Part shown: positions 1-64,000 of the stretch, one piece after another
Position numbering within the stretch: the stretch's first letter is position 1
How the letters are laid out: each line of letters begins with the position of its first letter
Source: Gemmatimonadaceae bacterium
Lineage (GTDB): Bacteria; Gemmatimonadota; Gemmatimonadetes; Gemmatimonadales; Gemmatimonadaceae
Direction: 5' to 3'
NCBI GenBank assembly: GCA_011525845.1
Contig: WYBP01000020.1
Span: 310,001 to 374,000 of the forward strand
Length of the DNA: 64,000 nucleotides
Position numbers and translations under genes: made by a program
The notes under the pieces: model-generated
Databases searched by the model: none
Told to the model about the DNA's origin: nothing
What the model saw: the letters and a program-made list of their open reading frames with translations, nothing else

Positions 1-1027
1 CGAGCCGATCGAGCTCGAGGTCGGCTACCTCCTCATCCCGCTCGCCGACCAGAGCCAGGGGGGCGACCTCCTCAAGCGCATCGGGCTCCTGCGCCAGCAG
101 TGCGCGCAGGACCCCGGCATCCTGGTGCCGCCGGTGCGGATCCTCGACAACCTCGGGCTCCCCGGGGGTGCGTACGTGGTCAAGGTGCGCGGCACCGAGA
201 AGGCGCGCGGCGACGTCATGCCGCAGTTCCTGCTCGCGCTCGACACCGGCCGCGTGACCAGCCACGTCGAGGGCATCGACACCATCGACCCCAGCTTCGG
301 CATGCGGGCGCGCTGGGTGGCGACCTCGCGCCGTGCCGACGCGCTCGCCGCCGGCTTCGACGTGGTGGAGCCCGCGACGGTGATCGCCACGCACCTGATC
401 GAGACGGTCAAGCGTTCCGCCGCCGAGCTCCTCGGCCGCCAGGACGTGCAACAGATGCTCGACGCGCTCAAGAAGACGCACCCCGCCGTCGTCGAGGAGG
501 TCGTGCCGGGCAAGCTCTCGCTGGGCGGCGTGCACCGCGTGCTCCAGCGCCTGCTGCGCGAGCGCGTGCCCATCCGCGACCTGGTCACCATCCTCGAGGC
601 GCTCGGCGATGCCGCCGACAGCACGAAGGACCCGGTGATGCTCACGGAGCACGTGCGCCGCGCGCTCTCCGACGCGATCGTGCGCTCGCACCTCGACGAC
701 CAGGGCGTGCTGCCGGCCATCACGCTCGGGCCCCGGCTCGAGCAGCAGCTCTCGGCGCTCCTCGCGCCCCGCTCCGGCCAGCCCGCGCCGAACCTCACGC
801 CCGAGACGGTCTCGCAGCTCATCCGCGAGCTCGAGCACGTGGCGTCGGCGCGCGCGATCGACGGCCGCCTCCCCCCGCTCGTGGTGCCGAGCGCGCTCCG
901 CCTGGGGGTGCGCAACGTCCTCGAGCCGGTCCTCCCGTACCAGCCGGTGCTCTCGCTCGCCGAGCTCCCGGCGAATGTCCAGCTCTCGGCGATCGCCACG
1001 TGGGAGGTGCAGCGTGTCGCCGCGTGA
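1..1027 (+). CDS. flhA: Flagellar export apparatus protein FlhA, C-terminal part (5' end outside window)
   Basis: The reading frame is open from base 2 and ends with TGA at 1025-1027, giving about 341 residues. It matches the cytoplasmic domain of FlhA, the inner-membrane export-gate protein that docks substrates and chaperones for type III flagellar secretion. Diagnostic stretches are IELEVGYLLIPLAD followed by LLKRIGLLRQQ near the start, IDTIDPSFGMRARWV, then PATVIATHLIETVKRSAAELLGRQD and the late VPIRDLVTILEAL. The N-terminal membrane half lies upstream of the window. The next gene starts inside the 3' end, so the two are translationally coupled. Family assignment is firm. Confidence 0.95.
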   Translation, partial: EPIELEVGYLLIPLADQSQGGDLLKRIGLLRQQCAQDPGILVPPVRILDNLGLPGGAYVVKVRGTEKARGDVMPQFLLALDTGRVTSHVEGIDTIDPSFGMRARWVATSRRADALAAGFDVVEPATVIATHLIETVKRSAAELLGRQDVQQMLDALKKTHPAVVEEVVPGKLSLGGVHRVLQRLLRERVPIRDLVTILEALGDAADSTKDPVMLTEHVRRALSDAIVRSHLDDQGVLPAITLGPRLEQQLSALLAPRSGQPAPNLTPETVSQLIRELEHVASARAIDGRLPPLVVPSALRLGVRNVLEPVLPYQPVLSLAELPANVQLSAIATWEVQRVAA

Positions 1028-1697
1028 ACGCCGGCACTCGCGTGCGCCGATGGGCGTCCTCGTCGTCGCCGGCTCGGACGGCGTGGGGGCCAGCGTCACC
1101 GCCTCGCTCCTCGCGCTCGAGGCGCAGGCGGAGGGCGCGCGCGTGCTGATCGTGGGCCCGTCGCTCCGCGCGCAGCGCATCGCCGCGCTCTTCGGCGTGC
1201 TCCTCCCCTCCACCGCGGCGCCGCCGGTGCGCCTCGATCGCGACATCCATGTGTGCGGCAGCATGCCGCGCATCAGCGGGGCCGACGTCGTGCTCTGCGT
1301 CCCCGCCTGCCGCGCGCAGTCGATGCTCGACGCGGTGGACGTCCTCTCGGCCCACACCGCGCCGGCGACGGCCCTGGTGCTGGCCGACCCCGGCGCGAGC
1401 GCGCTCGCCGCGTCCTTCGCCGTACTCAAGCTCCTCCTGGGCCGCCGCCCGCAGCTCCAGGCGGCGGTCACCCCATGCGGCGACGCCGACGTCTCCGCGC
1501 TCCACCACGCCGTCGAGCGCTGGCTCGGGCGTTCGCTCCTCGCCGCACCCGCGTTGCCGATCGATCCCACCCTGCCCGTGGCACTGGGCGCCGGGATCCC
1601 CCTCGCGGATGCCGTCCATGAAACGGCCCTCACCCTCGCAGCCGGCGCCCTCTGGTCCGCGCTCTCCACCTCCGCACCTCTCGGAGCAACCGCATGA
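1014..1697 (+). CDS. Degenerate FlhG/MinD-like P-loop protein of the flagellar operon
   Basis: The GTG start at 1014 is chosen because GGAGG (1003-1007) lies 6 bases upstream. It overlaps flhA by 14 bases and its TGA overlaps the fliA ATG. The 227-residue product has the size and position of FlhG (YlxH/FleN), the MinD-like ATPase that limits flagellar number, and begins with a MinD-like strand and glycine loop (GVLVVAGSDGVGAS). However, the two lysines of the deviant Walker A box (KGGVGK) are missing, and the DxD of the Walker A' region is replaced by GPS. No flhF lies between flhA and this gene. It may be a non-ATPase scaffold. ATG 1050 is an alternative start. Confidence 0.6.
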   Translation: MSPRERRHSRAPMGVLVVAGSDGVGASVTASLLALEAQAEGARVLIVGPSLRAQRIAALFGVLLPSTAAPPVRLDRDIHVCGSMPRISGADVVLCVPACRAQSMLDAVDVLSAHTAPATALVLADPGASALAASFAVLKLLLGRRPQLQAAVTPCGDADVSALHHAVERWLGRSLLAAPALPIDPTLPVALGAGIPLADAVHETALTLAAGALWSALSTSAPLGATA

Positions 1698-2554
1698 ACT
1701 CGCCCGCCACACTCTGGACCGCCTTCGCCGCCGGCGACATGGATGCGCGTGACACGCTCATCCGCGAGAACCTGAGCCTCGTCCACCACGTCGCCCAGCA
1801 ACTCGCCCGCTCGCTCTCCACCGAGATGGACATCGATGAACTGGTCAGCGCCGGCACCTTCGGGCTGATCCAGGCCATCGAGTCCTTCGACGCGACGCGC
1901 GGGCTGGCGTTCAGCACGCTGGCGGTGCCGCGCATCCGCGGCGCCATCCTCGACGAGCTCCGGCGGCTCGACAACGTGCCGCGTTCCATCCGGCGGCGGG
2001 CCCGCGACATCGCGGGCGCCCGCGACGCGCTGGGCGCGGAACTCGGGCGCGCGCCGAGCGACGGCGAGATCGCCGACCGGCTCGGGATCGACAAGCTCAC
2101 GCTCTGGCGCTGGGAGGCCGACCTGGAGAGCGGGGTGCGTGTCCCGCTCGAGCGCACCAGCAAGGACGACAGCGAGACGGCGTACACCGACTGGGAGACC
2201 TCGCTCCACGACGACGCCCCCTCCATCGAGGACGTCCTCACGGCCGAGGCCGAGCAGGACAAACTCCGCGAGGCCCTCGGCCTGCTGAAGGAGCAGGAGC
2301 GCACGGTGCTCGCGCTCTACTACTACGAAGAGCTCAAGATGCACCAGATCGCCTCCGTGCTCGGGCTCACCGAGTCGCGCGTCTCGCAGATCCGCTCGCG
2401 CGCCATCACGCGCCTGCGCTCGGTGATGGCGCCGGTTCGGCAGCAGGGCTCGGCGCCGGTGCCGCGCGCCGTGCCCGCCCGGAAGCCGATGGCCCGGAAG
2501 TCGGGCGGTGCCACGATGACCCCTTCCGCCGGCCTCCGCCGCGCCGCGCCGTGA
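1694..2554 (+). CDS. fliA: RNA polymerase sigma factor for flagellar genes, FliA/sigma-28
   Basis: This 286-residue sigma factor belongs to the FliA/WhiG family that transcribes late flagellar genes. Region 2 is clear (SLVHHVAQQLA, then DELVSAGTFGLIQAIESFD and FSTLAVPRIRGAILDELRRLDNVPRS). Region 3 contains SDGEIADRLGI. Region 4 ends with a helix-turn-helix (KMHQIASVLGLTESRVSQIRSRAITRLR). The C-terminal 40 residues are a basic, Ala/Pro-rich tail not typical of the family core. It overlaps the previous gene by ATGA and the next by GTGA. A FliA-type promoter at 9029-9055 before motA is a likely target. No anti-sigma gene flgM is visible here. Confidence 0.93.
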   Translation: MNSPATLWTAFAAGDMDARDTLIRENLSLVHHVAQQLARSLSTEMDIDELVSAGTFGLIQAIESFDATRGLAFSTLAVPRIRGAILDELRRLDNVPRSIRRRARDIAGARDALGAELGRAPSDGEIADRLGIDKLTLWRWEADLESGVRVPLERTSKDDSETAYTDWETSLHDDAPSIEDVLTAEAEQDKLREALGLLKEQERTVLALYYYEELKMHQIASVLGLTESRVSQIRSRAITRLRSVMAPVRQQGSAPVPRAVPARKPMARKSGGATMTPSAGLRRAAP

Positions 2555-3261
2555 CCAGCCCTGTCTCCGGCCTCGGCATCGCCGCCTCGGCGCTCCGCTC
2601 CGCGGAGCGCAAGATGGAAGTGGTCGCGAACAACCTCGCGAACACCTCCACCGACGGCTTCAAGGCGGAGCGCACCTTCGCGCGCCTCCTCGGCGAGGCG
2701 CAGGGCGCACCCGTGCTCTTCACCAAGGCCGACGTCTCGCAGGGCGCGGTGCGCGACACCGGGGAGCCCCTCGACCTCGCCCTCGACGGCCCGGGGTTCG
2801 TGGTGATCGCCACGCCCCGCGGCGAGCGCTGGGTGCGGGGCGGCACGCTCACGATCGACCCCGCGAACCGCCTCACCCAGGGGGGCGCCCCGCTGCTCGG
2901 CGAGAAGGGTGTGATCACCCTCCCCGCCCGCTACGACGAGCTCTCCATCCAGCCGGACGGCGACGTCTTCGTCGACGGCCGGAAGCTCGACCGCCTCCGC
3001 GTCGAGCGCCCCACTGACGCCGCGGCGCCGCTCGACCGCGAGCCCCAGGGCACCTTCATCCCCGGCGCCGACCGCCGCGTGGCGGAGGTCGGCGAGCGCA
3101 AGCTCCGCCAGGGTGCGCTCGAGGGGAGCAACGTCGAACCCGTCTCGACCATGGTCGAGATGCTCGGCATCCAGCGCCACCACGCCCTGCTCGAGCGCGC
3201 CATCCGCGTGCTCGACGAGACTCGCGAGACCGCCGCCACGCAGCTCGGCAAGCCCGTCTGA
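2551..3261 (+). CDS. flgF: Flagellar proximal rod / basal-body protein, FlgF type
   Basis: The 236-residue protein has the N-terminal rod-protein signature VANNLANTSTDGFKAER and the C-terminal partner helix (ALEGSNVEPVSTMVEMLGIQRHHALLERAI) that form the coiled core of all axial flagellar proteins. Its place before flgG and its length favour FlgF, the proximal rod subunit, though a generic hook-basal body protein cannot be excluded. The GTG start overlaps the fliA stop by four bases (GTGA). Confidence 0.85.
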   Translation: MTSPVSGLGIAASALRSAERKMEVVANNLANTSTDGFKAERTFARLLGEAQGAPVLFTKADVSQGAVRDTGEPLDLALDGPGFVVIATPRGERWVRGGTLTIDPANRLTQGGAPLLGEKGVITLPARYDELSIQPDGDVFVDGRKLDRLRVERPTDAAAPLDREPQGTFIPGADRRVAEVGERKLRQGALEGSNVEPVSTMVEMLGIQRHHALLERAIRVLDETRETAATQLGKPV

Positions 3262-3286
3262 CCGTTCCCTCTCAGCCACCACTGCC

Positions 3287-4072
3287 ATGAACTCCGCCCT
3301 TCGCACCGCCGCCACCGGGATGGCCGCCCAGCAGACACGCACCGAGGTGATCGCCAACAACCTCGCGAACGTGAACACCACCGCGTTCAAGCGCAGCCGG
3401 GCCAGCTTCGAGGACCTGCTCTACCAGGCGGTCCGCGACGTGCAGCTCGTCAGCAACCAGGACGCCAGCACCACCGGCGCCATCCAGGTCGGCCGCGGCA
3501 CGCGGCTCGCCGCGATCTCGCGCGTGAACTCGCAGGGTGCCATGGAACAGACCGGCCGGCCGCTCGACGTCGGGGTCGAGGGGGATGGGCTCTTCGCCGT
3601 CCGCAACGGCACGGGCGAGGTGCTCTACACCCGCGACGGCTCGTTCGACGTCTCCGACCAGGGCGTGATCGTCACCAAGGCCGGCCTCACGGTCGAGCCC
3701 GGGATCCGCATCCCCGAGGGGATGAGCCAGGTGAGCATCTCGCGCGCCGGCATCGTGAGCGGGATCCGCGGCCAGGGCGAGATCGTCGAGCTCGGCCGCA
3801 TCTCGCTGCACCGCTTCTCCAACCCCTCCGGCCTGATGGCCCTCGGCGAGAACCTCTACTCCGAGACCCCCGCCAGCGGCCGCCCGCTCGACGGCTATCC
3901 CGAGGACGAGGGCTTCGGCCGGCTCGTGCAGGGATACCTCGAGGCCTCCAACGTCGAGATCGTGCAGGAGATGGTGGAGATGATCGCCGCCCAGCGCGCG
4001 TACGAGATCAACTCGAAGTCCGTCAAGGCCGCGGATGAGATGTCCGAGGTCGCCACCCAGATGATCCGATGA
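3287..4072 (+). CDS. flgG: Flagellar distal rod protein FlgG
   Basis: ATG 3287 gives 261 residues, the usual FlgG length. The start matches FlgG (MNSALRTAATGMAAQQTRTE, then VIANNLANVNTTAFKRSRA). The central YTRDGSFDVSDQGVIVTKAG and the C-terminal QGYLEASNVEIVQEMVEMI plus QRAYEINSKSVKAADEM are typical. FlgG polymerises outside the inner membrane as the distal rod that passes through the P and L rings. The gene lies 25 bases after flgF, and its TGA overlaps the flgH start. Note that flgA, often found between flgG and flgH, is absent at this position. Confidence 0.95.
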   Translation: MNSALRTAATGMAAQQTRTEVIANNLANVNTTAFKRSRASFEDLLYQAVRDVQLVSNQDASTTGAIQVGRGTRLAAISRVNSQGAMEQTGRPLDVGVEGDGLFAVRNGTGEVLYTRDGSFDVSDQGVIVTKAGLTVEPGIRIPEGMSQVSISRAGIVSGIRGQGEIVELGRISLHRFSNPSGLMALGENLYSETPASGRPLDGYPEDEGFGRLVQGYLEASNVEIVQEMVEMIAAQRAYEINSKSVKAADEMSEVATQMIR

Positions 4073-4695
4073 ACACCGACCTCCGACTCCTCGGCGCCGT
4101 CACGGCGCTCACCGTCGCGACGCTGCTCGCCGCCGGCTCGCTCTCGGCGCAGGGCACGCCCCCGGCGCAGGGCGCCGCGGCCGCGATGCGCCCCGCCACG
4201 GGCGGCTGGACCTCCGACCGGCGCGAACTCGCCGTAGGCGACGTGATCACGCTCTACGTGGACGAGGCCGCGATCGCCTCCGCCCGGAAGACCCAGACCG
4301 GGCGCGACAACACCGCGCGCGACATGGACTTCAGTCTGGCCACGCCCGGTGCTCCCGCGACCGGCGCCGGTTTCAGCACCTCCAAGCGCGCCAGCTCCGA
4401 CCAGACCGGCGACATGGGGCGCAGCACCTCCTTCCAGACCACCGTGAGCGTGCGCGTCGTCGCGCGCAACCCGGATGGCTCGTACCAGGTGAAGGGGATG
4501 CGCGCGCTCGACATCGACAAGAACTCGCAGGAGATCAGCGTCGAGGGCGTCCTCCGCCCACAGGACGTGACGGTGCACAACGAGGCCAACGGCAACCGCC
4601 TCGCCGACGCCAAGATCACCGTCAAGCAGAAGGGGAAGCTCGGCAAGACGCGCGGCGGCATCTTCGGCCGCATCTTCGGGTTGCTCTGGCCATGA
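4069..4695 (+). CDS. flgH: Flagellar L-ring protein FlgH, without a lipobox
   Basis: The 208-residue protein contains FlgH hallmarks: SDRRELAVGDVITLYVDEAAIA, SFQTTVSVRVVARNPDGSYQVKG, and a C-terminal RLADAKITVKQKGKLG. FlgH forms the outer-membrane ring around the rod. The N-terminal signal sequence (residues about 8-28, LLAAGSLSAQG) has no cysteine, and there is none elsewhere in the protein. Unlike the classical FlgH it therefore cannot be a lipoprotein and is presumably released by signal peptidase I. It overlaps flgG and flgI by four bases each. Confidence 0.92.
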   Translation: MNTDLRLLGAVTALTVATLLAAGSLSAQGTPPAQGAAAAMRPATGGWTSDRRELAVGDVITLYVDEAAIASARKTQTGRDNTARDMDFSLATPGAPATGAGFSTSKRASSDQTGDMGRSTSFQTTVSVRVVARNPDGSYQVKGMRALDIDKNSQEISVEGVLRPQDVTVHNEANGNRLADAKITVKQKGKLGKTRGGIFGRIFGLLWP

Positions 4696-5861
4696 CGCGC
4701 CGCGACGGGACGGTCCTCTGGCACGTGCTCGCGTTCCTCGCGCTCGCCGCCACCGCGCAGGCGCAGGAGCCGCGCATCGCCGACCTCACCATCGAGGGCT
4801 CGGCCGTGCCGCAGCGCCTCGTGGGGTACGGCCTCGTGGTCGGGCTCGACGGCACCGGCGACCGCGCCATGGCCTCGCGCCAGGGCGGGATGACGGTGCA
4901 GTCGGTGGTGAACCTCCTCCGGCGCTTCGACCTCGCGGTCCCGCCGGAGCTCCTTCGCACGGCGAACGTCGCGGCGGTGCTGGTGACGGCGGAGGTCTCG
5001 CCCTACCTGCGCCCGGGCGGTCGCTTCGTCACGCACGTCTCCGCCCTCGGCGACGCGCGCTCCATCCGGGGCGGCGTGCTCTGGGTGACGCCCCTCGTGG
5101 CCACCCCCGGCGGCCCCGCGTACGCCACCGCGCAGGGCGCGCTCGTGGTGGACGATCCCGCCTCGAACGAATCCACGCTCTCCACCGTCCGGTGGCGCCC
5201 GCGCACCGCGATGCCGGTGAACCACGGCGTCATCCCGGACGGGGGCGTGCTCGAGCTCGAGTTCCCCAAGCCCGCCGTGCCGCTCGCCACCAAGCTCTGG
5301 CTCCGCGAGCCCGACCTGGCCACCGCCAACCGCATCGCCTCCGCGATCAACGCGGCGCTCGGCGAGGGCAAGGCCAAGGTCGAGGATCCGGGCGCGATCG
5401 CCGTGGACCTCGGCGGCACCACGGACGAGAAGGCCGAGGCGATGGGGCGCGTGCGCGAGCTGCGCATCCGGACCCCGTCGCGCAGCGCCATCTTCCTCGA
5501 CGCCCGCAGCGGCCTGGTGGTCGCGGGTGGGGACGTGGCGGTGGGTGCCGCGGCCATCCGCCATGGCCGCATCGGGCTCACGATCGCCGGCCCCACGCCC
5601 TCGGCCGCGAACGCGGCCGCGAACGCGGCCGCCACGCCGAATGCCGCGGCCGGGACGCCCGCGGACAGCGCGACGCCCGCGGCACCCCCTCGCCCGGCGC
5701 CTGCGGAGGGCGAGATCCCGCTCCGGCTCCCCGTGGGGACGTCGGTGCTCGAGGTGACCGCCGCACTGCGCGCCGTCGATGCCCAGCCGCGCGAGGTGGC
5801 CGCGATCCTGCTGGCCCTCCGCGAGGTCGGCGCGCTGCCGGTCGAGGTCATCGTCCGATGA
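4692..5861 (+). CDS. flgI: Flagellar P-ring protein FlgI
   Basis: FlgI assembles the periplasmic ring in the peptidoglycan layer. The 389-residue protein has a signal peptide ending AQAQ, the hallmark RLVGYGLVVGLDGTGD, QSVVNLLRRFDL, and ANVAAVLVTAEVSPYLRPG, and ends with the AILLALREVGALPVEV block. Between residues about 300 and 345 there is an Ala/Pro/Thr-rich insert partly encoded by a 12-base tandem repeat (5602-5633). The gene is coupled to flgH upstream and to flgJ downstream (ATGA). Confidence 0.95.
   Translation: MTRRDGTVLWHVLAFLALAATAQAQEPRIADLTIEGSAVPQRLVGYGLVVGLDGTGDRAMASRQGGMTVQSVVNLLRRFDLAVPPELLRTANVAAVLVTAEVSPYLRPGGRFVTHVSALGDARSIRGGVLWVTPLVATPGGPAYATAQGALVVDDPASNESTLSTVRWRPRTAMPVNHGVIPDGGVLELEFPKPAVPLATKLWLREPDLATANRIASAINAALGEGKAKVEDPGAIAVDLGGTTDEKAEAMGRVRELRIRTPSRSAIFLDARSGLVVAGGDVAVGAAAIRHGRIGLTIAGPTPSAANAAANAAATPNAAAGTPADSATPAAPPRPAPAEGEIPLRLPVGTSVLEVTAALRAVDAQPREVAAILLALREVGALPVEVIVR
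5602..5633 (+). repeat. 12-bp tandem repeat inside flgI
   Basis: About two and a half copies of the 12-base unit GCGGCCGCGAAC encode an Ala-Asn-Ala-Ala linker in FlgI. The unit keeps the reading frame, so copy-number changes would only lengthen or shorten the linker. Confidence 0.7.
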
Positions 5862-6214
5862 GCCTCGGTCCCCTTTCCGCGGACATGGCGCGCCCGGCCG
5901 GCGCCCATGGCGCGGACCCGCTCAACGGGCGCCGCGACCGCGCCGCCGACGAGCGGGCGCTCAAGGCGTCGGCGCAGCAGCTCGAGGCGCTCTTCGTGCA
6001 GCAGCTCTTCCAGGCCATGCGCGCCAACGTCCCCACGGACGGGCTGGTGGAGCGCGGCCCGGGTGAGGACCTCTTCAACTCCATGCTGGACCAGCGCATC
6101 GCCGATCGGGTCGCCGAACGGAGCACCGGGCCGCGCGCGCTGTCCACGTCACTCTTTGACGCCCTGCGCGAGCGTCTCGGCCCACCGGCCGATACTGACC
6201 GCACGGGCTCCTGA
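5858..6214 (+). CDS. flgJ: Rod-binding protein, FlgJ N-terminal domain only
   Basis: This 118-residue protein matches the rod-cap (N-terminal) half of FlgJ: KASAQQLEALFVQQLFQAMRANVP and LFNSMLDQRIADRVAE. The peptidoglycan hydrolase half of the enterobacterial protein is absent, as in many non-enteric bacteria, so the muramidase function must be supplied elsewhere. The ATG overlaps the flgI stop. The position after flgI supports the call. Confidence 0.88.
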   Translation: MSLGPLSADMARPAGAHGADPLNGRRDRAADERALKASAQQLEALFVQQLFQAMRANVPTDGLVERGPGEDLFNSMLDQRIADRVAERSTGPRALSTSLFDALRERLGPPADTDRTGS

Positions 6215-6229
6215 ACCCAGACACCGATC

Positions 6230-6778
6230 ATGGCCTCCCCCTCCGTCCTGTCGATGCCGATGACCGCCTCCCCCGCTGCGCCCGCGCCCGGCGCCGGCCA
6301 GCTCACGCGCGCCCTCCGGGACGAGCACACGGTCCTCGAGGACCTGGTCTCGACGCTCGAACGGCAGCGCAAGGCGGTGGCCAAGGACGACATCGAGTCG
6401 GTCAACGACTCCGTCTTCGCCGCGCACCGTCTCCTGAGCGCCTACCGGGAGGCGCGCAGCCGCCGCCGGAGCGCCGTCATGCTCGCCTGCGGCGGCGGCG
6501 AGGGGAGCATCGACGACCTGCCCCGGGCCCTCGGCCACCGGATGACCGACGTGGAGCGCACCGCCAGCGACGACCTGCGCGACGCGGCCCGCCGGCTGGT
6601 GGACGCGGTGGACGTGAACCGCCGGCTCCTGCAGGCCGCGATGTCCTCGGGCGATGCGTTCTTCCGCCTGCTCACCGGCGTCGGCGCCGCGCCGGAGGGC
6701 TATGGGCACGGCATGGGGCACGGCGCACGGCCCGCGGTCGCGGCCGCCGGTGCCCGCCTCGTCGACCTCAGGGGCTGA
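6230..6778 (+). CDS. FlgN-like chaperone for hook-junction proteins
   Basis: The 182-residue protein is mostly helical, with a heptad-like region (LEDLVSTLERQRKAVAKDDIESVN) typical of FlgN, the cytoplasmic chaperone that delivers FlgK/FlgL to the export gate. It lies 15 bases after flgJ and ends 2 bases before flgK, the expected place for flgN. Primary-sequence similarity in this family is low, so the call rests largely on position and helical pattern. Confidence 0.65.
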   Translation: MASPSVLSMPMTASPAAPAPGAGQLTRALRDEHTVLEDLVSTLERQRKAVAKDDIESVNDSVFAAHRLLSAYREARSRRRSAVMLACGGGEGSIDDLPRALGHRMTDVERTASDDLRDAARRLVDAVDVNRRLLQAAMSSGDAFFRLLTGVGAAPEGYGHGMGHGARPAVAAAGARLVDLRG

Positions 6779-6780
6779 CC

Positions 6781-8217
6781 ATGTCGCTCGGCTCGATCCT
6801 CAGCACCGCGCGTTCGGGGATGCTGGCGGCGCAGCGCGCCGCCGAGGTCACCGCGAACAACGTGGCCAACGCGAACACCGCGGGCTACTCGCGGCAGCGC
6901 GTCGAGGCCATCGCCGAGCGTCCCATCCGCTACGCGAACGGCGAGTTCGGCGCGGGCGTGCGGATCACGAGCACCACCCGCGCCCGCGACCAGTTCCTCG
7001 ACGCCAACTTCCGGCGCGCCTCCTCCGACGCGGCGGGGAGCCAGCTCCGCAGCGCCTCGCTCGCGCGCATGGAGCAGGTCCTCGGCGAGCCGAACGGCAG
7101 CGTGCTCGGCACGGCCCTCGACGCGTTCTACGGCGCGTGGAGCGACCTCTCGGCACGCCCCACGGTGGGGAGCGCGCAGGCGGCGGTGCAGCAGGCGGGC
7201 GCGCAGCTCGCCCTGCAGTTCAACCGCGCCGTCGGCCAGCTCGACATCATCGCCGCCGAGAACAGCGCGCGTCTCGAATCCACCGTGCAGGAGGTGAACG
7301 CGCTGGCGGAGACCGTCGCGACGCTGAACCGCCAGATCGTCTCGCAGGAGGCGGCCGGCGTGCAGGCCCCCACCCTGCGCGACGCGCGCGACCAGCACCT
7401 CGACCGGATCGCGAAGCTCACCGGTGCGGAGGTGATCGAGCACGAGGACGGCTCGGTGGCCGTGCTGCTCGGCGGGCTCTCGCTGGTGGATGGCGTGGCG
7501 GTCCGGCCGATCGCGACGAACATGGTCGGCGGACGCGCCGAGGTGACGCGTGCGTCGGTCCCGGGCACGCCGATCCAGGTGGGCGGCGAGCTCGGGGCGC
7601 TGCGCCAGGTGGCCAACGTCGACATCCCGGCGATGCAGGCCGACCTCGACGCGCTCGCGCGCGGCGTGGTCGACAGCGTGAACACGCTCCACCGCCAGGG
7701 CGTCACCTGGTCGGGCACGCCACCGGTGTCGGCCGCCGCCGGCGACTTCTTCGCGAGCGACCCGCTCATGGCCCCCGAGGTGGATCCCCTCCGGACGGCG
7801 CGCGGCATCCGGCTGGACAGCGCGGTGGCCGGCTCCACCGCCGCCATCGCCGCCTCCGCCGCGACGGCCACGGGGCCGGGCGACGCGAGCATCGCGCTCC
7901 AGCTCGCCGGCCTCCGCACCACGGCGGTCCCCTTCACCGCGCCCGATGGATCGCCGCGCGCGTCGGAGAGCGCGGGCGCGTTCCTCCAGCGCATCGCGAC
8001 GGACCTCGCGTTCGCCACGCGAGGCGCGGCGGACCGCGAGGTGATCGACGGCGCGCTGATGACGCAGTCCGACACGCGGCGCCAGGAGGTGTCCGGCGTC
8101 TCGATGGACGAGGAGATGGTGCGGCTGATCAAGTTCCAGCAGGCGTACGCGGCGGCGGCCCGCATGATCAACACCGCCGACAGCATGATGCAGACGCTCC
8201 TCGACATCAAGCGCTGA
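6781..8217 (+). CDS. flgK: Flagellar hook-associated protein 1, FlgK
   Basis: FlgK joins the hook to the filament. The 478-residue product starts with SILSTARSGMLAAQRAAEVT, then ANNVANANTAGYSRQRV, and ends with MDEEMVRLIKFQQAYAAAARMINTADSMMQTLLDI, the two terminal helices of axial proteins. The internal LNRQIVSQEAAG plus LRDARDQHLDRI block is also FlgK-like. The usual partner flgL does not follow; csrA comes next after 19 bases. Confidence 0.94.
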   Translation: MSLGSILSTARSGMLAAQRAAEVTANNVANANTAGYSRQRVEAIAERPIRYANGEFGAGVRITSTTRARDQFLDANFRRASSDAAGSQLRSASLARMEQVLGEPNGSVLGTALDAFYGAWSDLSARPTVGSAQAAVQQAGAQLALQFNRAVGQLDIIAAENSARLESTVQEVNALAETVATLNRQIVSQEAAGVQAPTLRDARDQHLDRIAKLTGAEVIEHEDGSVAVLLGGLSLVDGVAVRPIATNMVGGRAEVTRASVPGTPIQVGGELGALRQVANVDIPAMQADLDALARGVVDSVNTLHRQGVTWSGTPPVSAAAGDFFASDPLMAPEVDPLRTARGIRLDSAVAGSTAAIAASAATATGPGDASIALQLAGLRTTAVPFTAPDGSPRASESAGAFLQRIATDLAFATRGAADREVIDGALMTQSDTRRQEVSGVSMDEEMVRLIKFQQAYAAAARMINTADSMMQTLLDIKR

Positions 8218-8236
8218 CGGCGGGCGCGGCGCCACC

Positions 8237-8629
8237 ATGCTCATCCTGACGCGTCGCGCCGGCGAGGCGATCCTGCTCTCCGGCGGGATCCGCGTGAGCG
8301 TGATCGCCACCGAGCGTGGGCAGGTGCGGCTCGGGATCGAGGCCCCGGCGGAGGTGAGCATCCTCCGCCAGGAGATCGTGGACGACGTCACGGCGGGCAC
8401 GGTGGCCGCCGTGGCCACCCGCGATGCGCTGGAGCGGCTCGGCCTGGGCCGGCCGGTGCCTCAGCCCGGCGGCCGCTCGCGCAAGCGCGCCGCGGACAGG
8501 GTCGGCGCCGACCAGAAGACGACGCCATCCCCGTCGCGCACCGCGGAGACCACGTCCCCGTCCACGCGGAAGGAGAAGGCGAGGTCCCCGGAGGCGCCCG
8601 CCGCGAGGTCGCAGGCCGAGAGGAGCTGA
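8237..8629 (+). CDS. csrA: Carbon storage / translation regulator CsrA with long C-terminal tail
   Basis: CsrA dimers bind GGA-containing mRNA leaders and in many flagellated bacteria repress flagellin translation. Residues 1 to about 58 match closely (MLILTRRAGEAILLSGGIRV, VRLGIEAPAEVSILRQEIV). The family usually ends near residue 60-75, but this frame continues to residue 130 with a basic, Ser/Pro/Arg-rich low-complexity tail. The part beyond 8461 is antisense to the 3' end of the convergent gene 8461-9012. The tail may be real or may reflect loss of an earlier stop. Confidence 0.85.
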   Translation: MLILTRRAGEAILLSGGIRVSVIATERGQVRLGIEAPAEVSILRQEIVDDVTAGTVAAVATRDALERLGLGRPVPQPGGRSRKRAADRVGADQKTTPSPSRTAETTSPSTRKEKARSPEAPAARSQAERS

Positions 8630-9012
8630 CGGCGCACCCGCCAGGGCTCGCCGAGGATGGGCGCCGCGTTGCCCGGCGCGACGAGGACGGCGCAGGAGCG
8701 CGTGGTGTGCCACGCCAGCAGCGCGGCCACCTCCTCCGCGATCGCCCGCGGGTCGATCGCCTCGGCGCCGCCCCGGTCCGGGAGCAGCGACCGCAGTTGC
8801 GCGTGCAGGGCGAACATCCGGTCCGTGGTGCGCCGGAGGTCGTCCGCCACCCGCGGCACCGCCTTGGTGCCGTCATGCTCGAGCGCGGCCGCTGCGCCGT
8901 CCAGCGCGGTCGCGAGGTTGGCGAGGTCGTGCAGGAGCCCGCGCATCACCTGCGAGAGCGTGCCCTCGTCGTCGGGGCCCGCCGATGGCGGCGCATGTTG
9001 GCTCGGTATCAC
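8461..9012 (-). CDS. Histidine-kinase-like phosphotransfer protein, truncated ATPase region
   Basis: GTG start at 9012 with GGAGGG about 7 bases upstream; 183 residues. Residues about 21-40 read LSQVMRGLLHDLANLATALD, an H-box-like stretch (HDLxNLxTAL) as in dimerisation/phosphotransfer domains of histidine kinases. A second helix and a short alpha/beta region follow. No N, G1 or G2 box with the usual Asn/Gly residues is visible, so it probably cannot bind ATP as a normal kinase and may act as a phosphotransferase (ChpT-like) or be degenerate. It converges on and overlaps csrA by 169 bases, and diverges from motA. Confidence 0.6.
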   Translation of the reverse strand: MIPSQHAPPSAGPDDEGTLSQVMRGLLHDLANLATALDGAAAALEHDGTKAVPRVADDLRRTTDRMFALHAQLRSLLPDRGGAEAIDPRAIAEEVAALLAWHTTRSCAVLVAPGNAAPILGEPWRVRRQLLSACDLAAGASGDLAFSFRVDGDVVSAVRDGDGVVFWSAPTLSAARLRERPPG

Positions 9013-9028
9013 GTGTTCGGCCCTCCGG

Positions 9029-9055
9029 TCACGTTCATCGTCCCGCCGCCGATAC
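9029..9055 (+). promoter_or_regulatory. FliA (sigma-28) type promoter for motA-motB
   Basis: TCACGTTC (9029-9036), an 11-base spacer, and GCCGATAC (9048-9055) match the sigma-28 pattern TAAAGTTT-N11-GCCGATAA at 5 of 8 and 7 of 8 positions with exact spacing. It lies 67 bases before the motA GTG. fliA is in the same window. Confidence 0.7.
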
Positions 9056-9122
9056 TGGGAGTGTCAGAGGTGCGACCGCCCGTCGGCCGCACCCGCCATT
9101 CCCGCCACCGCCCTGGAGCCCC

Positions 9123-9989
9123 GTGCAGCTCGGCATCGGACTCTTCATCGTCTTCGGCAGCATCCTCTACGGCTACACGATGCACCACGGCCAGATCGCC
9201 GTGCTGCTGCAGTGGGCGGAGTTCATCATCATCGGTGGTGCCGCCATCGGGGCGTTCGTGGTGGCCAACACCGGCCCGGTGATCAAGGGGAGCATCGCAC
9301 GGTTGCTCCAGCTTCTCAAGCCCAACGCGTACACGCCGAAGGTCTACGCCGAGCTGCTCACGATGCTCTACGAGATCATGCAGATCGCCGCGCGCGACGG
9401 TCTGGTGGGCCTCGATGCCCACATCGAGGACCCGGAGAAGAGCACGGTGTTCAAGAAGTACCCGTTCTTCCTGGCCAACCACCACGCGGTGGCCTTCTTC
9501 ACGGACACCCTCAAGTCCCTCTCGTCGGGCGCCATCGAGGACCACCACCTCGCGGACGTCCTCGACGCGGACCTCGAGAAGCACCAGCACGAGGAGAAGC
9601 TCGTCCCGGCCGCCATCAACAAGATGGGCGATGCGATGCCCGGCTTCGGGATCGTCGCCGCCGTGCTCGGCGTCGTCATCACCATGCAGTCCATCGGCGG
9701 GAGCGCCTCCGAGATCGGCGAGAAGGTCGCCGCCGCGCTCGTCGGGACCTTCCTGGGCATCCTCCTCGCCTATGGCGTGATCGGGCCGATGGCCAGCGCC
9801 GTGGAGTCCCGCATCGAGTCCGAGCACGCCTACCTGCTCTGCATCCGCGCCGCCCTGCTGGCGTTCGCCCGCGGCGACGCGCCGAAGCAGACCGCCGAGG
9901 CGGCGCGGCGCTCGCTCGAGCCGCACGTGCGCCCGAGCTTCAGCGCGCTCGAGGCGCTCATGAAGGGCGCGAAGTCACAGGCGGCCTAG
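9123..9989 (+). CDS. motA: Flagellar motor stator protein MotA
   Basis: GTG at 9123 (GGAG 6 bases upstream) gives 288 residues with four membrane segments. Diagnostic regions are LFIVFGSILYGYTMHHG in TM1, IIIGGAAIGAFVVAN in TM2, the cytoplasmic loop FKKYPFFLANHHAVAFFTDT, and GDAMPGFGIVAAVLGVVITM plus ALVGTFLGILLAYGVIGPMA in TM3-TM4. MotA forms the pentameric ring around MotB, drives rotation by contact with FliG, and conducts ions. motB follows after 10 bases, so the two form one transcription unit. Confidence 0.96.
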   Translation: MQLGIGLFIVFGSILYGYTMHHGQIAVLLQWAEFIIIGGAAIGAFVVANTGPVIKGSIARLLQLLKPNAYTPKVYAELLTMLYEIMQIAARDGLVGLDAHIEDPEKSTVFKKYPFFLANHHAVAFFTDTLKSLSSGAIEDHHLADVLDADLEKHQHEEKLVPAAINKMGDAMPGFGIVAAVLGVVITMQSIGGSASEIGEKVAAALVGTFLGILLAYGVIGPMASAVESRIESEHAYLLCIRAALLAFARGDAPKQTAEAARRSLEPHVRPSFSALEALMKGAKSQAA

Positions 9990-9999
9990 GGTCCCGACG

Positions 10000-10833
10000 A
10001 TGCCTCCCGCCGACAAGGGCCAGAAGAAGATCATCATCAAGAAGGTGAAGGGCGGTCATGGCCACGCGCACCACGGCGGCTCCTGGAAGGTGGCCTACGC
10101 GGACTTCGTGACGGCGATGATGGCGTTCTTCCTGGTGATGTGGATCGTCGGCATGGACGACAGCGCCAAGGAGTCGATCCAGGGCTATTTCGCCAACCCG
10201 GTGGGATTCAAGAAGGGCTATGGCTCCGGCCAGAGCCCCATCGCCAGCGGCCAGACGTTCGTCCTCCAGCGCCCCACCACCCCCCTCCCCTCGCGCGTGG
10301 CGGAGGAGGAGGCGATGCGGGCGGTCGAGGAGCGACTCCGCGAGGCGCTCCGCGGGTCGGAGTTCGATGGGCTCCGCGAGCACGTGGACGTGGAGGTGAC
10401 GCACGAGGGGCTCCGCGTGGAGTTCGGCGAGGGGCTCGCCGGTGACGCCACCTTCGCCTCGGGGTCCGCCAGGATGACCCCACCCATGCTGCGCGCCATC
10501 GCGATCCTGGGGGGCGAGATCGCGGCGCTCCCGCACGAGGTCATCATCGAGGGACACACGGACGGCGTGCCGCTCCAGCGCCCCGGCGGCTACTCCAACT
10601 GGGAGCTCTCCTCGGACCGTGCCAACGCGGCCAGGCGCGCCATCCAGCTGCAAGGCGTCGCGCCGGCACGCATCGCTTCGGTGCGCGGCCTCGCGGACCG
10701 CTACCCCAAGATCCGGGACTTCCCGCGGGACCCGCGCAACCGGCGCATCTCCATCATGCTCCCTTACCGGAACGGCATCTCGGTGAACGCCGCCGGAGCC
10801 GACCAGGCCGACGCCGAGCCCGACACGATGTGA
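10000..10833 (+). CDS. motB: Flagellar motor stator protein MotB
   Basis: The 277-residue protein has a short basic, His-rich N terminus, one membrane segment containing the ion-binding aspartate D35 (HHGGSWKVAYADFVTAMMAF), a plug/linker region, and a C-terminal OmpA-like peptidoglycan-binding domain (VIIEGHTDGVPL, LSSDRANAARR, RNRRISIML). It anchors the stator to the cell wall. The sequence around D35 resembles proton-type MotB. It is co-transcribed with motA. Confidence 0.95.
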   Translation: MPPADKGQKKIIIKKVKGGHGHAHHGGSWKVAYADFVTAMMAFFLVMWIVGMDDSAKESIQGYFANPVGFKKGYGSGQSPIASGQTFVLQRPTTPLPSRVAEEEAMRAVEERLREALRGSEFDGLREHVDVEVTHEGLRVEFGEGLAGDATFASGSARMTPPMLRAIAILGGEIAALPHEVIIEGHTDGVPLQRPGGYSNWELSSDRANAARRAIQLQGVAPARIASVRGLADRYPKIRDFPRDPRNRRISIMLPYRNGISVNAAGADQADAEPDTM

Positions 10834-10949
10834 CGGGCGTCGGTTGCGCCCGCCGCCGGATGGCAGTATTCCAATCAGGTTGCGGTCGTTCTGGGCCGCG
10901 CATCCCGCGTCACCCCTCCCGGTGACGCCCCCCCGAATCGACACACCGC

Positions 10950-11360
10950 GTGGACCCCGCCCCGAACGCCAACCCCGCGTCGCCCGTGCTGCTGCTGGTC
11001 GAGGACGAGCAGTCGCTCCTGCGCGCCTTCGCGCACGCATTCGAGCGGAGCGGGTACACGGTCCTCACCGCCATCGACGTCCCCAGCGCCATGCGGCACT
11101 GGGAGGCGAACCGGGACCGCATCTCGATGGTGGTCTCGGACGTCCAGATGCCGGGGCCGCTGATCGAGGAGCTGATCGCGGCGGTGGGCACGCGCGTCCC
11201 CCGGCCGCCCATCCTGCTCATGTCGGGCGAGCTCCGGGGCACCGAGCAGCGCATCAAGCAGCTCATGTCCTCGGTGGACGGGTTCCTGGCGAAGCCGCTG
11301 CGGATCGACGCGCTGCGCGCGGAGGTCGAGCGGCACATCGGCGCGCGCCCGCGCCCCTGA
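10950..11360 (+). CDS. Single-domain response regulator (CheY-like receiver)
   Basis: The GTG start gives 136 residues forming one receiver domain. The acidic pair D19/E20 follows the first strand (VLLLVEDEQSL), D64 is the phosphorylation site (VSDVQMPG), S92 fills the Thr/Ser position, and K115 is in FLAKPL. No output domain follows, so it acts by phosphorylation-dependent protein contact. Proximity to motAB suggests chemotaxis or another motility role, but the partner kinase is unknown. The first 11 residues are an Ala/Pro-rich extension, so the exact start is uncertain. Confidence 0.85.
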   Translation: MDPAPNANPASPVLLLVEDEQSLLRAFAHAFERSGYTVLTAIDVPSAMRHWEANRDRISMVVSDVQMPGPLIEELIAAVGTRVPRPPILLMSGELRGTEQRIKQLMSSVDGFLAKPLRIDALRAEVERHIGARPRP

Positions 11361-11386
11361 GGCGCCCGGGCGGATAGTTTCCGCCG

Positions 11387-12541
11387 ATGCGATCCGGACT
11401 CCCCTCGCTCGCCGCGCTCTTCCTGCGGCTCGGCACGACGGCGTTCGGCGGTCCCGCGGCGCACATCGCGATGATGGAGGACGAGGTCGTGCGCCGGCGC
11501 GGCTGGCTCACGCGCGAGGAGTTCCTCGACCTCGTCGGCGCGACGCACCTGATTCCGGGACCGAACTCCACCGAGCTCGCGATCCACATCGGCCACCGTC
11601 GCGCCGGCTGGCCCGGCCTCCTCGTGGCCGGCCTCAGCTTCATCCTGCCCGCGATGATGATCGTCTGGCTCGTGGCCTGGGGCTACGTGCGGTACGGGCA
11701 GCTCCCGGCCGTCGGCGGGGTCCTCGCGGGGGTGAAGCCGGTGGTGGTCGCCATCATCGCGCACGCCCTCTGGACGCTGGGGCGCACGGCGCTCAAGTCG
11801 GCGCTCACCAGCGCGATCGGCGTCGCGGCCTTCCTCGCGGTGCTCCTCGGCACGCACGAGCTCGTGGCGCTCGCCCTCGCCGGGATGATCGGGGCCCTGG
11901 ACGTGCGGCTCACGGCGGGCGGACTTCCTCCCCTCCCGGTCCTGGTCGCCGCACCCCTGCCGCAGGGCGATGCAGTCGCCGGTGTCGGGACCGCCGTCGG
12001 AGCCGCGCTGGCCGCCACCTTGCCGGCGCTCTTCCTGGTCTTCCTGAAGGCCGGGAGCTTCCTCTTCGGCAGCGGCTACGTCCTCGTCGCCTTCCTGCAC
12101 TCGGATCTCGTGGTCCGGCTGGGATGGCTCACCGAGCCGCAACTGCTCGATGCGATCGCGGTGGGACAGTTCACGCCGGGCCCCGTCTTCACGACGGCGA
12201 CCTTCATCGGGTACCTGCTGGCCGGCCACGCGGGCGCGCTCTGGGCGACCCTCGGGATCTTCCTCCCGGCCTTCGTGTTCGTCGCGCTGAGCGCTCCGCT
12301 CCTGCCGCGGCTCCGGACGAGCGACATCCTCGGAGGCGCACTCGACGGGGTGAACGTGGCGTCGCTCGCGCTGATGGCCGCCGTCTGCCTCCCGCTGGCA
12401 TCCGACGCGGTGGGCGGCACGCTCGGCGTCCTCCCCGCGGCCGCGCTCGGCATCGCCGCCCTGGCACTGCTGGCGCGCTGGCGCGTGAACGCGGCGTGGC
12501 TGATCCTCGGCGGCGCGCTGGTCGGGTGGGTCGCGGGTTGA
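11387..12541 (+). CDS. chrA: Chromate transporter, two-domain ChrA type
   Basis: This 384-residue inner-membrane protein contains two homologous halves. The first has FLRLGTTAFGGPAAHIAMM, RGWLTREEFLDLV and ATHLIPGPNSTELAIHIG; the second has FLKAGSFLFGSGYVLVAFL, LGWLTEPQLLDAIAVGQFTPGPV and FIGYLLAG. This is the CHR family, which exports chromate or related oxyanions. TAGTTT lies exactly 6 bases before the ATG, suggesting a leaderless transcript. Substrate specificity cannot be read from sequence. Its stop codon overlaps the -35 box of the next transcription unit. Confidence 0.9.
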   Translation: MRSGLPSLAALFLRLGTTAFGGPAAHIAMMEDEVVRRRGWLTREEFLDLVGATHLIPGPNSTELAIHIGHRRAGWPGLLVAGLSFILPAMMIVWLVAWGYVRYGQLPAVGGVLAGVKPVVVAIIAHALWTLGRTALKSALTSAIGVAAFLAVLLGTHELVALALAGMIGALDVRLTAGGLPPLPVLVAAPLPQGDAVAGVGTAVGAALAATLPALFLVFLKAGSFLFGSGYVLVAFLHSDLVVRLGWLTEPQLLDAIAVGQFTPGPVFTTATFIGYLLAGHAGALWATLGIFLPAFVFVALSAPLLPRLRTSDILGGALDGVNVASLALMAAVCLPLASDAVGGTLGVLPAAALGIAALALLARWRVNAAWLILGGALVGWVAG

Positions 12542-12567
12542 CGGGCGCGAGGGCGGTCCCCTACATT
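12538..12567 (+). promoter_or_regulatory. Sigma-70 type promoter for the phhA leader
   Basis: TTGACG (12538-12543), an 18-base spacer and TACATT (12562-12567) form a good vegetative promoter. The expected transcription start, about 7 bases after the -10 box, coincides with the ATG of the 30-codon leader ORF at 12574. The -35 box overlaps the chrA stop codon. Confidence 0.7.
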
Positions 12568-12573
12568 GCGGCC

Positions 12574-12666
12574 ATGCCCCGCACCGCCGCCGGCCTGACC
12601 ACCGCCTACGCGAGCTATTACGCGCCCCCTGACACGGGACGTGGACCGAGGCGTGTGCGCGCGTAG
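12574..12666 (+). CDS. 30-residue tyrosine-codon leader peptide upstream of phhA
   Basis: The short frame ATG 12574 to TAG 12664-12666 encodes 30 residues with three Tyr codons in five positions (TAC at 12607, TAT at 12616, TAC at 12619; peptide segment AYASYYAPP) and no Phe codon. It begins at the predicted transcript start, is followed by alternative hairpins, and precedes a gene whose enzyme makes tyrosine. By analogy with amino-acid leader peptides, ribosome stalling at the Tyr codons would report the supply of charged tRNA-Tyr. Function is inferred from layout. Confidence 0.65.
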   Translation: MPRTAAGLTTAYASYYAPPDTGRGPRRVRA

Positions 12667-12719
12667 AGAGCGACCTCCGAGTTCCCGCGGCCCGTGGATC
12701 CCCACGGGCCGCTTTTTTT
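12619..12719 (+). terminator. Attenuator: mutually exclusive hairpins ending in a Rho-independent terminator
   Basis: The terminator has an 11-bp perfect stem (GCGGCCCGTGG 12687-12697 with 12702-12712), a 4-base loop and seven T residues (12713-12719), and sits 25 bases before phhA. Upstream, TACGCGC (12619-12625, starting at the last Tyr codon) pairs perfectly with GCGCGTA (12659-12665), enclosing ACACG/CGTGT (12632-12636 / 12652-12656). CACGGG (12633-12638), part of that hairpin, can instead pair with CCCGTG (12691-12696) of the terminator stem. A ribosome stalled on the Tyr codons would mask the first arm, free CACGGG and prevent termination. Confidence 0.65.
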
Positions 12720-12744
12720 CGTCCCCTCGTCCCAGGAGTGACCG

Positions 12745-13509
12745 ATGTCCGCCCCCGCACGCCCCGCCCCGAGCCCCCGTACGCCAAGCGACGACCTGCC
12801 GGAGTTCCTCGCGCAGGACCACGCGCGCTACACCGCCGAGGACCATGAGGTCTGGCGCCTGCTCGCCGCGCGCCGGACCGAGGCGCTCGAGCGCACCGCG
12901 AGCCGCGTCTTCCTCGATGGGATGTCGGGGATCGGCCTCTCGAGCGACCGCGTCCCGGACCTCGAAGACGTGAACCGCCGGCTCGCCGCGCGCACCGGGT
13001 GGAGCGCCGTCGGGGTCGGCGGCTTCATCCCCGCCCCGCAGTTCTTCCGCTGCCTCGCGGCGCGGCGATTCCCCACGACGCTCACCGTGCGCCCGCGCGC
13101 GCAGCTCGACTACCTCCCGGAACCCGACATCTTCCACGACGTGTTCGGGCACGTGCCGCTCCACGCGGACCCCACCTTCGCGGCGTTCCTGCAGCGCTTC
13201 GGCGCGCTCGCCGCCGCGGCGCGCACCGCGCCCGAGGTGGAGCGGATGGCGCGGCTCTTCTGGTTCACCGTGGAGTTCGGGTTGGTCCGCGAGCGCGGCG
13301 AGGTGCGCATCTACGGCAGCGGGCTGATCTCCTCGGCGGGGGACGCCGAGAACGCCCTCGGCCCCGCCTGCGACCGGCGGCCCTTCTCGCTCGAAGCCGT
13401 GGTCGCGCAGCCCTTCGTGATCGACCGGCTGCAGGAGACGCTCTTCGTGGTGGACTCGTTCGACCAGCTCTTCGAGGCCGTGGACCGGCTCGCCCTCGGA
13501 GCGACGTGA
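12745..13509 (+). CDS. phhA: Phenylalanine-4-hydroxylase
   Basis: The 254-residue enzyme is a bacterial aromatic amino acid hydroxylase that converts phenylalanine to tyrosine with iron, oxygen and a pterin. The iron ligands are visible as H131 and H136 (DIFHDVFGHVPL) and E177 (FWFTVEFGL). GGFIPAPQFFRCLAAR, LDYLPEPD and YGSGLISSAGD are also family hallmarks. No N-terminal ACT regulatory domain is present, as usual in bacteria. AGGAG lies 6 bases before the ATG. Control by the preceding Tyr-codon attenuator is inferred. Confidence 0.95.
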   Translation: MSAPARPAPSPRTPSDDLPEFLAQDHARYTAEDHEVWRLLAARRTEALERTASRVFLDGMSGIGLSSDRVPDLEDVNRRLAARTGWSAVGVGGFIPAPQFFRCLAARRFPTTLTVRPRAQLDYLPEPDIFHDVFGHVPLHADPTFAAFLQRFGALAAAARTAPEVERMARLFWFTVEFGLVRERGEVRIYGSGLISSAGDAENALGPACDRRPFSLEAVVAQPFVIDRLQETLFVVDSFDQLFEAVDRLALGAT

Positions 13510-13515
13510 GCGTCG

Positions 13516-13845
13516 CTAGCGCACCGCGTGCGGGCCGCTGACGTCGCGTGCGACGCGGATCACGCGCCCCGTCATCTGGCCCGAGGTCTGCGCGGCGAAC
13601 TCGGCCATGTGCGGGGCCGCGAGGTGCGCGGCGAGCGCGGCCTCGTTCGTCCACTTCTCGATCACGAGGAGCACGTCCGGGCGCGGCGGCGTCTGCGCCG
13701 CCAGCGCCGTGGGGACCTCGAGGGCGCCTCCGTACTCGAGGCAACCCTCCTCGGCCCGGACCAGGGGCTCGAGGCGGCGGAACGCTGAGAGGAACGCGTC
13801 GCGCGCACCCGCCGCGATGGTCAGTTCAGCGATCACGTGGATCAT
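13516..13845 (-). CDS. Antibiotic biosynthesis monooxygenase (ABM) domain protein, putative quinol monooxygenase
   Basis: This 109-residue single-domain protein begins MIHVIAELTIAAGARDAFL and contains EEGCLEYG and a central VLLVIEKWTNEAALAAHLAAPHM, the pattern of ferredoxin-fold ABM/YgiN proteins that work as cofactor-free monooxygenases or heme-related enzymes. It is convergent with phhA (6 bases between stops) and has no operon partner. The substrate is unknown. Confidence 0.85.
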   Translation of the reverse strand: MIHVIAELTIAAGARDAFLSAFRRLEPLVRAEEGCLEYGGALEVPTALAAQTPPRPDVLLVIEKWTNEAALAAHLAAPHMAEFAAQTSGQMTGRVIRVARDVSGPHAVR

Positions 13846-14044
13846 CGGGGACGCCAGGCTGTGGGGACGGGGCCGATCAGGACCCTATATCCAACCGCCG
13901 ATCCCGGCGGCCGTCAATGGAGCGCGTGGCGGCGACCCCGCCGCCCACCGGCGGCGGGCTATTATTAGGAGGGCCGCGAGTGCCCGCTGCCGGCGCCCGT
14001 CGTTCGTCGTCCGTCCTCCCCCGCCCACCGATCCCGGAGCTCCC

Positions 14045-15730
14045 TTGCGCTCTCGTCCCCTCATCGCCCCTCTCCTCGGCCCGATGGCCGTCGCGGGAAT
14101 CCTCCTCGCGTCCCTCTCGGTGGCGCCGAAGGTTCGGGCGCAGGCGACGGCCACGGCGCAACCTGCCGCGGACAGCGCGGCCGTCGCGCCGTCCAGCGCC
14201 GTGGTGTTCTCGGGGGACACGCTCTTCATCCTCTACGGCCGCCTCGGCCCCTTCACGGCCGAGGCGCGGGCGCGCGCGGTCGAGGGGAGGCTCTCGCGGG
14301 TCGCCCCGCTGGTGGCTGACGGGGATTCCGTGCTCGTCACGGACCGGGAGTCGCTGAGCGAGTTGAGCGTCGGCGACGAGGTCGTGATGTCGGTGCTCGA
14401 CGCGGACGCGGTGCCGACGGGGATCGCGCGCGCCGACCTCGCGCGCCGGTACGCGACCCTGATGCAGGAGCGCCTGATCGCCTCGGCGAAGAGCAAGTCC
14501 GTCAAGGCGCTGCTGATCGACACCGGCCTCGCGATCCTCGCGACCGGCGTGCTGGTGCTCGTGCTCTGGTTCTTCACGCTCGTCTTCCCGAGGCTCTACG
14601 CGCGCGTCGACGCCATCAGCGCCGACCGCCTGCCGTCGCTCCGGATCCAGAACCTCGAGCTCCTCTCAGCCGCGCGCATCCATGCCACGCTCCAGTGGCT
14701 GGCGCGCGTGTCGCGCGTGATCGCGACGGTCCTCGTCTTCTACATCTACATCCCGCTCGTCCTCTCGTTCTTCCCGTGGACCACGCCCCTCTCGCGGCGG
14801 ATCGTGGGGCTCGCACTCCGTCCCTTCGCCAACGCCTGGGACAGCTTCATCGCCTACGCGCCGAACCTGTTCTACCTCGCGGCCGGCGTGGTCATCATCC
14901 GCTACCTGCTCAAGCTGATCTTCCTGGTCGCGGAGGCGGTGAGGAGCGGGGCCATCAGCCTGCCCGGGTTCTATCCGGAGTGGGTCGACCCGACGTACAA
15001 GATCGTCCGCGTGCTCGTCTTCGCGTTCGGCGCGATCATGCTCTACCCGTACCTCCCGGGCTCCGACTCCGACGCCTTCAAGGGCGTCTCCCTCTTCTTC
15101 GGCGTCCTCTTCTCCCTCGGGTCGTCCGGCGCCGTCGGGAACATGATGGCCGGCATCATCCTGACCTACACGCGCGCCTTCCAGCTCGGCGACCGCGTGA
15201 AGATCGGCGACACCACCGGGGACGTGATCGAGAAGACCCTCCTCGTCACGCGCGTGCGCACCATCAAGAACGTCTCGATCACCATCCCCAACGGGAGCGT
15301 GCTCGGCGGCCAGATCGTGAACTACACGTCGATGGCGAAGGAGCGGGGCCTGATCCTCCACACCGGCGTCACGATCGGCTACGACGCGCCCTGGAAGCAG
15401 GTGCACGCGCTGCTCCTCGAGGCGGCGGACCGCACCGAGCACATCCTCAAGGAGCCGAAGCCCTTCGTGCTCCAGACGAGCCTCGACGACTTCTACGTCG
15501 CCTACCAGATCAACGCCTACACCGACCGCGCCGACATGCAGGCGGGGATCTATTCCCTGCTCCACCAGAACATCCAGGACTGCTTCAACGAGGGTGGCGT
15601 GGAGATCCTCTCGCCGCACTACCGGGCGGCGCGGGACGGGAACATGGTCACCATCCCGGCGAGCTACCTGCCGGCGGACTACCAGGCACCGTCGTTCCGG
15701 ATCGAGAACACGGGCAAGCCCTCGGCCTGA
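14045..15730 (+). CDS. MscS-family mechanosensitive ion channel with periplasmic N-terminal domain
   Basis: TTG 14045 is preferred because GGAG lies 5 bases upstream and the frame then starts directly with a signal peptide (RSRPLIAPLL to KVRAQA); ATG 14084 is the alternative. The 561-residue protein has a soluble N-terminal domain (residues about 35-150), several membrane segments (about 160-360), and the MscS core with the pore helix (FSLGSSGAVGNMMAGIILTYTR), the beta domain (RVKIGDTTGDVIEKTLLVTRVR, IPNGSVLGGQIVNYT) and the C-terminal alpha/beta domain. It releases osmolytes under membrane tension. TATTAT at 13970-13975 may be its -10 box. A strong terminator follows. Confidence 0.9.
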   Translation: MRSRPLIAPLLGPMAVAGILLASLSVAPKVRAQATATAQPAADSAAVAPSSAVVFSGDTLFILYGRLGPFTAEARARAVEGRLSRVAPLVADGDSVLVTDRESLSELSVGDEVVMSVLDADAVPTGIARADLARRYATLMQERLIASAKSKSVKALLIDTGLAILATGVLVLVLWFFTLVFPRLYARVDAISADRLPSLRIQNLELLSAARIHATLQWLARVSRVIATVLVFYIYIPLVLSFFPWTTPLSRRIVGLALRPFANAWDSFIAYAPNLFYLAAGVVIIRYLLKLIFLVAEAVRSGAISLPGFYPEWVDPTYKIVRVLVFAFGAIMLYPYLPGSDSDAFKGVSLFFGVLFSLGSSGAVGNMMAGIILTYTRAFQLGDRVKIGDTTGDVIEKTLLVTRVRTIKNVSITIPNGSVLGGQIVNYTSMAKERGLILHTGVTIGYDAPWKQVHALLLEAADRTEHILKEPKPFVLQTSLDDFYVAYQINAYTDRADMQAGIYSLLHQNIQDCFNEGGVEILSPHYRAARDGNMVTIPASYLPADYQAPSFRIENTGKPSA

Positions 15731-15758
15731 TCGCGTCGCACGGACCCCGGGACGCACC

Positions 15759-15790
15759 AAGGGCCCCCCGCCACACGGCGGGGGGCCCTT
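15759..15790 (+). terminator. Strong terminator hairpin after the MscS gene
   Basis: A 14-bp perfect stem (AAGGGCCCCCCGCC 15759-15772 with 15777-15790) and 4-base loop ACAC. Only two T residues close the stem, so it could work for either strand between the MscS gene and the minus-strand tRNA-Gly. Confidence 0.75.
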
Positions 15791-15814
15791 CGTCTGTGCG
15801 CGACCAAGGTGGAG

Positions 15815-15887
<73 letters not shown>

Positions 15888-15895
15888 GTGCCCGG

Positions 15896-15924
15896 AGTAT
15901 ACCCGGGCCCGCGGCGGCGAACAA
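15896..15924 (-). promoter_or_regulatory. Promoter of tRNA-Gly
   Basis: On the minus strand TTGTTC (15919-15924), a 17-base spacer and TATACT (15896-15901) lie 8 bases before the mature tRNA 5' end. The spacing is ideal for a vegetative sigma factor. Confidence 0.7.
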
Positions 15925-15948
15925 GCGAGGCACCGTCCCCGGGGGGTA

Positions 15949-15996
15949 TTGACAGCCCGGAATGACAGTCCTAGTGTATGGTCACACCAATACACT
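15949..15996 (+). promoter_or_regulatory. Promoter and overlapping YtrA-type operator of the GntR operon
   Basis: TTGACA (15949-15954), a 17-base spacer and TAGTGT (15972-15977) form a strong promoter. An inverted repeat AGTGTA (15973-15978) / TACACT (15991-15996) with 12 bases between the arms covers the -10 box and the expected start site. Its place directly before a YtrA-family repressor gene argues for autoregulation. Confidence 0.75.
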
Positions 15997-15999
15997 GAG

Positions 16000-16377
16000 A
16001 TGATCACTTCCATCGACCCCGGCAGCCCCACACCGATCTACGCGCAGATCGCGGACCGCGTCCGCGTCGCCGTGGCGTCCGGGGAGCTGACCGCGGGCAC
16101 GAGCCTCCCCTCCGTGCGCGCGCTCGCCTCCCGGCTCCGCGTGAACCCCGCCACCGTCGTGCAGGCCTACCGCGAACTCGAGCGGGACGGGATCGTCGAG
16201 ATGCGCCAGGGGGCCGGCACCTTCGTCGCCGAGGTCCCCGCCGAGTCCCGCGCGCGCGAGCGCACCGCCGCCGCCCGCCGCTTCGTCCGACAGATGCTCA
16301 CCGATGCCGCCCGACTCGGCCTCTCCCCCACCGACCTGCGCGACGCCCTCGACCGCGAACTCCCGGAGTCCAAGTGA
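16000..16377 (+). CDS. GntR-family transcriptional regulator, YtrA subfamily
   Basis: ATG 16000 gives 125 residues. The N-terminal winged helix-turn-helix is complete (PIYAQIADRVRVAVASGELT, LPSVRALASRLRVNPATVVQAYRELERDGIVEMRQGAGTFV). Only a short helical C-terminal segment of about 45 residues follows, as in the YtrA subfamily, which lacks a large ligand domain and usually represses its own ABC transporter operon. The operator-like palindrome at 15973-15996 and the GTGA overlap with the ATPase gene support this. The inducer is unknown, though envelope stress or antibiotics are typical for the family. Confidence 0.9.
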   Translation: MITSIDPGSPTPIYAQIADRVRVAVASGELTAGTSLPSVRALASRLRVNPATVVQAYRELERDGIVEMRQGAGTFVAEVPAESRARERTAAARRFVRQMLTDAARLGLSPTDLRDALDRELPESK

Positions 16378-17279
16378 CCGACGCCATCCGCATCCGCGAC
16401 CTCACCTGGCGCGCGGGCCGCGACTTCGCGATCCGCGACCTCTCCATGACCGTCCCCACCGGGGCGATCTACGGCTTCCTCGGCCCCAACGGTTCGGGGA
16501 AGACGACCACGATCCGCCTGATGCTCGGGATGCTCCCCCCGGCCGACGGGCAGATCGAGGTCCTCGGCCACTCCGTCCCCCGCTTCGCGCACCGCGCGCT
16601 CGCGCGCGTCGGCTTCGTCCCCGAGCGGCTGCACCTCTACCCGATGCTCACGGTGGAGGAGTCCATCCGCTTCCATCGCGCCTTCTATCCCGCGTTCGAC
16701 GACGCCGAGGCGGAGCGCCTCCGCCGCCGCTTCGGCCTGCGCGAGGAGCAGCTCGTCTCGCGCCTCAGCAAGGGCGAGGCCGGGAAGCTGATGATGCTCC
16801 TCGCGCTCGCGCAGCGCGCCGAACTCCTCGTGCTCGACGAACCCACCGACGGCCTCGACCCGGTGATCCGCCGCGAGGTGCTCTCGGCGCTCGTCGAGTA
16901 CGTCGAGTCGCGCGCGGCGACGGTCTTCATCTCGAGCCACCTCGTCCACGAGCAGGAGCGGATCTGCGATTGGATCGGCGTGATGGACGGGGGCCGCCTG
17001 ATCGCGGAGCTCCCGATGCAGGAGTTCCGCTCGGGGATCAAGCGGCTGCGCATCGCCCAGGCGCCTCCCACGCAGGACGCCGCGCCCTTCGCGCTCCTCT
17101 CGCGCGAGGCGCTCCCGCTCCGTGACGAGGAGTGGGTGGTCCGCGGCTGGCAGCCCGGGATGCGGGAGTGGTTCCAACGCGCCGGCGCCGAGGTCCGCGA
17201 CATCCAGGACCTCGACCTCGAGGACAGCTTCGTCGAGCTGCTGCGCGGCGCACGCGACAATGCGGAGGAGACGCGCTGA
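16374..17279 (+). CDS. ABC transporter ATP-binding protein of the YtrA-controlled operon
   Basis: The GTG start gives 301 residues. Walker A is GPNGSGKTTT, Walker B is LLVLDEPTDGLDP, and the switch His is in FISSHLVHE. The signature motif is LSKGEAGKL instead of LSGGQ, a variant common in ATPases linked to YtrA-type regulators. About 85 extra residues follow the nucleotide-binding domain. It energises the membrane protein encoded next (start overlaps this stop in TGATG). The transported substrate is unknown. Confidence 0.9.
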   Translation: MTDAIRIRDLTWRAGRDFAIRDLSMTVPTGAIYGFLGPNGSGKTTTIRLMLGMLPPADGQIEVLGHSVPRFAHRALARVGFVPERLHLYPMLTVEESIRFHRAFYPAFDDAEAERLRRRFGLREEQLVSRLSKGEAGKLMMLLALAQRAELLVLDEPTDGLDPVIRREVLSALVEYVESRAATVFISSHLVHEQERICDWIGVMDGGRLIAELPMQEFRSGIKRLRIAQAPPTQDAAPFALLSREALPLRDEEWVVRGWQPGMREWFQRAGAEVRDIQDLDLEDSFVELLRGARDNAEETR

Positions 17280-17938
17280 TGTTCACCCAGATCCTGAGGA
17301 CCCAGTTCAAGGTCACGCGCACCCTCGTGGCCGCCTTCGCGGTGACCACCTTCGCGGCGCCGGCGCTCGCCTGGCGGATCGGCGCCTCGGGCGGGTATCC
17401 CGGCACGCCGAGCGCGCTCGCGGTCCGCGCCGGGTTCGAGCCGGTGGGGCTCATCCTCATGAGCGCCGCCTGCCTGCTCGGGTTCCTCCTCGTGGCGGTC
17501 CCGTGGAACGTGGACGGCGCGTCGCGCCACGTGTATCCGCTCTCGCTCCCACTCCCGTGGAGGCGGTACGTCTCGATGCGATTCGGTGCGGGGGCGCTCC
17601 TCCTCCTGCTGCCGGTGCTGTCCCTCTGGCTCGGCGCGCTGGTCACGCTCGCGCTCATGGAGCTTCCGGCCACGCTGCGCGCCTATCCGGGCGGGCTCGC
17701 GATCCGCTTCGGCTTCGCCTCGCTCCTCGTCTATGCCTTCACCTTCCTGCTCCAGTACCTCGCCGGTCGGCGGGCGCCGGTGATCCTGCTGGTGCTGCTG
17801 ATCGTCGTGGCGGCCGTCGGCGTGCTGGGTGCGGCGGTCGGCGCCGGACGCGGTGCTGAGCAGTTCTTCCGCCTGATCACCGAGTGGCCGGGCCCGCTCT
17901 CGATCTTCGCCGCGGAGTGGAGGCTCGTCGATGTCTGA
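17279..17938 (+). CDS. ABC transporter membrane subunit (putative permease)
   Basis: The 219-residue protein has about six hydrophobic segments (around residues 15-32, 57-77, 105-130, 138-160, 165-185 and a weaker last one) and no soluble domain. It starts one base inside the ATPase stop, so it is the likely transmembrane partner. No family-specific motif is recognised, and the call rests on topology and context. Confidence 0.7.
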   Translation: MFTQILRTQFKVTRTLVAAFAVTTFAAPALAWRIGASGGYPGTPSALAVRAGFEPVGLILMSAACLLGFLLVAVPWNVDGASRHVYPLSLPLPWRRYVSMRFGAGALLLLLPVLSLWLGALVTLALMELPATLRAYPGGLAIRFGFASLLVYAFTFLLQYLAGRRAPVILLVLLIVVAAVGVLGAAVGAGRGAEQFFRLITEWPGPLSIFAAEWRLVDV

Positions 17939-19058
17939 GCGTCGCGCCCTCGCGTGCGCGGTGGGCGCAGCGTTCGTGCTCGCGCTCGTGGCGGGCACCC
18001 CATCCGCGCTCCCGGCGCAGTCCGCCGACTCGCTGCGTGCGCGGCTCGGGCGCGTCAGCGCGGCCCGGGCGCTTGCGGACACCACCGTCCGGCGCCTGGA
18101 ACAGGAGCGGCGTGCGCGACGCACCGCGCGGATCAGGTCCGGAGGGCGCACGGTGGCCTACGATCCAGCGCTGCTGACCCCGGAGGACTCGGGCGGGATC
18201 GCCGCGGGCCTCGCCCTCGGCCTGGACCGGTTGGTCGAGCGATTCGGAGAGGAGGGACGCACGCTGGTCGATTCGGCCACCTGGGTCGCCGTGGGGATCC
18301 CGTGGTGGTTCGGCCAGCGGCGTGTCGAGCTGCGCACGGCGACGTCGGGCGCCGCCGAGTCGCTCCACCTCCCGCGGCCGCTCGACCCCGAGCGGGTCGC
18401 GAGATTCGTGCTGCAGGCGGCGGGCGCCTCGCTCGCGCCGAGCTCCCCGGCGCTCAGTGCGTGGTCCCCCTGGTCGGTCTCGCTGGCGGGCGAGGAGGTG
18501 CGGTTCGCCGAGGCGGGGCGTGAACTGGCGCTCTCCTGGGCCGCCGTCGGGCGGCGATGCAGCGCGGGATCGGCCCTTGCCTGCCGACGGGCCCTCGAGC
18601 CGGTGCCCGGCGAGGACCGCCTCGGTCTACTGTTCGACGCGAGCGACTGGCGTGCGGTCGTCACCGCGAGCCCGCTCCCGGCTCTCACCGACTCGATCTT
18701 CTTCTCCCGTCGCCGCGCCTGCCTCGCGGGCGACGACCCGGCGTGTGCGCAGATCGTCGCCCGACTCACGCCACCGGATCCGTTCTCGGGCGGGATGCGG
18801 GCGACTCTCATCATGCACGCGATCGACCTCGGCGGGCGCGACGCCCTCCGGCGGTTCCGCTCGTCGACGGAGCGGGAACCCGTGCCCCTGCTCGCGGAGG
18901 TCGCCGGGGTCTCCGAGGACTCGCTGATCATGAGCTGGCAGCGGCGCACGGCGGTCGCGCTCGCCGCGGAGCGTCGCGGGGCGATCCCGCTCTCCCTCTC
19001 GGTGGCCGGCTGGACCCTGCTGCTCCTGGGTGGCGCGACCTTCCGGAGACCGCGATGA
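17931..19058 (+). CDS. Membrane-anchored protein of unknown function with CxxGxxxAC motifs (first of a pair)
   Basis: The 375-residue protein has an N-terminal signal segment (residues about 6-30), a long soluble region presumably outside the inner membrane, and a C-terminal membrane segment (about 352-370) ending in RRPR. Two copies of the spacing C-x2-G-x3-A-C are seen (CSAGSALAC and CLAGDDPAC). The region before the C-terminal anchor (GMRATLIMHAIDLGGRDALRRF, SEDSLIMSWQRR) resembles the helical tail of M1/MA-clan peptidase-like proteins, but no HExxH motif exists. It overlaps the permease gene by 8 bases and the next gene by 4. Function unknown. Confidence 0.65.
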   Translation: MSERRALACAVGAAFVLALVAGTPSALPAQSADSLRARLGRVSAARALADTTVRRLEQERRARRTARIRSGGRTVAYDPALLTPEDSGGIAAGLALGLDRLVERFGEEGRTLVDSATWVAVGIPWWFGQRRVELRTATSGAAESLHLPRPLDPERVARFVLQAAGASLAPSSPALSAWSPWSVSLAGEEVRFAEAGRELALSWAAVGRRCSAGSALACRRALEPVPGEDRLGLLFDASDWRAVVTASPLPALTDSIFFSRRRACLAGDDPACAQIVARLTPPDPFSGGMRATLIMHAIDLGGRDALRRFRSSTEREPVPLLAEVAGVSEDSLIMSWQRRTAVALAAERRGAIPLSLSVAGWTLLLLGGATFRRPR

Positions 19059-20188
19059 GCGCCGGTTGGCGTGTGGCGGTGGCGACGGTGCTGCTCGCCC
19101 TGGGCGCCGTCGTGTTGCTCGTGCCGGGTGCGGAGCCCGTCGAGAGGGATTGGTTCGTGGGGTGGTATCCCGAGGACCCGGAACTCGAGTCGGCGGCCCG
19201 GCGGCGGTGGGCGATCGGCCGGACGGAGGCCGCGCTCGCGGAGGCGCTGGACCGCGTCGATGCTCGGGAGCGTGCGCGGGCCGCGCGCCGGGGTGCCAGC
19301 CCAGGGCTCAGCTTCCGGATGGACCCGGCGATCCCCGCGCCGCTCCGCTCAGAGATCGAGCGTGCTGCACGGGACGAGACCGCGGCCGCTGGACACGGGG
19401 CACCGCGCCACCCGGTGGTGGTGGTCGCCGCGATGGCCGATGACTCCCGGACTTCCCGCTACATGCGCTGGGTGGTGCTCCCTGAAGAGGCGGCGGACCC
19501 CTGCGTCGTCCTCTTCCGCTTCTCCCCCGCATCGATCGCGACCGAGCGGCTCGCGGTCACCGACCGCGCGCTCGGGACCTGCGCGTTCTATGCGGCGTTC
19601 GGCACTCCGGGTTCGCGGATGAGCGCCTGGCTGCGATCCACGGGGCTGCGCAGTGCGGGATACCTCCTGCCGCCGGCGGCGATCGCGGACGACACCGCGC
19701 GCCTCGCCATCTCGCGCACCACGAGCGGCTCGACCTCGCTGGGCCTTCGGGCCTGCGCGGCGGGGCGGTCGGAGGCGTGCCGGGGGCTCTTCTCGCCGGA
19801 GCGTGACCGGCTCCGGTCCCTGCGCTGGGATGCCCTCTCCTGGAGTCCGCCGCCGATCGTGGAGACGGACGAAGTGGCGGCCTACTCCTCGACGATCCTC
19901 TCATCCGAGTTCTCGCGCGTCACATACGGACTCCTCTCCGCGATGGCGACGGCGGTCGGCCCGGCGCAGTTCGAGTCCGTGTGGCGGAGCGCCCAGCCGC
20001 CGGACGAGGCCTTCCAGGAGCAGATGGGCGAGCCGATCGAGGCCTGGCTGCGGCGCCACGTCGCCGCCCGGATCGAGCCGTTTCACGCCGGGGCGATGCC
20101 GCCGGCCTCACGGGTGCTCGCGGTGATCGCGCTCATCGCGGCGGCGAGCGCCGCGGGCATCGGCTGGGCGCCGCGCCGGGTGAGCTGA
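19055..20188 (+). CDS. Membrane-anchored protein of unknown function with CxxGxxxAC motif (second of the pair)
   Basis: ATG 19055 (ATGA overlap) gives 377 residues with a signal anchor at about 5-25, a soluble domain and a C-terminal membrane segment (about 348-368). It shares with its neighbour the motif C-x2-G-x3-A-C (CAAGRSEAC) and an M1/MA-peptidase-like tail (YGLLSAMATAVGPAQFESVW, then EAWLRRHVAARI), again without zinc ligands, so the two look like diverged paralogues. As last gene of the YtrA-ABC operon it may be a substrate-binding or envelope partner of the transporter. Function unknown. Confidence 0.65.
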   Translation: MSAGWRVAVATVLLALGAVVLLVPGAEPVERDWFVGWYPEDPELESAARRRWAIGRTEAALAEALDRVDARERARAARRGASPGLSFRMDPAIPAPLRSEIERAARDETAAAGHGAPRHPVVVVAAMADDSRTSRYMRWVVLPEEAADPCVVLFRFSPASIATERLAVTDRALGTCAFYAAFGTPGSRMSAWLRSTGLRSAGYLLPPAAIADDTARLAISRTTSGSTSLGLRACAAGRSEACRGLFSPERDRLRSLRWDALSWSPPPIVETDEVAAYSSTILSSEFSRVTYGLLSAMATAVGPAQFESVWRSAQPPDEAFQEQMGEPIEAWLRRHVAARIEPFHAGAMPPASRVLAVIALIAAASAAGIGWAPRRVS

Positions 20189-20216
20189 CGAGCGCGGACA
20201 GGCCCGGCACGCTGGC

Positions 20217-20230
20217 GGGGGGGGGGGGGG
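20217..20230 (+). repeat. Uninterrupted run of 14 G
   Basis: A homopolymer of 14 G lies 28 bases after the stop at 20188 and before a GC-rich hairpin. Such tracts slip during replication and are error-prone in sequencing, so the exact length is uncertain. Confidence 0.8.
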
Positions 20231-20240
20231 CGGAACGCAG

Positions 20241-20272
20241 GCGGGGCGGCGCACCTGGGTGCACCGCCCCGC
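20241..20272. terminator. GC-rich hairpin between the YtrA operon and the tRNA cluster
   Basis: GCGGGGCGG (20241-20249) pairs with CCGCCCCGC (20264-20272), and GCAC/GTGC forms an inner stem with a 4-base loop. No T tract follows on either strand. It sits between convergent units (plus-strand gene ending 20188 and minus-strand tRNA-Thr), so a bidirectional terminator is likely. Confidence 0.5.
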
Positions 20273-20292
20273 TGGTCATTAATGTCTCGAAG

Positions 20293-20364
20293 AGCCACAG
20301 GTGGGAATTGAACCCACGACCGCTCGATTACGAATCGAGTGCTCTACCCCTGAGCTACTGTGGC
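20293..20364 (-). tRNA. tRNA-Thr (anticodon CGT)
   Basis: A 72-base minus-strand gene; acceptor stem GCCACAG/CTGTGGC, anticodon stem CTCGA/TCGAG with loop TTCGTAA (anticodon CGT). No encoded CCA. It is the last gene of the seven-tRNA unit and decodes ACG. Confidence 0.95.
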
Positions 20365-20440
20365 GACTGCCGAGGTGAGCAGAGCGTTGTCGGTCGTGAC
20401 CTCAGATCTCCTCCCTCCCATCTCCCTGCTGCCGTGCACA

Positions 20441-20522
20441 TGCCCTGGCGCGGACTCGAACCGCGACGCCTTGCGGCACCACCCCCTCAAGATGGCGTGT
20501 CTACCAATTTCACCACCAGGGC
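20441..20522 (-). tRNA. tRNA-Leu (anticodon GAG)
   Basis: An 82-base gene with the long variable arm typical of tRNA-Leu. Acceptor stem GCCCTGG/CCAGGGC, anticodon stem CCATC/GGTGG with loop TTGAGGG (anticodon GAG). Discriminator A; no encoded CCA. Confidence 0.95.
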
Positions 20523-20532
20523 AAACCCTGCC

Positions 20533-20623
20533 GCAGAGATGAGAAGTGAGCGCGAGAGATGAGGTCCAGCGATCCGCGAGCACGGATCCTCCTCACATCT
20601 CACATCTCCCATCTCCCTTCTGC
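20533..20623. repeat. Long imperfect hairpin between tRNA-Asp and tRNA-Leu
   Basis: The inverted repeat copy (20533-20564) faces the direct copy (20591-20623). Between them GATCCG (20571-20576) pairs perfectly with CGGATC (20583-20588). The outer purine/pyrimidine arms pair imperfectly. It could be an RNA processing site or a partial terminator in the tRNA transcript. Confidence 0.5.
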
Positions 20624-20630
20624 CCTTCAA

Positions 20631-20705
20631 CGGGAGCGACGGGGCTCGAACCCGCGACCTCTCGAGTGACAGTCGAGTGCTCTAACCAAACTGAGCTACG
20701 CCCCC
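20631..20705 (-). tRNA. tRNA-Asp (anticodon GTC)
   Basis: A 75-base minus-strand gene; acceptor stem GGGGGCG with CGCTCCC (one G-T pair), anticodon stem CTCGA/TCGAG with loop CTGTCAC (anticodon GTC), discriminator G as expected for Asp. No encoded CCA. Confidence 0.95.
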
Positions 20706-20822
20706 AACCTACAGACCCTGCAACCGGCTGGTGACGGAAGACCGTACTCGCCCTGCTGCCTGTGTCCTTGCCATCTCACATCTCCCATCTCCCCTCTCCC
20801 ATCCTGCCAGAGGGGCGGCGAA

Positions 20823-20894
20823 TAGCCCCAACGGGAATCGAACCCGTCTCTGCACCTTGAAAGGGTGCCGTCCTAGCCGATAGACGATGGGGCC
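20823..20894 (-). tRNA. tRNA-Glu (anticodon TTC)
   Basis: A 72-base gene; acceptor GGCCCCA/TGGGGCT with discriminator A, anticodon stem GCACC/GGTGC, loop CTTTCAA (anticodon TTC). It is adjacent to a second tRNA-Glu with anticodon CTC. Confidence 0.95.
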
Positions 20895-20950
20895 GATTCT
20901 CGGTGGCGACCTGCCACCTCCCACCTCACACCTCACACCTGCCGTCCAGA

Positions 20951-21023
20951 TAGCGGTAACGGGATTCGAACCCGTGTTCCAGCCTTGAGAGGGCTGTGTC
21001 CTAGTCCCCTAGACGATACCGCC
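20951..21023 (-). tRNA. tRNA-Glu (anticodon CTC)
   Basis: A 73-base gene; acceptor GGCGGTA/TACCGCT, anticodon stem CAGCC/GGCTG, loop CTCTCAA (anticodon CTC). It decodes GAG, the Glu codon most used in this GC-rich DNA. No encoded CCA. Confidence 0.95.
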
Positions 21024-21066
21024 TTTCGTCCTTCTCACATCTCCCATCTCCCATCTGCTCCTCAAG

Positions 21067-21139
21067 CAGGCCCGGAGGGAATCGAACCCCCAACCGCCGG
21101 TTTTGGAGACCGGTGCTCTACCAATTGAGCTACGGACCT
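21067..21139 (-). tRNA. tRNA-Trp (anticodon CCA)
   Basis: A 73-base gene; acceptor AGGTCCG/CGGGCCT, anticodon stem CCGGT/ACCGG with loop CTCCAAA (anticodon CCA), discriminator G as expected for Trp. Confidence 0.95.
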
Positions 21140-21195
21140 AGGAACCGTCGGTCCTCCCCTCTGACCTCTCCCATCTCCCCTCTGCCGTCCTGAGG

Positions 21196-21270
21196 GGTGG
21201 CTGACGGGATTCGAACCCGCGACCCTCGGAACCACAATCCGATGCTCTAACCGACTGAGCTACAGCCACC
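21196..21270 (-). tRNA. tRNA-His (anticodon GTG)
   Basis: First gene of the cluster. Acceptor GTGGCTG/CAGCCAC with an extra 5' G (position -1, base 21270) opposite discriminator C, the hallmark of tRNA-His; anticodon stem TCGGA/TCCGA, loop TTGTGGT (anticodon GTG). Confidence 0.95.
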
Positions 21271-21298
21271 ATGCCGGCGTCCTGCACCGGAGCTTCGG

Positions 21299-21327
21299 AA
21301 AATAAGCGCCATCGGGGGGCGAATCAA
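21299..21327 (-). promoter_or_regulatory. Promoter of the seven-tRNA unit
   Basis: On the minus strand TTGATT (21322-21327), a 17-base spacer and TATTTT (21299-21304) lie 28 bases before tRNA-His. No other good promoter is seen in the spacers, so one transcript probably carries all seven tRNAs. Confidence 0.7.
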
Positions 21328-21370
21328 CCGCGCGGCGAGAATCCGCGCGCGCGGTGGGAACTCCCCCGGT

Positions 21371-21937
21371 TCAGTCCTTCGCCCGGTCCATGTACTCGCC
21401 CGTGGAGGGATTCACGCGCACCCGCTCCCCCGAGGCGATGAACTCCGGCACGTTGATCGTCACGCCGTTCTCGAGCACCGCCGGCTTGGAGCTCGCCGTC
21501 TTGGTCGCCGTCTTCATCACGGGCGCAGTGTCCGTGATCGTGAGATTGAGGAACTGCGGGAGCTGGAGCGACATGGGCTTGCCGTTATAGAACTCGGCCA
21601 GCACCTCCATGTTGTCCTGCATCCAGGGCGCATTGTCGCCGAGCGCCTCCTCGTCCATCTCGAGCTGCTCGTAGTTCTCGGTGTTCATGAAGTGGTAGGA
21701 ATCACCACCCTTGTACAGGAACTGGAGCGTGTGCGTCTCCATGTCCGCCTTCTCGATCGAGTCGTCGGCGCGGAAGCGGTGCTCGAAGTTGTTGCCCGAG
21801 CGGAGGTTCCGCATCTTGGTCTGCACCATCGCGCGCAGGTTGCCCGGCGTGTGATGGCGGAACTCGATGATGCGGCACGGATCGCCGTTGAAGACGATCA
21901 CCATGCCGCGGCGGATCTGCGTGGCGGGAAGAGCCAT
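21371..21937 (-). CDS. efp: Translation elongation factor P
   Basis: EF-P relieves ribosome stalling at polyproline stretches. The 188-residue protein has the three-domain EF-P pattern: IRRGMVIVFNGDPCRIIEF, then the loop HHTPGNLRA, VQTKMRNLRSGN, YHFMNTENYEQLEM and the C-terminal SGERVRVNPSTGEYMDRAKD. At the loop tip, where E. coli has modified Lys34 (PGKG) and others modified Arg, this protein has Asn33 (PGNL). EpmA/EarP-type modification of Lys or Arg at that site is therefore not possible. It lies just upstream of, and on the same strand as, the tRNA cluster. Confidence 0.95.
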   Translation of the reverse strand: MALPATQIRRGMVIVFNGDPCRIIEFRHHTPGNLRAMVQTKMRNLRSGNNFEHRFRADDSIEKADMETHTLQFLYKGGDSYHFMNTENYEQLEMDEEALGDNAPWMQDNMEVLAEFYNGKPMSLQLPQFLNLTITDTAPVMKTATKTASSKPAVLENGVTINVPEFIASGERVRVNPSTGEYMDRAKD

Positions 21938-22014
21938 GGGACGCTGAGGATCGGGGTGGTGCGGAGCGCGCGACCTGGGGTGCAGGGTCGCCGGAAAAAG
22001 TGGGACAGCCTTGA

Positions 22015-22044
22015 ATCTTAACCGGGTCCCTGGAGTCCGGTCAA
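22015..22044 (-). promoter_or_regulatory. Promoter of efp
   Basis: On the minus strand TTGACC (22039-22044), an 18-base spacer and TAAGAT (22015-22020). The expected transcript has a leader of about 70 bases before the efp ATG at 21937. Confidence 0.65.
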
Positions 22045-22210
22045 CAGAACTCCCCCACTTCGGGCCCTGGCGCCACTGGACCGCGGGTCGCGAGCGGCTC
22101 CGGCGGGCGTAGAATCAGGGGTGTCCGCGCGGCCGGGCCGTCGCCGCGCGACCCCGCCGCGCCCTCCGGCGCCCCGGCGACGATCCCCCGGCGGCCGGTG
22201 GGAGGAACAC

Positions 22211-22729
22211 ATGGAGAAGACCCGCATCGGTACCCCGTTGCTCGCCGCGCTCGCGGCATCCGTCGTCCTCACGGCCTGCGCGCCGAGGGTCGACCTGGAG
22301 GCGGAGCGCTCGGCGCTCCTCGCGCGCAGCGACGCCGTCGTCGCCGCGGAGGCCGCCAAGGACGTCGACGCCGCGCTCGCGTTCTACCTTCCGGACGCGG
22401 TGATCCAGCCCGCCAACGCGCCCACGGTCAGCGGCACGGCCGCCATGCGCGGTCTCTACGAGTCCTTCATGAAGGACCCCAACTTCAAGTCGATGAGCAG
22501 CACGCGGACGGGGCTCACGCTCGCCGCGAGCGGCGACATGGCGTACGAGCACGGCGTGAACCGCATGGTCTTCGCCACGCCGGATGGCGAGATGACCGAC
22601 GTCGGCAAGTATCTCGCCATCTGGAAGAAGGTCGACGGCACCTGGTCGGCCGCGATGCTGGCGTTCAGCAGCGACGCCCCGCCCGCGCCGATGCCCGCCC
22701 CCGCCGCGAAGACGCCTATGAAGAAGTAG
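22211..22729 (+). CDS. Small lipoprotein with SnoaL/DUF4440-like (NTF2-fold) domain
   Basis: ATG 22211 has GGAGGA 4 bases upstream; 172 residues. A lipobox (VVLTAC) at about residue 20 marks a lipoprotein. The mature domain (LLARSDAVVAAEAAKDVDAALAFYLPDAVIQPANAP, then a late YLAIWKKVDGTW) has the cone-shaped NTF2-fold pattern of DUF4440/SnoaL-like proteins. The C terminus is Pro/Ala/Lys-rich. TAGAAT at 22110-22115 may be the -10 box. No catalytic function can be assigned. Confidence 0.8.
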   Translation: MEKTRIGTPLLAALAASVVLTACAPRVDLEAERSALLARSDAVVAAEAAKDVDAALAFYLPDAVIQPANAPTVSGTAAMRGLYESFMKDPNFKSMSSTRTGLTLAASGDMAYEHGVNRMVFATPDGEMTDVGKYLAIWKKVDGTWSAAMLAFSSDAPPAPMPAPAAKTPMKK

Positions 22730-22771
22730 CGCCGGCGGTCCGGCGCGCGGGCACCGACCTCCTTGCGGGCG

Positions 22772-23494
22772 TCAGCGCGCCCGCGCGCCGGGGATGTCGC
22801 GCAGCACCGGCCCCAACGTGCGCCACATGTTGCGGGCCGCACGGTGGGCGCCCTCGGCGTTGGGGTGGATCCCGTCGTCCTGGTTCATCGACCGATCGCC
22901 CGCGACGCCCTCGAGGAAGAAGGGGATCAGGGTGACGCCCTCGTCGCGCGCCACCGTCATGAACGCCTCGTGGAAGGTGCGCGTGTAGCGCGCGCCGAGG
23001 TTGGGCGGCGCCTCCATCTGCGCGAGGAGCACGCGAGCGGTGGGGTTCGCCGAGCGCACCTTTCCGATGATCGCCACGAGGTTCGCGCGCGTGGTGTCCA
23101 CGTCGAGGCCGCGCAGGCCGTCGTTCGCTCCCGTCTCGATCACCACCACCTCCGCGGGGTCGCGCAGCAGCCAGTCGACGCGACGCAGGGCGCCGGCCGA
23201 CGTCTCCCCCGAGAGGCCCGCGGCCACGATCGTCGTCCGGAACCCGGCGGAGTCCGCGAGGCGCTGCATCACCGCCGGATACGCCGAGTCCGGGGAGAGG
23301 CCGAGTCCGGCCGTGAGGCTCGTGCCGATGATCAGCACGCGCACGCCCTCGGTTGCCCGTGCGGTCGCCACCGTGCTTGATTCCACGGGAACCGATGGCG
23401 GCGGCTCGGGCTTCGCTCCCGAGTCCCCCGCGCAGGCGCCCGCGATGCAGAGCGCGCCGACCGCCATCATCCAGCCCTTCCTGCCCTCACGCAT
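22772..23494 (-). CDS. tesA: Secreted SGNH/GDSL hydrolase, TesA-like esterase/lysophospholipase, as a lipoprotein
   Basis: ATG 23494 gives 240 residues with an N-terminal lipobox (CIAGAC at about residue 20). SGNH blocks are visible: VLIIGTSLTAGLGL (nucleophile Ser), the block II Gly (AAGLSGETSAG), VIETGANDGL (Asn) and DGIHPNAEGA (Asp/His). This is the TesA arylesterase/acyl-CoA thioesterase I family. It is divergent from an ABC ATPase/permease pair with starts only 4 bases apart, the same neighbourhood as E. coli tesA-ybbA-ybbP. Confidence 0.88.
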   Translation of the reverse strand: MREGRKGWMMAVGALCIAGACAGDSGAKPEPPPSVPVESSTVATARATEGVRVLIIGTSLTAGLGLSPDSAYPAVMQRLADSAGFRTTIVAAGLSGETSAGALRRVDWLLRDPAEVVVIETGANDGLRGLDVDTTRANLVAIIGKVRSANPTARVLLAQMEAPPNLGARYTRTFHEAFMTVARDEGVTLIPFFLEGVAGDRSMNQDDGIHPNAEGAHRAARNMWRTLGPVLRDIPGARAR

Positions 23495-23498
23495 ACCG

Positions 23499-24227
<729 letters not shown>

Positions 24228-24234
24228 GCCGCTG

Positions 24235-26781
24235 ATGCGCGCAAGTCTCGGGACCCTGCTCCGCCTCGCCTGGCGGGAGAGCCGCACGGCGCGCCGGCGG
24301 CTCCTGCTCTACATGAGCTCGATCTCGCTCGGCGTCGCGGCGCTGGTGGCGATCGACTCGTTCGCCGCCAACGTGCAGTCCTCCATCGCCGAGCAGTCCC
24401 GCGCGCTCCTCGGCGGCGACGTGAACCTCCGCGCCCGGCAGGGCTTCACGCCCGCGCTCGACTCGCTGCTCGACTCGCTGCGCACGGCAGGCGTGCCCTC
24501 GGCCAAGGTGGTGAGCTTCGCCTCGATGGCGACGGTGTACCCCTCCGGGGGCACGCGGCTCGCGCAGGTGCGGGCCGTGGCGCCCGGGTTCCCGTTCTAT
24601 GGCGACGTGATCACCGCGCCCGCGGGCGCGTGGGCCGGGCTGCAGGAGGGGCCGAACGCGTTCGTGGACCCGTCGCTGCTGATCGCACTCGACGCCGAGG
24701 TGGGGGACACGCTCGCGATCGGCTACGCGCGCTTCGTGATCCGCGGCGCGCTCACCGACGTGCCCGGCGACCCCGGGATCGCGGCGACGATCGGCCCGCG
24801 CATCTTCATCCCCGACCGCTACGTCCCCGAGACGCAGCTCCTCGGCGTGGGGAGCCGCGCGGAGTACGAGGCGGTGCTCCGGCTCCCCGAGGGGGTGAAC
24901 AGCCCCACCTGGGTCGCCCCGCTGCGGCCCCGGTTCGAGGCGGCGAACGTGCGCGTGCGCACGGTGGTCGAGAACGAGATCGACCTCACCGATGCGATCT
25001 CACAGCTCGCGCGCTTCCTCAGCATCGTGGGCCTCATCGCGCTCCTCCTCGGCGGGATCGGCGTGGCGAGCGGCGTGAACGCGTTCGTGCAGCGGAAGAT
25101 CGACACCGTGGCCGTGCTCCGCTGCCTGGGCGCGTCCGGGGCGCAGGTGCTGACGATCTACCTCGTGCAGGCGGCCGCGATGGGACTGCTCGGCGCGGCC
25201 ATCGGCGCGGCGCTCGGCGTGGGGATCCAGTTCGCGCTCCCCCGGCTGATGGGGGACTTCCTCCCCGTCGACGTCGCCGTCACGCTGGTGCCGCAGGCGA
25301 TCCTCCTCGGCCTCGCGATCGGCGTCTGGGTGGCCGTGGTCTTCGCGCTCCGCCCCCTCCTCGTGCTGCGGCGCGTGTCGCCGCTGCAGGCCATCCGCCG
25401 CGACGACGCGGCCCTCGCGCTCTCCCGCCGCCGCGACAGCTGGACGCACATCACCAACCTCGCGCTCGTGGCGAGCATCGTCGGGCTGGCGATCGACCGG
25501 GCGTCGAGCGCGCAGCAGGGGCTCGCCTACGCCGCCGCGATCTTCGCGAGCATCGGGCTGCTCTACGCGAGCGCGGCCACGCTCGCGCGGCTCGCTCGCC
25601 GGCTCGTCTCCCGGCGCTGGCCGTACGTGCTCCGGCAGGGGGTGGCCAACCTCTACCGCCCGGCCAGCCAGACGCGCGCGGTGGTGATCGCCCTCGGCTT
25701 CGGCTCCTTCCTCGTCACCACCATCGTGCTGGTGCAGGCCAACCTGCTCCGCTCGTTCGACCTCACGGCGGCGGCCTCGCGCGGGAACCTCGTCTTCTTC
25801 GACGTGCAGGACGACCAGCGGCGCGGCATCGACTCCCTCATCCGCGCCTCCGGGAGCGCGCTCGTCTCCGAGACGCCGATCGTGACGATGCGGCTCGCGG
25901 AGGTGAACGGCTTCACGCCGGATGCGTGGGCGGCCCGGCAGGGACTCCCGCAGCGCTACTGGGCGCTGCGGCGCGAGTACCGCTCCACCTACCGCGACTC
26001 GGTGGTCGCCACCGAGCAGCTGCTCACCGGCGGCTGGTTCGGGGCGGCATCCCCGCGCGACTCGGTCTTCGAGGTGTCGATGGAGACCGAGATCGCGACC
26101 GACCTGCGGTTCTCCCTCGGCGACACGCTCACCTGGGACGTGCAGGGCGTGCGGGTGCGCGCGCGCCTCACCAGCACGCGCGAGGTGGACTGGGGCCGTT
26201 TCGAGCCCAACTTCTTCGCGGTCTTCCAGCCCGCGGCGATCGCGGCGGCGCCCAAGCAGTTCGTCTTCGTGGTGGCCGCCGAGTCCGACACCGCGGTCGC
26301 GCGCCTGCAGCGGGAATCGGTGCGCGCCTACCCGAACGTCTCGAGCATCGACCTCTCGCTCGTGCGGCGGACGATCGGGCAGATCGTGGACAAGGTGACG
26401 CTCACGGTGCGCTTCCTGGCGCTCTTCAGCCTGGCGATGGGGGTCCCGGTGCTCTTCAGCGCGGTCGCCGCCACGCGGCGCGACCGGCTGCGCGAGGGCG
26501 TGCTGCTCAAGACCCTCGGCGCCACGCGCGCGCAGATCGGGCGCATCCTGCTGGCCGAGTACGCGCTCCTCGGGTTGCTGGGGAGCCTGAGCGGGATGGT
26601 GCTGGCGTTCGGGGGCGCGTGGGCGCTCGTGACCTTCGTGTTCGAGGGCACCTTCGCGGCGGCCCCCCTGCCCGCCCTCGGCATCGCGCTCGCGATGACC
26701 CTCCTCGCGATCTCGATCGGGTTGCTCACCGGCCGCGACGTCTTCCGCGAGACGCCGATGGCCGCGCTGCGCGAGGTGTAG
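24235..26781 (+). CDS. ybbP: FtsX-family ABC transporter permease, YbbP type
   Basis: ATG 24235 gives 848 residues. An N-terminal membrane helix is followed by a MacB-like periplasmic domain (to about residue 255), then two FtsX membrane blocks: ARFLSIVGLIALLLGGIGVA with RKIDTVAVLRCLGASGAQVL, and at the C terminus VRFLALFSLAMGVPVLFSAV with LREGVLLKTLGATRAQI. This long two-block architecture with ten or so helices is typical of YbbP. It forms the membrane part of the transporter with the preceding ATPase. Confidence 0.9.
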   Translation: MRASLGTLLRLAWRESRTARRRLLLYMSSISLGVAALVAIDSFAANVQSSIAEQSRALLGGDVNLRARQGFTPALDSLLDSLRTAGVPSAKVVSFASMATVYPSGGTRLAQVRAVAPGFPFYGDVITAPAGAWAGLQEGPNAFVDPSLLIALDAEVGDTLAIGYARFVIRGALTDVPGDPGIAATIGPRIFIPDRYVPETQLLGVGSRAEYEAVLRLPEGVNSPTWVAPLRPRFEAANVRVRTVVENEIDLTDAISQLARFLSIVGLIALLLGGIGVASGVNAFVQRKIDTVAVLRCLGASGAQVLTIYLVQAAAMGLLGAAIGAALGVGIQFALPRLMGDFLPVDVAVTLVPQAILLGLAIGVWVAVVFALRPLLVLRRVSPLQAIRRDDAALALSRRRDSWTHITNLALVASIVGLAIDRASSAQQGLAYAAAIFASIGLLYASAATLARLARRLVSRRWPYVLRQGVANLYRPASQTRAVVIALGFGSFLVTTIVLVQANLLRSFDLTAAASRGNLVFFDVQDDQRRGIDSLIRASGSALVSETPIVTMRLAEVNGFTPDAWAARQGLPQRYWALRREYRSTYRDSVVATEQLLTGGWFGAASPRDSVFEVSMETEIATDLRFSLGDTLTWDVQGVRVRARLTSTREVDWGRFEPNFFAVFQPAAIAAAPKQFVFVVAAESDTAVARLQRESVRAYPNVSSIDLSLVRRTIGQIVDKVTLTVRFLALFSLAMGVPVLFSAVAATRRDRLREGVLLKTLGATRAQIGRILLAEYALLGLLGSLSGMVLAFGGAWALVTFVFEGTFAAAPLPALGIALAMTLLAISIGLLTGRDVFRETPMAALREV

Positions 26782-26791
26782 CGCCCGCGGG

Positions 26792-26814
26792 CGCGGCGCG
26801 CGGCCCGCGCCGCG
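26792..26814. terminator. Bidirectional terminator hairpin between convergent genes
   Basis: CGCGGCGCG (26792-26800) pairs perfectly with CGCGCCGCG (26806-26814) around a 5-base loop, exactly between the ybbP stop and the stop of the minus-strand gene 26818-29424. No T tract. Confidence 0.55.
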
Positions 26815-26817
26815 CGG

Positions 26818-29424
26818 CTACTCGATCCGGAGGATCGCCAGCCGCAGCGTGGCGGGGAGCGCCGCGCCCCGGAAGCCGCCGAGGGCGATGAGTTGCCGGA
26901 GGCCCGCCGCCGGCGGCGCGACCTCCATCACCGCGAACCCGCCCGGGGCGAGCGACGGGATCTCATGGGCGAACGCCCCTGCCGAGAGCAGGGCCGGCGC
27001 GGCCGGGTACGGTCGCGTGTAGCGTAGCGGCGACGCGGGCGTCGCGCCGCAGGCGCCGATCGCGGAACAGAGTCCCGCGTACACGTCCGTGAGGTCCCAG
27101 GAGGGGAAGCGCACACGGGGGGACGCCGTCACCAGTCCGGCGCGGCCGTCCGTGGCCATCGCGAGGGACCACTCGCCGAGCATCTCGTCCCAGCTCCTGC
27201 CGACACGCGCCTCGAGGTTCGCGATGCCGGCCTGGCCGCTGCGGGTGAGCGCCGTGAAGAAGGCGGGCTCGTCGAGTCCCCGCTGGTCGAGGATCCAGCG
27301 CGTGAGCGCCCAGGCGCTGCCGTAGAAGGAGAAGTCGCCGGGCGCGGTCGGGCCGAGGGGGGAGCTCGAGGTCGAGGCGGCGAGGAAGTCCCAGAGCGCG
27401 TCGAAGTGCGGGAGCATGGCCCGGGGGGCGCCGGCGCAGGCGGTGAGCGCCGGATTCGACGCGCCGAGCTCGCAGGCGAGCGTCGCCGTGAACCCGTGGT
27501 TCCCGTCCCGCGGCGTGCCGTAGACGACGCGCGCGAAGAGCTCCTCGGCGTGCCGTGCGGTGGCCTCCTCGAGCCAGGGTTCCTCGAGCGGCTGCCCGCG
27601 CACGATGCGCTCGCTGAACGACGTCACGTGCTTGAGCTCGTGCGCGAGGGTGGCGCGGATCTCGTGGAACCACCGCGAGCGCGTGCCCTCGCCGAATCCG
27701 GCGGCGGCCGAGGTCGGGACCTGCGCGTACACGAACTCCCCCACGTTGCTGGAGCCGAACTGCGCCCGCGGGAAGTAGTCGCAGTTCACCACCGCGGCGA
27801 GCACCGACCCGCCCAGCTGCTGGTTCATCTGCGGCGAGAACACCAGGAAGACCCGACCGTTCGCGTCGAGCCGGCTGTCCATCACGAGCGGGTCGCCGAA
27901 CACGCCCAGGATCGGCCAGGTGGTGCCCTCGAGTTCCGCCCCCAGCGCGACGTACAGGTTGTCCATCTGCCCGCGCAGCGTCGGCTGCCCGTTGAACGTG
28001 GGGATGGTATCCTCGAGGATCACCACGCGGTCCCCGACGAAGACGGCGCGCGCGCCGATCGCGGTGAACGAGCTGCAGAAGTTCGTGCTGCCGAGGTTCG
28101 CGATGCGGACCGGGAGGACGGCCCCGGGGAGGGGCGTGGAGAGGCGCGCGCCGTCCGGACCCGCGCGAAGCTCTGGACGCGCGCCCGCGAGGAGCGCTGC
28201 GTTCGCCTCCATGATCCCGCGATGGGCACGGGCGCGCCGCGCCTGTCGCGCGTCCCCGCCGCCGCCCAGCTGGAGCGCAGGCCCGGTCAGGAGACCCGGC
28301 GCGCGCGGTGGGGCGCTCCGCACGTCGCTCGGCACCGTCGAGGGCGCCAGCAGGGATGCGCCGGCGGCCGGCGTGGCGGCGCCATTGAGCGTGAGCGCCA
28401 CCGGGCCCGCGCCGATCGCACGGGCGGCGTTCTGCACGGTGACCACGTACCGGCCGCCGTCCGGCGAGAACTCGTTGCAGCGCGACTCGTTCAGCGTGGA
28501 GAACGCCAGCGACTGGCCGATGGAGAGCGTCCGGCGTGTCGCGACCGAGAGCGTGATGGGCGCGACGCCGATGCCGACGCTCGTGGTGAGTTGCACCGCC
28601 ACGGTGCGCGTGGGCTCGCAGGCGAACGCGCTCGCCGCCGGCAGCGCCACGATGAGCTGCGTGGCGGTGGCCGACGTGACGATCACCGGCGTGCCATCGA
28701 TCATCACGCTGTTCGCCGACGGCGTCGGGCCGAAGTTGCTCCCCGTGATGGCGAGCACCTGTCCCGGCCCCACGGCGGTCGGCGCGAAGCCCGTGATGAG
28801 CGGGCCTCCGGGCGTGACGGGTGCGGAGACGTCCACCACCGCGGTGGCCACGAGCGCCTCGGCGCGCACGGAGACCCGGGCCACGCCCACCGCCTGCGCG
28901 CTGACCACTCCGGAGGCGCTCACCGCCGCGATGCGCGCGGCACTCGACTCCCAGGTGATGGGGACGCCGAGGATGCCGATCCCGTCGGCGTCGCGCGCGG
29001 TCGCCACCAGCGTGCGCCCGCCCCCCGGCAGGGAGAGCCGCACGGTGTCGGCGTCGAGCGTGAGCGCCGCGACCGGCGGGTTCACGAGGTCGAGGGTGAC
29101 CTCGGCGGAGACCGAGCCGATGGAGGCGCGCGCGATGCCCGTGCCCGGCGCGAGGGCGAGCAGCAGCCCCTCCGAGCTCACGGCGAGCGTCTGGGGGGTG
29201 AGCGAACGCCAGCTCACGACGCGGCCCTCGACCACCTCGCCATTCGCGTCGAGGGGGATCGCCTGCGCCTGCACGACGAATCCCGGGCGCAGCGTGCTCG
29301 CCGGCACCTCCAGCTCGAGGCGCCGGACGCCACCGTTCGCCGTCGGCCCGCCGTCGCACGCGACGGCGAGGATCGCGAGCGCAACCGCGATGCGGCCCCT
29401 CAGGAGGGAGGCGAAGGCGCGCAT
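26818..29424 (-). CDS. Large surface lipoprotein: Ig-like and IPT/TIG domains plus an HExxH metallopeptidase-like domain
   Basis: ATG 29424 gives 868 residues with a lipobox (LAVAC at about residue 22). Residues about 30-200 hold two Big2-like bacterial Ig domains (for example VSWRSLTPQTLAVSSEGLL and ITWESSAARIAAVSASGVV). About 205-300 is an IPT/TIG domain (ITGFAPTAVGPGQVLAITGSNFG). The C-terminal half contains ATLAHELKHVTSF, an HExxH zinc site, followed 20-odd residues later by WLEEATARHAEEL. It is probably a cell-surface protease or peptidase-like protein. TACAAT lies 6 bases before the ATG on the minus strand. Confidence 0.75.
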   Translation of the reverse strand: MRAFASLLRGRIAVALAILAVACDGGPTANGGVRRLELEVPASTLRPGFVVQAQAIPLDANGEVVEGRVVSWRSLTPQTLAVSSEGLLLALAPGTGIARASIGSVSAEVTLDLVNPPVAALTLDADTVRLSLPGGGRTLVATARDADGIGILGVPITWESSAARIAAVSASGVVSAQAVGVARVSVRAEALVATAVVDVSAPVTPGGPLITGFAPTAVGPGQVLAITGSNFGPTPSANSVMIDGTPVIVTSATATQLIVALPAASAFACEPTRTVAVQLTTSVGIGVAPITLSVATRRTLSIGQSLAFSTLNESRCNEFSPDGGRYVVTVQNAARAIGAGPVALTLNGAATPAAGASLLAPSTVPSDVRSAPPRAPGLLTGPALQLGGGGDARQARRARAHRGIMEANAALLAGARPELRAGPDGARLSTPLPGAVLPVRIANLGSTNFCSSFTAIGARAVFVGDRVVILEDTIPTFNGQPTLRGQMDNLYVALGAELEGTTWPILGVFGDPLVMDSRLDANGRVFLVFSPQMNQQLGGSVLAAVVNCDYFPRAQFGSSNVGEFVYAQVPTSAAAGFGEGTRSRWFHEIRATLAHELKHVTSFSERIVRGQPLEEPWLEEATARHAEELFARVVYGTPRDGNHGFTATLACELGASNPALTACAGAPRAMLPHFDALWDFLAASTSSSPLGPTAPGDFSFYGSAWALTRWILDQRGLDEPAFFTALTRSGQAGIANLEARVGRSWDEMLGEWSLAMATDGRAGLVTASPRVRFPSWDLTDVYAGLCSAIGACGATPASPLRYTRPYPAAPALLSAGAFAHEIPSLAPGGFAVMEVAPPAAGLRQLIALGGFRGAALPATLRLAILRIE

Positions 29425-29430
29425 GACCCT

Positions 29431-29484
29431 ATTGTACACCACTCGGGCCGGACTTGGCGACCGGTGGATCCCCCCACGTACATT
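29431..29484. promoter_or_regulatory. Divergent promoters with leaderless spacing
   Basis: Minus strand: TACAAT (29431-29436), 6 bases, then ATG 29424. Plus strand: TACATT (29479-29484), 6 bases, then GTG 29491. TTGGCG (29454-29459) may be the -35 box for the plus gene with a 19-base spacer. Both predicted transcripts would start at or next to the start codon. Confidence 0.55.
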
Positions 29485-29490
29485 CCGCGC

Positions 29491-30099
29491 GTGCCACGCC
29501 ACGCCGCCGACGCCGCCGCGCCCTCCGACGCGCCACTCCCGCCCCTTGGTGCGCGGATGCGCGCCTGGAGCGCGGGACGCTGGTGGTGGTGGCGCGCGCC
29601 GCTCTTCGCGGTGCTCGCGTGGCAGGTGCTGCGCCCGCTGCGCGAGCAGGGCGAGCGGACGCTCTTCTCGGGGATCATCTTCGGCGCCCACGAGTTCGGC
29701 CACCTCTTCTGGGCCTTCCTCGGCGAGTGGTGGGGGATCGCCGGCGGCAGCCTCACCCAGCTCCTCGTCCCCGTGGGCGCGGCCGCGGTGGTCTGGCGTG
29801 CGAAGGACTGGTTCGGGGTGGCGGTCTGCGGCCTCTTCCTCGCGACGAGCCTCGCGGAGCTCTCCTGGTACGTGGCGGACGCCCGCACCGAGATGCTCGA
29901 CCTCGTCAGCTTCTCGGCCGAGGGCGCGATCCACGACTGGAACTACCTGCTCGGCCGCGCGGGGCTGCTCCAGCAGGACCTCGCCACGGCGCGTGCGCTG
30001 CGGTTCATCGCGTGGATGGTGCTGGCGGGCTCCACCCTGCTCGCCGCCCGCCTGCTCTGGTGGATGGCGACGGTGCCCCCCGCGCGCGACGAGACCTGA
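29491..30099 (+). CDS. Small membrane protein with a membrane-located HExxH (M50-like)
   Basis: GTG 29491 gives 202 residues with four or five hydrophobic segments. The motif IIFGAHEFGHLFWAFLGEW lies at the start of a hydrophobic stretch (residues about 64-82), as in site-2-type (M50) membrane proteases, and LTQLLVPVGAA follows. The second zinc ligand motif of M50 (NxxPxxxLDG) is not seen, so catalytic activity is uncertain. It is divergent from the metallopeptidase-like lipoprotein gene. Function unknown. Confidence 0.65.
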   Translation: MPRHAADAAAPSDAPLPPLGARMRAWSAGRWWWWRAPLFAVLAWQVLRPLREQGERTLFSGIIFGAHEFGHLFWAFLGEWWGIAGGSLTQLLVPVGAAAVVWRAKDWFGVAVCGLFLATSLAELSWYVADARTEMLDLVSFSAEGAIHDWNYLLGRAGLLQQDLATARALRFIAWMVLAGSTLLAARLLWWMATVPPARDET

Positions 30100-30102
30100 G
30101 GG

Positions 30103-31302
30103 TCAGGCGAGCAGGCGCTCGAGCGCGCGCGCCGCGACCTCGAGCTCGTCCTCGGTGTTGAAGTAGTGCGGTGAGATGCGCAGCTGCGAGGTCGCGCCCT
30201 TGCGGTCGAAGTCGATCACCGCGTCCCCGCGCGACTGCGCGCTGGTGTTGATCCCCTGCCCCCGCAGCGCCAGCATGACCTCGCGGGCGACCCGCCCGCG
30301 CAGCTCGAAGGTGGCGATGGCCGAGAGGCGCGCCCCGCGGTCGAGTGTGCGCACCCCGGGGATGGCACCGATGCGCTCGCGGAGCCGCGCGGCGAGCGCG
30401 TGCGCGCGGGCCGATCCGCGGGCGACGCCGACCTCCGCGGCGTACCTGGCCGCCACGCCCATCCCCAGCACGAGCGCGTACGGGAACTCCCACTGCTCGA
30501 ACCGGCGGGCGTCGTCCACCAGCGCGTACGCGTCCGGCTCGGTCCAGCGCGCGCCCCGCATGTCGACGAGCAGCGGCGCGTCGCCGCGCGCGAGCGCGCG
30601 GTCGCTCACCACGAGGAACCCGATCCCCCGCGGGCCGCGGAGGAACTTGCGGGCGGTGCTGGCGAGGTAGTCGCACTGCAGGGCGCCGACGTCCACCGGC
30701 AGCTGGCCGACCGCCTGGCAGGCGTCCACCAGGTAGGGCACGCCGGCCTCCCGGCATCGCCGCCCGACCTCCTCCGCGGGCTGGATCAGCCCGCTGTTCG
30801 TGGGGATCCAGGTGAGCGCGGCGAGGCGCGGGCGCTCGGAGGCGAGGAGCGCCGAGAACGCGTCGACGTCCACTCCGCCCTCGGGCGCATCCGGCGCGCG
30901 GACGATGCGCACGCCCAGCCGGCGCGCGAGCGAGAGGTACATCAGCTGGTTGGAGATGTAGTCGTCGCTCGAGGTGAGGATCACGTCCCCGGGCGCGAAG
31001 TCGAAGGCGGCGAGCGCCTGCGCGAAGGCGTGCGTGGCGCTCGTGACGACGGCGACCTGCCGCGGCGCGGCCCCCACCAGGGCGCCGATCGCGGCGTAGG
31101 TGTCGGCGACCTCTTGCGCCGCGGCGTCCGCCGCCTCGTAGCCGCCCTCGAGCGCCTCCCGGCCGAGGAACCCGGTGATGGCGTCCTTGACCACGCCGGG
31201 CATGAGCGAGGCGCCCGCGTTGTTCAGGTGGACGCGCGCGGCACATCCCGGGGTCTCCGCGCGCCAGCGCGCGAGCAAGACGGCGTCGTTAGACTTCGCC
31301 AC
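30103..31302 (-). CDS. PLP-dependent class V aminotransferase / cysteine-desulfurase-like enzyme
   Basis: GTG start; 399 residues of fold-type I. VHLNNAGASLMP is the N-terminal class V motif, VTSATHAFAQAL binds the cofactor phosphate, YLVDACQAVGQLPVDV carries the cofactor Asp and Gln, and STARKFLRGPRGIGFL holds the Schiff-base lysine. The C-terminal GINTSAQSR and LRISPHYFNTEDEL are typical of EgtE/isopenicillin-N-epimerase-like members. The substrate is not assignable. It follows the 89-residue cysteine-rich gene by 32 bases on the same strand. Confidence 0.85.
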   Translation of the reverse strand: MAKSNDAVLLARWRAETPGCAARVHLNNAGASLMPGVVKDAITGFLGREALEGGYEAADAAAQEVADTYAAIGALVGAAPRQVAVVTSATHAFAQALAAFDFAPGDVILTSSDDYISNQLMYLSLARRLGVRIVRAPDAPEGGVDVDAFSALLASERPRLAALTWIPTNSGLIQPAEEVGRRCREAGVPYLVDACQAVGQLPVDVGALQCDYLASTARKFLRGPRGIGFLVVSDRALARGDAPLLVDMRGARWTEPDAYALVDDARRFEQWEFPYALVLGMGVAARYAAEVGVARGSARAHALAARLRERIGAIPGVRTLDRGARLSAIATFELRGRVAREVMLALRGQGINTSAQSRGDAVIDFDRKGATSQLRISPHYFNTEDELEVAARALERLLA

Positions 31303-31334
31303 GCGTCAGCGGCGGAGGGCGCGGGCGGCCCGCG

Positions 31335-31604
31335 TCACCGCGTGCGGCACTGCGGACGCTGCGGCGGCATCCCCGCGCACCGGATGGACTCGTCCATGCC
31401 CTGGGTGAGGATCCCGCAGGCGGTCGAGACCGCCTGGCGCAGGGCCTCGCTCTCGTTCTCCGCGGACGCGGTGGCGCAGTTGGTCTGGCCGTTGAAGGTG
31501 ACGCAGGCGGAGCATTCGACGTTCTGCGCCGAGAGCGTGGAGTAGAGCAGCAGTGCGGCGAAGCCGAGCGCCAGCACGAGCGTGATGATGGTTCCGCGTT
31601 TCAT
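31335..31604 (-). CDS. Small membrane-anchored protein with six cysteines, unknown function
   Basis: The 89-residue protein has one N-terminal membrane segment (residues about 5-24, TIITLVLALGFAALLLYSTL) and a hydrophilic domain with six cysteines (VECSACV, TNCAT, TACG, IRCAG, PQCR), an even number compatible with disulfides outside the cytoplasm. It starts 16 bases from the divergent ctaA gene. The family is not recognised. Confidence 0.65.
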   Translation of the reverse strand: MKRGTIITLVLALGFAALLLYSTLSAQNVECSACVTFNGQTNCATASAENESEALRQAVSTACGILTQGMDESIRCAGMPPQRPQCRTR

Positions 31605-31620
31605 CGAGGGGGTCCGGGAG

Positions 31621-32580
31621 ATGGATTCGGGCGGGCGCTTCGCAAGATACGGATGGGGCGTCCTCGCCTACAACCTGCTCGTGATCCTCTGGGGCGCGTA
31701 CGTGCGCGCCTCGGGGTCGGGGGCGGGGTGCGGCGCCCACTGGCCGCTCTGCAATGGCGAGGTGATCCCGCGCGCGCCCGCGATCGAGACGATCATCGAG
31801 CTCACGCACCGGCTCACCTCCGGCGTGGCACTGCTGCTGGTGGTGGCGCAGCTGGTGTGGGCGCGGCGGATCCTCGCGCGCGGGACCGCGGCGCGCGCGG
31901 CCGCGCACGCGGCGATGGCGCTCATGCTCACCGAGGCGCTGGTGGGCGCGGGGCTCGTGCTGTTCGAGATGGTCGCCGACAACGCGAGCATCGCCCGGGC
32001 CTACTGGCTCGCCGCGCACCTGCTCAACACCTTCCTGCTGATCGGCGCGCTCGCACTCGTGCCCTGGTTCGCCTCCGGCGGGGGCACCCCGCGGCTGCGA
32101 GGGGCCGGCGCCGAGGGCACGCTGCTGCTGGCCTCCCTGCTCGGGACGCTCGTGCTCGGCATGACCGGCGCCGTCACCGCGCTCGGCGACACGCTCTTCC
32201 CGGCCACGTCGCTCGCCGAGGGGTTCGCGCAGGACTTCTCGAGCGCGTCGCACCTGCTCGTGCGGCTCCGGGTGATCCATCCGACCTTCGCGGTGCTCAT
32301 GGCGTTCCTGCTGGTGCTCACCGCCGGCGTGGTCGCGGCGCGCCGGCGGTCGCCGCGCACGCGCATGCTGGCGATCGCGCTCGCGTCGCTCGTCGTGGCG
32401 CAGCTGGTGATCGGCCTCGTGAACCTGCTCCTGCTGGCGCCGGTCGCGCTGCAGCTGCTGCACCTGCTCACCGCGGACCTGCTCTGGCTCGCGCTGGTGC
32501 TGCTCGCGGCCGCCGCGCTCGCGGCGCCGCGCACGCCGGCTGCGGCGGAGATCGCTAGCCCGGGAGCCCGGTCGGGTTGA
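31621..32580 (+). CDS. ctaA: Heme A synthase, CtaA/COX15 family
   Basis: ATG 31621 gives 319 residues with eight predicted membrane helices in two related halves. Heme-ligand histidines are found in IELTHRLTSG, YWLAAHLLNTFLL, VRLRVIHPTF and LQLLHLLTADLL. The N-terminal VRASGSGAGCGAHWPLCNG is the COX15 signature with paired cysteines. The enzyme oxidises heme O to heme A for cytochrome oxidase. An in-frame ATG at 31582 would overlap the divergent small gene and is less likely. The 3' end overlaps manC by 26 bases. Confidence 0.93.
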   Translation: MDSGGRFARYGWGVLAYNLLVILWGAYVRASGSGAGCGAHWPLCNGEVIPRAPAIETIIELTHRLTSGVALLLVVAQLVWARRILARGTAARAAAHAAMALMLTEALVGAGLVLFEMVADNASIARAYWLAAHLLNTFLLIGALALVPWFASGGGTPRLRGAGAEGTLLLASLLGTLVLGMTGAVTALGDTLFPATSLAEGFAQDFSSASHLLVRLRVIHPTFAVLMAFLLVLTAGVVAARRRSPRTRMLAIALASLVVAQLVIGLVNLLLLAPVALQLLHLLTADLLWLALVLLAAAALAAPRTPAAAEIASPGARSG

Positions 32581-33733
32581 TCCGCATCGACCCCGGGAGC
32601 GCGTCGAGCAGCGGCTTGAGGTCGGACGCGCGCTCCAGCGAGGTCACGAAGGTCATCCCGTCGAGCGTGACGACGAGCATCTTGTCGACGCCGTAGAGCA
32701 CCACCGTCCCGCGCCCGGCGTGGACCACGTTGCACTCCGCGTCGACGAACTGCACGTCGCCGAACGCGCCGTTCCCGTCGTCGTCGAGGTCGCGCGCACG
32801 GCGGAGCGAGGCCCAGGTCCCCACGTCGTCCCACCCGAAGTCCCCCTGCATCACGAGCAGGCGCTCCGTGCGCTCCAGCAGGCCGCGCTCGAGCGAGGTG
32901 GAGCGCGCCATGCCGACGAACATCGGCAGGTTCCCCGAGCGGAGCGCCTCGAGCCCGTCGCGCACCTCGGCCGTGTGGAGCGCGATCTCCTCGAGGAAGG
33001 TGCCCGCGGCGCCGAGCAGGATCCCGGCGTGCCAGAGCGCACCGTCCTCGATGCGCGACTCCGCCTGCACCTCGCTCGGCTTCTCCATGAACCCGCGCGT
33101 GGTGGCGACCCCCCCGCGCTGGAGCGGAAGGTCCGCGTCGAGCGGGAGCCCGGGCATCACGTAGCCGAACCCGGTCTCCGGCCGCGAGGGGCGGACGCCG
33201 ATGGAGAGGAGCGCCTTCTCGCGCGCCGCGAAGGCGGCGCCGCGGCGGATGGTCCGGCGGAACTCCTCCGGGAAGTCCGCCGCGATGTCCGCGTGGATGG
33301 CGCAGCAGAGCGCGCTGGGACCGGCACGCCGGGCCAGCTCCTGCGCACCCCACGCCAGCGCGGCCGCCGTGCCGAGGGGGTGCGGCTCCACGAGCACGTT
33401 CTCCTCGGGCACGTCGCGCGTGACCGACCGGATGGCGGGCGCGATGTCGCGGCTCGTGAGGATCAGCACCCGCTCGGGAGGCACGGTGGGCTGCAGCCGG
33501 CCGACCGCGTCCTCGATGAGCGTCTGCTCGGAGACGAGCTTGAGGAGGGGCTTCGGGCGCGCCGGCGTGCTGAGCGGCCAGAAGCGCGAGCCGATCCCGC
33601 CCGCGAAGATGATCGCCCAGAGCGCGACCTCCGTCTCGGGCTCTCCCGTCGCCACGGGTTGTTCAGCGGGCAAGGTGCCGACGGCGGCCCCGCTCGCGGG
33701 ACCGCCGGGAGTGAAACCGACGGGTTTGCTCAT
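32555..33733 (-). CDS. manC: Mannose-1-phosphate guanylyltransferase
   Basis: The 392-residue enzyme makes GDP-mannose from GTP and mannose-1-phosphate for polysaccharide synthesis. The nucleotidyltransferase signature WAIIFAGGIGSRFWPLST plus PKPLLKL is at residues about 39-66, and GFGYVMPG, EKPS and FGWDDVGTWASL are typical of ManC. No C-terminal phosphomannose isomerase domain is fused. An extra 35-residue N-terminal segment precedes the catalytic domain, so the start may lie further in. It overlaps the upstream EamA gene by 4 bases. Confidence 0.92.
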   Translation of the reverse strand: MSKPVGFTPGGPASGAAVGTLPAEQPVATGEPETEVALWAIIFAGGIGSRFWPLSTPARPKPLLKLVSEQTLIEDAVGRLQPTVPPERVLILTSRDIAPAIRSVTRDVPEENVLVEPHPLGTAAALAWGAQELARRAGPSALCCAIHADIAADFPEEFRRTIRRGAAFAAREKALLSIGVRPSRPETGFGYVMPGLPLDADLPLQRGGVATTRGFMEKPSEVQAESRIEDGALWHAGILLGAAGTFLEEIALHTAEVRDGLEALRSGNLPMFVGMARSTSLERGLLERTERLLVMQGDFGWDDVGTWASLRRARDLDDDGNGAFGDVQFVDAECNVVHAGRGTVVLYGVDKMLVVTLDGMTFVTSLERASDLKPLLDALPGSMRINPTGLPG

Positions 33734-34620
33734 CGCCTGCTAAGGTAGGGGCGCAGGGTGATCATCGCCACCGCGCCCACGATCGTGAGCATCGCCACGA
33801 CGAGACGCGGCGAGAGGGGTTCGCCGGCGAAGAGCCAGCCGAGGAGCACGGCGACCACGGGGTTCACGAATGCGTACGTGCCCGCGAGCGCGGGGCGCAC
33901 CTGCGTGAGGAGCCACTTGTACGCGCTGAACCCGATGATGGACCCGAAGCCGATCAGGTAGAGCATGCTCAGCGCGCCGCGCAGCGTGATCGCCGCAGGC
34001 TCCAGCCGCTGCCATTCCCCGGAGCCGATGCTCACGAGGAGGAGCGCGGCTCCGCCGGCGATCATCTCCATCCCCGACCCGAGCAGGGGGCGCGGCAGGG
34101 GCGGGAGGTGCCGGGTGTAGAGCGACCCGGCGGCCCACGCCACCGTGCTCGCGAGCAGCACCAGCAGCCCGACGACGGAGAGCACGCCCCCCGTCTCCCC
34201 CCAGGGCGCGACGAGCAGGAGCACGCCGAAGAGCCCGAGGGCGACCCCCATCACCTCGACGGGCGCCGGACGCACGCCCTCCCGGCCCATCCAGCCGAAC
34301 ATCATGAGCCAGAGGGGCACGAGCGAGACGACGAGCGCGACGACCCCCGACGGTTCCGCCTGCTCGGACCAGGTGACCGCGCCGTTGCCGACGCCGAGCA
34401 TGAGGAGGCCGATGACGAGTGCGCGGCGCCAATGCGCACCCGTGGGCCGCGCGGCACCGCGCGAGCGGAGCCAGCCATAGAGCAGGAGTCCGGCCACGAG
34501 GTTCCGCACGCCGGCCACGATGAAAGGGGGCACCTCGGCCACCGCGAACGCGATGGCGAGATAGGTCGATCCCCAGATGAGCCAGGTGGCGGCGAAGGCG
34601 AGGAGGACCCGGAGGCGCAC
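33730..34620 (-). CDS. EamA/DMT-superfamily transporter
   Basis: GTG 34620 gives 296 residues with ten membrane helices in two EamA halves (TWLIWGSTYLAIAFAV and VPPFIVAGVRNLVAGLLL in the first; FGSIIGFSAYKWLLTQVRPA, YAFVNPVVAVLLGWLFAGEPL in the second). The family exports amino acids or other metabolites; the substrate is unknown. TAGCTT stands 6 bases before the GTG, suggesting a leaderless mRNA. It is the first gene of a two-gene unit with manC. Confidence 0.9.
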   Translation of the reverse strand: MRLRVLLAFAATWLIWGSTYLAIAFAVAEVPPFIVAGVRNLVAGLLLYGWLRSRGAARPTGAHWRRALVIGLLMLGVGNGAVTWSEQAEPSGVVALVVSLVPLWLMMFGWMGREGVRPAPVEVMGVALGLFGVLLLVAPWGETGGVLSVVGLLVLLASTVAWAAGSLYTRHLPPLPRPLLGSGMEMIAGGAALLLVSIGSGEWQRLEPAAITLRGALSMLYLIGFGSIIGFSAYKWLLTQVRPALAGTYAFVNPVVAVLLGWLFAGEPLSPRLVVAMLTIVGAVAMITLRPYLSRR

Positions 34621-34682
34621 GGCGGGAAGCTAATCGCGGAGCCGACCGGCGACCGGGGCGTCCCCGGCTGCATATTCCGGTG

Positions 34683-36767
34683 GTGATCGGACCCCTCCGC
34701 CCCGTCCTGCTGCTCCTCGCGTGCGTCGCCGTCGCCGCCGCGCCCAGCGGCGCGCAGGTGGGGAGCTGCGCGCCCGCGCGGACGGCGCTCGTGCTCAGCG
34801 GCGGCGGCGCGAAGGGACTCGCCCACATCGGGCTGCTCGAGGCGCTGGACTCCCTGGGGGTCGTCCCCGACCTGATCGTGGGCACCAGCATCGGCGCCGT
34901 GGTCGGGGCGCTCTATGCGAGCGGGGAGTCCGGCGCGTCGGTCGGGGCGCGCCTGCGCAGCCTCCCCCTCGATGGCGCCATCCGCAGCTACGAGCCCGTC
35001 GTCTCCGCATCGCTCGGCGGGCTGCGCCCGGTCATCGTCTGGGAGCGCAACCCGCAGGGGTGGGACCTGCAGGCGGGCACGGCCCGCGAGAGCGAAGTGA
35101 GCGCGCTGCTCTCCCGCCTGATGCTGTCGGCGAACCTCCAGGCCCGCGGGGACTTCGACTCGCTGCCGATCCCGTTCCGCGCCGTCGCCACCGACCTCGA
35201 GGACCGGTCGGTGGTGGTGCTCGACCGGGGGGACCTGGCGCGCGCCGTGCGCGCGAGCCTCTCGCTGCCCCTGCTCCTCCGGCCCGTGACGATCGACGGA
35301 CGCACGCTCGTGGACGGCGCGCTCGCCTCCAACCGTCCGGTCGCGGTGGCGCGCCGGCTGGGCGCCGAGCGGGTCATCGTCTCCACCCTCGAGTCGCCGA
35401 AGCCGGAGCGGACCACCTTCGACGACCCCCTCACCGTCACGGGCGCGCTCTTCGAGTACCTCTGGGTCCAGGACACGTTCTCGCTCTCGCCCGAGGACGT
35501 CCACGTCGCCAACCCGACGGCGGCGTTCGACCAGCTCGACTTCCGGCCGTCGGCGATGGACTCACTGGTGGCGATCGGCCGGGCGGCCGCACGCGAGGCA
35601 CTGGCCAGTGCCTCCTGCCTGCGCCCGCTCACCGAGACGCGTCGCCCCGGGCCGCTCCCCGCCCGGATCGGGCGGGCGCGGATCGTGACCCCCGACGTAC
35701 CGGACCGGGATGCGCTCCTCGGTGCCGTCGCGCTCGTCCCGCGAGGCCCGGTGGACACCGCCCGCATCGGCACCGGCCTCGAGCGCGTGGCGTCGGTCGA
35801 GCGGTACCGGGGCCTCTGGCTGAACCCGACCGGGAGCGGTGCGACGGTCGACTTCGATGTCACGATGGAGGCGGCGCCTCGACGGAGCTTCGGGATCGGC
35901 GTCGCGTTCGACCACACCATGTCCGGCCGGCTCTGGGTCGGCGCGGTCGACCGCGCCCTCTTCGACCGCGACATCGACGGCGCCTTCCTCTTCACCACCG
36001 GCACGTACCGCTCCGACCTGACGCTCGCCGCGCGCCGGCGCGCACGGATCGGCGCGCGCTTCTTCCCCATCGGCGGGTCGCTCGAGCTCGCCGCGGCCAA
36101 CGTGCGGCTCTACCAGGGCGCGGGGGAGCTTCCCACCGCGGACACGCAGGAGCTGACCGTGCTCCTCGGCGTGCGCCCGCTGTTCGAGCCGGGGTGGACG
36201 TATGAGGTGGGTGGGGACTACCGGCTCTGGCACGCGCCCGGGCAGGGCACGCGCGGCTCGGCCGGTGGCCGCTTCGCGCTGCGCCTCCGGCGCGCGGCCG
36301 ACCCCGACCCGGTCTTCGCCACCGAGCTGATCGCGCTCACCGCGTGGGGGCGCGCGCGCTTCGAGGTCGCGCGCACCCACCGCCTCGGACCGCTCGAGGT
36401 CCGTCCGCGCGTCCGCGTGGGATGGGGCGACCAGCTGCCCATCCAGCACACCTTCACCCTCGGGGGGCTGGATGGCTTCGCGGGGCTCCGGATGCAGGAG
36501 CGCCGCGGCACGCAGGAGGCCTATGGCTCCCTGCTCCTCCGCTGGCCCCTCTGGCGCCGCCTGCTGGCGCGCGTGGAGCCGATGGTGGGCGCCATCGGCA
36601 ACGGCACCGGGTTCCTCGCGCGGCGAGGCGCCGAGGACGGGGAGGTGCTGGTCGGCGTGCGGATGGGCGTGGAACTCGCCACGCCGGTGGGGCCCATCCG
36701 GATCGAGCAGGGCTTCAACAACCTCGACCGGCGCGAGGCGTTGATCCGCGTGGGGTACTGGTTCTGA
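34683..36767 (+). CDS. Patatin-like phospholipase fused to an outer-membrane beta-barrel (type V, PlpD-like)
   Basis: GTG 34683 is preferred over GTG 34680 because CATATT lies exactly 6 bases upstream; 694 residues. A signal peptide is followed by a patatin domain with oxyanion loop LSGGGAKGLAHIG, nucleophile GTSIGAVVG, and catalytic Asp in LVDGALASN. A short POTRA-like region (residues about 330-390) and a C-terminal 16-strand-type barrel follow, ending IRVGYWF with terminal Phe (LGGLDGFAGLR is Omp85-like). The family secretes its phospholipase domain through its own barrel. Confidence 0.88.
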   Translation: MIGPLRPVLLLLACVAVAAAPSGAQVGSCAPARTALVLSGGGAKGLAHIGLLEALDSLGVVPDLIVGTSIGAVVGALYASGESGASVGARLRSLPLDGAIRSYEPVVSASLGGLRPVIVWERNPQGWDLQAGTARESEVSALLSRLMLSANLQARGDFDSLPIPFRAVATDLEDRSVVVLDRGDLARAVRASLSLPLLLRPVTIDGRTLVDGALASNRPVAVARRLGAERVIVSTLESPKPERTTFDDPLTVTGALFEYLWVQDTFSLSPEDVHVANPTAAFDQLDFRPSAMDSLVAIGRAAAREALASASCLRPLTETRRPGPLPARIGRARIVTPDVPDRDALLGAVALVPRGPVDTARIGTGLERVASVERYRGLWLNPTGSGATVDFDVTMEAAPRRSFGIGVAFDHTMSGRLWVGAVDRALFDRDIDGAFLFTTGTYRSDLTLAARRRARIGARFFPIGGSLELAAANVRLYQGAGELPTADTQELTVLLGVRPLFEPGWTYEVGGDYRLWHAPGQGTRGSAGGRFALRLRRAADPDPVFATELIALTAWGRARFEVARTHRLGPLEVRPRVRVGWGDQLPIQHTFTLGGLDGFAGLRMQERRGTQEAYGSLLLRWPLWRRLLARVEPMVGAIGNGTGFLARRGAEDGEVLVGVRMGVELATPVGPIRIEQGFNNLDRREALIRVGYWF

Positions 36768-36780
36768 GCCGTCGGCTCAG
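36764..36780. terminator. Inverted repeat spanning both convergent stop codons
   Basis: CTGAGCC (36764-36770), GTC, GGCTCAG (36774-36780). The perfect 7-bp palindrome contains the TGA of the plus-strand patatin gene and the TGA of the minus-strand EAL-HDOD gene. A short bidirectional terminator is possible. Confidence 0.4.
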
Positions 36781-37994
36781 CTGACCGCGGTGCGCATGCC
36801 GCGCGTCCAGCGCGCGGCCTCGAGGATCGTCGGCTGGAGGGCCTCGTGCGGCACGCCCAGGTCATCTGCCTGCGCGCGTGCCGCCTCCCACAGCCCGAGC
36901 TCGAGATGCTCGGCGAGGAGGATGGGGCCAGCGAGCGGTCCGATGCGGTCGAGCAATGCGACCCGGACCTCGTCGCTGACGTTCACGAGTCCCAGCACCT
37001 CATCCAGCGGCACCTCCAGCACGACATCGAGCATGGAGAGCAGTCCCGTGAGGAAGGCCGTCGGTGCCCGCCGCTGGTCGATGCGCGTGGCGATCAGCTC
37101 GGCGAAGCGCGCCCGTTCGAGGGCCATGCGCAGGCGCTCGCCATCCTCGCCGCGATCCTGCCGGCCGCAGGCGGCGAGCAGCACCGCCATCCAGCGCTGG
37201 AGCGCCGCGCGCCCCACGAGCGTGATGGCCTTCCGCACCGAGTCCACGCCACCGTTGCCGTGCGAGGCGGCGTTCGCGATGCGGAGCAGCTTGAACGTGA
37301 GCGTGGGGTCGCCGCTGAAGACCTGCTCCAGGTCGCGGGCGTTCGTGTCCTCGCGACCCAGGTGGTTGATCGCCTGCGCGAGCACCCCCACCTGGGGGGA
37401 GACGCGGCGCCCCTGCACGAGCTCGGGGCGCGCGAAGAAGTAGCCCTGGAAGAGCTCGAACCCCGCGTCCTGGCACGCCACGTAGAGCTGCGCCGTCTCG
37501 ATGCGCTCGGCGAGCACGCGGAGGCCGCGTTCCTTGTAGCGACGCACGGCGGACGCCAGGGCGGCGGGGTCCGCGTCGAGCACGTCGAGCTTCACCACGC
37601 TCGCCCGGGCCAGGAAGGGCTCGTACTCGGGCCGGTCCACGAAGTCGTCCAGCGCGATCTCGAATCCCGCCGCGGCCAGCCGGTCGATCGCGGCCACCGT
37701 CTCCGCGGTCACCGGGATCGTCTCCAGGATCTCGATCACGCACGCGGACTTGTCGAGGAGCATCCAGTCGTCGGAGACGAGCGCGGCCTCCGAGAGATTG
37801 ATCCAGGCGCGCGTCGTGCCGACGAGGTCCGCCAGCCCGATGTCCACGATCGCCGAGACCATCGTGCGCGCCGCCATGACGTCACCCGTCGCGCCGACGG
37901 CGCGATGCGCGTCATCCTCGCGATAGAGCAGCTCGTAGCCCACGACGAGGCCCTTGGTATCGAAGATCGGCTGGCGCGCGACGAGGGTGTCCAT
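36777..37994 (-). CDS. EAL-HDOD two-domain signalling protein (YuxH-like)
   Basis: The 405-residue protein has an N-terminal EAL domain (residues about 1-200: PIFDTKGLVVGYELLYR, WINLSE, IEILETIPV, EIALDDFVDRPEY, VKLDVLD, AERIET, FELFQGYFFARPE) and a C-terminal HDOD domain (about 205-395). The EAL domain keeps many acidic residues, but the loop DDFGTG is replaced by DDFVDR, as in the YuxH group, which often lacks phosphodiesterase activity. A role in c-di-GMP sensing or protein scaffolding, possibly motility-linked, is an inference. Confidence 0.85.
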   Translation of the reverse strand: MDTLVARQPIFDTKGLVVGYELLYREDDAHRAVGATGDVMAARTMVSAIVDIGLADLVGTTRAWINLSEAALVSDDWMLLDKSACVIEILETIPVTAETVAAIDRLAAAGFEIALDDFVDRPEYEPFLARASVVKLDVLDADPAALASAVRRYKERGLRVLAERIETAQLYVACQDAGFELFQGYFFARPELVQGRRVSPQVGVLAQAINHLGREDTNARDLEQVFSGDPTLTFKLLRIANAASHGNGGVDSVRKAITLVGRAALQRWMAVLLAACGRQDRGEDGERLRMALERARFAELIATRIDQRRAPTAFLTGLLSMLDVVLEVPLDEVLGLVNVSDEVRVALLDRIGPLAGPILLAEHLELGLWEAARAQADDLGVPHEALQPTILEAARWTRGMRTAVS

Positions 37995-38049
37995 GAGGCC
38001 AGTATCGTCCGGGCGCCCCGGCGCCTTGAGCGGGCCGTACATTCGTGGC

Positions 38050-40086
38050 ATGCGCCTCGTCCGGATCTCCGCAACCACCGTGGCCGGCTGGGTTTGCGCC
38101 CTCGCGGCCGCCGCTGCCTGCGCGGCGGCGGACGGCTCGCCCGGGGTCCGGCCGGCGTCCCACGAGTACCGGATCGAGCAGGGACTGCTGCCGATGGCGG
38201 ACGGCACCGAGCTCGCGGTCACCTGGTGGGTCCCGACGCCGCGCGAGCCGGGCGAGCGATTCCCCGCCCTGCTGGAGATGCTCCCCTATCGCAAGGACGA
38301 CAGCTTCCACGCACGCGACTTCCCGCTCTACGACTGGTTCGCGCGGCGCGGCTTCCTGATGGTCAAGGTCGACGTCCGCGGCACCGGCGGCTCGTCGGGC
38401 CCCGTGCCGGACCGGGAGTACTCCGAGTGGGAGCTGGACGATGCGACGCAGGTGATCGCCGCGCTCGCCGCGGACCCGCGCACCAACGGCCGCGTGGGGA
38501 TGTGGGGGATCTCGTGGGGCGGCTTCAACGCGATCCAGGTCGCGCTGCGCGCTCCGCCGGCGCTGGGCGCGATCCTCGCGCTGCACGCCTCCGACGACCT
38601 CTTCCATGACGACGTGCGGTACATCGACGGCGTGCTGCACATGGACCGGTACGCGCTGCAGATCGACCACGAGAACGGCCTCCCCCGCACCCCGGGGTAC
38701 GCGACCGACTCGGCCTACTTCGTGGACCGATTCGACGCCGAGCCCTGGACCCTCACCTACCTCCGCGAGCAGCAGGACGGCCCGTTCTGGCGCGCGAACG
38801 CCCTGCGCTGGCGGCGCGACGACCTGCGCGTCCCCGCCTACCTGATCGGCGGGCTGCTCGACGGGTACCGCGACACGCCTATCCGCGCGCTCGAGGCGAG
38901 CGCACCCGCGCCGGTGAAGGTCGAGATCGGCCCCTGGGTGCACGCCTGGCCCGACAACGGCACCCCGGGGCCCAACTATGAGTGGCGCGAACGCGCCGCG
39001 CGCTGGTGGGACCACTGGCTCCGCGACATCGACACCGGGCTGCTCCGCGAGCCGCGCCTGCTGGTCTTCCAGCGCGAGGGGCACCCGCCCGACCCCGCGC
39101 TCGCCCTCACGCCCGGTGCGTGGCGTGCCGAGGAGTGGCCCGTCCCGGGCGCGCGGCGCGACACGGTGCGGCTGGGCGCGGGGGACTCCGACACGCTGCA
39201 CTACGTGGCGAGCGCCGGGACCGCGGCGGGTGAATGGTGGGGCGAACCCACCGGGGACATGGCCACGGATGGCGCGACGAGCCTGACCTACGACCTCCCC
39301 GCCGACACGACGCGCCGCGTGCTGCTCGGGATGCCGCAGGTGCGGCTCGTGGTCCGGCACGGCGCCCCGCTCGCGCACTGGAGCGCGCGGCTGGAGGACG
39401 TGGCCCCGGACGGTCGCGTGGCACTCGTCACGGGGGGCGCGATGAACGCCGCGATGCGGCACTCGAGCACCTCCCCCACGCGCCTCACCCCGGGTGCCCT
39501 CGACACGCTCGCGTTCGACCTGCACTTCACGACCTGGACCGTCGCGGCGGGGCACCGGCTCCGGCTGGCCCTGTCGAATGCGCAGTTCCCCATGCTCTGG
39601 CCCACGCCCTTTCCCATGGTCTCGACCGTCTCGCCGCGCGACTCGTGGGTGGCGCTGCCGACCGCCCCGCCCGCGGATGCGCGTCGCGCGCCCGCGCTGC
39701 CCGTCCCGGACGAGCGCAGCGCGCGCCCGGGCGTGGCGTACCTCGCCGACTCGTCGTACGGGCCGCTCGTCTCACGCGACGCCGATGGCGCGACCAGCGT
39801 GCGCTGGTACACGGCGAGCACCTGGCGGATCGGGGAGACGCACTTCGCGGACGTCGAGGAGGAGCACTACCGGGTGCTCGATGGCGCACCGGAGCGGGCC
39901 AGCTTCCGCGGACGCGCGGTGCGCGAGATCATCCGCGACCGCGACACGCTGCGTCTCGAGACGCGGATCGGGATCTCCGGATCGCGCGATGCGCTCGCGG
40001 TGGAGGTGGTGCGGACCCTGGCCCGCGATGGCGCACCCCTGCGCACGCGCCGCTGGCAGGAGCGGGTCCCGCGGCGCTGGCACTGA
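38050..40086 (+). CDS. Secreted CocE/NonD-family (X-Pro dipeptidyl-peptidase S15) hydrolase
   Basis: ATG 38050 gives 678 residues with a signal peptide. The alpha/beta-hydrolase core has LLEMLPYRKDDSF, VKVDVRGTGGSSG and the nucleophile elbow GMWGISWGGFNAIQ; the acid Asp is likely in GGLLDGYRDT and the base His in IGPWVHAWPDN. The C-terminal jelly-roll domain (X-ProDAP C) spans about 340-580. Members hydrolyse acyl esters or peptides; the substrate is unknown. TACATT lies exactly 6 bases before the ATG. Confidence 0.88.
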   Translation: MRLVRISATTVAGWVCALAAAAACAAADGSPGVRPASHEYRIEQGLLPMADGTELAVTWWVPTPREPGERFPALLEMLPYRKDDSFHARDFPLYDWFARRGFLMVKVDVRGTGGSSGPVPDREYSEWELDDATQVIAALAADPRTNGRVGMWGISWGGFNAIQVALRAPPALGAILALHASDDLFHDDVRYIDGVLHMDRYALQIDHENGLPRTPGYATDSAYFVDRFDAEPWTLTYLREQQDGPFWRANALRWRRDDLRVPAYLIGGLLDGYRDTPIRALEASAPAPVKVEIGPWVHAWPDNGTPGPNYEWRERAARWWDHWLRDIDTGLLREPRLLVFQREGHPPDPALALTPGAWRAEEWPVPGARRDTVRLGAGDSDTLHYVASAGTAAGEWWGEPTGDMATDGATSLTYDLPADTTRRVLLGMPQVRLVVRHGAPLAHWSARLEDVAPDGRVALVTGGAMNAAMRHSSTSPTRLTPGALDTLAFDLHFTTWTVAAGHRLRLALSNAQFPMLWPTPFPMVSTVSPRDSWVALPTAPPADARRAPALPVPDERSARPGVAYLADSSYGPLVSRDADGATSVRWYTASTWRIGETHFADVEEEHYRVLDGAPERASFRGRAVREIIRDRDTLRLETRIGISGSRDALAVEVVRTLARDGAPLRTRRWQERVPRRWH

Positions 40087-40094
40087 CGCGCGCG

Positions 40095-40256
40095 CTAGAT
40101 CCCGAGGTCCCGGGCGATGCGGCGTCCCGCCCACATCCCAACGCCGAAGCCCACCATGGCGACCACGAACCCGGTCATGATCCCCACGCGGGCACCGATC
40201 CACCAGCCGATCCCGCTTCCGACCGCCGTCGTCAGCATCACGATCGTCCTAAGCAT
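40095..40256 (-). CDS. 53-residue glycine-rich membrane protein
   Basis: ATG 40256 to TAG 40095-40097, a frame shorter than usual cut-offs. The peptide is nearly all membrane helix with glycine-zipper spacing (AVGSGIGWWIGARVGIMTG, then FVVAMVGFGVGMWAGRRIA) and a basic end RRIARDLGI, forming two short helices or one hairpin. Its ATG overlaps the last 8 bases of the methyltransferase gene, so it is translationally coupled. Family not recognised; topology and coupling support a real gene. Confidence 0.6.
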   Translation of the reverse strand: MLRTIVMLTTAVGSGIGWWIGARVGIMTGFVVAMVGFGVGMWAGRRIARDLGI

Positions 40257-40929
40257 CGCGCATGCCCGAGGCCTCAGGCCTCTTGAACCGCAGGGAGATG
40301 AGTCGCGGCGGCGCGGCGCGGTCGGCCGGCTCGTCCCGCCACTCGCCCAGGTCCTCCAGCGCCAGCCCCGCGTCGAGCCCCGCCCGCACGTACTCCGCCG
40401 TGTCGTGCAGGTGCGCGTCGATCAGGGCGAGCCGCCCCGTCGCGGGATCGACGTACTCGGCCTTGCGGCCCAGCAGCTGCCGCATGGGATGCAGTTCGGC
40501 CACGAAGAGCGTCCCCGCGCGCCGCAGCACCCGGGCGGCCTCGCGGAAGACCGGCGCGAGATGCTCGACGTGCTCGAGGACGAGCATGATGATGACGGCG
40601 TCCGCCGTGGCGTCGTCGAGGGGCCAGCGCTCGCGCAGGTCGTGGCGCACGAAGCGCACGGAGGGGGCCGCGACGCGCGTCCGCGCCTGCGCGAGCATCC
40701 CGTCCGAGAAGTCGAGTCCCACGACGCTCCGCGCCCGGGGAGCGATCCACGCCGTGTTGCGACCGGTGCCGCACCCGGCCTCCACGACATCCCCGCCGTC
40801 CAGCGGGAGGGGCTGCGCGCGGAGCGCCGTGGCCGCCAGGTCGCGCGTGCGGTTGGGGTCCGCGTCGTAGCGCGCCGCCCAGGTGTCGTACGCGCGCGCC
40901 ACGGAGGGTCGGTCGGTCGCGTCGGTCAT
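40249..40929 (-). CDS. SAM-dependent class I methyltransferase
   Basis: The 226-residue protein has motif I VVEAGCGTGRNTAWI, motif II VVGLDFSDGMLAQAR, a motif like VRHDLRERWPLDDATADAVI, and post-motif VLEHVEHLAPVFREAARVLRRAGTL. This is the Methyltransf_11 family (UbiE/SmtA-like). The substrate cannot be assigned. It is followed by the overlapping 53-residue membrane protein gene. Confidence 0.88.
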   Translation of the reverse strand: MTDATDRPSVARAYDTWAARYDADPNRTRDLAATALRAQPLPLDGGDVVEAGCGTGRNTAWIAPRARSVVGLDFSDGMLAQARTRVAAPSVRFVRHDLRERWPLDDATADAVIIMLVLEHVEHLAPVFREAARVLRRAGTLFVAELHPMRQLLGRKAEYVDPATGRLALIDAHLHDTAEYVRAGLDAGLALEDLGEWRDEPADRAAPPRLISLRFKRPEASGMRDA

Positions 40930-40951
40930 CGAGGGACGGGCGCTCCGGGGA

Positions 40952-43738
40952 TCAGGGGTTGAGCCAGTAGTTCATCTTGAACAGGAATGTATTCTCGGCG
41001 CGCCGGAGGAAGAGGTCGCGCGTGTCCCGGCGCCAGTCGAAGTCCCCGAGGTTCGTCGGGAACGAGCGCCGCTGCTGCCAGACGAGGAAGATGGCCGAAC
41101 CGGGGCGCCAGTCCCAGCGGAGGTTGGCCGTGCCGTTCAGCGAGCGCGTGTTGAAGTCGTTGTCGCTCACGGTGAACGCGCTCGCCGGGCCGGCGCCGTC
41201 GGGATCGACGGTGAAGGTGCGGGCCGCGGGGTTCGCGGTCACGGTGCCGACGTCGCGTCCGTAGACGTTGAAGGCGTACTCGCGCGCGCGCCGCAGCTCG
41301 AACGGGGACCCGTACGCGCCACTGGCGATGAAGGGCTCCGCCGCCACGGAGAGCCCGAGCCGCGGCGTCATCGTGAGGTTGAACCGCGCCTGCATCGCGG
41401 CGGTCGTCTGGCGGATCTCGGCGAAGATGTACCGTCGGCCGTAGGTCTCCACGGCGTAGGCGTCGGTGACGCGGGTGACGTACTGCGCCGTGCCGAAGCT
41501 GCGCGAGTACCGGGGCGAGAGTTCCACGGTGCCCCAGTCCGAGAGCTTGAAGCCGACGCGTCCGCCCCGGGACTGCGACCACCCGCCCGCCGCGTCCCAG
41601 CGCTCGCTCGCGGAGAGGTTCCAGGTGAGCGACATCCGCGGGTCGCTCCCCACGTCGATGCTCACGTTCGAGGACGGGACCGTGGCGGAGAGCGGTCCCC
41701 CGCGCGTGAGCCGGTCGTCCAGGGAACTCAGCTCATGCGAGAAGTTCACCCGCGCGGTCATGTAGTTGAGCAGCTGCCCCTCGACGTCGCCGCGCACCGC
41801 GCGGCCGAGCATGTCCCCGCCGAAGTTCGAGCGGTACTCGGGGCGCAGTCCTGCGCCCCACCGGCGGAGGAAACGTCCCGGTGTGTTCTCGTCGTAGTTC
41901 AGCGAGAGGTTGAGGGAGGTGCGGTCCGCGCTGTTCTGGAAGCCCAGGTCGTTGATCTCGTACCCCGGCGACGTCGCGCTCAGGCGGACGTTGCCGGTCC
42001 AGTGGAGGCCCGCGCTCTTCCCGAGGCTCAGGGCCCCGGTCCATCCGGTGAGCGAGGTCGCCGACGAGTCCACCTCGAGGTAGGAGGCGTCGGGCCGGTT
42101 GTAGTAGCGCGCCGAGGAACGCTGCGCCGCGATGATCACGGCCTCGGTCCCGTTGATGAAGGAGCTCACGAACGACGCGTTGACGTCCCAGCTCCGGTTG
42201 GCGAAGAGGTGCCCGAAGTCGAGTCCTGCGACGTACGCGGATGAGCGCAGGCGGAGCGCGAGGGACGAGTCCCCGAGGTCGCGGTGCGCGGCCGTGAAGA
42301 TGCCGCCCACCATGCTCTTCCCCTCGCGCAGGTCCTTGCGGACCCGCGCGACGAGGAAGTTGCTCTGCGGCTCGAGCTCACTCGTGAAGCGCTGCGCGGC
42401 GCTGTCCACCCAGGGCACCATCTCGCGGCGCGTCACGGCCTCCATGATCCCGACCGACCAGCCGTTGGCGGTCCGCCCGGTGATCTTCGCCGCGCCGAGG
42501 ATCCGCGAGGCGTCGGGCACGTCGGCGTAGCGACTCTCCCCGGGGAGCGCGCCCTGCGGCGCGCGGCCCACGCGCCGCGAGTAGAAGATCTGTGTCATGC
42601 CGCCCCCGCCTCCCCCTCCCCCACCGCCCGGGCCGCCGGGGCCGCCGCCGCCCACCCCGACGCCGAACCGGAAGATGTTCCCACCCTCGATGAAGAAGGG
42701 GCGCTGCTCGCGGAAGAAGCTCTCGTTCGCGGAGAGGTTCACCTGCGCCTCGTCCGCCTCGATCTGCCCGAAGTCGGGGTTGAAGGTCGCGTTGAGCGTG
42801 AAGTTGGACGTCAGGCCGTACTTGAGGTCGGCCCCGTACTGGCTGAAGTAGTCGCGCCCCGAGCGGAACGGGTTGGCGAACGCGGTACCCGAGGCGAGCG
42901 GCACCGCCCGATACTCGGCGCTCCCGGCCACGTATGGGAGGAGCTCGATCGCCTTGCCGCGCGGGATCTCGCGTAGGCCGAGCAGGTGCCCGAAGCGGGA
43001 GGGCCCGCCGCGCTCACGCTTGGGAGAATGCGAGAAGACGATGTTCTCGGCCTTCGAGCGGATCTGCCGGAAGAACTGGATGCCCCAGACCTGGTCGGCG
43101 GCGGGGCTGAAGCGCAGCTGGCTGAACGGGATGCGCAGCTCGACGCTCCACCCCGCGGAGTCCACCGCGGTGGCGACCTCCCAGACCGGGTTCCAGGAGC
43201 GGTCGCCGTTGGCCTCGTCCCCGAACACGCCGGAGGGGTTCACCTTGAAGCGGTAGCCACCGGTGTGGTCGTGGTAGCTGTCGAAGACGACGATGAACCA
43301 GTCCGAATCCGGAAGATCCGAGTCGCGCCGCCCGAGGCGGGTGGAGACTCGGCCGCTCGAGTCGTGCAGGCGGGCGCCGATGTAGATGGCCTCGTCGTCG
43401 TAGAGCACCCGCACCTCGGTGCGCTCGGTGGCGGGCGCCCCGTCGACCGGGTCGGTCTGGCGGAACCCCGTCGCCGGCTCCGCCTCGCGCCAGTCGTCGT
43501 CGTCGAGACGTGCGTCGAGCACGATCGAACGCGCGGCACGGCGGGCGGTGACGGTCGGGGCGGCCGCATGCGCCGCGTCGGCGCTCAGCGGCCGCGAGGT
43601 CGTGACCGCCGCTCCCCCGTCGCTCGCGGTGCCCTGCGCGTGCAGGGAGCCGACGGGAGCGCCAAGGGCGAGCAGGAGGAGACCGGCAAGGGTGCAGCAC
43701 GCGGCGAGTTGGCGCCGCAGAGGGAGCGCGAGTGACAA
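40952..43738 (-). CDS. Outer-membrane beta-barrel protein with CBM9-like N-terminal domain (DUF5916 family)
   Basis: TTG 43738 gives 928 residues with a signal peptide ending HAQG. Residues about 60-250 form a CBM9-like domain (IVLDARLDDDDWREAEPATGFRQ, VRVLYDDEAIYIGARLHDS, GYRFKVNPSGVFGDE). The rest is a beta-barrel ending WLNP and including NATFNPDFGQIEADEAQVNL and FFREQRPFFIEGGNIF, both typical of DUF5916 proteins. A loop near residue 365 is almost pure glycine. It is likely involved in surface uptake or binding of sugars or polymers; the function is not established for the family. Confidence 0.85.
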   Translation of the reverse strand: MSLALPLRRQLAACCTLAGLLLLALGAPVGSLHAQGTASDGGAAVTTSRPLSADAAHAAAPTVTARRAARSIVLDARLDDDDWREAEPATGFRQTDPVDGAPATERTEVRVLYDDEAIYIGARLHDSSGRVSTRLGRRDSDLPDSDWFIVVFDSYHDHTGGYRFKVNPSGVFGDEANGDRSWNPVWEVATAVDSAGWSVELRIPFSQLRFSPAADQVWGIQFFRQIRSKAENIVFSHSPKRERGGPSRFGHLLGLREIPRGKAIELLPYVAGSAEYRAVPLASGTAFANPFRSGRDYFSQYGADLKYGLTSNFTLNATFNPDFGQIEADEAQVNLSANESFFREQRPFFIEGGNIFRFGVGVGGGGPGGPGGGGGGGGGGMTQIFYSRRVGRAPQGALPGESRYADVPDASRILGAAKITGRTANGWSVGIMEAVTRREMVPWVDSAAQRFTSELEPQSNFLVARVRKDLREGKSMVGGIFTAAHRDLGDSSLALRLRSSAYVAGLDFGHLFANRSWDVNASFVSSFINGTEAVIIAAQRSSARYYNRPDASYLEVDSSATSLTGWTGALSLGKSAGLHWTGNVRLSATSPGYEINDLGFQNSADRTSLNLSLNYDENTPGRFLRRWGAGLRPEYRSNFGGDMLGRAVRGDVEGQLLNYMTARVNFSHELSSLDDRLTRGGPLSATVPSSNVSIDVGSDPRMSLTWNLSASERWDAAGGWSQSRGGRVGFKLSDWGTVELSPRYSRSFGTAQYVTRVTDAYAVETYGRRYIFAEIRQTTAAMQARFNLTMTPRLGLSVAAEPFIASGAYGSPFELRRAREYAFNVYGRDVGTVTANPAARTFTVDPDGAGPASAFTVSDNDFNTRSLNGTANLRWDWRPGSAIFLVWQQRRSFPTNLGDFDWRRDTRDLFLRRAENTFLFKMNYWLNP

Positions 43739-43844
43739 CGGACGAGGGGTGCGGGAGCGAACGGCGAGGCCGCGCCCCTGAGGCGCGTCCCTGCATAAAC
43801 GCGCGAGGGGGGCGGTTCGTTGCGCCCCCGGCCGGCCGGCCCGA

Positions 43845-44678
43845 TCACCCCGTGCGCCGTTCGGGCACCCCGGTCAGGAATGTGATGCGTGCCGGTGCCC
43901 CCACGACGGGCACCGTCCCCACCTGCCAGCGGTAGCCGCCGTCGTCGAGGCCCGCGGACAGCTCGCGCAACTCGGCGGGGCGATAGCTCCGGAACTGCGA
44001 GACGACGCCGTCCCAGAGGCAGAGGAGGGGCACCACGGGGATCGGATATGTCCAGAGGAGACGGCGCCACCGGAATGGACGGATCCAGGGGGTCGCCCCC
44101 CAGACCAGGACGGGGGTCAGCAGGACCGGGATCAGCATCCGGAGCGAGCGTTCCGAGAGCTCGAAGACCGCGATCCCCTCCCCCGCGCGGACCGCGTCAC
44201 GGAGGATCCCCCGGGCATCCGCGGGACCGAAGTGGTGGAACGCGTTGAACAGCGTGCGGAACCCGGTGAGCGACGGGGGAACGCTGCGCGCGTCGACCGC
44301 CTCCTCCACGGCCACGAGGCCCGGCTCGGCCAGCGCCAGCCGGCGGAAGGCCGCCAGGTTCGGGAAGCGGTCGGTCAGCATCACCTCGATCGCGAGTCCC
44401 TCCTCCGCCAGTCGGCGGCGGAGCGCCCGCACCGGGCCGCCCCCGCCGGAGCAGAGGTCCACCACGCGCGTGGCGCCGGCGCGCTCGAGCGCTTCCCGCA
44501 GGATGGGCGCGATCTCCCGGTCCATCGCGATCCGCGTCCCGACGAATTCGAGGTAGTCCGTGGCCAGGTCTCGGAAGAGGCGGGGGAACCAGGGGAGGTC
44601 CTCCAGCTCGACGAGCTGCAGGCGGGGGAGTGAGCTTCCGGCGCTCACGGGCTCGTCCGCGCTGGACTGGATGCGCAC
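43845..44678 (-). CDS. SAM-dependent methyltransferase-like protein with hydrophobic segment
   Basis: GTG 44678 gives 277 residues. A Rossmann-type motif I is seen as RVVDLCSGGGGPVRALRRRL, followed by EVMLTDRFPNLAAFRRL and FRTLFNAFHHFGPADARGILRDAV. A hydrophobic stretch follows at about 185-230 (RMLIPVLLTPVLVWGATPW). It is probably a membrane-associated methyltransferase of unknown substrate. It shares a palindromic -10-like box with the divergent mscL gene. Confidence 0.75.
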   Translation of the reverse strand: MRIQSSADEPVSAGSSLPRLQLVELEDLPWFPRLFRDLATDYLEFVGTRIAMDREIAPILREALERAGATRVVDLCSGGGGPVRALRRRLAEEGLAIEVMLTDRFPNLAAFRRLALAEPGLVAVEEAVDARSVPPSLTGFRTLFNAFHHFGPADARGILRDAVRAGEGIAVFELSERSLRMLIPVLLTPVLVWGATPWIRPFRWRRLLWTYPIPVVPLLCLWDGVVSQFRSYRPAELRELSAGLDDGGYRWQVGTVPVVGAPARITFLTGVPERRTG

Positions 44679-44753
44679 GGCGCGGGATATTCGAATGGCG
44701 TGCGCTCGTCCGCCATGGCGTGCGCATCCCCCATCAACGAGGAGAATCGCACG

Positions 44754-45041
44754 ATGAAAGGCGAGTTCATGAAGTTCCTGAAGGAGTACAGCGTGATCGG
44801 CCTGGCCATCGGCGTGATCATCGGCTCCAAGGCGGGCGAGCTGGTGAAGGCGGTCGTCGACGGCCTCATGATGCCCTTGATCGGCATGGTGCTGCCCAGC
44901 GGCGACTGGCAGGAACTGATGGTCGGGCCGTTCGCCGTGGGCCTCGTGCTCGCGGCGCTGATCAACTTCGTGATCGTCGCGTGGCTCGTCTTCCTCTTCG
45001 CCAAGAAGGTCCTGCGCGAGGACTCGGTCGGCAAGAAGTAG
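44754..45041 (+). CDS. mscL: Large-conductance mechanosensitive channel, short MscL-like
   Basis: ATG 44754 has GAGGAG 9 bases upstream; 95 residues. The order matches MscL: FMKFLKEYSVIGLAIGVIIG, KAVVDGLMMPLIGMVLP in TM1, a short periplasmic loop, and AALINFVIVAWLVFLFAKKV in TM2. It is shorter than the E. coli protein (136), mainly in the loop and C-terminal bundle. It acts as an emergency valve on hypo-osmotic shock. An earlier in-frame GTG (44700) lacks a ribosome-binding site. Confidence 0.85.
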   Translation: MKGEFMKFLKEYSVIGLAIGVIIGSKAGELVKAVVDGLMMPLIGMVLPSGDWQELMVGPFAVGLVLAALINFVIVAWLVFLFAKKVLREDSVGKK

Positions 45042-45065
45042 GGGCCGTCGCCCCGGAAGGGCCTG

Positions 45066-45497
45066 CTAGGCGGTGCAGCCGCGCGGCGCGAAGGTGAGCG
45101 GTCGGTCCGCGGCCGGGTCGGCCGCCGGGTCGGCGAAGCGCCGCACCGCCTGGTAGACCCACCAGGCCCGCACGCGGGACATCCCGTCCTCGCGGCAGTG
45201 GTCGCGCAGGAGCTCGTCGGCCGGGGCGCGGTAGGTCGCCCGGTCGAGGTGCCGCTCGCGCATCAGCTGGTAGAGCGCATCGTGCACGAGCGAGCCCCGC
45301 ATGAAGTCGCGTGTGTCGATCGTCGGGCCCGAGGGGCCGTCCCAGGCATACCCGGCCTTCAGCGACAGTTGGCCCCGCTCGTCGAGCGAGACGTACTCGG
45401 TGACGATTCCCTGGGGCGGCCGGATCGGGATGGCCAGGGTGTACGCCCGCTTCAGCTGGTACTTGTAGCCGCTCTTGTACGCGATGCACGGGACCAT
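45066..45497 (-). CDS. DUF1353 family protein
   Basis: ATG 45497 has GGAGGG 3 bases upstream; 143 residues. The DUF1353 core is clear: IPPQG-type strand, LSLKAGYAWDGPSGPTIDTRDFMRGSLVHDALYQLMRE and ADELLRDHC. Such proteins are often found in phage and small genomic cargo genes, but here it follows a host-like gene (45508-46401) on the same strand. No biochemical function is known. Confidence 0.8.
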   Translation of the reverse strand: MVPCIAYKSGYKYQLKRAYTLAIPIRPPQGIVTEYVSLDERGQLSLKAGYAWDGPSGPTIDTRDFMRGSLVHDALYQLMRERHLDRATYRAPADELLRDHCREDGMSRVRAWWVYQAVRRFADPAADPAADRPLTFAPRGCTA

Positions 45498-45507
45498 CGG
45501 CCCTCCC

Positions 45508-46401
45508 TCAACGGAGCGACGTCCCCAGCGCCAGGCGCACGCCGGAGGACGGCGAGAACGAGGTGAACCCGCGCACGCCCTCGAGGTGCAGCCACCGGCG
45601 CGTGCCCCACCGCAGTCCTGCACGGAGCTCGCCAAGGTCCTCGACGCCGCGGATCGCGGGATGCGTCCGGGCATGCATCTGCCCGACGGCACCCAGAGTG
45701 GGGGTCAGGCGCGCCCCGCGCAACTCCGCCCGCACGGCGTAGAGCAGCACCTCCTCCTGCTCGTACCGGAGCTCGCGCGTGCCGTGGATCCCGAGCCCCG
45801 CGTCGCCCGCGAGCCAGAGGGGTCCGAGGCGCCCCGAGCCGCCGAGGAGCAGGAAGATGTCGGTCGCGTCCCGGTCGAGCCCGATCCGGTTGTCCGTCGT
45901 CGGCAGCCGCACGCCGAAGCGCACCACGCCGAGCACGCCGGCCCCTGGCGGCGTGAGACGGACGGCGGTCGAGATGCGAAGGTCCCCGGCGTCGGCGCGC
46001 ACACCGTCCGCGTCGGGCACCACCTCGCTCTCCGCCGCGGTGAAGCGGGCGTCCTCGCGCAGGCGCCGCGCGACGGTGCCCGCGACCTCGAGCACCACGC
46101 GTCCGCTGCGCCACGCGAGGGAGAAGTTCGCGAGCTCCGCGAGCGTCCCCGCGGTGCCCGCGAGCGAGGCGCGCTGGTCGGTGAGCAGCGAGCCGCCCGC
46201 CACGAGCGTGAGCACGTGCGCGGTGTCCCATGCCGCCGCCGGCAGCGGCTCCAGCGGGCGCAGCTGCGCCGCCGCGCGCGGAGCGTGGGCGGCGAGGGCC
46301 ACGGCGAGCGCGACGGCGGAGAGACGCACGCGCGGGGTCCGCGCGGCGCGCGTGACCGAGGTGGCGCGCGACGCGCGACGAGGGAAGGACGCTCCCGGCA
46401 T
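45508..46401 (-). CDS. Secreted protein, probable outer-membrane barrel, unknown function
   Basis: The 297-residue protein has a twin-arginine-like basic start, a signal peptide ending RAAAQL, and alternating beta-strand patterns rich in Leu/Arg/Gly (VVLEVAGTVARRLRED, RISTAVRLTPPG, LLYAVRAELRGARLTP), ending LALGTSLR. This suggests an outer-membrane barrel. TAGGTT lies 6 bases before the ATG. It forms a unit with the DUF1353 gene. No family recognised. Confidence 0.65.
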   Translation of the reverse strand: MPGASFPRRASRATSVTRAARTPRVRLSAVALAVALAAHAPRAAAQLRPLEPLPAAAWDTAHVLTLVAGGSLLTDQRASLAGTAGTLAELANFSLAWRSGRVVLEVAGTVARRLREDARFTAAESEVVPDADGVRADAGDLRISTAVRLTPPGAGVLGVVRFGVRLPTTDNRIGLDRDATDIFLLLGGSGRLGPLWLAGDAGLGIHGTRELRYEQEEVLLYAVRAELRGARLTPTLGAVGQMHARTHPAIRGVEDLGELRAGLRWGTRRWLHLEGVRGFTSFSPSSGVRLALGTSLR

Positions 46402-46465
46402 CCCGCAAACCTAAGTGGCCTGATGGAGCCACGTGGGCGGCCGCCGCCGCATATTCCACCGCGAG

Positions 46466-49126
46466 ATGCACACCGACCCGCACCAACCCCTGCACGACGA
46501 CGTCCGGCTGCTCGGCGAGCTGCTCGGCGACGCGCTGCGCGCGGGAGGAGGAGAGCAGCTCTTCGCGTCCGTCGAGCGCGTGCGCGCCCTCGCCAAGCAG
46601 GCGCGCGGGGGCGGTCGTGAGTTCGCCGGCCTGCAGCGGACCCTGCGGGCGCTCTCCGTGCACGACGCGCTCGCGGTCGCGCGGGCGTTCGCGCACTTCC
46701 TCGGCCTCGCCAACATCGCCGAGCAGCACCACCGGATCCGCCGCCGCCGGGACTACCAGCGCGACCCCGGGGCGGCACCGCAGCGTGCCTCGCTCGCGGA
46801 GAGCTTCACGCGCCTCCTGGCCGCGGGGCTCACCCCGGGAGCGCTGCGTGACGGGGTGTGCGGGCTGCACGTGGAACTCGTCCTCACGGCCCACCCCACC
46901 GAGGTCGTGCGCCGCACGCTGCGCCGGAAGGCCCGGCGGGTCGCCGAGCTCCTCGCCCTCGGCGACCGCACGAGCCTCACCGCGCCCGAGCGCGCCGAAC
47001 GGGTGCGCGCGCTGCGGGCCGAGGTCGCCGCGACCTGGCTCACGAACGAGGTGCGGCGCGCGCCGCCGACCCCGGTGGACGAGGTGAAGTGGGGGCTCGT
47101 CGCGTTCGAGCAGACGCTCTGGGACGCGGTGCCGCGCTACCTGCGCGCCCTCGACGCCGCCCTGCGCACGGCGACGGGCGAGGGCCTGCCGGACGACATC
47201 GCGCCGGTGCGGTTCGGGTCCTGGATCGGCGGCGACCGCGACGGGAACCCGAACGTCACGCCCGACGTCACGGTGCGCGCCTGCCTCCTCGCCCGCTGGA
47301 TGGCGGCGGACCTCTACCTGCAGGAGGTCACTGCGCTGCGCCACGAACTCTCGATGCGCCGCGGGAGCGAGGAGCTCCACGCGCGCGCCGGCGAGGTGGA
47401 GGAGCCCTACCGCGCGCTGCTCCGGCCGGTGGCGGAGCAGCTGCGCGGACTGCGCACGCGGATCAAGGCACGGCTCGAACACGAGGGTCCGCTGGACGGC
47501 TCGGCCGTGGAGGACGTGGACATCGCCGCGCTCACGGGGCCGCTCGCGCTCTGCGACCGGTCACTGCGCGCCACGGGCGGTGCCAGCGTCGCCGACGGCC
47601 GCCTGCGCGACATCCTGCGCAGGACCGCGGTGTTCGGGATGACGCTCGTGCGCCTCGACCTGCGCCAGGAGGCCTCGCGGCACATCGATGCGCTCGACGC
47701 GCTCACGCACGGGGCCGGGCTGGGGTCCTACGCCGCCTGGGACGAGGAAGCGCGCGTCGCCTTCCTCCTGCGCGAGCTGCAGGGCGGCGCGCCGGCGACG
47801 CGCGCCGGACTCGCGAGCGCCGACACGTTCAGCGACGAGGTCCGGGACGTGCTGGGCACGTTCCACGTGGCCGCGGCGCTCCCGCCGGACTCCCTCGGCG
47901 CCTACGTGATCTCGATGGCGAGCCGGCCCTCGGACGTGCTCGCCGTGGAGCTGCTGCAGCGCGCGGCCGGCGTGCGGCGCCCCCTGCGCGTGGTGCCCCT
48001 GTTCGAGACGGTGGACTTCCTGCGCGGCGCCCCCGCGACGCTCGGCGCGCTGCTCGACCTCCCCTGGTACCGGGAGCGCGTCGGCGACCGCGTGGAGGTG
48101 ATGGTGGGATACTCGGACTCCGCGAAGGACTCCGGCCGGCTCGCCGCGGCTTGGGAGCTCTTCACCGCCCAGGAGCGGATGGTCGAGGTGTGCCGCGCGC
48201 GCGGCGTGCACCTCACCCTCTTCCACGGGCGCGGCGGGTCGGTCGGGCGCGGGGGCGGCCCCACGCACCTCGCGATCCAGTCGCAGCCGCCCGGCTCCGT
48301 GGACGGCACGATCCGCGTGACGGAGCAGGGCGAGATGATCGACTCGCAGTTCGGCCTCCCGGAGATCGCGGACCGCACGCTCGAGGTGTACACCACCGCG
48401 ACCCTCGAGGCGACGCTGGCGCCCCACGCGCGCGCGCCGGACGAGTGGCGGCGGCTCATGCAGGAACTGGCCGACACCTCGCGCGCCGCGTACCGGCGGG
48501 TGGTGTACGAGACGCCGCGCTTCCTCGAGTACTTCCGGCTCGCCACCCCGGAGCGGGAGCTCGGCCGCCTGCGGATCGGCAGCCGTCCCGCACGCCGCGG
48601 CGGCGGGAGCGGCGTGGAGTCGCTGCGGGCGATCCCCTGGGTGTTCGCCTGGACGCAGACCCGCCTGATGCTGCCGGCCTGGCTCGGCGTGGGGGACGCG
48701 CTCGATGCCGCGATCGAGCGCGGGCAGCTGGCCGAGCTGCGGGCGATGTATGCCGGGTGGCCCTTCTTCCGCTCCACGCTCGACCTGATCGAGATGGTGC
48801 TCGCGAAGAGCTCGCCGGAGATCTCCGCGTTCTACGACGCGCAGCTGGTCCCCGCGCCGCTGCAGGAACTCGGGGCGGAGCTGCGGACCCGGCTCGACCG
48901 CACCGTGCGTGCGACGCTCCAGGTGACGGGGCACGACCACCTGCTCGCCGGGAATCCCGTCCTCCGCCGGTCGATCGACGTCCGGAACCCGTACGTGGAC
49001 CCGATCAACCTGGTGCAGGTGGAGGTGCTCTCGCGCCTGCGCGCCGCCGAGGAGGACCCGGAGCTCTTCGACGCGTTCCTCGTGACGGTGAACGGCGTCG
49101 CGGCGGGGATGCGCAACACCGGTTGA
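46466..49126 (+). CDS. ppc: Phosphoenolpyruvate carboxylase
   Basis: ATG 46466 gives 886 residues starting PLHDDVRLLGELLGDAL, the usual PEPC N terminus; the longer in-frame start at 46433 lies upstream of the CATATT box and is rejected. Active-site blocks are VLTAHPTEVVRRTL, FGSWIGGDRDGNPNVT, VMVGYSDSAKDSGRLAAAW and FHGRGGSVGRGGGPTHLAI, and the protein ends MRNTG. It fixes bicarbonate onto PEP to form oxaloacetate, replenishing the TCA cycle. Confidence 0.97.
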   Translation: MHTDPHQPLHDDVRLLGELLGDALRAGGGEQLFASVERVRALAKQARGGGREFAGLQRTLRALSVHDALAVARAFAHFLGLANIAEQHHRIRRRRDYQRDPGAAPQRASLAESFTRLLAAGLTPGALRDGVCGLHVELVLTAHPTEVVRRTLRRKARRVAELLALGDRTSLTAPERAERVRALRAEVAATWLTNEVRRAPPTPVDEVKWGLVAFEQTLWDAVPRYLRALDAALRTATGEGLPDDIAPVRFGSWIGGDRDGNPNVTPDVTVRACLLARWMAADLYLQEVTALRHELSMRRGSEELHARAGEVEEPYRALLRPVAEQLRGLRTRIKARLEHEGPLDGSAVEDVDIAALTGPLALCDRSLRATGGASVADGRLRDILRRTAVFGMTLVRLDLRQEASRHIDALDALTHGAGLGSYAAWDEEARVAFLLRELQGGAPATRAGLASADTFSDEVRDVLGTFHVAAALPPDSLGAYVISMASRPSDVLAVELLQRAAGVRRPLRVVPLFETVDFLRGAPATLGALLDLPWYRERVGDRVEVMVGYSDSAKDSGRLAAAWELFTAQERMVEVCRARGVHLTLFHGRGGSVGRGGGPTHLAIQSQPPGSVDGTIRVTEQGEMIDSQFGLPEIADRTLEVYTTATLEATLAPHARAPDEWRRLMQELADTSRAAYRRVVYETPRFLEYFRLATPERELGRLRIGSRPARRGGGSGVESLRAIPWVFAWTQTRLMLPAWLGVGDALDAAIERGQLAELRAMYAGWPFFRSTLDLIEMVLAKSSPEISAFYDAQLVPAPLQELGAELRTRLDRTVRATLQVTGHDHLLAGNPVLRRSIDVRNPYVDPINLVQVEVLSRLRAAEEDPELFDAFLVTVNGVAAGMRNTG

Positions 49127-49203
49127 ACGTGACTCGCGGCGGGCGCGCGCGGGCTGCACATTCGCAGCCTCGACCCGCTTCCATCCCCCACCACGCCGAC
49201 TCC

Positions 49204-50970
49204 ATGCCGCGATCGCTGATCCGCCCCGCCCTGCCACTCCTGCTCGCGCTGGTCACCGCCTGCACCTCTGGAGCGGGGGACGCGGACCTCGTGCTGTTCA
49301 ACGGGAAGGTGATCACCGTGGACAGCGCGGACGCGATCGCGCAGGCCGTGGCGGTGAAGGATGGCCGGATCATCGCCGTGGGGAGCGACAGCGCCGTGCT
49401 CGCGCACGCCGGCCGCGCCACGCAGCGCGTGGACCTTCAGGGACGCACCGTCACTCCCGGCCTGCTCGACGCACACGCGCACTTCGCGGCCGCCGGCATC
49501 GACCGGATGTTCGTGCTCGACCTGAGCTACCCCAACGCCACGAGCGTCGCGGACGTGCAGGCCAAGGTCACGGAGCGCCTCGCCGCGGCGCAGCCCGGGG
49601 AGTGGATCAGCGGCCGCGGATGGGACGAGGGGAAGCTCGCCGAGCGCCGACTGCTGACGGCCCGCGACCTGGACGCGGTGGCGCCGGACCATCCCGTCTG
49701 GCTCACGCAGACGATGGGGCACTATGGCGTCGCGAACAGCGCCGCGCTCAGGCTCGCCGGCATCACGCGCGAGACGAAGGACCCGCCGGGGGGCACGATC
49801 GACCGCGCGAGCGACGGCACGCCGACGGGGATCCTCAAGGAGTCGGCGCAGGATCTCGTGACGACCCTCATCCCCACCGAGGACGCAGCGATGGAGCGCG
49901 AGGCGATCGCCGGGCTCGCGGCCGCGTTCAACGCCGAGGGGATGACCGGGGTGAAGGACCCCGGCATCGGGCAGCGCACCTGGGACTCGTACCGCGCGGT
50001 GGACTCGGCCGGGGCGCTCACCGTGCGCGTCTTCGCACTCTGGAGCGGCGGACGGACCATGGCCGACGCCAGGCGGCTCATCGAAGCGAAGGCCGCGACC
50101 TCGCGGCCGTACGAGGGCACGGGGGATGACCACGTGATCTCGGGCGGCGTGAAGCTCTTCCTCGACGGGAGCGGGGGCGCGCGCACGGCGTGGATGCACG
50201 ACGACTGGAACAAGAACTCCACCGGTGTCGACCGGGGGAACCGCGGCTACCCCGCGGCGGACCCGGACACCCTGCGCGCGATGATCCGCGCCTACCACGA
50301 CGCGGGCTTCCACGTGAGCGTGCACTCGATCGGCGACCGGGGGATCGACTGGACGATGGACAGCTACGCGCAGGCGCTCGAGGCCAACCCCGCGACCGGG
50401 CGCCGGCACGGCATCATCCACGCGAACATCCCCACCGACCGCGCGCTGGACATGATGGCCGACTTCCAGCGCCGCTACGACGCGGCGTATCCCGAGCCCT
50501 CCGCGACGTTCATGTGGTGGATCGGCGACACCTACGCCGGGAACTTCGGCCCGCGGCGCACGAAGCGGCTCAACCCCTTCCGCACGTACGAGCAGAAGGG
50601 GATCCGCTGGGCCGGCGGCTCCGACTATGGCGTCACGCCCTTCCCCGCCCGCTACGGCATCTGGGCCTCCGTCGCGCGCGAACCGATGCTCGGCACCTGG
50701 GGGAAGGACGCCTACGGGAGCGCGGAGAGCGTGGACGTGCGCACCGCGCTCAGGTCGTTCACCATCTGGGCGGCCCGGCAGATGTTCCTCGAGACGAAGG
50801 TCGGCTCCATCGAGGTCGGGAAGTACGCCGACCTCGCGGTCTGGGATCGCGACCTCTACTCCGTGCCCACGGCGGAGCTCAAGGAGATGCAGTGCGAGAT
50901 GACCGTCTTCGACGGGAGGATCGTGTATACGCGAACCGGGACGACCCTGACGGTCGCCCCGGCGCGTTGA
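49204..50970 (+). CDS. Amidohydrolase 3 family lipoprotein (YtcJ-like)
   Basis: ATG 49204 gives 588 residues with a lipobox (ALVTAC at about residue 20). Metal-site motifs include VTPGLLDAHAHFAAAG (HxH), the strand GGVKLFLDGSGGARTA, FHVSVHSIGDRGID and the late WAGGSDYGVTPF; VFDGRIVYTR ends the protein. The family hydrolyses amides or related bonds outside the cytoplasm; the substrate is unknown. The leader carries CACATT but no clear ribosome-binding site. Confidence 0.88.
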   Translation: MPRSLIRPALPLLLALVTACTSGAGDADLVLFNGKVITVDSADAIAQAVAVKDGRIIAVGSDSAVLAHAGRATQRVDLQGRTVTPGLLDAHAHFAAAGIDRMFVLDLSYPNATSVADVQAKVTERLAAAQPGEWISGRGWDEGKLAERRLLTARDLDAVAPDHPVWLTQTMGHYGVANSAALRLAGITRETKDPPGGTIDRASDGTPTGILKESAQDLVTTLIPTEDAAMEREAIAGLAAAFNAEGMTGVKDPGIGQRTWDSYRAVDSAGALTVRVFALWSGGRTMADARRLIEAKAATSRPYEGTGDDHVISGGVKLFLDGSGGARTAWMHDDWNKNSTGVDRGNRGYPAADPDTLRAMIRAYHDAGFHVSVHSIGDRGIDWTMDSYAQALEANPATGRRHGIIHANIPTDRALDMMADFQRRYDAAYPEPSATFMWWIGDTYAGNFGPRRTKRLNPFRTYEQKGIRWAGGSDYGVTPFPARYGIWASVAREPMLGTWGKDAYGSAESVDVRTALRSFTIWAARQMFLETKVGSIEVGKYADLAVWDRDLYSVPTAELKEMQCEMTVFDGRIVYTRTGTTLTVAPAR

Positions 50971-50994
50971 TCCGGAGGTCGCTGGCCGGCTAGA

Positions 50995-52827
50995 TCACTT
51001 CGCGAGGTCCCCCACGGCGGACGCCATCAGGTGCGCCTTGGGCGCGTCCTTCGCCGTGCGCGCCTCGGCGTGCAGCCGGTTCGCGAGCTGGGTGAGCGCC
51101 GTACTGCGCGCGCTCCCCGAGAGGCGTTCCGCGGCGAGCAGGTCGAGGCGGGCGGCGGCGAGCTTCTCCCCGTCCTGGCCCTTCCCCCGTTCCAGCTGGT
51201 CCATGTAGGCCCGCGCCAGCGCGAAGGTCGCGGGCCAGACGAGCTTCGGCTGCTCCTGCGCGTTCAGCTGCTCGAACCGCACCGACTTCGCGGCGTCGAT
51301 CTCGTTCTGCGTGAGGTACGCGCTCGGCCGCAGCTCGAAGATGTCGAGCCCGCGCGCGATCTCCGAGCTCACGATGTAGCCGTTGTACCAGTAGACCGAC
51401 CAGGACCCGCCGCTGACGAGCTTCGTGCCGTCCACGGGTCCGCGGTCATGGTACGCGATCTCGGTCGGCTTGGTGATGTCGGTCCAGTCGAAGATCGAGA
51501 TGCCGCCCTGGTACCACCCCTGCACCATCACCTCGCGCCCAGGGATCGGGATGAGCGAGCCGTTGTGCGCCACGCAGTTCTCGAACGAGGTCTGCGGCGC
51601 GGGCATCTTGTAATAGCTCTTGAACGTCATCTTCCGGTCCACGAGCGTGAAGAGCGCGTTGGCGCCCCACTCCATCTTGTCGGTGCTGCGGCAGCGCGGT
51701 GCGGAGCCGCCCCCCCACTCGTCGGTGAAGAGGATCTTCGAGCCGTCGTTGCTGAAGGTGGCCGAGTGCCAGAACGAGAAGTTCGAGTCGGCGACGGCGC
51801 CGATGCGCACCGGGTTCGCGACATTCGAGATGTCGAGGAGGAGGCCGTAGCCGCCGCAGGCACCGCCGGCGAGGCCGATGGCCGGATAGACCGTGATGTC
51901 GTGGCACTGCGTGGGGCCGCCAGCGCGCCGCGGCGGGCCGGCGCCCGCCGGGTTGGCGGCGGCGCGGGCGGCCGCGCGGGCCATCTGTGCGGAATCCATC
52001 GGCTCCGCGTGGCGCGGCGGCGCGGTCAGGTCGTTGAAGATGCGCGGGGAGCTGACGATCGCCGCGCGCGCCGGGTCCTTGAGCGGGACCTTGATCACCT
52101 CGATCCGGAAGAGCGCCGAGTTCGCGTCCTGGTCCGGCGCGAGCGCCGAGCAGCCGGGGAGCTCACTCGGGGAGCGGACGCCCGCCGAGCCCGAGACGTA
52201 GATGTACACGTTCTCGGGGTCCTTCGGGTCGCTCACCACGGTGTGGGTGTGCGAGCCGCGGCAGGTCTGCACGTTGGTGATGTACTTCGGGTTCGCGATG
52301 TCCGTGGCGTCGAAGATGCGGATGCCGCGCACCCGCTCGTGGCTCACCGTGTCGCGCACACCCTGCGTGCCGCAGTCCAGCCGGCCGCTCATCCCCTCCG
52401 CGGAGACGAAGAGGAGGTTCTTGTAGATGGACACGTCGCTCTGCGACGCCGGGCAGAGGAACGACTTCTTGAGCGAGGGCCGGGCGGCGTTGGTCATGTC
52501 CCAGACCATGAAGCCGTTGTAGTTGCCCTGGATGACGTAGTTGCCCGTGAAGGCGAGGTCCGAGTTGGTGACCCCCGCGAAGTCCTTCGGGGAGGGTGTG
52601 TTCGAGACGAGGCGCAGGTTCCACGCGGCCTCGCCGGCGTCGTGGAGGCCGGCCTTGAGCCCCACGCGCGGGTCGGGGCTCGGCGCCGCGGCCGACTCGA
52701 TCGAGACGAGTCCCGGCGCCGGTGGGACGAGCGTGGTGGTCGCGCACGCACTCACCAGGAGGACGGCGGCGACGGAGAGCGCGGTGGGGATCGCGCGGGA
52801 GGGTCCCAGCGGTCGAGCGGACGTCAT
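50995..52827 (-). CDS. Lipoprotein with LVIVD beta-propeller-like repeats
   Basis: AAGGAG lies 7 bases before ATG 52827; 610 residues with a lipobox (LLVSAC). Repeats of the LVIVD type recur: GFMVWDMTNAARPSL, GIRIFDATDIANPKY, GLLLDISNVANPVRIG, GISIFDWTDITKPTEI and GLDIFELRPSAY. The C-terminal 90 residues are helical. A surface propeller involved in protein or polymer binding is likely; the function is unknown. The DUF305 gene lies upstream on the same strand. Confidence 0.85.
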   Translation of the reverse strand: MTSARPLGPSRAIPTALSVAAVLLVSACATTTLVPPAPGLVSIESAAAPSPDPRVGLKAGLHDAGEAAWNLRLVSNTPSPKDFAGVTNSDLAFTGNYVIQGNYNGFMVWDMTNAARPSLKKSFLCPASQSDVSIYKNLLFVSAEGMSGRLDCGTQGVRDTVSHERVRGIRIFDATDIANPKYITNVQTCRGSHTHTVVSDPKDPENVYIYVSGSAGVRSPSELPGCSALAPDQDANSALFRIEVIKVPLKDPARAAIVSSPRIFNDLTAPPRHAEPMDSAQMARAAARAAANPAGAGPPRRAGGPTQCHDITVYPAIGLAGGACGGYGLLLDISNVANPVRIGAVADSNFSFWHSATFSNDGSKILFTDEWGGGSAPRCRSTDKMEWGANALFTLVDRKMTFKSYYKMPAPQTSFENCVAHNGSLIPIPGREVMVQGWYQGGISIFDWTDITKPTEIAYHDRGPVDGTKLVSGGSWSVYWYNGYIVSSEIARGLDIFELRPSAYLTQNEIDAAKSVRFEQLNAQEQPKLVWPATFALARAYMDQLERGKGQDGEKLAAARLDLLAAERLSGSARSTALTQLANRLHAEARTAKDAPKAHLMASAVGDLAK

Positions 52828-52865
52828 CGGTGCTCCTTCAATGGCGGGGGTGAGCGAACGGTGCG

Positions 52866-53537
52866 TCAGGCGTCCTGCGAGCGTGCGGCGAGCATCTTCT
52901 CCATGCGGTCGATCTCGGTGGTCTGGTCGGCGTACACGTCGGACGCGAACCGGAACACCACCTCGTCCTGCCCGGCGCCGGGGGATCCGAACAGCTCGTT
53001 GACCATCGTGATCGCCCCCTCGTGGTGCTGGATCATGAAGCGGAGGAAGAGCCGGTCGAACTCGGCGCCGCGCGCGCGGTCGAGCTGCGCGAGCTGGTCG
53101 GCGGTGAGCATCCCAGGCATCAGCATCTCATGCTCCATGCCATCCATCTTCATCTTCATGGGGCCCGGCGTGCCGTCGGGCACCGGCTCGCCGCGGTCGC
53201 GCAGCCAGTTCTGCATCAGGGCGATCTCGTCGTTCTGCCCGACGACGATCCGCTCGGCGAGCCGCTGCAGCTCCGCGCTGGCGCCGTGGGTCGGGGCCCA
53301 CCGGGCGATGAGGACCGCCTGTGCGTGGTGGTGGATCATCCCACTCATGAAGTGGACGTCGGCCGCGGTGTGCGGGAGGCTCGGGATGCCGATCGGGCGG
53401 GCGCGCGTCTCTGCGGTCGCCGCGGGGCGCGCACAGGCATTGGCGGTGAGGCCAAGCCCGAGGGAGAGCACGAGGCCGAGCGCGAGGCGTCGCACGGCAC
53501 CGCTTGGCGCGGCCGGGGTGGGGCGGGACGGGGTCAT
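52866..53537 (-). CDS. DUF305 lipoprotein
   Basis: The 223-residue protein has a signal peptide with a cysteine at about 35 (LTANAC) and two DUF305 motifs rich in His and Met: VHFMSGMIHHHAQAVLIARW and RFMIQHHEGAITMVNELFG. DUF305 proteins adopt a ferritin-like four-helix fold and are often linked with metal handling. It precedes the LVIVD gene by 38 bases in the same direction, likely as one unit. Confidence 0.9.
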   Translation of the reverse strand: MTPSRPTPAAPSGAVRRLALGLVLSLGLGLTANACARPAATAETRARPIGIPSLPHTAADVHFMSGMIHHHAQAVLIARWAPTHGASAELQRLAERIVVGQNDEIALMQNWLRDRGEPVPDGTPGPMKMKMDGMEHEMLMPGMLTADQLAQLDRARGAEFDRLFLRFMIQHHEGAITMVNELFGSPGAGQDEVVFRFASDVYADQTTEIDRMEKMLAARSQDA

Positions 53538-53635
53538 CGGTTCCGGGTGGGGACGTTTCGACCCTAAGCTACGGCGCCCCGGGCGCGCGCGTTGTGGGGA
53601 GCGCTAGCTTGCCCTCGGACCCCTGCCCCGCCCCC

Positions 53636-54085
53636 ATGACCCTCTGGCTCGACGCCGACGCGACCCCACGCGACGTGAAGGAGATCTGCTTCCGCGCCTC
53701 CGAGCGCCTCGGGCTCGAGACGATCCTCGTCGCGAACATGCGCCTGCAGCTGCCGGTGGGGCACGCCCACCTCAAGGCCGTGCGCGTCGAGGGCGGGCCG
53801 GACGTCGCGGACGCCTACATCGCCGAGCACGCGGTGGCGGGGGACATCGCGGTCACCGCGGACATCCCGCTCGCGGCGCTCCTCGTGCCGAAGGGCGTGG
53901 TGGTGATCGATCCGCGGGGCGACGAGTACACGAGCGAGAGCATCGGGGAGCGGCTCTCGGTGCGGAACTTCATGGATGGGCTGCGGAGCACCGGCGTCGA
54001 CACCGGTGGGCACGGCGCGTTCGGGCCGAAGGAGAAGCAGCGGTTCGCGAACGCGCTCGACCGCGCGTTGACGCGGCGGCGCTAG
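53636..54085 (+). CDS. YaiI/YqxD family protein (DUF188)
   Basis: ATG 53636 gives 149 residues. LWLDADATPRDVKEI at the N terminus is the family hallmark (usually DADACP; here the cysteine is threonine), followed by DIAVTADIPLAALL, GDEYTSESIGERLSVRN and HGAFGPKEKQRFANALDR. The fold is PIN-like; the role is uncharacterised. TAGCTT lies 25 bases upstream. Confidence 0.9.
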   Translation: MTLWLDADATPRDVKEICFRASERLGLETILVANMRLQLPVGHAHLKAVRVEGGPDVADAYIAEHAVAGDIAVTADIPLAALLVPKGVVVIDPRGDEYTSESIGERLSVRNFMDGLRSTGVDTGGHGAFGPKEKQRFANALDRALTRRR

Positions 54086-54097
54086 CTCCCGACCCGC

Positions 54098-54637
54098 CTA
54101 CTGGCAGAGCGTCGGAGGGAGCGCCGCGGGCGAATCGCCGAGCGAGACCTGGAGCCGTCCGCGACGGGACCGCGACACCATGCGCCCCACGAAGACGGCG
54201 AGGGTGTCGGTCGCCCAGATGGTCCCGTAGTGCGTGCCGCTCAGCGAGGTCCGGGTCGTGCACTCGTGGCGCTGGAGGCCGGCGGCCCCGAGCACCGCGC
54301 CGAGGGAGTCGAGCACGCGCGCCTGGTCCGTCGAGTCGGGGGACGAGCGCACCCAGTGGATCACCGTGCCAGTGTCCCGCACCATCCCCGTGAGGCGGTC
54401 GGTCGGGTCGCCGGCCTCCAGCTTCCACTCGCAGTAGCGCGTGCCCGGGGCGCCGAGATCCTCCCCGGACGGACCCGTCGTGCGGCAGAGTGGGAGGCGG
54501 TCGTGCCCGGTCCACCCCTGCGCGATGTCCGTCAACGACGTGCCGGACCAGTTCGAGCCGGCATCGCAGGCGGCACCGGCAACGAGGACCGCGCACGCGA
54601 GCGCACGTACGACCGCGGAGGAACGCTGGTTCACCAT
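54098..54637 (-). CDS. Small lipoprotein of unknown function
   Basis: ATG 54637 gives 179 residues with a lipobox (LVAGAAC at about residue 23). Four further cysteines are present (LPLCRTT, RYCEWK, HECTTR, LCQ), compatible with two disulfides. The start overlaps the stop of the OmpA-domain gene by 7 bases, so it is the last gene of that operon. No family recognised. Confidence 0.7.
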   Translation of the reverse strand: MVNQRSSAVVRALACAVLVAGAACDAGSNWSGTSLTDIAQGWTGHDRLPLCRTTGPSGEDLGAPGTRYCEWKLEAGDPTDRLTGMVRDTGTVIHWVRSSPDSTDQARVLDSLGAVLGAAGLQRHECTTRTSLSGTHYGTIWATDTLAVFVGRMVSRSRRGRLQVSLGDSPAALPPTLCQ

Positions 54638-56625
54638 TGGATGTCCGGGCTGCGCGGCGCGCGCCACTGCCTCAACTCGACCCCGTTCGTGGTCGGGACG
54701 CGCCGCAGTTCGACGAGAAGGCGCCAGGGCTCGACCCCGCGCTCGATCAGGTAGCGCCGCACCTCGGCGTTCCACGCCGGGTTCGCGCTCTGGATGCGCA
54801 GGAAGTCGCTCCAGGTCCACATCATCCAGTACGCGACCGCGTCGAGGAGTGCGCGGTTGCGATCCGAGAGCCCCGGGGTGCCCGCACGGAACTCCGGCCC
54901 CGCCACGGCGATGAAGCCGCCCGCGGGCACCGCGATCACGCAGGCCGCACCCTCGTACTCGGGGGGTTCGCACTGCGGCAGCCCCGCCATCAGGCCGGAG
55001 GTGACGAGCGGCCGCGGAGCTCCCGGACGCAGACCCGGAACGGCGTCCGGGCGACCCACGAGCGAATCCCCGGGCTGCGCCCCGGCGACCGGGCGGTCGG
55101 CGTCCGCGAGCAGCTGCAGCTCGACGCGCCGGTTGAGCGCGCGGCCCTCGGCCGTGGCGTTCGTCGCCCGCGGGCGCTCGGCGCCGTAGCCGCGCGCCTC
55201 GAGGCGGCCCGCCGCGATGCCGAGCTCGGCCAGGTAGGCGCTCACGGCCGCCGCACGGTCGAGCGAGAGCATCCGGTTGGCCTCCGGCTGCCCCACCGAG
55301 TCGGTGTGGCCGCTCACCACCACGGTCACGTCCGGATGGGCGCGCAGCCCGGCCGCGACGCGCTCCAGCGTGCGCTGGGACGTGCCGATGAGCTCCGCCG
55401 AGCCCGTGGCGAACTGCACGCCCTCGAGCACGAGCGGGGGCGCGCCCGCCACGGGCGGGAGGATCGGCGCCAGCGTGTCCGCCGGCACCTGGCAGGTGGG
55501 CTGCATCGGCTCCGTGCGCTCCGGCCGGCGCCAGACGAGCTCCACGCGCCGGTTCCGCGCGCGCCCGGCCGCGGTGCCGTTGTCGTCGATCGGGCGCGCC
55601 TCGCCCTCGCCGACACTCGTGATGCGGGTGTCGCGCACGCCGCGCGAGACGAGGTACTCGCGCACCGCCGCCGCACGCCGCGCCGAGAGGAGCTGGTTGT
55701 ACGTCGCGCTGCCGATCGAGTCGGTGTGGCCCGAGATCTCGACGTCGATGTCGGCGCGCGCGTTCAGGATGTCCGCCACGCCGTCGAGCACGGATCGCGG
55801 ACCGGGGCGGAGGAAGAAGCGGTCCGTCTCGAAGTTCACGCCCTCGAGCACGAGCGGCACGTTCTCCGCCGGGAGCGACTCGCACCCGTCGGCGTTGACC
55901 ACCGCGCCCGGACGCGAGGTCGGGCAGCAGTCACGGCTGTCCGGCACGCCGTCCTGGTCGCGGTCCGCGGGGGGCGGAAGCGGCACCACCGGTGGCGGCA
56001 CCGGCGGCGTCACGACCGGCGGCACCGCGCGCAGCGCCGCCTCGATCGCCTTGGCCAGCGAGTCCGCACGCGCCTCGTGGGGCGCCGCGGAGCAGGCCGC
56101 GCCGGGCGCCCCGCTGTGCCCCGCGCGGATCAGCGTGACCTCGAGGAGGCCGACATCGGCCGCCACGAGGTCGAACCGCTCGTGCGCCTTGAAGCGCCGC
56201 ACCGCCTCCCAGAGGTCCTCGCGCACCAGGCGGACGCCGCGCGGGAGCGCCGCATCGCCGTCCACCACCGCGAGCCCCGCCTCCAGCCGCTCGATCGCGC
56301 TCGTCGCCTGCTCGAACGCGGCCTCGATGATCCCACCCCGGTCGTTGTCCTGGTACTCGTCGCTCGCGAACGCCAGCCATGCGCGCGCCTTGGCGGCGCT
56401 GTACGCACCGCGCCCAGTGCCCGTCGCCTGCGGCGAGACGCGGCCGAGCCGCTCGCCCCAGGAGCGCAGCAGCGCCATGTCCTGCGCGATCGCCTCGTCC
56501 GTGATGCGCCCCGCGGCCGGCGTGAGCGTCCCCGTCGGCGCCGTCGGCACGCAGCTCGCCCCGCCCGCGATCAACGCGAGCGTGGCGACGGCTGCGGCGA
56601 ACGAGCGCCCGGGGCGACGGCTCAT
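54631..56625 (-). CDS. Lipoprotein with two OmpA-like peptidoglycan-binding domains
   Basis: The 664-residue protein has a lipobox (GGASC at about 25), a helical region (to about 215), a proline-rich linker with a short thrombospondin-3-like acidic loop (DRDQDGVPDSRDCC), then two OmpA domains (about 255-370 and 395-510), each with the peptidoglycan signature (EISGHTDSIGS with RARNRRVELVW; VVSGHTDSVGQ with RALNRRVELQL). A unique C-terminal domain of about 120 residues follows. It probably ties the cell wall to the giant barrel protein whose gene overlaps its start by 4 bases. Confidence 0.88.
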   Translation of the reverse strand: MSRRPGRSFAAAVATLALIAGGASCVPTAPTGTLTPAAGRITDEAIAQDMALLRSWGERLGRVSPQATGTGRGAYSAAKARAWLAFASDEYQDNDRGGIIEAAFEQATSAIERLEAGLAVVDGDAALPRGVRLVREDLWEAVRRFKAHERFDLVAADVGLLEVTLIRAGHSGAPGAACSAAPHEARADSLAKAIEAALRAVPPVVTPPVPPPVVPLPPPADRDQDGVPDSRDCCPTSRPGAVVNADGCESLPAENVPLVLEGVNFETDRFFLRPGPRSVLDGVADILNARADIDVEISGHTDSIGSATYNQLLSARRAAAVREYLVSRGVRDTRITSVGEGEARPIDDNGTAAGRARNRRVELVWRRPERTEPMQPTCQVPADTLAPILPPVAGAPPLVLEGVQFATGSAELIGTSQRTLERVAAGLRAHPDVTVVVSGHTDSVGQPEANRMLSLDRAAAVSAYLAELGIAAGRLEARGYGAERPRATNATAEGRALNRRVELQLLADADRPVAGAQPGDSLVGRPDAVPGLRPGAPRPLVTSGLMAGLPQCEPPEYEGAACVIAVPAGGFIAVAGPEFRAGTPGLSDRNRALLDAVAYWMMWTWSDFLRIQSANPAWNAEVRRYLIERGVEPWRLLVELRRVPTTNGVELRQWRAPRSPDIQW

Positions 56626-59600
56626 GGCTTGGCACCTCCCGCACGCGCCGGCGCGGCCGGCGCCGTGGTGGGCGCACCGCCGAAGAGCTCCTCGCCGAAC
56701 TTCCAGCCGAAGTCGATGTAGAAGCCGCGCGTCGTCGCCGAGACGCCGGCCAGGCCGTCGTCCCGGAAGCCGAGCAGGTTCGCGCCCACCGCCATCCGCA
56801 GGTTCGTCGCCATCCGGCGGCCGACCTCGGCGCCGAGCCCGAACTCCTGGTTGCCGAAGTCCCCGCTGGTGAGCAGGCGCGTGATCAGCCCCGCATCCCA
56901 GCGCGAGTTGATGTCGAGCAGGCCGCGGAGGCCGAGCAGGTGCGCGTTCGGGCGCGTCTCGACGCCGTCCGTCTCGTCGGTGGCGATCTTGGCGGCGTAC
57001 TGGCCGGTGAGCACGAAGTCCGGGCGGAGCCGCACGTTCACGTGGCCCGAGAAGATGTGCGCCTGCAGCAGCGAGGTGATCCCGCCGGTGGGCTGCAGGT
57101 CCTCGTACCGGAACTCGTAGCGCGCGAGCGCGTTCCAGGTGTCGGTGTCGGTCTGGCGGAAGGCCACGCCGAACTGGGTGCGCGAGCGGGTCTCCTGCTC
57201 CGCCACCACGCTGTAGAGCGTGCGGCCGAGCAGCGTGACGTCGCGGCTCACCTTGCGGGCGTAGCCGAGCGTGCCGAGCCAGCTGTCGCCGCCGGTGGCG
57301 TCGCGGAACTCGAGGCGCGCCGTGCCGCGCCAGAGCGGGTTGGCGGTGTACTCGAGGCCGCCGGTGACCGCGGTGGCCTCCGGGCCGGTCCCACGCACGC
57401 GCTCCACGCGCTCGAACGAGGTGTTCGCCACGAAGCCCTTGGCGAGCGTCCAGCGGTTCCGCAGCCCGATCGCCGCCTCGGCGTCGCGGCCGGCGAAGGC
57501 GTCGCGCACGCGGTACTCACTGAACACCTGCTGCCCCGCCAGGTAGTCCGCGTCGAGGCCGATCACGGTGTTCCCCGCCTGCTGCACGCCATTGAGCGCG
57601 TACGGCCCTGCGAAGGACGAGAGGAGCTCGTGCCGCGCGTAGAGCCGCGTGCGGCTCCCCACGCGGACGTCCGCGCCGAGCGCCGCGCGCCGCTGGTCGG
57701 CCTCGGCGAGGTCCTGCTCGAACTCGCCGTAGACCGAGGCGCGACGCTTGTCGAGCAGGTCCCCGGTGAGGCGCGTCCGGATGGCGCTCGTCGCGTTCGG
57801 CGTGGCGCCGAGCGTGGTGGGCGACGCAGAGATCGCGGTCTCGTTCGCGTAGCGGTAGCCGAGCTCGGCGCGGAAGCGCTCGCTGAAGGAGCGCTCCACG
57901 CTCAGGAGCGCGCCGTCGCGCGTGCCGCTGGTCACGCGGTCCTCGGTGCGGAGCGCCTCCGCGCGGAGCCGGGTCTTCAGGTCGAGCTTCAGGGTGCTGC
58001 GGATGCCGTACTCCGCGCGGCCGGCGCCGAAGGTGGACGACGGGTTGTCGAACGCGCTGTCCGACTGGGTCATGAAGGCGCGGAAGTCGAGCGACGAACC
58101 CTGGTGGCGCAGCTCGAAGCGCGTGGCGAGCCCGGCCGAGATGCTGTCGCCGTCGGTGCGCGCCATCTCGCCCAGCAGGTAGGTGCCCTCGCGCAGGCGC
58201 AGGGTGGCGTTCACCCCGATCAGCGTGCGGTCCGCGAGCGGGTTGGCGTCGCGCACCACGGTCGCCCCGACCTCAGTGGCGTCGGTCAACCGCGCCTGGC
58301 CGGTGACACCGCCCATCCAGTAGGCATCTCCCCCCTGCTCCACTTCATAGGTCACGCGGATGGAGATCGGGTTGAGGTTCGCGTCCATGCTCGGCACCGG
58401 GCGCCGGAAGACGATGCGGCCGGTGAACGGTTCCAATGAATAATCGGTGAACCGCGTCTGCGGCTCGGCGCGGAGGATCAGGCGCGGCTGGTTCCGGTCG
58501 CGCGTGATGAGCTCCACGCGCTCCGTGTTCATCAGGCCGTCGCGGCGCCGCAGCTGGTACGGGCCCGAGATCCCCTGCCCCGCGAACTCGTCCACCACCT
58601 GCGTCATCCGTCCGAGGCTCGCGAAGGCGTCGAGCGTGCCGCGGTTCCCCTCGAGGTGCTGGCGGGCGCCGGTGAGCGCGCGGCTGTACGCGCTCAGGGT
58701 GCGCGTGTCCGCCGAGACCGGCGTGGTGTAGTCGCCGAACATCAGGAACGACTGCCCCTTGTCCACGCGCACGTAGAGGCGCTCCGCCGAGCGAGCGTCG
58801 AACTCGCGCACCGAGGCGTCGCCGTAGACCGGGTAGTACTCGTCGGGCTGGATGTCGCGCATGAGGCGCTCGTCCGGGTCGCGCTCGGAGTCGAAGGCGA
58901 GGGTGAGGAGGTAGTCGCCCCGCACCTTGCCGCGCAGGTAGAGCGCGCCGCGCGCGCCGGCCTGCACGCCGCTGCCATCCCCGCCCACCGCGACGTCGCG
59001 GAGGACCGCCTCGAACCCGTCGTCGTCGCGCGCGGGTGAGAGCGCGTCCGCGCTGATCGAGCGGAGGTTCACGCGTCCCTGCACCACGCCGTTGGCCAGC
59101 AAGGGGCGCGGCGCCGGGACGAAGTAGGCGGCCGAGCTCCCCTGCAGCCCGTTGGCGGTCACGCGCACCTCGCCGGCCGCGGCCTCCGTGGGCGCGATCA
59201 GGTTGAACGTCCCAGTGCCATCCGTGAGCTGCACCTGCCACCCCGGCTCCGCGAGGTCGAGGTCCGCGACCTCCCAGCGCCCGAGGCTCGCCTCGAGCGT
59301 GGCCGGTCCCGACCAGGCCATCAGCGCGCCGGCACCGTCCACGAGACGCACGACCACCGGCACCGCGGTGAGCCCGTCGGCCGGCTGCGTGCTCTGCGGC
59401 AGGCGGACCTCGAGGCGGCGGCCCGCGGGCGGTGTGGCGCCCGCGGCGGCGGCCGGCGCGCCGTCCGTCGGGAGGAGCACGGTCGGGAGGCCCGAGTTCG
59501 CGCCCAGCTGCGTGCCGGTGGCGAGGAGCGGGCGGTAGACGCCGTCGATACGGGCCGCGGCCATCGGGGTGCCGTCGCCCGCACCCGGCGCGACCGGCGC

Positions 59601-62600
59601 CAGCGTGATCGACCCGCCCGCGCCGGCCGCACCACCCGCACCGCCCGCTGCGGCGCCCGGCGCGCGCACGCCGCCCACGCCCGCGGTGTCACGCACCAAC
59701 CCGGACACCTCGCCCTGGTTGCGGCGCGCCCGCACGGCCTCGAGGAGCGGATCGGTGCGGAGCACCGCGAAGTTGGCCACGTGCAGCTCGCCGTGCGTGA
59801 GGTCCACGAAACGGCTCACCGGGTCGCCCGCGTTCCGCACGCCCGTCTCGAGCAGGCGCGCGCCGGCGGGGAGCGTCGCGCGGTCCACGCGCACCACGTG
59901 CCGCCGCGGGCTCACTCCATAGAAGGAATACTTGCCCTCGACGTCGGTGATCACGGCCGTGCCATCCTCGAGGAGCACCCGGACGCCCGGGATGCCGATC
60001 TCGTGCTCGCCCTGCGTCACGGCGAGCGTGCTGTCGCACGAGCACTCGAGGTAGACCTTGCCCATGATCATGCCGCGGTCGGTGAAGACCCCGCCCTCGA
60101 CGCGCACCTTGGCCGCGGCCTGCACGGAGACGGCGCCGGTGAGCACGCTGGAGACCACCGCGCGGTTGATACCGTCGCCGCGCTGTGCGCCCGGGCCCAC
60201 CTGCACGCGGTAGGTCAGGACGACGGAGCCGCCGAGCGGGACCGCCCCGATGGCGAAGCTGAGGCGCGGGCCCGGTGCCCCGGTGGGATCCGCCACCGGG
60301 AAGCCGTCGACGCGGGCACTGCCGAGGACGTAGGTGAAGCCCGAGGGGAGCGCGTCATCGATCACCGCGTCCGTCACGGGCGTGGTCCCGGTCGCGCGCA
60401 CGGTGATCCGGTAGTCCACGATGTCGGCGATCTCGACCGTCGTGCGACCGGCGTCCTTCTGGATGCTGAGCCCGGCGTCGCTCACCACCACCGGCGCCGT
60501 CGCCACGACGTTGTTCCCCGCGGCGATGTCGTCGCCCGGCGTGCTGACGGTCGCGCGGTTGATGACCGACGGGAGCGCGGCGAGGTCCACGTCCACCAGG
60601 AGCGTGATGTCGGTCGCGGCGCCCACGGCGAGGACCGACGACGTCGCGCAGGTCACGACGCCCGCGTTCTCGGTGCAGGTCCATCCCGTGCCGGTCGCGG
60701 ACTGGAAGCGGAGCCCGGTCGGCAGCGTGTCCACCACGGTGATCGGGCCCAGCGTCGGCGCCGTGCCTACGTTCGTCACGGTGAGCAGGTAGGTGCCCGT
60801 TCCACCCACGCGGAAGACGCCCACGGGCACCTTCGCGATCGCCACGTCCACCGGCGGGAAGACCGCCGCGATGTCGGTCGCCACGTCGTTCGCGGCGTTG
60901 CCGTCCGAGGCGGTGCTCACGTGCGCGCGGTTGGTGACGCTCGGCGCCGCGGCGGCCGCCACGCCCACGGTGAGCGCGATGGAGCTGCTCGCCGTGGGGG
61001 CCAGGGGACCGGGGAGCGTGCAGGTCACGACCGCGCCCGCCGCGCCGCAGCTCCAGCCGGTGCCGGTCGCGGAGACGAAGCTCAGGCCCGTGAGGAGCGT
61101 GTCCGTGACCGTGATCGGCCCCACCGTCGGTGCCGTGCCCACGTTCTGCACCGCGATCGTGAAGAGCGCGTTGGTGCCGATCGTGAACGAGCCGCTGTGC
61201 GTCTTGGAGACCGCGAGGTCCGGGACGCTCACCGTCGTCGCGTCGGTGGCCCCGTTGTTCCCGGGCGTCGGGTCGGTGACGCCCACCGGTGCGGTGATGG
61301 TCGCCGTGTTGGTGATGGTCCCGCCCGACGCGACCGTCGCGGTGAGCGCGAAGGTGGCCGTGGCGCCGGCCGGCAGGTCGACGACCGCCGCGATGTTCCC
61401 CGCACCCGAGGCGGGGCAGACGGCGCCGCCGGCACCGGTGCAGGTCCAGGTCGCGCCCGCCAGCTGCGGCGGCAGGTTGTCCGTGACCGTGGCGCCCGTG
61501 ACCGCGCTCGGCCCGGCGTTGCTCGCCACGATGGTGTAGGTGACGGTCGAGCCCACGTTCACGTTGGCGACCCCGTCCGTCTTGCTGATGGCGAGGTCGG
61601 CGGTGACCGTGACGGCGGTGACGTCGGTGGCGCTGTTGTTCCCGGCGGGATCGTTGATCCCGGCGGGCGCGGCGATGGTCGCCGTGTTGTTGATGGAGCC
61701 GGTGGCGATGACGGTCGCCGTTGCCGTGAAGGTGGCGCTGCCGCCGCTCAGCAGGTTCACGGACGCGGCGATGTCCCCGCTCCCGCTCGCCGGGCAGGCG
61801 GAGCCCGCCGAGGCCGCGCAGGTCCAGGTCGCGCCGCCGAGGAGCGCCGGGAAGTTGTCCGTCACGGTCGCACCGGTCACCGCGCTCGGCCCGGCGTTGC
61901 TCGCGACGATGGTGTAGGTGAGCGTCCCGCCCTGGTTCACCGTCGCCACGCCGTCCGTCTTGGTGATCGAGAGGTCGGCGGTGGGCGTGACGACCGTGTT
62001 GTTGTCCGTGGCGCTGTTGTTCCCCGCGGGGTCGGTGACGCCGAGCGGGGCGGCGATGGTGGCGGTGTTCGAGAGCGTCCCGGTGCCGCTCACCGTGGCA
62101 GTCGCCGTGAAGGTCGCGGTGCCGCCGCTCAGGAGGTCGACCGTCGCATTGATGTTGCCGATGCCCGAGGCCGCGCAGGCCGAGCCCGCCGACGCCGCGC
62201 AGGTCCAGGTCACGCCGGAGAGCTGCGCCGGGAAGGCGTCCGTGACCGTCGCGCCGACGACCGCGTTCGGGCCGGCGTTGCTCGCGACGATCGTGTAGGT
62301 GAGCGTCGAACCCTGGTTCACCGTGGTGACGCCGTCCGTCTTGGTGATCGCGAGGTCCGCGATGGCCGTGATCAGCGTGTTGTTGTCGGTGGCGCTGTTG
62401 TTCCCCGCCGGGTCGTTCGTGCCCGCCGGCGCGGTGATGGTCGCCGTGTTGGTGACCAGTCCGTTGCCGGAGGCCGTGGCGGTCGCGGTGAAGGTCGCGG
62501 TGCCACCGCTGAGGAGGTCCACCGTCGCACTGATGTTCCCGGTCCCGCTCGCCGGGCAGGCGGAGCCCGCGCTGGCCGTGCAGGTCCAGGTGGCGCCGGT

Positions 62601-64000
62601 GAGCTGCGCCGGGAAGACGTCGCTCACCGTTGCACCGGTCACCGCGCTCGGGCCCGCGTTGCTGGCGACGATCGTGTAGGTGAGCGTCGCACCCTGCGAC
62701 ACCGTGGTGACGCCGTCCGTCTTGGTGATCGACAGGTCGGCGGTCGGGGTGATGACCGTGTTGTTGTCCGTCGCGCTGTTGTTGCCCGGCGCGTCGTTGA
62801 CGCCCACGGGCGCAGCGATCGTCGCGGTGTTGGAGATCGTGCCACTGCCGGACGCCGTCGCGGTCGCGGTGAAGGTGGCCGTCCCGCCGCTCAGGAGGTC
62901 GACGGTCGCATTGATGTTGCCCGCGCCCGCCGCCGGGCAGGCCGAGCCCGCGCTGGCCGCGCAGGTCCAGGTCGCGCCGGTGAGCTGCGCCGGGAAGACA
63001 TCGGTCACCGTGGCGCCGGTCACCGCGCTCGGGCCCGCGTTCGAGGCGACGATCGTGTAGGTGACCGTCCCGCCCTGCAGCACGCTGGTGACGCCGTCCG
63101 TCTTGGTGATCGACAGGTCGGCGCTCGGCGTGATGACGGTGTTGTTGTCGGTCGCACTGTTGTTCCCGGGCGCGTCCACCACTCCCACCGGGGCGGTGAT
63201 CGTCGCAGTGTTGCTCAGCGCGCCCGTCCCCGTGACCGTGGCGGTCACCGTGAACGTCGCGGTGCCCCCGGCCGGGAGGTCGACGGTCGCGTTGATGTCC
63301 CCCGAGCCGGAGGCCGTGCAGGCGGCGCCCCCGACCGCCGCGCAGGTCCAGGTCGCCCCCGAGAGCTGCGCCGGCAGCACGTCCGCCACCGTCGCGCCGA
63401 CGACGTCACTCGGCCCGGCGTTGGTCGCGACGATCGTGTAGGTGAGCGTCCCGCCCTGGTTCACCGAGGTGACGCCATCCGTCTTGGTGATCGCGAGGTC
63501 CGCAGCCGCGGTGATGACGGTGTTGTTGTCGGTCGCGCTGTTGTTCCCGGCGGGATCGTTGATCCCCGCGGGCGCCGTGACGGTCGCGGTGTTGGAGATG
63601 GTGCCGGTGCCCGTGACGGTCCCCGTGGCCGTGAAGGTCGCGGTGCCGCCGGCGAGGAGGTCGACCGTGGCCGCGATGTTCCCCGCGCCGGACGCCGGGC
63701 AGGCGGAGCCGCCGCTCGCCGCGCAGGTCCAGGTCACGCCGGTGACCTGCGCCGGGAAGACGTCCGTGACGGTCGCGCCCACCACCGCGCTGGGGCCGCC
63801 GTTGCTCACGACGATCGTGTAGGTGAGCGTGCCGCCCGCCACGACCGCCGTGACGCCGTCCGTCTTGGTGATCGAGAGGTCGGCGGTCGGGGTGATGACC
63901 GTGTTGTTGTCCGTGGCGCTGTTGTTCCCGGCGGGATCGTTCACGCCCGCTGGCGCGGTGACCGTCGCCGTGTTGGAGAGCGTGCCCGTACCGGTCGCCG
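56622..64000 (-). CDS. Giant DUF11-repeat protein with C-terminal outer-membrane barrel (5' end outside window)
   Basis: The frame is open to the window edge, at least 2458 residues. From the N-terminal side: one partial and seven complete 126-127-residue DUF11 repeats (ADLSITKTDGVT opening, TLTYTIVASNAGPSAV, ending NNSATDNNTV), three diverged repeats, an SdrD-B/carboxypeptidase-like domain (MGKVYLE, then IPGVRVLLEDGTAVITDVEGKYSF), a Gly/Ala linker, an Ig-like region, and about 840 residues of barrel ending in FYIDFGWKFGEELF plus an Ala/Pro tail. Long repeat stalks on an outer-membrane barrel suggest adhesion or a surface layer. The OmpA-domain gene follows in the same operon. Confidence 0.85.
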   Translation of the reverse strand, partial: ATGTGTLSNTATVTAPAGVNDPAGNNSATDNNTVITPTADLSITKTDGVTAVVAGGTLTYTIVVSNGGPSAVVGATVTDVFPAQVTGVTWTCAASGGSACPASGAGNIAATVDLLAGGTATFTATGTVTGTGTISNTATVTAPAGINDPAGNNSATDNNTVITAAADLAITKTDGVTSVNQGGTLTYTIVATNAGPSDVVGATVADVLPAQLSGATWTCAAVGGAACTASGSGDINATVDLPAGGTATFTVTATVTGTGALSNTATITAPVGVVDAPGNNSATDNNTVITPSADLSITKTDGVTSVLQGGTVTYTIVASNAGPSAVTGATVTDVFPAQLTGATWTCAASAGSACPAAGAGNINATVDLLSGGTATFTATATASGSGTISNTATIAAPVGVNDAPGNNSATDNNTVITPTADLSITKTDGVTTVSQGATLTYTIVASNAGPSAVTGATVSDVFPAQLTGATWTCTASAGSACPASGTGNISATVDLLSGGTATFTATATASGNGLVTNTATITAPAGTNDPAGNNSATDNNTLITAIADLAITKTDGVTTVNQGSTLTYTIVASNAGPNAVVGATVTDAFPAQLSGVTWTCAASAGSACAASGIGNINATVDLLSGGTATFTATATVSGTGTLSNTATIAAPLGVTDPAGNNSATDNNTVVTPTADLSITKTDGVATVNQGGTLTYTIVASNAGPSAVTGATVTDNFPALLGGATWTCAASAGSACPASGSGDIAASVNLLSGGSATFTATATVIATGSINNTATIAAPAGINDPAGNNSATDVTAVTVTADLAISKTDGVANVNVGSTVTYTIVASNAGPSAVTGATVTDNLPPQLAGATWTCTGAGGAVCPASGAGNIAAVVDLPAGATATFALTATVASGGTITNTATITAPVGVTDPTPGNNGATDATTVSVPDLAVSKTHSGSFTIGTNALFTIAVQNVGTAPTVGPITVTDTLLTGLSFVSATGTGWSCGAAGAVVTCTLPGPLAPTASSSIALTVGVAAAAAPSVTNRAHVSTASDGNAANDVATDIAAVFPPVDVAIAKVPVGVFRVGGTGTYLLTVTNVGTAPTLGPITVVDTLPTGLRFQSATGTGWTCTENAGVVTCATSSVLAVGAATDITLLVDVDLAALPSVINRATVSTPGDDIAAGNNVVATAPVVVSDAGLSIQKDAGRTTVEIADIVDYRITVRATGTTPVTDAVIDDALPSGFTYVLGSARVDGFPVADPTGAPGPRLSFAIGAVPLGGSVVLTYRVQVGPGAQRGDGINRAVVSSVLTGAVSVQAAAKVRVEGGVFTDRGMIMGKVYLECSCDSTLAVTQGEHEIGIPGVRVLLEDGTAVITDVEGKYSFYGVSPRRHVVRVDRATLPAGARLLETGVRNAGDPVSRFVDLTHGELHVANFAVLRTDPLLEAVRARRNQGEVSGLVRDTAGVGGVRAPGAAAGGAGGAAGAGGSITLAPVAPGAGDGTPMAAARIDGVYRPLLATGTQLGANSGLPTVLLPTDGAPAAAAGATPPAGRRLEVRLPQSTQPADGLTAVPVVVRLVDGAGALMAWSGPATLEASLGRWEVADLDLAEPGWQVQLTDGTGTFNLIAPTEAAAGEVRVTANGLQGSSAAYFVPAPRPLLANGVVQGRVNLRSISADALSPARDDDGFEAVLRDVAVGGDGSGVQAGARGALYLRGKVRGDYLLTLAFDSERDPDERLMRDIQPDEYYPVYGDASVREFDARSAERLYVRVDKGQSFLMFGDYTTPVSADTRTLSAYSRALTGARQHLEGNRGTLDAFASLGRMTQVVDEFAGQGISGPYQLRRRDGLMNTERVELITRDRNQPRLILRAEPQTRFTDYSLEPFTGRIVFRRPVPSMDANLNPISIRVTYEVEQGGDAYWMGGVTGQARLTDATEVGATVVRDANPLADRTLIGVNATLRLREGTYLLGEMARTDGDSISAGLATRFELRHQGSSLDFRAFMTQSDSAFDNPSSTFGAGRAEYGIRSTLKLDLKTRLRAEALRTEDRVTSGTRDGALLSVERSFSERFRAELGYRYANETAISASPTTLGATPNATSAIRTRLTGDLLDKRRASVYGEFEQDLAEADQRRAALGADVRVGSRTRLYARHELLSSFAGPYALNGVQQAGNTVIGLDADYLAGQQVFSEYRVRDAFAGRDAEAAIGLRNRWTLAKGFVANTSFERVERVRGTGPEATAVTGGLEYTANPLWRGTARLEFRDATGGDSWLGTLGYARKVSRDVTLLGRTLYSVVAEQETRSRTQFGVAFRQTDTDTWNALARYEFRYEDLQPTGGITSLLQAHIFSGHVNVRLRPDFVLTGQYAAKIATDETDGVETRPNAHLLGLRGLLDINSRWDAGLITRLLTSGDFGNQEFGLGAEVGRRMATNLRMAVGANLLGFRDDGLAGVSATTRGFYIDFGWKFGEELFGGAPTTAPAAPARAGGAKP
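61224..64000 (-). repeat. Tandem 378-381-bp DNA repeats encoding DUF11 domains
   Basis: Seven near-identical units: 63884-63504, 63503-63123, 63122-62742, 62741-62361, 62360-61980 (381 bases each), then 61979-61602 and 61601-61224 (378 bases). A partial copy runs to the window end. High DNA identity points to recent duplication and makes copy number likely to vary between strains or assemblies. Confidence 0.85.

Follow-up and report, generated by a model that had tools for sequence, protein, structure and literature searches.

Phenylalanine hydroxylase makes tyrosine from phenylalanine, and the question raised by this locus is whether its gene, phhA, is switched on by a shortage of its own product, sensed through the translation of a short upstream reading frame. 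The first-pass annotation of the window (the whole stretch of 64,000 nucleotides of Gemmatimonadaceae DNA that was analysed) had read the region in front of phhA as an attenuator governed by Tyr codons. This reading is supported by the comparison of sequences from relatives, which revealed recurrent Tyr codons, covarying pairings and sibling leaders matched to the pathways of other genes, and on these grounds we consider it highly probable that a tyrosine-specific, ribosome-mediated transcription attenuator controls phhA.

The coordinates of the features are collected in Table 1; those given in the annotation proved to be right. The identity of phhA given by the annotation was borne out by a score of 301 bits against NCBIfam NF008877 (cut-off 247) and by a match to the Pfam Biopterin_H domain. 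No co-directional gene lies directly 3' of phhA; a small protein with an antibiotic-biosynthesis-monooxygenase (ABM) domain is encoded convergently with it, on the minus strand (13516-13845), and a tRNA gene (Rfam, 66.9 bits) is found further on, at 15815-15887 of the same minus strand. On the 5' side, the chromate transporter gene chrA ends at position 12541 on the strand of phhA, with its stop codon overlapped by the promoter. The latter had been placed correctly, and no other sigma-70-like site was found between 12000 and 13000. The leader open reading frame (ORF) likewise proved to be as described, with three Tyr codons (codons 12, 15 and 16) and no Phe codon. Its ATG follows the end of the -10 box by 6 nt and is not preceded by a Shine-Dalgarno sequence, while phhA itself has one, and because of these two properties the leader mRNA is probably leaderless, with transcription starting at or next to the ATG. 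In the relatives the -35 box has the form TTGACR, the -10 box mostly lies 6-8 nt ahead of the leader ATG (28 of 39 leaders), and a Shine-Dalgarno sequence before the leader ORF is absent from all 39 phhA leaders.

Table 1. Features of the phhA leader region, in window coordinates.
Feature	Position	Strand	Basis
Sigma-70-like promoter TTGACG-N18-TACATT	12538..12567	+	single site in 12000-13000; shuffle mean 0.0
Promoter boxes: TTGACG, 18-nt spacer, TACATT	12538-12543, 12562-12567	+	read from sequence
Leader peptide ORF, 30 codons: MPRTAAGLTTAYASYYAPPDTGRGPRRVRA, then stop	12574..12666	+	arrangement recurs in relatives
Regulatory Tyr codons TAC, TAT, TAC	12607-12609, 12616-12618, 12619-12621	+	sequence and residue counts of 39 leaders
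Competing (protector) hairpin CGCG-C-CCC (12621-12628) / GGG-A-CGTG (12636-12643)	12621..12643	+	88.8% pairing
Antiterminator 5' strand (element 2) CACGGGACG, within leader ORF	12633..12641	+	90.6% pairing with 12688-12696
Antiterminator 3' strand (element 3) CGGCCCGTG, shared with terminator 5' arm	12688..12696	+	covariation
Intrinsic terminator GCGGCCCGTGG-ATCC-CCACGGGCCGC-T7; 11-bp stem 12687-12697/12702-12712, T7 12713-12719	12687..12719	+	covariation in relatives
Shine-Dalgarno AGGAG of phhA	12734..12738	+	read from sequence
phhA, phenylalanine 4-monooxygenase (Phe to Tyr)	12745..13509	+	NCBIfam NF008877, Pfam PF00351 Biopterin_H

The relatives were collected by using PhhA to search the genus, 394 genomes of the class and GTDB contigs, after which the DNA upstream of the gene was compared. 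Thirty-nine distinct phhA loci were found to exhibit the same order of promoter, ORF, Tyr codons, antiterminator element, terminator and phhA, and all of them come from Gemmatimonadota, except for three contigs filed as Acidobacteriales. The latter (L045:2849-2953, L046:1681-1787 and L047:2842-2946) carry a Gemmatimonadota-type phhA with a complete leader, which may reflect either horizontal transfer or wrong binning. All leaders have an in-frame start and stop, although their sequences are diverse. The annotation had proposed to look for conserved Tyr codons in an alignment of such upstream regions, and they are present in all 39 leaders found, with two to six per leader; the detector demanded at least two Tyr codons, a possible bias that is partly offset by the model search, described below, of regions upstream of phhA in which no leader had been detected. 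Pooled over the 39 leaders, whose peptides were picked by hand from the leader lists (which we declare as another possible source of bias), Tyr accounts for 136 of 987 residues (13.8%) and Phe for 11 of 987.

A covariance model, hereafter R1, was built from 38 phhA leaders only, including that of the window, which it scores at 90.8 bits. Applied to 76 regions upstream of phhA without a leader, it produced no match above 10 bits, and among the phhA upstream regions we found none that has the scaffold and lacks the Tyr leader. Distant clades of phhA, at about 50% identity, have no leader, nor have some close ones; on the PhhA tree its distribution requires 5 changes, compared to 15.9 in shuffles. 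A second clade of phhA in the same class (L122-L187), about 50% identical and with longer open frames, has no leader of the R1 type and may have another role or another mode of regulation.

Three mutually exclusive helices are supported by the alignment of 38 phhA leaders: a terminator, an antiterminator and a hairpin that competes with the latter. The terminator, an 11-bp stem with seven T residues that stops 25 nt short of the phhA ATG, was described correctly in the annotation; 98.7% of its alignment cells are paired, 28 are changed on both sides, and none of 500 shuffles scored as high. The annotation had also pointed out that CACGGG (12633-12638) can pair with CCCGTG (12691-12696) of the terminator. 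This pairing is present and belongs to an antiterminator that covaries among the relatives, with 90.6% of cells paired, 10 changed on both sides and again no shuffle out of 500 as high; controls in which the strands were slid reached 28-43% for the antiterminator, and 28-47% for the antiterminator and the terminator taken together. Compensatory changes, which the annotation had suggested looking for, were found in the terminator and in the antiterminator, so that neither outcome named there as speaking against an attenuator (relatives devoid of Tyr codons, or pairing that is not conserved) was observed, and in two leaders (L047 and L041) the helix strands were changed in concert. The competing hairpin has 88.8% of cells paired and 14 changed on both sides (not equalled in 500 shuffles; slid controls 21-46%); its 5' arm starts inside the last Tyr codon and its conserved form is CGCGnCCC/GGGnCGYG. 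A different hairpin, TACGCGC (12619-12625)/GCGCGTA (12659-12665), had been singled out in the annotation; it does exist in the window, but it is not conserved, being absent from most relatives, and it was rejected as a general protector in favour of CGCGnCCC/GGGnCGYG. RNAalifold on its own reports the terminator alone, as expected, because the helices are mutually exclusive. A divergent sub-type of the leader (L028, L031 and L041) encodes YRSYR...SGSC peptides and has a terminator of the GCCTCCG/CGGGGGC type, with the antiterminator altered to match.

The placement of the Tyr codons was analysed for 37 leaders by equilibrium folding of nascent RNA that was truncated ahead of the 3' arm of the terminator and carried an imposed ribosome footprint. 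In most phhA leaders the GGG of element 2 follows the last Tyr codon at a distance of 17 nt. For stalls at the five codons that end with the last Tyr codon the antiterminator comprised about 8 bp on average; the mean was 7.96 bp when the last Tyr codon occupied the A site and fell to 3.24 bp one codon further and to 0.45 bp two codons further, and a ribosome on element 2 left no antiterminator pairs at all (mean of the 37 leaders). The stalled state had more antiterminator pairs than the ribosome-free RNA in 34 of the 37 leaders, and three did not follow that order. In the model, the last Tyr codon is therefore the final stall position that would leave the antiterminator free. The window leader exhibits the same pattern as the average one, but a modest version of it with fewer pairs (0.18 bp at 12607, 3.65 at 12616, 2.19 at 12619 and 0.00 at 12622). 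The competing hairpin by itself fails to prevent the antiterminator, which wins at equilibrium, so a need for that hairpin does not follow from the model, and the off state must therefore rest on the passage of the ribosome and on kinetics; the role of the competing hairpin would be kinetic, or would come into play when translation is absent.

We propose that transcription would start on the leader ATG itself or close beside it. A ribosome would then begin to translate the 30-codon leader. With plentiful charged tRNA-Tyr the ribosome would pass the Tyr codons and cover element 2, the terminator would form, and transcription would stop ahead of phhA. With charged tRNA-Tyr scarce, the ribosome would stall on the Tyr codons and cover the 5' arm of the competing hairpin, leaving element 2 just beyond its footprint; element 2, thus free, would pair with the 5' arm of the terminator, and phhA would be transcribed, to make Tyr from Phe. 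What the sequences show is the architecture with its conservation and covariation, the agreement of codons and pathway, and the geometry of the footprint; from these we infer the leaderless start, the coupling, the choice of termination or read-through and a dependence on Tyr. Four hallmarks of a leader-peptide attenuator were found, namely an ORF with codons for the pathway, an intrinsic terminator, a covarying antiterminator and codons placed for a stall, the last of these in the equilibrium model and less markedly for the leader of the window than on average.

The scaffold is not restricted to phhA. R1 matches occur in 155 of the 394 genomes of the class, and the stronger ones outside phhA (loci L221-L259 and L261-L299) precede genes of amino-acid metabolism, with the codons of the leader tracking the pathway of the gene. 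Matches below about 35 bits include plain terminators lacking a leader (L108, L070, L274-L276 and L300) and were left out of the codon statistics, and the frames of the sibling leaders were selected by their Y/F/W/H count and the peptides again picked by hand, declared possible biases in the following numbers. Nine leaders before prephenate dehydratase (pheA) contain 38 Phe and 3 Tyr codons, with Phe exceeding Tyr in all nine; 32 leaders before DAHP synthase, often followed by tyrA, contain 102 Tyr and 56 Phe; and three before TyrA or chorismate mutase-TyrA contain 11 Tyr and 1 Phe. In seven leaders of HisG/HisD, His makes up 46 of 179 residues, and in four leaders of the bifunctional aspartokinase-homoserine dehydrogenase (thrA), Thr makes up 41 of 113, two of them having seven Thr in a row. 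The antiterminator is paired in 91.3% of cells in 54 non-phhA leaders (slid controls 32-43%), in an alignment whose fit was guided by the terminator and the competing hairpin and made no use of the antiterminator. A spacing of 17 nt was found again in seven of the nine Phe leaders and in 15 of the 21 leaders of Tyr operons examined. We slightly favour the view that one ancestral, apparently leaderless cassette (control codons - CGnCCC - CACGGGCCG - terminator) has been copied among the amino-acid operons of Gemmatimonadota and re-coded for Tyr, Phe, His or Thr while the RNA switch was kept, phhA having the Tyr-only version. In the genome of the window, phhA carries the sole clearly R1-detected scaffold; the DAHP synthase-tyrA operon of that genome (L305; G000:C13, about 17832-19445, minus strand) lies directly behind a different gene and has no attenuator.

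These data bear on other ways of reading the locus. The hairpin could be just the terminator of the upstream chrA, and the Tyr-rich ORF a chance frame, as the two genes lie on the same strand with chrA ending at 12541, and the terminator would also halt read-through from chrA. However, genomes with quite different sequence further upstream have this terminator and Tyr leader in front of phhA as well, the share of Tyr among the leader residues (13.8%) is hard to reconcile with chance, and a covarying antiterminator is unexpected for a bare terminator. The comparative data thus argue strongly against such a terminator, and we regard it as extremely improbable. Alternatively, the Tyr codons could act as specifiers of a T-box that binds tRNA-Tyr, or the RNA could be some other riboswitch and not a translated leader; T-boxes are generally known to regulate aromatic amino acid genes in Firmicutes. 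This we consider very improbable, given that no T-box match was obtained in 12500-12760 at E values up to 10, that 20 sibling loci returned nothing at the gathering thresholds except one tRNA, that the scaffold is just about 150 nt long, and that all leaders have an ORF framed by a start and a stop, several Tyr codons and a spacing of promoter and ATG compatible with a leaderless start.

A translated leader might also sense something other than charged tRNA-Tyr, i.e. arrest by the nascent peptide, Phe, or general translation stress. Arrest peptides are generally known to exist, and a C-terminal TGR..RR.R pattern is common to the leader peptides. These common residues, however, are what the conserved RNA elements ACGGGxCG and GGAGGCGTRTGCGC encode, and elsewhere the peptides differ; the codon content is the part that varies between loci and tracks the pathway, and Phe is almost absent from the phhA leaders. 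Such a signal is therefore very improbable in our judgement, and the attenuator that responds to charged tRNA-Tyr remains the preferred explanation.

To our knowledge, Trp, Phe, His, Thr, Leu and Ile/Val are the amino acids that have classical attenuators. The E. coli thr operon is governed by a leader-peptide attenuator. The same is true of trpL, pheL and pheST (PMC11802643) and of the his leader (PMC3896937). Like these E. coli systems (trp, his, thr, pheA and pheST), the phhA leader comprises a peptide rich in the regulatory residue, mutually exclusive hairpins and an intrinsic terminator ahead of the structural gene, and is proposed to be off when the charged tRNA is plentiful. Unlike them, it uses Tyr as the sole regulatory residue and phhA as the target, it has no Shine-Dalgarno sequence and its ATG is apparently at the 5' end of the transcript, and here one RNA scaffold is common to Tyr, Phe, His and Thr leaders. 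Neither the Rfam amino-acid leader families (Phe, His, Thr, Trp and Leu) nor any other Rfam family matched the leader in the window and in 20 sibling loci. The AroR leader of Corynebacterium glutamicum, as summarized in PMC11802643 (Neshat et al. 2014), has Phe-Tyr-Phe before aroF (DAHP synthase) and responds to Phe, Tyr availability reportedly being without effect. It is similar in being an attenuator of an aromatic operon with a Tyr codon, and comes close to the mixed Tyr/Phe leaders that were found above in front of DAHP synthase, but it differs from the phhA leader of the window, which has three Tyr, no Phe and a different target. Mycobacterial polycysteine ORFs are leaderless attenuator ORFs (Canestrari et al. 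2020, cited in PMC13236596); compared by this description, they are likewise small leaderless ORFs with repeated regulatory codons that control a downstream gene, but with another amino acid, other genes and in another phylum. Our search of full texts brought up no account of a leader-peptide attenuator with Tyr alone, of attenuation of phhA, of this scaffold or of an attenuator in Gemmatimonadota, an absence that is weak evidence because the search covered open-access texts only. The mechanism is classical, and as far as could be checked the specificity, the target and the shared, re-coded scaffold are new.

The phhA leaders carry Tyr and not Phe, and therefore it is the product of the enzyme that would be sensed, not its substrate, which fits a biosynthetic role of this phhA. 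According to the sections of PMC7311316 that concern it, phhA makes tyrosine in Dyella japonica, Echinicola vietnamensis and Legionella, and tyrosine synthesis is the physiological logic required for a switch that responds to Tyr starvation; an attenuator is not described in those sections. A PDH_N (TyrA) match is present in 13 of 30 genomes with a leader-bearing phhA, compared to 252 of the 394 genomes of the class (Fisher p 0.018, uncorrected for kinship and with weak PDH_N matches uncertain), a suggestive link of the leader to the absence of TyrA, from which the genome of the window, with its own tyrA, departs.

The proposed link from tyrosine shortage to phenylalanine hydroxylase argues, on regulatory grounds, for a biosynthetic function of this clade of phhA in bacteria that are mostly known here from metagenome assemblies alone. 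A tyrosine attenuator, if true, fills a gap in the classical set. Moreover, the sibling leaders form a natural set in which the switch is constant and the control codons vary, so that the share of codon identity in the specificity of attenuators becomes directly testable, and the codon content of a leader would predict which amino acid its operon responds to, as an aid to annotation.
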